DNA of 19,713 nucleotides, from assembly GCA_946481615.1 (NCBI GenBank), contig CAMLOR010000043.1, positions 1-19,713 of the forward strand. Reading direction: 5' to 3'. The notes beneath the pieces are model-generated. The model did no database searches and was not told where the DNA came from. It saw nothing but the letters and a program-made list of their open reading frames with translations. Source of the DNA: an uncultured Aquimonas sp. GTDB lineage: Bacteria > Pseudomonadota > Gammaproteobacteria > Xanthomonadales > Xanthomonadaceae. Position numbers and translations under genes: made by a program. Shown here piece by piece: positions 1 through 19,713 of this stretch; position 1 is the stretch's first letter; every line of letters starts with the position of its first letter.

Positions 1-2204
1 CTGATGCGGGCGAGCAGGTTACCGGCGGCGTCGTACTCGTATTCGATGATGCCGCCGTCGGCGTCGGTCACCTTCACGGTGCGGCTGCGGGCGTCCACGT
101 CGGTGGTCGAGGGGCCGCGGCCGTCGGTCGCGCTCGTGCGTTCGCCGCGGGCGTTGTAGCCGAAGCCGACGTCGGCGTCCTGCGGGTAGTCGATCGTGTC
201 CACGCGGCCGGCGAGGTCGTAGGTGTAACGCGTCGTCCGGCCGTTGAAGTCGGTGTGCGATTCGAGTTCGCCGGCAGCATTGTAGGTGCGGGTCTCGCGC
301 TGGCCTTCGGGCAGCACGCGGGCGGTCTCGCGGCCCATCGCATCGTAGTCCCAGCGCGTGACGCGGCCCTCGGCGTCGGTCTGCGTGGTCTTGTTGCCGA
401 CCTCGTCGTAACCGTAGCGGGTGACGAGCGTGGTGCTCGACGGGCTGTCGCCATTCACCAGCGGCGGATTGTCGCCGGTGACGGGGTCGGGCAGCACCAC
501 GGCCACCAGGCGGCCGAGTTGGTCGTAGGCGTAGCGCGTGGTGCGGCCGGCTTCGTCGATCTCGGCGGTCTTGCGGCCGAGTTGGTCGTACTCGGTGCGG
601 GTGCGCGGGTTGTTGGTGTCGTCGCCGTCGTCGTCGGCCGCATCGGGATGCACGGTCTCGATCAGGCGGCCGGCGTCGTCGTGGACGAAGCGGGTCGTGC
701 GGCCGGCCGGGTCGGTCACCGCGACGCGGCGGCCGCGGGTGTCGTAGGCCGTGGTCGTGACGCGGTCGAGGGCATCGGTCACCGTGGTGCGGCGGCCGGC
801 GTCGTCGTAGCCGTAGGTCGTCGCGTGGCCGGTTTCGTCGCGGCTTTCGATCAGCTGGCCGGCGCCGTCGTAGACGTTGAACGAGCGCGGGTTGTCGGCG
901 TCGGTGGCCGGTGTTTCGTCCGGATGCACGGTTTCGACCAGGCGGTCGGCGGCGTCGTAGACGAAGCGCGTCGTTTCGCCGTTGCGATCGGTCTGCGTGG
1001 CGAGGTTGCCGTTGGGATCGTAGGTCTTGAACTCCTGCGTGCCGTCGGCGTAGTGCGTTTCGGTCTCCAGGCCGCGGTCGTCGTAGACGTGCGTGGTGCA
1101 GCGCTGCAGGGCGTCGCATTCCTGCGCCGGCTGGTCGAGGCCGTCGTAGGTCGCGGTGGTTTCGCTGCCGTCGGGGTGCAGGGTCGAGAGCAGGCGGCCC
1201 TTGTCGTCGTAGGCGAAGGTCGTGGCGAGTTCCTGCGACGCGCCGCTCGGCAGGGTGCGCGTGCGGCGTTCCTCGGTGCGGCGGCCCAGGTCGTCATGGA
1301 CCATCGTGGTCACGCGGCCCAGCGCATCCGTCTCGGAGATCTGGAATGTGCTGAAGGCCGCATATGCCATCGCCGTGGTGTGCCCCGCGGCGTCGGTGAT
1401 GGCGTCGACGTTGCCGGTGTTCGACGAGCCGGGCCCCAGGTCGTAGCGGAAACCGGTCGCGTGGCCGAGCGCGTCCAGCGTTCGATGCAGGTTGAGGCCG
1501 TGATCGATGTATTCGTTCTGCAGCACCAGCGCGCCGGACGCATCCTTCTGCGTGAGCAACTGGTTCTGCGCGTTCCAGGTGCTGGTCGTGGTTTCGCCGA
1601 GGTCGTTCGTCTCGGTCAGCACGTTGCCGCGCGCATCGAAGGTCCACGTCGTGGTGCGGCCGAGGTCGTCGGTGCGCGTGAGTTCGTTGCCGTCGACGTC
1701 GTAGGTGTGGGTCGTGGTTTCGTCCAGCGCGTTGGTTTCCGACAGCACGTCGCCGCGGTCGTTGTAGACATACAGCGTGGCGTGGCCGCGGCGGTTCTTC
1801 ACCGTCGCCGTGCGGGCGTCGACGTCGGAGGTGTATTCGATGCGGTGGCCGTGGGCGTCGATCACCGCCTTCAGCTTGCCGTCGTCGTCGTATTCGTTGC
1901 GCGAAACCACGATCCCGCGCGCATCCTCGATCGTCTCGAGGTAGTGCGCGAAGCGGGCGTGGTAGCCGAAGGCGGCGGTTTCATTCGCCGTGTCGGTGAG
2001 GCCGATCAGATCGCCGGCGGGGCTGTAGGCGTAGTCGCGATGCGTGCCGTCGGGCAGCACCATGCGCTCGATGCGGCCCTGGGCATCGCGGATGAAATCG
2101 ATGCCCACGCCGCTCGAATGCCGCACGCCGTCGGCGTTGTAGGTGAGGTAGGCGCCGTTGGGTTCGGAAACCTTCTTCAGGCCCTCGAACTGCTCGATCT
2201 CGTA
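1..2204 (-). repeat. RHS/YD peptide-repeat array within the giant gene
   Basis: Roughly 30 YD-type units are readable, with cores such as YGYDDAGRRTTVTDALDRVT and YAYDQLGRLVAV. In RHS and Tc-toxin proteins such arrays form a spiral beta-shell that encloses the C-terminal effector. Two units carry an acidic, Asn-containing insertion after 'ETVHPD', suggesting internal duplication. The array is still running at the left edge, so its true length is unknown. Confidence 0.93.
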
Positions 2205-5200
2205 GCTCACGCCCTCGGCGGTGGTGAGGACGTAGCCGGAGGGATCGATCGGTTGCAGGGCCGGGTCGCTCAGGTCGACGAGGTTGCTGCCCGTGAAGCG
2301 CACCGTGCCGTAGCTGCGGCTGGTGAGTGTGCTGTCCGTTCCGTCGATGGGTTGGAATCCGACGGTGACGTCGACGCGCGGCGTCACGCCGCATTCGGGC
2401 ACCGCCACGGCGCGGAAGCTTTCGACCTGGCCGTCGGGCAGGGTGACGGTGACGATGGGATCGCCGTTGGAGAGCAGGCAGTAGCGGTCGAGGTGGCCTT
2501 CCTCGAGGCGGTGCATCTGCCAGCCGAAGCCGATGCGGCGGGATTCGTGCACGCGCACGTTGTTGGCGTCCACCGTCCAGCCGTGGCCGAAGTCGAGATC
2601 CTCGAGGCGGCGGCGGGTGTCGTAGGTGCGCGTCACCGTCACCGGGATGCCGGCCACCGGGACGGTGGCTTCTTCGAACGTGATGGAGTAGTGGCCGAGT
2701 TTCAGATCGCCGGTCACGCGCACCACGCGCGCATCGAAGCCGTGGTTGCCGGCGGCGTCCCAGCCTTGCAGCACGACGTGATATTGGCCGTTGAGCAGGC
2801 GGGTCGGGTCGAAGCGCGCGAGGTCGCGTTCGGTGAAGGCCTGTGTGCCGCTTGCGAGCACGACGATGGCGCCGCCGTTGCGATCCTGGAAGCCCAGCTC
2901 CCAGCGCGCGAGGTCCGTGTCGATCACCGAGCCCGCCACCTGGACCGGTGCGGTGATCTGCTGGCCGTCTTCGAGCGAGGCCAGACTGACGACCGGCGCG
3001 CCGCCCGCGGGGTCGGCCACCACGAAGTCGAGCACTTCCACGACGGGGCCGTCCGGGCCCTGCACGGTGACGCTCACCACGTGCGGTCCGATGGCCAGGG
3101 GCGGCACGGTGACGCTGCCCTCCGGTTCGAGCGCCAGCGGCGCGTTGTCGAGGCGCACGTCGAGCGTGCCCGCGATTTCCGAATGCACGGTCAGCGTGAC
3201 CGGATCGCTGGGCGAAGGTACGGTCGGTTCGATCAGGATCACGATCTGCGGCGGCGCGTCGGCCGCCACCACGCGCACCGGCCAGGTGAGCGTGACGGTG
3301 TTGACGCCGTCGGACACCTGCACGGTGATCGATTGCGGGCCGAGCTGGTCGGCGCCCGGCGTCCACTGCAGCAGGCCGTTCTCGTCGATGCTTGCGCCCG
3401 CCGGTGGATCGATCAATGCGTATTCGAGCGCGTCGCCTTGCGGATCGTTCGCCGCGATCTGCTGCGCGTAGGTCTCGCCGACGCGCGCCAGCGGGTCGAG
3501 GCCTTCGCGGCCGACCTCCGGTGCCGGGTCGGCCACCACCTGCAGCGTGAAGGCCTGCTCGGACGAACCGCCGTGGTCGTCGCTGGCCTTCACCTTCACC
3601 GCGTATTCGCCGACGGTGTTCGCAGCCCAGGTGATGACGCCGTTGGCGGCACCGATGTGCATGCCTTCCGGCGCCTGCGACAGCGTGAAGACGATCGGGT
3701 CGCCCTGATCGTCGACCGCCGCGACGGTGTGGGAGTAGACACGCCCATCGCGGGCCGTGGTCAGCGGCGTGCTGGTGAAGCGCGGCGCGGTGTTGGGTGC
3801 TTCGGCGACGGTGACGCTGAACCCTTGCTGGCGCCGCGGGCCAGGCAGATCGGTGGCTTCGACGACGAAGCTGTGGGTTCCTTTCTGTCCGCGCGCCGGC
3901 GTCCACGTGACGAGGCCGGTGGCGCGATCGATGCGCGCGCCGGCCGGCGCCGAGACGAGGCTGAAGGCGGCGCGGTCGCCGATGTCGGGGTCGGTCACCT
4001 GCACGTCGTAGCTGTAGGGCGACAATTCCGTGGCGGTGTAAACCGGCGTCGAGGCGAACGCGAGCCAGGTGTTGTCGTGGAACATCTGCAGCACGAAGCG
4101 CTGCTCGTCGAACAGGCCGCCGTGATCGGTCACCCTGAGCTCGACGTAGCGCGCGCTCGTGGCGTGGTTGCGTGTCTCGCAGTCGTCGAGCGCGGTGCTG
4201 CCGGCCACCGTGGCGAAGATCTGGTCGTGCAGGACGTCCGTATCCGGCACGGCGAAGCTGACGGTGCGCAATGCGCCGGCCGCGAGCGGCGCGAGCGTGG
4301 CCTGGTGCAGCAGCGTGCCGGCAGCGCCGCCGGAGTTGACCCTCAGCTCGAGCGGCGCGGCGGTGGAAGCGAGGCCGCGGTTGCGCACATCGACGCTCAG
4401 CGACGTGCCCGAGGCGTTCTTCGTCAGGCGCAGATTGCCGATCCAGACGTCGGACTGCGTCCGGCTCAGGGTGCCGCGCGTGCCGAGCTGCCCATGCGTA
4501 CCGCGCAGCTGCGGGTGGGTGGCGGGCTGCATCTCGCGTTGGTTGGCGGTGAGCGCGGGCGGCAGCCATCGGCCGCTCGATGCTCGCCAGGCGCGCAGGT
4601 TCTCGCCGCCGCCGGCGACGATCCAGCCTTCGTCATCGATCTCCACCAGCGTCGCGCCCTGCGCCGAAGCCGAGGGCTGATCGTCGGGCGTGCCGGTGAA
4701 AACGGCCGAAGCCGGTCCGGCGGAAAGGAAGATCCAGCCGCCGGCCGAACGCACCAGTTCAAGCGAACCGTCGCCGTCCAGATCGGCCGCGAAGGCCGCA
4801 CCGCCCAGGCTGCCGCCCGGTGCGGCATAGGAGAGGCTTCCGTCGGCCTCGATCAGCGCCACGTCCTGCACCACGAAGATTTCGTTGCCGCCGTCGTTGT
4901 CGAAATCGGCGACCAGGGCCTGGGTTTCGCGGCTGAGGGTCACGGGTGCGAACAGTGGCGTGCCGTCGGGCTGATAGGCGAGCAGCCGGGTCGCGGAGTT
5001 GTCGTTGACGACGGCCGCCAGTTCCAGCGCCGGATCGGCATCGAGATTGCCCGGGCTCCAGCGCACGAATTGGGCGTTCGCAGGCAGGATGAACTGCTGC
5101 AGCGTGGCGCCCTGCGCATTCAGCAGCCGATCGTGGAAAAGCAGCTCGGACACGCCGTCGCCTTCGATGTCGGTCATCACCAGCGAAGCGCGATTGCGGT

Positions 5201-8200
5201 ATTGATCGCTGCCGGGAACCTTCCAGCGCGGCGTGCCGTCGGCGTTCACGACCAGTGCGCCGAACAGGATTTCAGGCGTGCCGTCGGCATCGATGTCGCC
5301 GGCATGGATCGAGGAGTCGTAAAGCGAGAAGCCGCCGAGAACGGGACCGACCCAGCGTTGCGAGCCGTCGGCATTGATTGCGACGATGCCTTGGTCGCTG
5401 GTGGCTGCGACGATCTCGTCGCGTCCGTCGCCGTCCAGATCGACGGCCACCGGCGCGATGGATTCGTCGATCGTGCGCTGCGTGTATTTCCAGCGCTGCT
5501 GGCCGCTGCGGGCGTCGAAGGCCGCCAGTCCGCGCAGGCCGGCGAAGGTGCCGGCCACCGCCAGCGAAACATCGTCGTCCGCATCGACGTCGCCGTCGGC
5601 ATCGCCGTCGAACAGATGCGCGACCACCGGCATGCCCATGCCGCTGCCGCCGGTCCAGCGCCATTGCTCGCGCAGGCCGAGCGAGATGCCGGTGGAGAGC
5701 GGTTCGCGGCAATAGGGATCCTGGATCGCGAGCGTCTCGGGGAAGTCGGTGGTAGCCACCGGGTAAGGCCAGTCCAGGTAGCCTCCCGCGTCGAGCGTCA
5801 TGTAGGGAGGAGCCTTGGACAGCGTCCAGGCGAAGGTCTCGTTGACGTTGTCGTCCGACACGCTGATCGGGTAGCTGAAGTTGTTGCGCACTTGCGAGCG
5901 CATCGCAGGCGTGCTGGTGATGCGCGGCGCCGCGTTCGGGATGTCCACGAAGATTTCGAACGACTGGGTGTCGTAGGCGCCGTCGTTGCGCAAGCCGGCG
6001 ATGATGGCGATCAGCCGCGTGGCTTTCGGGAGCGTGGCCGGCACGTTCCAGGCCAGGGCGCCGGTGGCGGCGTCGATGGTCATGCCGGTCGGGCCGTTGA
6101 CCAGCTGGAACTGCAGGCCGGCGAGGTTTTCACCGGTGGGCGCGTAGGCCCACAGCGTGCCTTGCACCGCGCGCGGCACGGCTTCGCTCGTGATGCGCGG
6201 CAGCGGCGCGCCCGCCTGGATGGCGAGGTCGAAGTTCTGTTCGGCGACGTGGCCGGCCAGATCCGTGGCCGTGATGCGCACGTGCTGGGTGCCGCCGGCG
6301 GCCGTCGTCGGCTTGTACGTCATCACCCCCGTGCGTTCGTCGATGGCGGCACCGGCGGGCGCCTGCAACAGGCGGTAGAGCAGTGCGTCGCCGCGGTCGT
6401 CGTCCACGGCGTGCACGGCGTAGCGATAGGGATAGCCGATCTGCGCCGTCGTCACCGGCGTGGAGACGATGCGCGGTGCGGAGTCGGCTTCCGCCACGGT
6501 GACGGCATAGGCCTGCTCGTCGGAGAGACCGAAGGGATCGGTGGCGGCGAGGCGCACCCAGGGCGCCAGCAGCGTGTCGTTGCCGCTGTCGCACTGCGTG
6601 CCGTCGGGCAGCGTGGCGCGGGCGCGCAGGCCGGTGGTGCTCGCGGCCGCGTCGGCGAGCGCGAAGGCGATCGTGGTCTGCTGGCCTGGCAGCAGCGTCG
6701 GCAGCGGTTGCGTGCCGAGCGACTGCGCGCCTTCGCCGAGCAGTTCCAGCGTGCCCGCGGCGCTCGGCGTCTTGCCGCGATTGACGAGCGTGACGCGCGC
6801 TTGCGGATCGCCGCTGCCGGCCGCGATCGCCACGATGGCGATGTCGGCGCGCGGCTCCAGGCGGGTCTGCGCCTGGATCTCCTTCACCTTCACGTCGATC
6901 AGGGCGCGGGTGAAGGATTTCGCGAGATTGCCGCCGTCGCGCAATGCGTTCAGGTCCCACACCGCGCCGCCCGAATCCAGGGCCAGCGGCTTGTACTCGA
7001 CCAGCGTATTGGCATCGCCCCAGACGGCAATCGCGCCGCTGCACAGCGAGTATCCGCCCTGTCCGTCGGCGACGTAGCCGATTTGGTTCTGGCCGAGGCC
7101 GATGGCCCTGCGTCCGTCGGCGCACTCGAGTCCGACGTTGAGCGCCGCATTGAGCATCACGTCGTGCTGCTGCAAGGCCTGCAGAACCGCGTCGCGCGTC
7201 GGGCTGCCCGGGTGCCAGGAGTTTCCTTCGTCGGTGATGAGCAGCACGTTGCGCGCGGCCTGCGCGCGCATCGGATACTGCGTGACGGCGTAATGCGCGG
7301 CCAGCAGACCGTCTTCGTCGCCCGAGCCGTCGATCTTGAGGCGCAGCGCGCCGTCGATGAAGGCCGGATAGGCGGCGAAAAGGCTGCCGCCCAGATCGAA
7401 GGGGCGCGGTGCGCGGTCGTAGTCGACCAGGCCGTAGCGATTGCCGCCGCCGGTGCCGACGCCGTTCACGCGCAGGGCCAGATCGAGCGTGCCGATCATC
7501 TGGCCGATCCAGGCGTGCTCGGTGTCCATCGACCCCGAACGGTCGACCACGGTGACCATGTCGACCACGCGTTCGCCGGTGCTTTCGCCGAAGATCGCAA
7601 CATCGCACAACGCATGGGCATCGACGTGGCCGCGCGACAGCTCGGACGGCGCGGGCCAGTCGATCACGCCGTCGTCCGCGCCGATCGTCATGTCGGCCGG
7701 CGCCTGCGACAGCGTGTAGACGAGCGCGTCGCCGTCGGGATCGACGGCATCGGCATCGTAACGATAGGGCGTGCCCTCGACGGCCAGTTCGACGGGCTGC
7801 GAAACGATCTGCGGGCCGGCGTTGTCGCGCTGCTGGAGCGTGATCTCGTAGGCCTGCTGGTCGGCGGCGCCGGCCTGGTCGGCGACGCGCAGCACGACCG
7901 CATGCGTGCCGCTCTGGTCGGCGCGCGGGGTCCAGGCGATGGCGCCGGTCGAGGCGTCGATCGTCATGCCTTGCGGCGCGGCGGCGAGCGACCAGGCCAG
8001 TACGTCGCCGACATCCGGATCGACGGCCTGCGCGGCATAGGTGTACGGCGTGAGCTGGCGCGCTTCGAGCACCGGCAGGCTGACGATGCGCGGCGGATCG
8101 TTGACCGGCAGCACCTGCAGCTCGACGTTGGCCTGGCGGGTCGCGCCGGCCGCATCGGTGACGGAGAAGACGAAGCCGTCGCCGCCGTGATAACCGTCGG

Positions 8201-9476
8201 CGGGCTGATAGACGACGTCGCTGCCGTTGCCGCTCAACGTGCCATGTTCAGGGCCGGCGACGATCTCGAATGCCAGGGTGTCGCCGTCCGGATCGGTGCC
8301 TTGCAGCTGCAGCGCGAGCGGCGTGTCTTCCGGTGTTTCGGCCGATTGCGGCAGGGCCAGCGGCGCGTCGTTGACCGGGTCGACGACGATTTCCACGGTG
8401 GCCGCGGGCGATTGCGATTCGGCATCCGAGACGAGGAAGGTGAAGCTGACCGTGCCGTTCCACTGCGGCGGCGGCGTATACGACAAGGTCGGCGGTGTGC
8501 CGGTGAGTTCGCCGGTGGCCGGGCCCTGCACGATCTCGAAGGCCAGCGTGTCGCCGTCGGCGTCTTCCGCGGTCAGCACGATCGGCAGCGAGGTGTCTTC
8601 GTCCATGCGCAGCGACTGAGGGTGCGCGACGGGCGGTTCGTTGCCGTCGATCACCTCGATGCTGACCAGGGCCGGCGCCGAGTCGGCGAGGGCATCGCGC
8701 GCCACGAAGCGGAACTGGTCGGGGCCGTGATAGTCGGCGGCCGGGGTATAGGTCAGCGTCGAGCCGGTGCCGGTCAGCGTGCCGTGTGCGGGCGCCTCGA
8801 GGACGCGGAACTCGAGGGCGTCGCCGTCGGCATCGCTGGCCTCCAGTTCGATCGCGAGCGGCGTGTTCTCTTCCGTCGACAGCGCCTGCGCTTGCGCGAC
8901 GGGGGCGTCGTTGTAGCAGTCGGCCTCGCCCAGATACCGGAAGCCGATCCACCCATTGCCCGTGAGACGGTAGTCGCGCAGGCGCACGGTGGCGAAGCGC
9001 TCGACGCGGTAGTCCAGGCGGCTGCCCCGGGCGCGCGTGGCGTCGAATACCGGCAGCACGATGTCGCGCGTGAGCAGGATGTCCATCGCCGCGCGGACCG
9101 CCGACGAATTCATCGAACCCGGCCCGCCCTGGATGAAGTCGCCGGCATCGATGCTGCGATCGGCAGGCTGGTCGGGGTTGAACCAGTTTCCGCTGTCGCC
9201 CGGCACCGTCAGGCTGGCGGCCAGCGTGGGCGAGTCGTTGGCGCCGGTCCAGGACAGCCAGCTGTAGTTGCCCGGGCCCGTGCCGCGCGGCAGCTCGGCC
9301 ACGATGTCGCCGGGCGAGAGCGTCGACACCACGCTGTCGGGCAGGGCGATCGGGTAGACCGCGCAGTCGTTCGGAACCGGGTCGGCTGCCGCAGCGGGGG
9401 CGGGCAGGAGGCCGGTGGCGAAAATCAAAAGGGCGGCGGCCACCTGATCGAACAGGCGGCGAATGGACGGCGACAT
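1..9476 (-). CDS. Giant secreted multidomain RHS-repeat protein with VWA domain and FG-GAP propeller (C-terminus beyond window)
   Basis: At least 3,158 codons are visible, from ATG at 9476-9474, in one frame; the register was checked near residues 190, 645, 1418 and 2300 and at the left edge. A signal peptide (MSPSIRRLFDQVAAALLIF..., cleavage near AAA-A, about residue 31) indicates export. Domains: uncharacterised N-terminal domain about 40-180; three cadherin-like repeats about 190-455, each starting near NDAP/NEPP; Ig-like (He_PIG-type) repeats about 458-630; VWA about 636-860 with MIDAS motif D645-R-S647-G-S649; CARDB-type about 868-975; Ig-like about 978-1250; seven FG-GAP blades about 1280-1590; CARDB-type about 1665-1780; Ig-like about 1780-2080; RHS entry segment from about 2255 (TRTYDTRRR, GHGW); YD repeats about 2425-3158. 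The likely role is surface adhesion or contact-dependent effector delivery, inferred from the family. The effector end is not visible. A weak purine-rich site (GGGGAA) precedes the start. Confidence 0.93.
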   Translation of the reverse strand, partial: MSPSIRRLFDQVAAALLIFATGLLPAPAAAADPVPNDCAVYPIALPDSVVSTLSPGDIVAELPRGTGPGNYSWLSWTGANDSPTLAASLTVPGDSGNWFNPDQPADRSIDAGDFIQGGPGSMNSSAVRAAMDILLTRDIVLPVFDATRARGSRLDYRVERFATVRLRDYRLTGNGWIGFRYLGEADCYNDAPVAQAQALSTEENTPLAIELEASDADGDALEFRVLEAPAHGTLTGTGSTLTYTPAADYHGPDQFRFVARDALADSAPALVSIEVIDGNEPPVAHPQSLRMDEDTSLPIVLTAEDADGDTLAFEIVQGPATGELTGTPPTLSYTPPPQWNGTVSFTFLVSDAESQSPAATVEIVVDPVNDAPLALPQSAETPEDTPLALQLQGTDPDGDTLAFEIVAGPEHGTLSGNGSDVVYQPADGYHGGDGFVFSVTDAAGATRQANVELQVLPVNDPPRIVSLPVLEARQLTPYTYAAQAVDPDVGDVLAWSLAAAPQGMTIDASTGAIAWTPRADQSGTHAVVLRVADQAGAADQQAYEITLQQRDNAGPQIVSQPVELAVEGTPYRYDADAVDPDGDALVYTLSQAPADMTIGADDGVIDWPAPSELSRGHVDAHALCDVAIFGESTGERVVDMVTVVDRSGSMDTEHAWIGQMIGTLDLALRVNGVGTGGGNRYGLVDYDRAPRPFDLGGSLFAAYPAFIDGALRLKIDGSGDEDGLLAAHYAVTQYPMRAQAARNVLLITDEGNSWHPGSPTRDAVLQALQQHDVMLNAALNVGLECADGRRAIGLGQNQIGYVADGQGGYSLCSGAIAVWGDANTLVEYKPLALDSGGAVWDLNALRDGGNLAKSFTRALIDVKVKEIQAQTRLEPRADIAIVAIAAGSGDPQARVTLVNRGKTPSAAGTLELLGEGAQSLGTQPLPTLLPGQQTTIAFALADAAASTTGLRARATLPDGTQCDSGNDTLLAPWVRLAATDPFGLSDEQAYAVTVAEADSAPRIVSTPVTTAQIGYPYRYAVHAVDDDRGDALLYRLLQAPAGAAIDERTGVMTYKPTTAAGGTQHVRITATDLAGHVAEQNFDLAIQAGAPLPRITSEAVPRAVQGTLWAYAPTGENLAGLQFQLVNGPTGMTIDAATGALAWNVPATLPKATRLIAIIAGLRNDGAYDTQSFEIFVDIPNAAPRITSTPAMRSQVRNNFSYPISVSDDNVNETFAWTLSKAPPYMTLDAGGYLDWPYPVATTDFPETLAIQDPYCREPLSTGISLGLREQWRWTGGSGMGMPVVAHLFDGDADGDVDADDDVSLAVAGTFAGLRGLAAFDARSGQQRWKYTQRTIDESIAPVAVDLDGDGRDEIVAATSDQGIVAINADGSQRWVGPVLGGFSLYDSSIHAGDIDADGTPEILFGALVVNADGTPRWKVPGSDQYRNRASLVMTDIEGDGVSELLFHDRLLNAQGATLQQFILPANAQFVRWSPGNLDADPALELAAVVNDNSATRLLAYQPDGTPLFAPVTLSRETQALVADFDNDGGNEIFVVQDVALIEADGSLSYAAPGGSLGGAAFAADLDGDGSLELVRSAGGWIFLSAGPASAVFTGTPDDQPSASAQGATLVEIDDEGWIVAGGGENLRAWRASSGRWLPPALTANQREMQPATHPQLRGTHGQLGTRGTLSRTQSDVWIGNLRLTKNASGTSLSVDVRNRGLASTAAPLELRVNSGGAAGTLLHQATLAPLAAGALRTVSFAVPDTDVLHDQIFATVAGSTALDDCETRNHATSARYVELRVTDHGGLFDEQRFVLQMFHDNTWLAFASTPVYTATELSPYSYDVQVTDPDIGDRAAFSLVSAPAGARIDRATGLVTWTPARGQKGTHSFVVEATDLPGPRRQQGFSVTVAEAPNTAPRFTSTPLTTARDGRVYSHTVAAVDDQGDPIVFTLSQAPEGMHIGAANGVITWAANTVGEYAVKVKASDDHGGSSEQAFTLQVVADPAPEVGREGLDPLARVGETYAQQIAANDPQGDALEYALIDPPAGASIDENGLLQWTPGADQLGPQSITVQVSDGVNTVTLTWPVRVVAADAPPQIVILIEPTVPSPSDPVTLTVHSEIAGTLDVRLDNAPLALEPEGSVTVPPLAIGPHVVSVTVQGPDGPVVEVLDFVVADPAGGAPVVSLASLEDGQQITAPVQVAGSVIDTDLARWELGFQDRNGGAIVVLASGTQAFTERDLARFDPTRLLNGQYHVVLQGWDAAGNHGFDARVVRVTGDLKLGHYSITFEEATVPVAGIPVTVTRTYDTRRRLEDLDFGHGWTVDANNVRVHESRRIGFGWQMHRLEEGHLDRYCLLSNGDPIVTVTLPDGQVESFRAVAVPECGVTPRVDVTVGFQPIDGTDSTLTSRSYGTVRFTGSNLVDLSDPALQPIDPSGYVLTTAEGVSYEIEQFEGLKKVSEPNGAYLTYNADGVRHSSGVGIDFIRDAQGRIERMVLPDGTHRDYAYSPAGDLIGLTDTANETAAFGYHARFAHYLETIEDARGIVVSRNEYDDDGKLKAVIDAHGHRIEYTSDVDARTATVKNRRGHATLYVYNDRGDVLSETNALDETTTHTYDVDGNELTRTDDLGRTTTWTFDARGNVLTETNDLGETTTSTWNAQNQLLTQKDASGALVLQNEYIDHGLNLHRTLDALGHATGFRYDLGPGSSNTGNVDAITDAAGHTTAMAYAAFSTFQISETDALGRVTTMVHDDLGRRTEERRTRTLPSGASQELATTFAYDDKGRLLSTLHPDGSETTATYDGLDQPAQECDALQRCTTHVYDDRGLETETHYADGTQEFKTYDPNGNLATQTDRNGETTRFVYDAADRLVETVHPDETPATDADNPRSFNVYDGAGQLIESRDETGHATTYGYDDAGRRTTVTDALDRVTTTAYDTRGRRVAVTDPAGRTTRFVHDDAGRLIETVHPDAADDDGDDTNNPRTRTEYDQLGRKTAEIDEAGRTTRYAYDQLGRLVAVVLPDPVTGDNPPLVNGDSPSSTTLVTRYGYDEVGNKTTQTDAEGRVTRWDYDAMGRETARVLPEGQRETRTYNAAGELESHTDFNGRTTRYTYDLAGRVDTIDYPQDADVGFGYNARGERTSATDGRGPSTTDVDARSRTVKVTDADGGIIEYEYDAAGNLLARI
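647..974 (-). repeat. Internal duplication in the YD array, 276-bp period
   Basis: Positions 647-698 and 923-974 match at 46 of 52 bases, exactly 276 bp (92 codons) apart. Both encode the segment around 'RFV(H/Y)DAA(G/D)RL(I/V)ETVHPD' and both are followed in the protein by an acidic insertion containing 'NPR'. This points to duplication of a multi-unit block (about three YD units) rather than single-unit expansion. Confidence 0.7.
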
Positions 9477-9624
9477 GGTGGATTCCCCGGAACGTCGACG
9501 CGGCGCCGGCCTACCATGGCTGACGCTCTGCGCGTGACGCGGCGCGCAGTTTAGTCAGCGCCTTCCGCGGGTTGTAGCCCCCATCCGAGGGGAAGCCGGT
9601 GACGTTTCTTGCGCGGTAACGTTT
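9477..9624. other. Intergenic leader of the giant gene (148 bp)
   Basis: This gap separates the 141-residue protein gene from the giant gene, both on the minus strand. It holds a small inverted repeat, CTGCGCG at 9528-9534 and CGCGCAG at 9543-9549, with an 8-base loop. I see no convincing promoter hexamers, T-tract terminator or known riboswitch consensus. Confidence 0.4.
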
Positions 9625-10050
9625 TCAGGCCGCGCGTACGACGGGGGTCCGCACCGGGCCGCCGTAGGTGCCCTTGAGCACGCCCAGCATGCCCAGCACT
9701 TCGCGATGTACCGACTGCAGTTGTTGATGCGGCGACTCGCGGGTCTCGTGGTAGACCACCGCCATCCACAGCGCGATGCCGCGCAGCTTGAGCTGCGGGG
9801 TCTTGGACAGGGCGCGGGCGTAGGCCTGCTGGCTGGCGTCGCCCCAGGGCTGGTAGCGGTCTTCGACCTCGCTGCCGTAGAGGTGCGGCTGCGGGACGCG
9901 GGCGGCGTTCTGGATCTCGGCCATCACGAGCTGGCCCACGGCGCGTTGCGCGCTCGTCGGCAATTCCTGGACGATGCGGCGCATCTCGCGCGCCTGGCGG
10001 CTCAACATCAGCCAGCGTGCCAGCGCCAGCAAACGAATCACGACTTTCAT
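9625..10050 (-). CDS. Hypothetical protein, 141 residues
   Basis: The ATG at 10050 is preceded by a good ribosome binding site (GAGGT, 5 bases upstream), and the stop is TGA at 9627-9625. I recognise no family. The N-terminus (MKVVIRLLALARWLMLSRQA) is hydrophobic but interspersed with arginine, so it looks more like an amphipathic or peripheral membrane helix than a cleaved signal. The rest is mostly helical in character, with a segment containing ALWMAVVYHETRESPHQQ that could be a buried helix. There are no cysteines. It lies downstream of the EcsC-like gene after a 122-bp gap and upstream of the giant RHS gene after 148 bp, all on the minus strand, so it may have its own promoter. That it is a real gene rests on the ribosome binding site, the reading-frame length and its coherent composition. 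Confidence 0.75.
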   Translation of the reverse strand: MKVVIRLLALARWLMLSRQAREMRRIVQELPTSAQRAVGQLVMAEIQNAARVPQPHLYGSEVEDRYQPWGDASQQAYARALSKTPQLKLRGIALWMAVVYHETRESPHQQLQSVHREVLGMLGVLKGTYGGPVRTPVVRAA

Positions 10051-10172
10051 ATCTACCTCGCCAACGAATCCCTGGTGGCGGCGTAGATCGCTCCCCTGAC
10101 GCGATCGACCCCTGCGTGCGGTCGAATAGTGTCAGATTGTGACAAACCTGGATAGTGTCGGCGGTCGCGGTT
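10051..10172. promoter_or_regulatory. Possible regulatory region with direct and inverted repeats
   Basis: The gap between the EcsC-like stop and the start of the 141-residue gene contains a direct repeat, GAATAGTGTC at 10124-10133 and GGATAGTGTC at 10150-10159, 26 bp apart. Overlapping and following the first copy is an inverted repeat, TGTCA (10130-10134), five bases, TGACA (10140-10144). On the minus strand TTGTCA (10145-10140) resembles a -35 box, but no good -10 follows at normal spacing. The layout would suit an operator for the minus-strand gene that begins at 10050; this is inference only. Confidence 0.3.
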
Positions 10173-10904
10173 TCAGGTTCGGGCCTTCGGGGCCTTCTTC
10201 GCGACCGCCTTCCGGGGCGCGGCGCGCTTGCGGGGCGCGGCTTTCTTCGCGGCGCGGGCCTGCTTCACCGGCGCGGCCGCGGTTTTCGGGGTGGCGGTCT
10301 CGGTGGCGAGTTCGCGGCTGAAAAGATCCGTGGCGGTGCGCGCCACCTGGCGAGTGTCGTACCAGGTGTAGGCACCCACGCCGAGGGCACCGGCGATCGG
10401 CACCACGCGCGATACCGCGCGGCCGAGGCTGCGCTGGGTGATCTTCATCCCGATCTTGTTGGCGATGGAGTAGAGCGAGCGGATCGGGATGCGTCGCACT
10501 AGATAGCGTTCGCCCACGCGCATGACGAGATCGCGGAACAGCTGCGCGCTGGTGTGGCGGAACAGGCAATACAGCATGTGCTCGCGGTTGAGCGTGGCTT
10601 CGTGGCCGTAGACGGCGGCGATGTCCGACACCATCTGGGCCTGGATCTTCCACACCGCATAGATCTCCGGCAGCACCGTCACCCAGCCCAGCGGGCCGGG
10701 CGGAAGAGCCAGGCCGGCGGAGGCGAGCGCGGCCTTCTGCTTGGCGGCGCGCGCGATCTCGCGCACCCGGGCGCGAGGATCGGTCGAAGGTTCGAGCCGG
10801 CTCGGCGGCACTTCCGAGACGAGGTCGATGACGGCCTGCGCGAGCTTGAACTGCGGCTGTTCCCCGACGCGCTTGGCCTTCACTTCGAGCGGAGGCTTCT
10901 TCAT
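10173..10904 (-). CDS. EcsC-family protein with lysine/alanine-rich C-terminal tail
   Basis: The protein has 243 residues. The start at 10904 is fixed by an in-frame TAG at 10916-10914 just upstream with no other start between; no clear ribosome binding site is seen. The central region (about 60-205), with PPGPLGWVTVLPEIYAVW and IQAQMVSDIAAVYGH, matches what I recall of the EcsC family, named after B. subtilis EcsC and of poorly defined biochemical function. The segment VPIAGALGVGAYTWYDTR is small-residue rich and may associate with membrane. From about residue 205 to the end the chain becomes a basic, low-complexity tail (KKAAPRKRAAPRKAVAKKA), like the tail of histone H1 or bacterial H1-like proteins. 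Upstream lie a 79-bp REP-type element and the VOC gene. The family call is from memory of conserved segments; the tail is directly visible. Confidence 0.8.
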   Translation of the reverse strand: MKKPPLEVKAKRVGEQPQFKLAQAVIDLVSEVPPSRLEPSTDPRARVREIARAAKQKAALASAGLALPPGPLGWVTVLPEIYAVWKIQAQMVSDIAAVYGHEATLNREHMLYCLFRHTSAQLFRDLVMRVGERYLVRRIPIRSLYSIANKIGMKITQRSLGRAVSRVVPIAGALGVGAYTWYDTRQVARTATDLFSRELATETATPKTAAAPVKQARAAKKAAPRKRAAPRKAVAKKAPKART

Positions 10905-10961
10905 GCATGCACGCTAGCAAGCGGCGACTGGCTTCGCGATGAATCGTCGTGCCGCGCGCCA

Positions 10962-11040
10962 CGTCGTCCCCGCGAAGGCGGGGACCCAGTGACTTCGCTG
11001 CGCACGAAGTCACTGGATTCCCGCCTGCGCGGGAATGACG
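10962..11040. repeat. REP-type inverted pair (REPIN-like), 79 bp
   Basis: Two 36-bp arms (10962-10997 and 11005-11040) are inverted copies separated by 7 bases, matching at 31 of 36 positions. Each arm carries its own 8-bp hairpin with a 4-base loop: GTCCCCGC/GCGGGGAC on the left and ATTCCCGC/GCGGGAAT on the right. Four of the five differences form two compensated base pairs, so both stems stay perfect. This fits the REP/BIME elements common in gammaproteobacterial intergenic regions. It starts 4 bp past the VOC stop (minus strand), so it could cap or stabilise that transcript's 3' end. Confidence 0.85.
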
Positions 11041-11044
11041 AGCT

Positions 11045-11434
11045 TTACTTCGGTTCGATCAGATCCCAGCGATTGCCGTACAGATCCTCGAACACGACGA
11101 CGGTGCCGTAGGCCTCGTGCCGAGGCTCTTCCGCGAAACGCACGCCGAAGGCCTGCATGCGGGCGTAGTCGGCGGCGAAGTCGTCGGTATGCAGGAACAG
11201 CCAGACGCGGCCGCCGCCCTGGCGGCCGACCGCCGCCTGTTGCTCGGGACTGGCCGCGCGTGCCAGCAGCAACGCGGTTTCGGCGCCGCGCGGACTCATC
11301 CGCACCCAGCGTTTGTCGTTCCCTTGCGGGCTGTCTTCCAGCAGTTCGAAGCCGAGCGCGCCTTCGAACCAGCGGATGGCTTCGTCATAGTGGTGGACGA
11401 GCAGGGCGAACTGGGCGAAGTGCATGCCGCCCAT
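11045..11434 (-). CDS. VOC-superfamily (glyoxalase/bleomycin-resistance fold) protein
   Basis: This is a 129-residue cytosolic protein of normal length for a single VOC unit. The N-terminal half reads HFAQFALLVHHYDEAIRWFEGALGFELLED, here in two parts: HFAQFALLVHHYDEA and then IRWFEGALGFELLED. This is the classic first beta-alpha-beta module. The second module has RVWLFLHTDDFAADYARM and ends with VVVFEDLYGNRWDLIEPK, typical of dioxygenase-like VOC proteins that act on small molecules. The substrate cannot be told from sequence. Two starts are possible, ATG at 11434 (MGGMHF) or at 11425 (MHFAQF); neither has a strong ribosome binding site. With the first, the gene begins 7 bp after the delta-60 protein's stop, so co-transcription and coupling are likely. 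The REP pair follows the stop immediately. Confidence 0.88.
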   Translation of the reverse strand: MGGMHFAQFALLVHHYDEAIRWFEGALGFELLEDSPQGNDKRWVRMSPRGAETALLLARAASPEQQAAVGRQGGGRVWLFLHTDDFAADYARMQAFGVRFAEEPRHEAYGTVVVFEDLYGNRWDLIEPK

Positions 11435-11441
11435 GATGCCA

Positions 11442-12905
11442 TCAGAAGCCGTCGCCGAAGAGCGGCCAGTGCTCGAGTTTGACCGCTGCGGTGTCCACCG
11501 CGGCCGGGTTGAGCAGCGCGTCGGGTTCGCCGGGCTCGCGTGCGGCATGCACGCGCACCGAAGCGCCGATCAACAACGGCTGGCCGTCGTGCATGAGCAG
11601 CGTGCGCACGTCGTCGGTGGGCGCGCCGCCGTGGAACAGATCGATCAGTGCGATGCCGCCTTCGCCGAAGCGCGTGTCCGGACGTCCGTCGCGCGTGAAG
11701 CGCGCTGCCAGGAAATCCTGGTTGAGCACGTGCTCGCCGAAGTAGCCCGCGCCCACCAGCCAGTGGCCGCTGGGGCTGCGGGCCAAGCCGGCCGGCACGG
11801 TGTTGAGCGCGTCGGGCATCGCGAGCGCCGTCGAGAAGCCGGGCGTCGCGGCGTCGCCGAACTCCGGCGCGGCCGCGCCGTCGGCCTGCAGGCGACCGAT
11901 CCGCGTGCCGGTGCCGGCGCCGCTGTCGCCGGCCTGCACGGCGAACACCAGCGCGCCGTCGGTGTCGATCTCGAGCGCGTCGATGGTTTCGACGTCGTAT
12001 TGCACGCCGGGAATCTCGAACACCTGCCAGCCATCGTCGGCGAAGGTCGCGTCGAGCTCGCCTCGCACCGTGAGACGCGCGACCGACAGATCGTAGTTGT
12101 CGATGAACTCCTGCTGCGGCCCGGTGCGCGGACGCTGATGGGTGCCGGCCAGCACGACGCGGTCGTCCGGCAGCACCTGCATCGCCAGCACGTAGCTCAG
12201 ATGGTCGACGCCGGGTTCGTAAAGTTCGAAGGTCGACAACGGGGCGCCGCCGGCATCGAAGCGCGCCAGCAGGCCGCGGTACATCGGCACGCCGATGCGT
12301 TCGAGCTTTTCGCCGGCCGCAAGGATGTTGCCGTGGCTGTCCACTTTCAGCGCATGGAACAGCGCGTCCGCGAGCAGCGCGCCGCCATGTGCGAAGTCCG
12401 GATCGAGTTCGCCGCCGGGCAGCAGGCGCAGCACGAATCCGGTGGTCGGCCCGAATGCGGTGCAGGTGCCCGCGACCAGGATGCGGCCGTCGTCGAGCAG
12501 ATGCACCGCCTCCACGCGCTGCTCGGCGGTGCCGGGCACGAGGTCGGGCAGCACGACGACGCCGGGCATGTCCGGATCGCTGCCGAAACCCGCGTCGGGC
12601 CGGCCATCGGCGCCCATGCGCATCACCGCGCCGCGCGCGTCGGGATCGGGGCGCAACAACTCCGCGCGATTGAGATAGCCGCCGATCACGATGCGATCGT
12701 CCGCGTCGACCGCGGCGTCGTTCGGCACCAGCATCCAGCTCGTGCCCTCGATGCGTTGTCCGTCGCGATCGTGCGGGTCGCCCGCGGTGAGGATGGCGAG
12801 GCCGGCATCGCCGAACGCGGCGATCGGCGCGCCGTCCGCGGCGATCGCCGGCGTCGCGCCGAACGCAGCGAACCACAGCGCCAGCGACAGGATTTTCTTC
12901 GGCAT
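11442..12905 (-). CDS. Secreted delta-60-repeat beta-propeller-like protein
   Basis: The protein has 487 residues. A signal peptide (MPKKILSLALWFAAFGATPA, cleavage near AIA-A, residue 22-23) indicates export. The body contains about six delta-60-type repeats: a 'F(G/A)xxG' strand followed by a '(D/P)xD(G/D)(R/N)(I/V)(L/V)(V/I)(A/G)G' strand, for example VDADDRIVIGGYL, LLDDGRILVAGTC, VDSHGNILAAGEK, VLPDDRVVLAGTH, FADDGWQVFEI and RFGEGGIALIDLF. Such repeats are expected to form a propeller; the function is unknown. ATG at 12905 has GGAG 7 bases upstream. The last residues, EHWPLFGDGF, resemble the end of the divergent protease (VFGSGFEP). The gene is divergent from the protease across 159 bp and its stop lies 7 bp before the VOC gene, so the two probably share a transcript. 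Confidence 0.88.
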   Translation of the reverse strand: MPKKILSLALWFAAFGATPAIAADGAPIAAFGDAGLAILTAGDPHDRDGQRIEGTSWMLVPNDAAVDADDRIVIGGYLNRAELLRPDPDARGAVMRMGADGRPDAGFGSDPDMPGVVVLPDLVPGTAEQRVEAVHLLDDGRILVAGTCTAFGPTTGFVLRLLPGGELDPDFAHGGALLADALFHALKVDSHGNILAAGEKLERIGVPMYRGLLARFDAGGAPLSTFELYEPGVDHLSYVLAMQVLPDDRVVLAGTHQRPRTGPQQEFIDNYDLSVARLTVRGELDATFADDGWQVFEIPGVQYDVETIDALEIDTDGALVFAVQAGDSGAGTGTRIGRLQADGAAAPEFGDAATPGFSTALAMPDALNTVPAGLARSPSGHWLVGAGYFGEHVLNQDFLAARFTRDGRPDTRFGEGGIALIDLFHGGAPTDDVRTLLMHDGQPLLIGASVRVHAAREPGEPDALLNPAAVDTAAVKLEHWPLFGDGF

Positions 12906-13064
12906 CGAACCGCTCCGCGAAGGCAAAAGGCAGCCGAGCATATCGAGCGCCTGGGCGCGATTCGTTACCGGAATTTGCGCGCTGGGTGGAGAGACGAAGC
13001 GCGCCCGAACTGCGTCCAGCATGGTTCGTTCGCGATCGCGCGACGTCATGGAGTGGAGTGCACG
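12906..13064. other. Divergent intergenic region (159 bp) between delta-60 and protease genes
   Basis: Both flanking genes start here, so promoters in both directions are expected, but I cannot identify convincing -35/-10 pairs. Ribosome binding sites are clear on each side: GGAG at 13055-13058 for the protease, and GGAG on the minus strand near 12913-12916 for the delta-60 gene. A perfect 10-bp palindrome CGCGATCGCG lies at 13031-13040. Confidence 0.4.
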
Positions 13065-15986
13065 ATGCCAAGGATCCGTCGTTCGTCCGCCGCGGTCGCG
13101 GCCTGTTGCCTGCTCGGCGGCGCGCACGCCGCCACCTTGCCGAAACATGCGCCGGAAACCCTCGGTCCGGCGGATGCGCAGGGCCGGCGCGCCTGGTATG
13201 TCGAGTACGAGCGTGGGAAGGGGATCGACATCGAAGAGGCGGTCAAGCGCCAAGGCGGCGTCGTGCGGCATCGCTTCGATGGCCTGCCCATGATGAGCGT
13301 GCTGTTGCCGGAGCGGGCGCTGGCACCGTTCGCTGCCGAAAAGCACGTGCAGCACGTGTCGCCCGTGCCGCCGCGCGCGCCGCTCGAACAGCACGTGCCC
13401 TGGAACCTCGATGCGATCCAGGCACGCGATCTGTGGGATGCCGATCGCGACGGCAGCATCGACACCGGCGCGCCGGACGGCAGCGCCTTCACCGTCTGCG
13501 TGATCGACACCGGCCTGTACGCCGCGCACGACGATTTCGCCGGCATCGCGTTGAGCGGCAGCTCGCAGGTGCCCGGCGAGGAATGGTTCACCGACGGTGC
13601 CGGGCACGGCACGCACGTGGCCGGCACCGTGAATGCCGCGCACAACGGCGCGGGCGTCGTGGGCGTGCTGCCGGGCGGCGCGGCACTGCACATCGTGAAG
13701 GTGTTCGACAACGACGGGCGCTGGACGCCCACCTCGGATGTCGCCGCGGCGGCCGAGGATTGCGTGGCGCACGGCGCCGACGTCATCAACATGAGCCTGG
13801 GCGGACCGTTCAGCGCCGCCGAAGAGCGCGTGTTCGAGTCGCTGTGGGAACGCGGCGTGCTGCTGGTGGCGGCGGCCGGCAATTCCAACGATGGCCCTTT
13901 TGCAATGAGCTTTCCCGCCAACTACGCCTCGGTGATCTCGGTGGCGGCGGTGGATCGCATGCAGCTCGCCGCCGACTTCACGCAGCACCCGGAGTCGCGG
14001 CTGGATCCTTCCCTGCCGCCTGCCGACGGCGGCTGGGACGCGGCCGAACTTTCCGGCGGCGGCGTGAACGTGCTTTCGACGCTGCCCGGCCCGCCGCACG
14101 GGCAGGTGCCGCAGTACCGCGTGGAAGCGGGAGACCGACACTTCGAAGGGCAGCATGTGGCGGAGTCGGGCCATGCGGCGCCGAACGCCGCGCTGGTGGA
14201 TGGCGGCCGCTGCCTGCCGCGCAGCGGCGATGCAGGTTGGGCGGATCGCATCGTCCTGTGCGAACGCGGCGATGCCAGCTTCGCCGAGAAGATCAACGAA
14301 GTCGCCGCGTTCGGCGGATTGGCAGCGGTGATCTACAACAACGATGCCAGCCAGATCGGCCCCACCTGCGGCGGCGAATGCACGAGCGGCATTCCGGGCA
14401 TCTTCCTGTCGCGCGACGACGGTCTGGCCCTGCAGCGCGATCTGCTGGGCCAGGCGCTGACGGCGCGCGCCGACGACGGCGCCTGCGACGACTGCAACGG
14501 TGCCTACGGCGCGAACAGCGGCACCTCGATGGCGTCGCCCGGCATCGCCGGCGGCCTGGCGCTGTTGTGGCAGGCCTGTGGCGGGCCCGGCGCGATCGAC
14601 AATCGCGACGTGCGCCTGCTGGCGCGCGACAGCGCGCTCGATCTGGAAGGCGTGCATCCCGGCAGCGATGTCGCCTACGGCCCGGGCTACGACCGCGTCA
14701 CCGGTTGGGGCCTGCTGCAGGTGGCGGATGCCGCGCGGCTCGGCCGCGAGCGCTTCGGTGCCACCTGCGCGCTCGGTCTGGCGGCGACGCCGCGCACGCG
14801 TTCGGTGTGCACCACCGATGCGGCCGCCACCGATTTCGCGCTCGAGCTGACGACCGATTTCGCCGGCGCGGGCACCTTCACGCTGGACGGCTTGCCGGCC
14901 GGAGCCCGCGCGCAGTTCGATCCCGCCGTCCTGCCCGCAGGCCAGCGCGATGCGCTGCTGCGGGTGGACGATCTCGCCCAGGCGCCCGCGGGCCGGCACG
15001 TGCTGACGCTGCAGGCGCAGGACCAGACCGATGCGCGGCGCATCGCCAGCACCACGGTGCAACTCGATCTCTCGCACGCGCTGCCGGATGCGGCGCAGGC
15101 ACTCTCGCCCGCCGACGGCGACGCCGGCGTGGCGCTGTTGCCGCCGCTGCGCTGGTCGGCGTCGCCGGGCGCGTTCGAGTATCTCGTGGAAATCGACGAC
15201 AGCGCCGATTTCTCGTCGCCGCTGCTGAGCGCCACGACCGTCGAAACGACACTGACGCCGCTGTCGAGGCTGCCCGGCAACACCGTGCTGCATTGGCGCG
15301 TGACCGCGCGCAATGCGTGCGGCGATCAGGCTTCGGCCGCCGCCTCGTTCACCACCGGGCCCGAGCCCGCCCAGTGCCCGCTTCAGCACGAGCCGCGCGT
15401 CGTGTTCGAGGACGATGCCGAAACCGCATTGCCGGGCTGGACGCATTCGGGCCTGCGTGACAGCTGGCTGCGCTACAACTTCCAGGCCCATTCGGGCCGC
15501 TTCGCGTGGTGGGCGCGCGATCTGGACCTCGTTTCCGACCAGCACCTGGTTTCGCCGAAGATTTCGCTGCCGGCCGACCGCGCGCCGCTGTCGCTCGCAT
15601 TCTGGGAGCTGCAGGGCATCGAAGCGAACGGGCAGGGCGTGTGCTGGGATGGCGCGCTGCTCGATGTCTCCACCGACGACGGCGCGACCTGGGAGCCCGT
15701 GTCGGCGGCCTCGGTACAGGGTCAGCCCTACGACGGCGTCATCCCGGACACCGACGACAACCCCGCGGCCGGTGCCCAGGCCTGGTGCGGCGACCCGCGC
15801 GGCTGGTCGCGCCAGGTGATCGATCTGCAGCCCTGGGCCGGCCAGGACGTGCGCCTGCGCTTCCGCCTCGCCACCGACAGCTCGACCGGCCGCGCGCCTT
15901 TCGGCTGGCTGCTCGACGACCTGCGCGTGCAGGGCTGCGAGGCGATCGACCCGCTGCACGTGTTCGGCAGCGGGTTCGAACCCTGA
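13065..15986 (+). CDS. Secreted S8 (subtilisin-like) serine protease with PA insert and C-terminal accessory domains
   Basis: The protein has 973 residues. ATG at 13065 has GGAG 6 bases upstream and opens a signal peptide (MPRIRRSSAAVAACCLLGGA, cleavage near AHA-A, residue 22-23). Residues about 40-105 (WYVEYERGKGID...) look like an I9-type propeptide. The catalytic triad is intact: D148 (VIDTGLY), H181 (GHGTHVAGT), S488 (GTSMASPG), with oxyanion-hole N273 (AAGNSND). A protease-associated (PA) domain, about 370-470, is inserted before the serine. D125-A-D127-R-D129-G-S-I-D133 is an EF-hand-like calcium loop. Downstream are an Ig-like segment (about 573-670), an FN3-like segment (670-765) and a MAM/immune-inhibitor-A-like jelly-roll (about 770-965). 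It ends VFGSGFEP. The role is extracellular protein degradation. Its stop is 6 bp from that of the convergent cupredoxin gene. The frame stays open far upstream, but that part is not coding. Confidence 0.95.
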   Translation: MPRIRRSSAAVAACCLLGGAHAATLPKHAPETLGPADAQGRRAWYVEYERGKGIDIEEAVKRQGGVVRHRFDGLPMMSVLLPERALAPFAAEKHVQHVSPVPPRAPLEQHVPWNLDAIQARDLWDADRDGSIDTGAPDGSAFTVCVIDTGLYAAHDDFAGIALSGSSQVPGEEWFTDGAGHGTHVAGTVNAAHNGAGVVGVLPGGAALHIVKVFDNDGRWTPTSDVAAAAEDCVAHGADVINMSLGGPFSAAEERVFESLWERGVLLVAAAGNSNDGPFAMSFPANYASVISVAAVDRMQLAADFTQHPESRLDPSLPPADGGWDAAELSGGGVNVLSTLPGPPHGQVPQYRVEAGDRHFEGQHVAESGHAAPNAALVDGGRCLPRSGDAGWADRIVLCERGDASFAEKINEVAAFGGLAAVIYNNDASQIGPTCGGECTSGIPGIFLSRDDGLALQRDLLGQALTARADDGACDDCNGAYGANSGTSMASPGIAGGLALLWQACGGPGAIDNRDVRLLARDSALDLEGVHPGSDVAYGPGYDRVTGWGLLQVADAARLGRERFGATCALGLAATPRTRSVCTTDAAATDFALELTTDFAGAGTFTLDGLPAGARAQFDPAVLPAGQRDALLRVDDLAQAPAGRHVLTLQAQDQTDARRIASTTVQLDLSHALPDAAQALSPADGDAGVALLPPLRWSASPGAFEYLVEIDDSADFSSPLLSATTVETTLTPLSRLPGNTVLHWRVTARNACGDQASAAASFTTGPEPAQCPLQHEPRVVFEDDAETALPGWTHSGLRDSWLRYNFQAHSGRFAWWARDLDLVSDQHLVSPKISLPADRAPLSLAFWELQGIEANGQGVCWDGALLDVSTDDGATWEPVSAASVQGQPYDGVIPDTDDNPAAGAQAWCGDPRGWSRQVIDLQPWAGQDVRLRFRLATDSSTGRAPFGWLLDDLRVQGCEAIDPLHVFGSGFEP

Positions 15987-15995
15987 TCCGGATCA
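15972..15995. other. Two abutting 12-bp perfect palindromes at convergent stop codons
   Basis: GGGTTCGAACCC (15972-15983) is followed directly by TGATCCGGATCA (15984-15995). The second palindrome contains both stop codons, TGA of the protease and, read on the minus strand, TGA of the cupredoxin gene. There is no T-tract on either side, so an intrinsic terminator is possible but not demonstrated. Confidence 0.4.
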
Positions 15996-16733
15996 GCGCG
16001 TGCCGGCCGCGGCCTGGGTGCACGCGGCCGGAACCGGCGTCAGTCGCTGGATCGGGATCGTGCCCGATTGGCCGGTGTCGGTGCGGTTGAAGGTGACCGT
16101 GCCGTGCGTGCAATCGGTGAAGCGGAAGGTCGCGGTTCCCACGTTGGCCGAAGCGATCGGCGTGGGATCGTTGAAGCGCCCGCCGGTGCTGTGCTGCAGT
16201 GTCAACGTCGCGCTGTCACCGACGTACGGTCCGAAAGCCGAGATCCAGTCGTGCTGGCCGGCGGTGCCGGTCCAGGTGAACCAGCCCAGCGCCATCGAGC
16301 TGGCACTCGGCACCACTTCGATCAGGAAACCCTGGCCGCTGGTGGCCGGGTTGTACCAGGTGCCGCCGATGCCGTAGTTGATGGCGAAGGGCGTGCCGCC
16401 CTGCACGACCACCGTGCCCGCCATGCCGGCGCCGTTCGGGCCGCCGTGCGGCTGGCAGTAATAGCCGAACTCGCCGGCAGTATCGAAGGTGTGCGAGTAG
16501 GTCCAGCTGCCTGAGCTCGGCTCGCCGCTGCTGAAGCTCTCGTCGTCGGCGAACACGTTGTGGTCGCCGCCCATGTTGCGCCAGCGCACGGTGTCGCCGG
16601 GCGCGATGGTGACGGTCTCCGGCTCGAAGCGGAAGCTGATGACCTGGACATCGTGCGTTTCGGCCCAGGCCGCCGTGCCGGCCAGGGTCAGCAGCAAGCC
16701 GCCTGCCGCGGCATGGAATCGCGCGTTCGACAT
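15993..16733 (-). CDS. Secreted cupredoxin (plastocyanin/azurin-like) fused to an uncharacterised C-terminal domain
   Basis: The protein has 246 residues. ATG at 16733 has GGGAG 7 bases upstream. The signal peptide is MSNARFHAAAGGLLLTLAGT, with cleavage near AWA-E (24-25). Residues 25-111 form a type-1 copper domain, with ligands H58 (GDHNVF), C93 and H96 (YYCQPHGG) and M104 (GAGMAGTVVV); all four are present, so it should bind copper and may transfer electrons in the periplasm or outside the cell. Residues about 115-235 form a second beta-rich domain (GIGGTWYNPATSGQGFLIEV, ALGWFTWTG, SGTIPIQRLTP) that I recall as a recurrent unnamed module in secreted Xanthomonadales-type proteins; its function is unknown. 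C208 and C238 could form a disulfide. The gene is convergent with the protease and divergent from radA across 124 bp. Confidence 0.92.
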   Translation of the reverse strand: MSNARFHAAAGGLLLTLAGTAAWAETHDVQVISFRFEPETVTIAPGDTVRWRNMGGDHNVFADDESFSSGEPSSGSWTYSHTFDTAGEFGYYCQPHGGPNGAGMAGTVVVQGGTPFAINYGIGGTWYNPATSGQGFLIEVVPSASSMALGWFTWTGTAGQHDWISAFGPYVGDSATLTLQHSTGGRFNDPTPIASANVGTATFRFTDCTHGTVTFNRTDTGQSGTIPIQRLTPVPAACTQAAAGTR

Positions 16734-16857
16734 GATGTTTCTCCCGACTGGTGTTGCCCCCGTGGGTGGCAGACGCGCAGCCGCGCCGGGGCGTCGCGGT
16801 TGACGCCGAGCATGCCAGCCCCGACGCTGCGCGTCCCCTAACCTTTTGCAGTAGCGC
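16734..16857. other. Divergent intergenic region between cupredoxin gene and radA (124 bp)
   Basis: Promoters for both genes should lie here. TTGACG at 16800-16805 resembles a -35 box for radA, but no good -10 follows at 16-18 bp. The radA ribosome binding site is weak. Nothing else is recognised. Confidence 0.35.
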
Positions 16858-18231
<1,374 letters not shown>

Positions 18232-18235
18232 CTCG

Positions 18236-18249
18236 CTCCTTCGAAGGAG
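18236..18249. terminator. Candidate bidirectional hairpin between radA and pilZ-domain gene
   Basis: CTCCTTCGAAGGAG is a perfect 14-bp palindrome filling most of the 18-bp gap between the convergent stops of radA (18231) and the PilZ gene (18250). A transcript from either strand could form a five-pair stem with a TCGA loop. No T-tract follows on either strand, so termination efficiency is uncertain. Confidence 0.4.
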
Positions 18250-18618
18250 TCAGGCGCCGAGGACGGCCAGTTCGCGGTTGAGGATTTCGGTATTGCCGAG
18301 GTTGAGTTCGACCAGCCGCTTGAGCTTGGCGAACGAATCCAGATCGATCTTCTGGCAGGCGAAGCCCAGATGCCCGTTGGCGATGCGAGAGAGCTCGACG
18401 CCCATGCCGATCATCACGCCGCCTTCAAGTCGCAGATCGAGGCGGTAGCGCGAGCCAGGCTCGCCGGTCCAGCCCTGCGGCCGCTCGACAAGCACGCCGC
18501 GCAGCGACATGTCGACGAGCTGCGTCGACCACATGGCGGTGCCCGAATACAGCTTCACGCTGCCCTCGATCGGGAAACGCGAAAAGCGGCGGCGGTTGTT
18601 GCCGAGGGAATCGCTCAT
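18250..18618 (-). CDS. PilZ-domain protein (predicted c-di-GMP effector)
   Basis: This 122-residue protein consists essentially of one PilZ domain. The two c-di-GMP-binding motifs are visible: an arginine cluster at the N-terminus (NNRRRFSRFPIEGSVKL, RxxxR type) and DMSLRGVLVE (DxSxxG type). It is therefore expected to bind cyclic di-GMP and control motility, adhesion or envelope functions; the target is unknown. Residues 80-122 (FACQKIDLDSFAKLKRLVEL...) resemble the helical ending of single-domain PilZ proteins, in which LxxLxxLxxxN-type helices follow the barrel. ATG 18618-18616 overlaps the stop of the upstream membrane-protein gene as ATGA (18615-18618), so translation is probably coupled. 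The frame stays open upstream to 19422, but the sequence there is a shadow of the membrane protein. Confidence 0.93.
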   Translation of the reverse strand: MSDSLGNNRRRFSRFPIEGSVKLYSGTAMWSTQLVDMSLRGVLVERPQGWTGEPGSRYRLDLRLEGGVMIGMGVELSRIANGHLGFACQKIDLDSFAKLKRLVELNLGNTEILNRELAVLGA

Positions 18619-19406
18619 GCGCGCATCAACAGCACTTCGAGGACGTATTTGCTGCCGAAGAAGGCGAGCCCGAGCAATGTCATCGCGGCGAGCGTGAGCC
18701 GCACCGCGCGGCGTCCGCGCCAACCGTAGCGCCATCGGCCCAGCAACAAGGCGCCGAACGTCGCCCAGGCCAGCAGCGACAACACCGTCTTGTGCACCAG
18801 ATGCTGCGCGAACAGATCGTCGACGAACACCACGCCTGTCACCAGCGCCAGCGTCAACAGCGCGAAGCCCGCGCCGATCAGCCGGAACAGCAGCGATTCG
18901 AGCATCGTCAGCGGCGGGAAGGCCCGCAACGCCGACGCCAGCTGGCGCCGGCGCAGGGCACGCTCCTGCAGCCACAGCATGATCGCCAACAGGGCCGCCA
19001 CGCTGAGTGCGGCGTAGGCGAGCAGGGCCAGGCCGGCATGCAATTGGATCTGCCAGTCGAGCGGCGCGGCGGCGCGCGGCGTCACCCCGAGCCGATACAG
19101 CATCGCCAGCGCGGCGGCCAGCGGGAACACCACCACGCCCAGCGCGCCGACCGGCCGCGCCAGCGCGAGCGCAGCAGTGAGCGCCGCCACGCCCAGGCTC
19201 ACGAGCGACAGCGCGGCGAAGAAATACAGTTCGATGGCGCCGGCCGCCAGCGTGCCCTGCACGTGCGCCGCCGCGTGCAGCGCCACGGCCAGGAAGGCCG
19301 GCAGCAACGCCGCGCCCGCATGCGCCGCCTCGCCTTGCGCGAAGCGGCGCCCCAGCCAGGCGGCGGCGGCCAGATACAGCGCAGCGGCGGCGAACACGAG
19401 GACCAT
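18615..19406 (-). CDS. ypjD: YpjD/CcsA-type inner-membrane protein (cytochrome c assembly family)
   Basis: This is a 263-residue polytopic membrane protein with about eight hydrophobic segments. It begins MVLVFAAAALYLAAAAW. Family signatures are the mid-protein segment DWQIQLHAGLALLAYAALS and the C-terminal HLVHKTVLSLLAW, followed by GRWRYGWRGRRAVR and a last helix, as in YpjD/CcsA-like proteins. In CcsA such histidines handle haem, but the tryptophan-rich WWD motif of true haem exporters is not visible, so a haem role is uncertain. The position, divergent from ffh, matches the E. coli ypjD-ffh neighbourhood. I chose ATG 19406; an in-frame ATG at 19442 would add 12 residues without hydrophobic character and would approach the ffh promoter. 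The stop overlaps the PilZ start by 4 bp. Confidence 0.9.
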   Translation of the reverse strand: MVLVFAAAALYLAAAAWLGRRFAQGEAAHAGAALLPAFLAVALHAAAHVQGTLAAGAIELYFFAALSLVSLGVAALTAALALARPVGALGVVVFPLAAALAMLYRLGVTPRAAAPLDWQIQLHAGLALLAYAALSVAALLAIMLWLQERALRRRQLASALRAFPPLTMLESLLFRLIGAGFALLTLALVTGVVFVDDLFAQHLVHKTVLSLLAWATFGALLLGRWRYGWRGRRAVRLTLAAMTLLGLAFFGSKYVLEVLLMRA

Positions 19407-19472
19407 CCGGCCAGTTTGGCACAGCGGCCGCGGCGGCTGCATGCCCCAGGCAGGGGCGAAACCTCGCTGGGC

Positions 19473-19478
19473 TATACT
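19473..19478 (+). promoter_or_regulatory. Candidate -10 element for ffh
   Basis: TATACT lies 30 bp upstream of the ffh ATG and stands out in very GC-rich sequence. No good -35 hexamer is seen 16-18 bp upstream (the sequence there is GC-rich), so the promoter may depend on an activator or on a weak -35. Confidence 0.45.
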
Positions 19479-19508
19479 TCGCGCCCCCGAAATCCGGCCC
19501 CGCCCGCC

Positions 19509-19713
19509 ATGTTCGAATCGCTCAGCACGCGCCTGTCCGCCACCGTCAACCGCCTGCGCGGCCGCGGCCGGCTGACCGAGGAGAACATCCGCGAGGCCAC
19601 CCGCGAGGTGCGCGTCGCGCTGCTGGAGGCGGACGTCGCGCTGCCGGTGGTGCAGGCGCTGATCGAGCGCATCAAGGTGCGCGCCGTCGGCCAGGAAGTG
19701 CTGAAGTCGCTGA
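19509..19713 (+). CDS. ffh: Signal recognition particle protein Ffh (N-terminal fragment; runs off window)
   Basis: The first 68 codons are visible. MFESLSTRLSATVNRLRGRG is the typical start, and EENIREATREVRVALLEADV followed by ALPVVQALIERIKVRA is the helical N domain of the SRP54 GTPase. Ffh with 4.5S RNA recognises signal sequences and transmembrane helices on nascent chains and delivers ribosomes to FtsY at the inner membrane. The GTPase (G) and methionine-rich (M) domains lie beyond the right edge. The gene is divergent from the ypjD-like gene across 102 bp. No strong ribosome binding site is visible. Confidence 0.97.
   Translation, partial: MFESLSTRLSATVNRLRGRGRLTEENIREATREVRVALLEADVALPVVQALIERIKVRAVGQEVLKSL

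Follow-up and report, generated by a model that had tools for sequence, protein, structure and literature searches.

Toxins with a ComI-type nuclease tip were described as Tox-ComI by Zhang et al. (2012, PMC3482391), who place in this group a ComI domain with a DE motif, ComI being the B. subtilis competence nuclease; in the accessible portion of that paper, the listing names T2SS and T6SS as export routes, associates the tip with RHS repeats and with Imm-ComJ and Imm-SUKH, and includes gammaproteobacteria among other groups. In Streptococcus suis, WapA is a protein of 3,158 residues whose WapA-CT1 form inhibits E. coli from the cytoplasm, an effect partly relieved by the adjacent Imm1 (PMC12704120, available in part).

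Here we analysed a 19,713-nucleotide stretch of DNA from an uncultured Aquimonas sp. (the window), which encodes most of a very large RHS protein, the RHS giant; its C-terminal tip is seen in the matching protein record, P0004. The RHS giant and the Tox-ComI toxins share RHS repeats and a nuclease tip of ComI/NucA type that carries a DE dyad, but the Tox-ComI description, in its accessible text, is without VWA, von Willebrand, FG-GAP or cadherin and has no stalk like that of the RHS giant (PMC3482391). WapA-CT1 resembles it in its Sec signal, TIGR03696-closed RHS shell and NucB-like tip, whereas WapA comes from a Gram-positive organism and, where the RHS giant has its adhesive stalk, carries LysM repeats, DUF6531 and two RHS domains (PMC12704120, same portion). 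The T6SS protein Rhs2 of Aeromonas hydrophila AH54 is likewise an RHS protein, and its tip is predicted to belong to the NucA/B superfamily, yet it begins with FIX/DUF2345 T6SS-effector parts and has no signal peptide (PMC12396204, in part). NucB of Bacillus licheniformis (5omt, 6ejs, 9fj7) differs in being a free secreted enzyme and in having Asn117 where the P0004 tip has Thr; compared with this enzyme, the P0004 tip has longer loops and conserved Cys of its own. Tc toxin TcB and SpvB-type RHS toxins also combine a beta-propeller and an RHS shell in one protein, but in the RHS giant the propeller lies about 600 residues ahead of the shell. A Tc toxin or SpvB-TcdB identity was rejected, as no SpvB or TcdB Pfam match was found at E 0.1; YenB appeared in the propeller profile search at a weak E of 0.035.

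Because the Tox-ComI listing and the tips of S. suis WapA-CT1 and Aeromonas Rhs2 precede it, the RHS giant belongs to a known kind, the NucA/NucB-tipped RHS toxin. The composition of its stalk is the less ordinary part, and a description of such a stalk was not found in the literature searched, which is limited evidence.

Architecture of the RHS giant

The RHS giant starts with ATG and runs in a single frame to the left window edge, where it is still open (Table 1), in agreement with the earlier note, which had described one frame of more than 3,150 residues. A random run of 3158 codons with its GC would contain about 63 stops, and the GC of codon positions one to three (0.69/0.50/0.89) marks the minus strand as coding. 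A frame of 3183 codons on the opposite strand (window 3-9554, plus) mirrors the gene and arises because third-position GC is high and the RHS giant has no TTA, CTA or TCA codons. P0004, retrieved by a protein search with window residues 600-1000 as query, is 3764 residues long, shares 3157 of the 3158 residues of the window protein and has its frame intact throughout; it presumably derives from this contig or from a nearly identical one. The nearest full-length relative, P0005, shows 57% identity over the full length and the same domain order. Residue 2965 (window 582-584) is Gln (CAA) in the window and Ala in P0004, P0005 and P0007; one of the adjacent repeats in the window protein also reads YDQLGR.

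Table 1 Features of the RHS giant within the window
Feature	Position	Strand	Remarks
RHS giant	3..9476	minus	3158 aa in window, extends left; 3764 aa in P0004
Sec-type signal peptide	9384..9476	minus	about residues 1-31, MSPSIRR..LLIFATGLLPAPAAAA, read by eye
N-terminal domain	8907..9371	minus	residues 36-190; no Pfam match; two invariant Cys in 22 aligned sequences
Big_9 / cadherin-like repeats	8097..8912	minus	about residues 189-460; Pfam
Ig-like (He_PIG) repeats	7602..8099	minus	about residues 460-625
VWA domain	6852..7604	minus	residues 625-875; DxSxS and later metal-site Asp kept
CARDB-like domain 1	6522..6851	minus	about residues 876-985; placed with the help of P0005
Ig-like repeats	5697..6509	minus	about residues 990-1260
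FG-GAP beta-propeller	4527..5714	minus	residues 1255-1650; closest solved relative by sequence, 6mlt
CARDB-like domain 2	4107..4499	minus	about residues 1660-1790
Ig-like (He_PIG) repeats	3237..4109	minus	about residues 1790-2080
RHS N-terminal segment	1977..2714	minus	residues 2255-2500, GDLKLGHYSI..TVTRTYDTRR
YD/RHS repeat array	3..1979	minus	residues 2500-3158, ends at window edge

The domains that had been claimed from the letters of the window were confirmed. The signal peptide reads by eye as Sec-type, and the cadherin-like and Ig-like repeats, the FG-GAP propeller and the YD array all correspond to Pfam matches over the cut-off in the window protein: RHS_repeat (E 3e-81), Big_9 (1e-79), He_PIG (1.5e-62), Cadherin_5 (2.7e-44) and FG-GAP_3 (6e-15). 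The VWA domain and the two CARDB-type domains fell below the Pfam cut-off on the single window sequence (VWA_2, E 0.05; CARDB, E 0.0025 and at one place), and we accept both because relatives support them. In the PDB, a profile of 17 VWA sequences found collagen VI, with a best E of 1.7e-11, as well as integrin I-domains, and CARDB is over the cut-off in two stretches of P0005 (E 4.6e-8). The VWA metal-site residues are kept in the window sequence as DRSGS (the DxSxS motif) and TDE (the later Asp), and the predicted VWA domain is thus assigned by fold family and metal-site residues together.

A profile of 16 propeller sequences found 6mlt in the PDB with 246.5 bits (E 3.6e-72), the next chain reaching 72.6 bits, and the window propeller sequence alone matched 6mlt at E 1.1e-11. 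The PDB names 6mlt a hemolysin-related protein; we take it to be Vibrio Bap1. Since the propeller is nearest to 6mlt and the Bap1/RbmC propellers bind matrix polysaccharide (PMC10102183, available in part), this likeness suggests a docking role for the stalk and its propeller. An adhesive role for the stalk, with its VWA, CARDB, cadherin-like and Ig-like domains and biofilm-adhesin-like propeller, is plausible. The earlier note had gone further and proposed a surface-anchored contact effector or adhesin; a putative toxin tip and a plausible adhesive stalk bear out part of that proposal, but no anchor domain is among the Pfam/NCBIfam matches of the RHS giant.

Relatives were collected by scanning species genomes with residues 2150-2500, and the best 80 of 95 were kept, about two thirds of these being gammaproteobacteria as judged from their record titles. 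The RHS N-terminal segment is the commonest part among the loci, which were themselves retrieved using that segment. The N-terminal domain, about 150 residues long, has 15 invariant columns, two of its invariant residues being Cys, in an alignment of 22 RHS-giant sequences from which locus L001 was excluded for a stop inside its stretch. Neither Pfam, with the window protein, nor a sequence search of the PDB matched this domain, and fold comparison gave no clear match either. Its position shifts, from close to the N-terminus in L004 to about 300-430 residues into the protein in L002, L015 and L095.

The C-terminal end and its NucA/NucB tip

The payload had been expected to lie just left of the window. 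Indeed, P0004 extends the window protein by 606 residues, which comprise the rest of the shell, the RHS core end that the earlier note had proposed to look for, and the tip. The core end is matched by TIGR03696 over the cut-off at residues 3475-3555 and ends in HDDPVNGIDPSG, a DPSG motif is present in this continuation, and RHS_repeat reaches E 7e-93 in P0004, identifying an RHS shell complete with its core end. The tip of 210 residues matches DNase_NucA_NucB at E 5e-9, and by profile and fold it is kin to the NucA/NucB family (Tox-ComI, PF14040); ComI and NucA are presumably one and the same. Foldseek alone gave no match for the tip at E 0.001. The tip motif is also present in P0005, for which a PF14040 match is absent at E 0.1, and the tip of P0018, a protein whose trunk is more distant, shares 57% identity with that of P0004 over 95% of the searched stretch. 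Architecture, core end and tip family are thus all read at the level of sequence.

The catalytic His, Asp and Glu of NucB are kept at tip positions 77, 133 and 134 and are invariant in 19 tips. The metal-binding Asn of the DNRG motif (NucB Asn117) is Thr at tip position 162 (residue 3716); its equivalent is Asn in 13 of the 19 tips and absent in 6, and it is Gln in the closest tip, that of P0018. Because the N111A mutation abolishes the activity of BsNucB (PMC5758888, in part), the P0004 tip, a predicted nuclease, may be weak or inactive.

Tips and downstream genes among relatives

For the Pfam count, 59 usable tips were obtained from the 80 loci; 18 loci with the frame open at the stretch end, L027 (short frame), L009 (frame lost) and L076 were excluded, and L016, L023 and L059 entered as their last 205 residues. 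At E 0.01, 15 of the 59 are NucA/NucB, 9 PT-HINT and 3 GIY-YIG, and the singletons include AHH and Tox-PL-2. Pairwise comparison used 67 tips, 56 from loci and 11 from protein records. Loci L081-L094 partly duplicate other loci from the same genomes. Among pairs whose shells (last 400 residues) are at least 90% alike, 4 of 6 carry unrelated tips, as do 7 of 13 pairs at 75-90% and 22 of 29 at 65-75% shell likeness; the variable C-terminus anticipated by the earlier note is thereby seen, in a comparison that covers relatives and not strains of the species from which the window comes. Three Marinobacter genomes illustrate this, with shells 94-95% and tips 18-27% alike, while both genomes of the Lysobacter pair L004/L005 have the same tip, as do both of the Duganella pair L051/L053.

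Orphan tips, observed in relatives only, were also found. In L096 an orphan NucB tip carrying part of a shell adjoins the main gene (14326-16098) and is followed by a gene (16110-16694) related to the one after the L002 toxin; by motif only, further orphan NucA/NucB tips lie near 15555 in L045 and near 8809 in L016. Since tips are exchanged on alike shells and orphan tips occur, the relatives behave as a polymorphic toxin family. In L095 and L097, YD-repeat-like pieces adjoin the main RHS genes, as expected of remnants of earlier tip exchange. In L009 (Tahibacter soli) the frame is lost at 11389, not far into the RHS segment, and its final residues seem to be read in the wrong frame.

A small immunity gene had been named in the earlier note as a further feature to look for. 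The downstream genes were compared at 15 NucB-tip loci chosen by the motif CDE[YFW]P, the first sizeable frame being picked by eye; like tip exchange and orphan tips, they are known from sequence. A same-strand gene stands at the stop in 14 of the 15, starting from 44 nt before to 141 nt after it, and L055 is the sole locus with no such gene. A scan of 10 of these 14 genes found them SUKH-like in six, SMI1_KNR4 (SUKH-1) being over the cut-off in two and below it in four (one at E 0.09), with no match in the other four. Groups of downstream genes parallel groups of tips: L004/L005/L016/L060, with L072 more distant; L002 and the L096 orphan; and L032/L042. Over all pairs, the rank correlation between tip and downstream-gene similarity is nil (rho 0.06, p 0.27; rho -0.02, p 0.55 without two near-duplicates). 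In the 12 of 105 pairs with related downstream genes, by a threshold set after looking at the data, the tips are more alike (mean score 310 vs 117, p 5e-5; 214 vs 114, p 0.004, without L005 and L042). By eye, the downstream genes of L004, L005, L032 and L042 have lipoprotein-like starts and that of L016 a signal sequence, the others examined having neither; such starts of putative immunity genes may point to periplasmic interception.

Export, mode of action and alternatives

The signal peptide, read by eye, together with the lack of a T5SS, T6SS or T7SS leader domain, places the protein among predicted Sec-exported RHS toxins; no T5SS, T6SS, T7SS, SpvB or TcdB parts are among the Pfam/NCBIfam matches of the window protein and P0004. 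Among 18 carrier genomes (those of the 15 NucB-motif loci plus L003, L095 and L096), TssC of the T6SS sheath is present in 7 and the T2SS secretin GspD is over the cut-off in 17, which does not discriminate, because 115 of 121 genomes of the order also have the secretin.

The locus looks chromosomal, because a gene read as radA, a PilZ gene, a cytochrome c assembly gene and the start of an ffh-like gene (ffh by eye) lie nearby in the window; among the 11 Lysobacterales carriers searched, ten have a radA match of 74-79% identity (best, Tahibacter at 79%) and the eleventh one of 64%. The VWA region is rare and patchy in the order: among 398 genomes drawn from it, at least 11 have the region, with E below 1e-20 in 7, the best few candidates per genome being scored. 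The window also encodes a delta-60 repeat protein (11442-12518, minus) and a divergent S8 peptidase with PA and MAM-like domains (13056-15986, plus), which end in FGDGF and FGSGFEP; tails of this type showed no enrichment among the relatives' loci.

We consider it likely that the RHS giant is a Sec-exported polymorphic toxin of the RHS type, encoded on the chromosome, with a NucA/NucB tip and a protecting gene downstream. The signal peptide would lead the unfolded chain through Sec, with the adhesive stalk of cadherin-like, Ig-like, VWA, CARDB and propeller domains placed ahead of the YD-repeat shell; as in known RHS shells, this shell would enclose the C-terminal tip and be closed by the RHS core. 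We infer passage of the outer membrane, cleavage and delivery, after which the tip, a putative NucA/NucB-type (Tox-ComI) metal-dependent DNase, would be released and, if active in P0004, cut the DNA of neighbouring bacteria as its presumed targets. A small gene presumed to follow the toxin gene immediately, and resembling SUKH in some relatives, would protect the producer. Counting against this reading are the Thr at the metal-binding position of the tip, the downstream genes that gave no SUKH match and the lack of such a gene in L055, the nil rank correlation over all pairs, the missing PF14040 match in P0005 and the negative result with Foldseek alone.

The same parts might instead make up a surface nuclease or adhesin directed at the matrix, its propeller and stalk docking on biofilm polysaccharide or cells and its tip cutting matrix DNA, not rival genomes. 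NucB is a secreted DNase that degrades biofilm (PMC5758888, in part), and the propeller is closest to 6mlt, Bap1/RbmC propellers being binders of matrix polysaccharide (PMC10102183, in part). However, unrelated tips are swapped onto alike shells, a pure matrix DNase would need neither a gene pair at the stop nor orphan tips, and 9 of the 15 NucB-motif loci are without a propeller match over half its length, and we regard this reading as unlikely. More doubtful still is a decayed member, its nuclease activity gone through the metal-binding Asn change and the protein now an adhesin only. The Thr of P0004 and the Gln of P0018 at the Asn117 equivalent speak for decay, the Asn-to-Ala mutant of BsNucB being inactive (PMC5758888, in part), but the His, Asp, Glu and fold of the tip are kept and the frame is intact over the 3764 residues of P0004. 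Such changes are, moreover, common to 6 of 19 tips, from at least Pseudomonadota and a cyanobacterium, and this sharing suggests tolerated variation.

That the window ends within the gene and one residue differs from P0004 would fit a chimeric assembly or sequencing artefact, an explanation we find scarcely credible because relatives show the same architecture: P0005 can be aligned from end to end (57% identity) and keeps the domain order, and the succession of VWA, propeller and RHS recurs in further genomes (L001, L003-L005, L095 and L096). The polymorphic toxin thus remains our preferred reading. We further entertain, tentatively and with little expectation that it holds in full, that its stalk is a matrix-docking device in which the Bap1/RbmC-like propeller, VWA and Ig domains would hold the toxin cage on a neighbour's biofilm polysaccharide. 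Exchangeable toxins would then be aimed at biofilms, the NucB-type tip acting on matrix DNA as well as cells, and some producers would guard their periplasm with lipoprotein inhibitors.

The identity of the region beyond the window edge is settled by P0004, and the relatives provide candidate immunity genes for NucA/NucB tips. Among Sec-type RHS giants from environmental bacteria these (ComI) tips are frequent, accounting for 15 of 59, and the uncharacterised N-terminal domain and the biofilm-adhesin-like propeller are possible targeting parts of such toxins.
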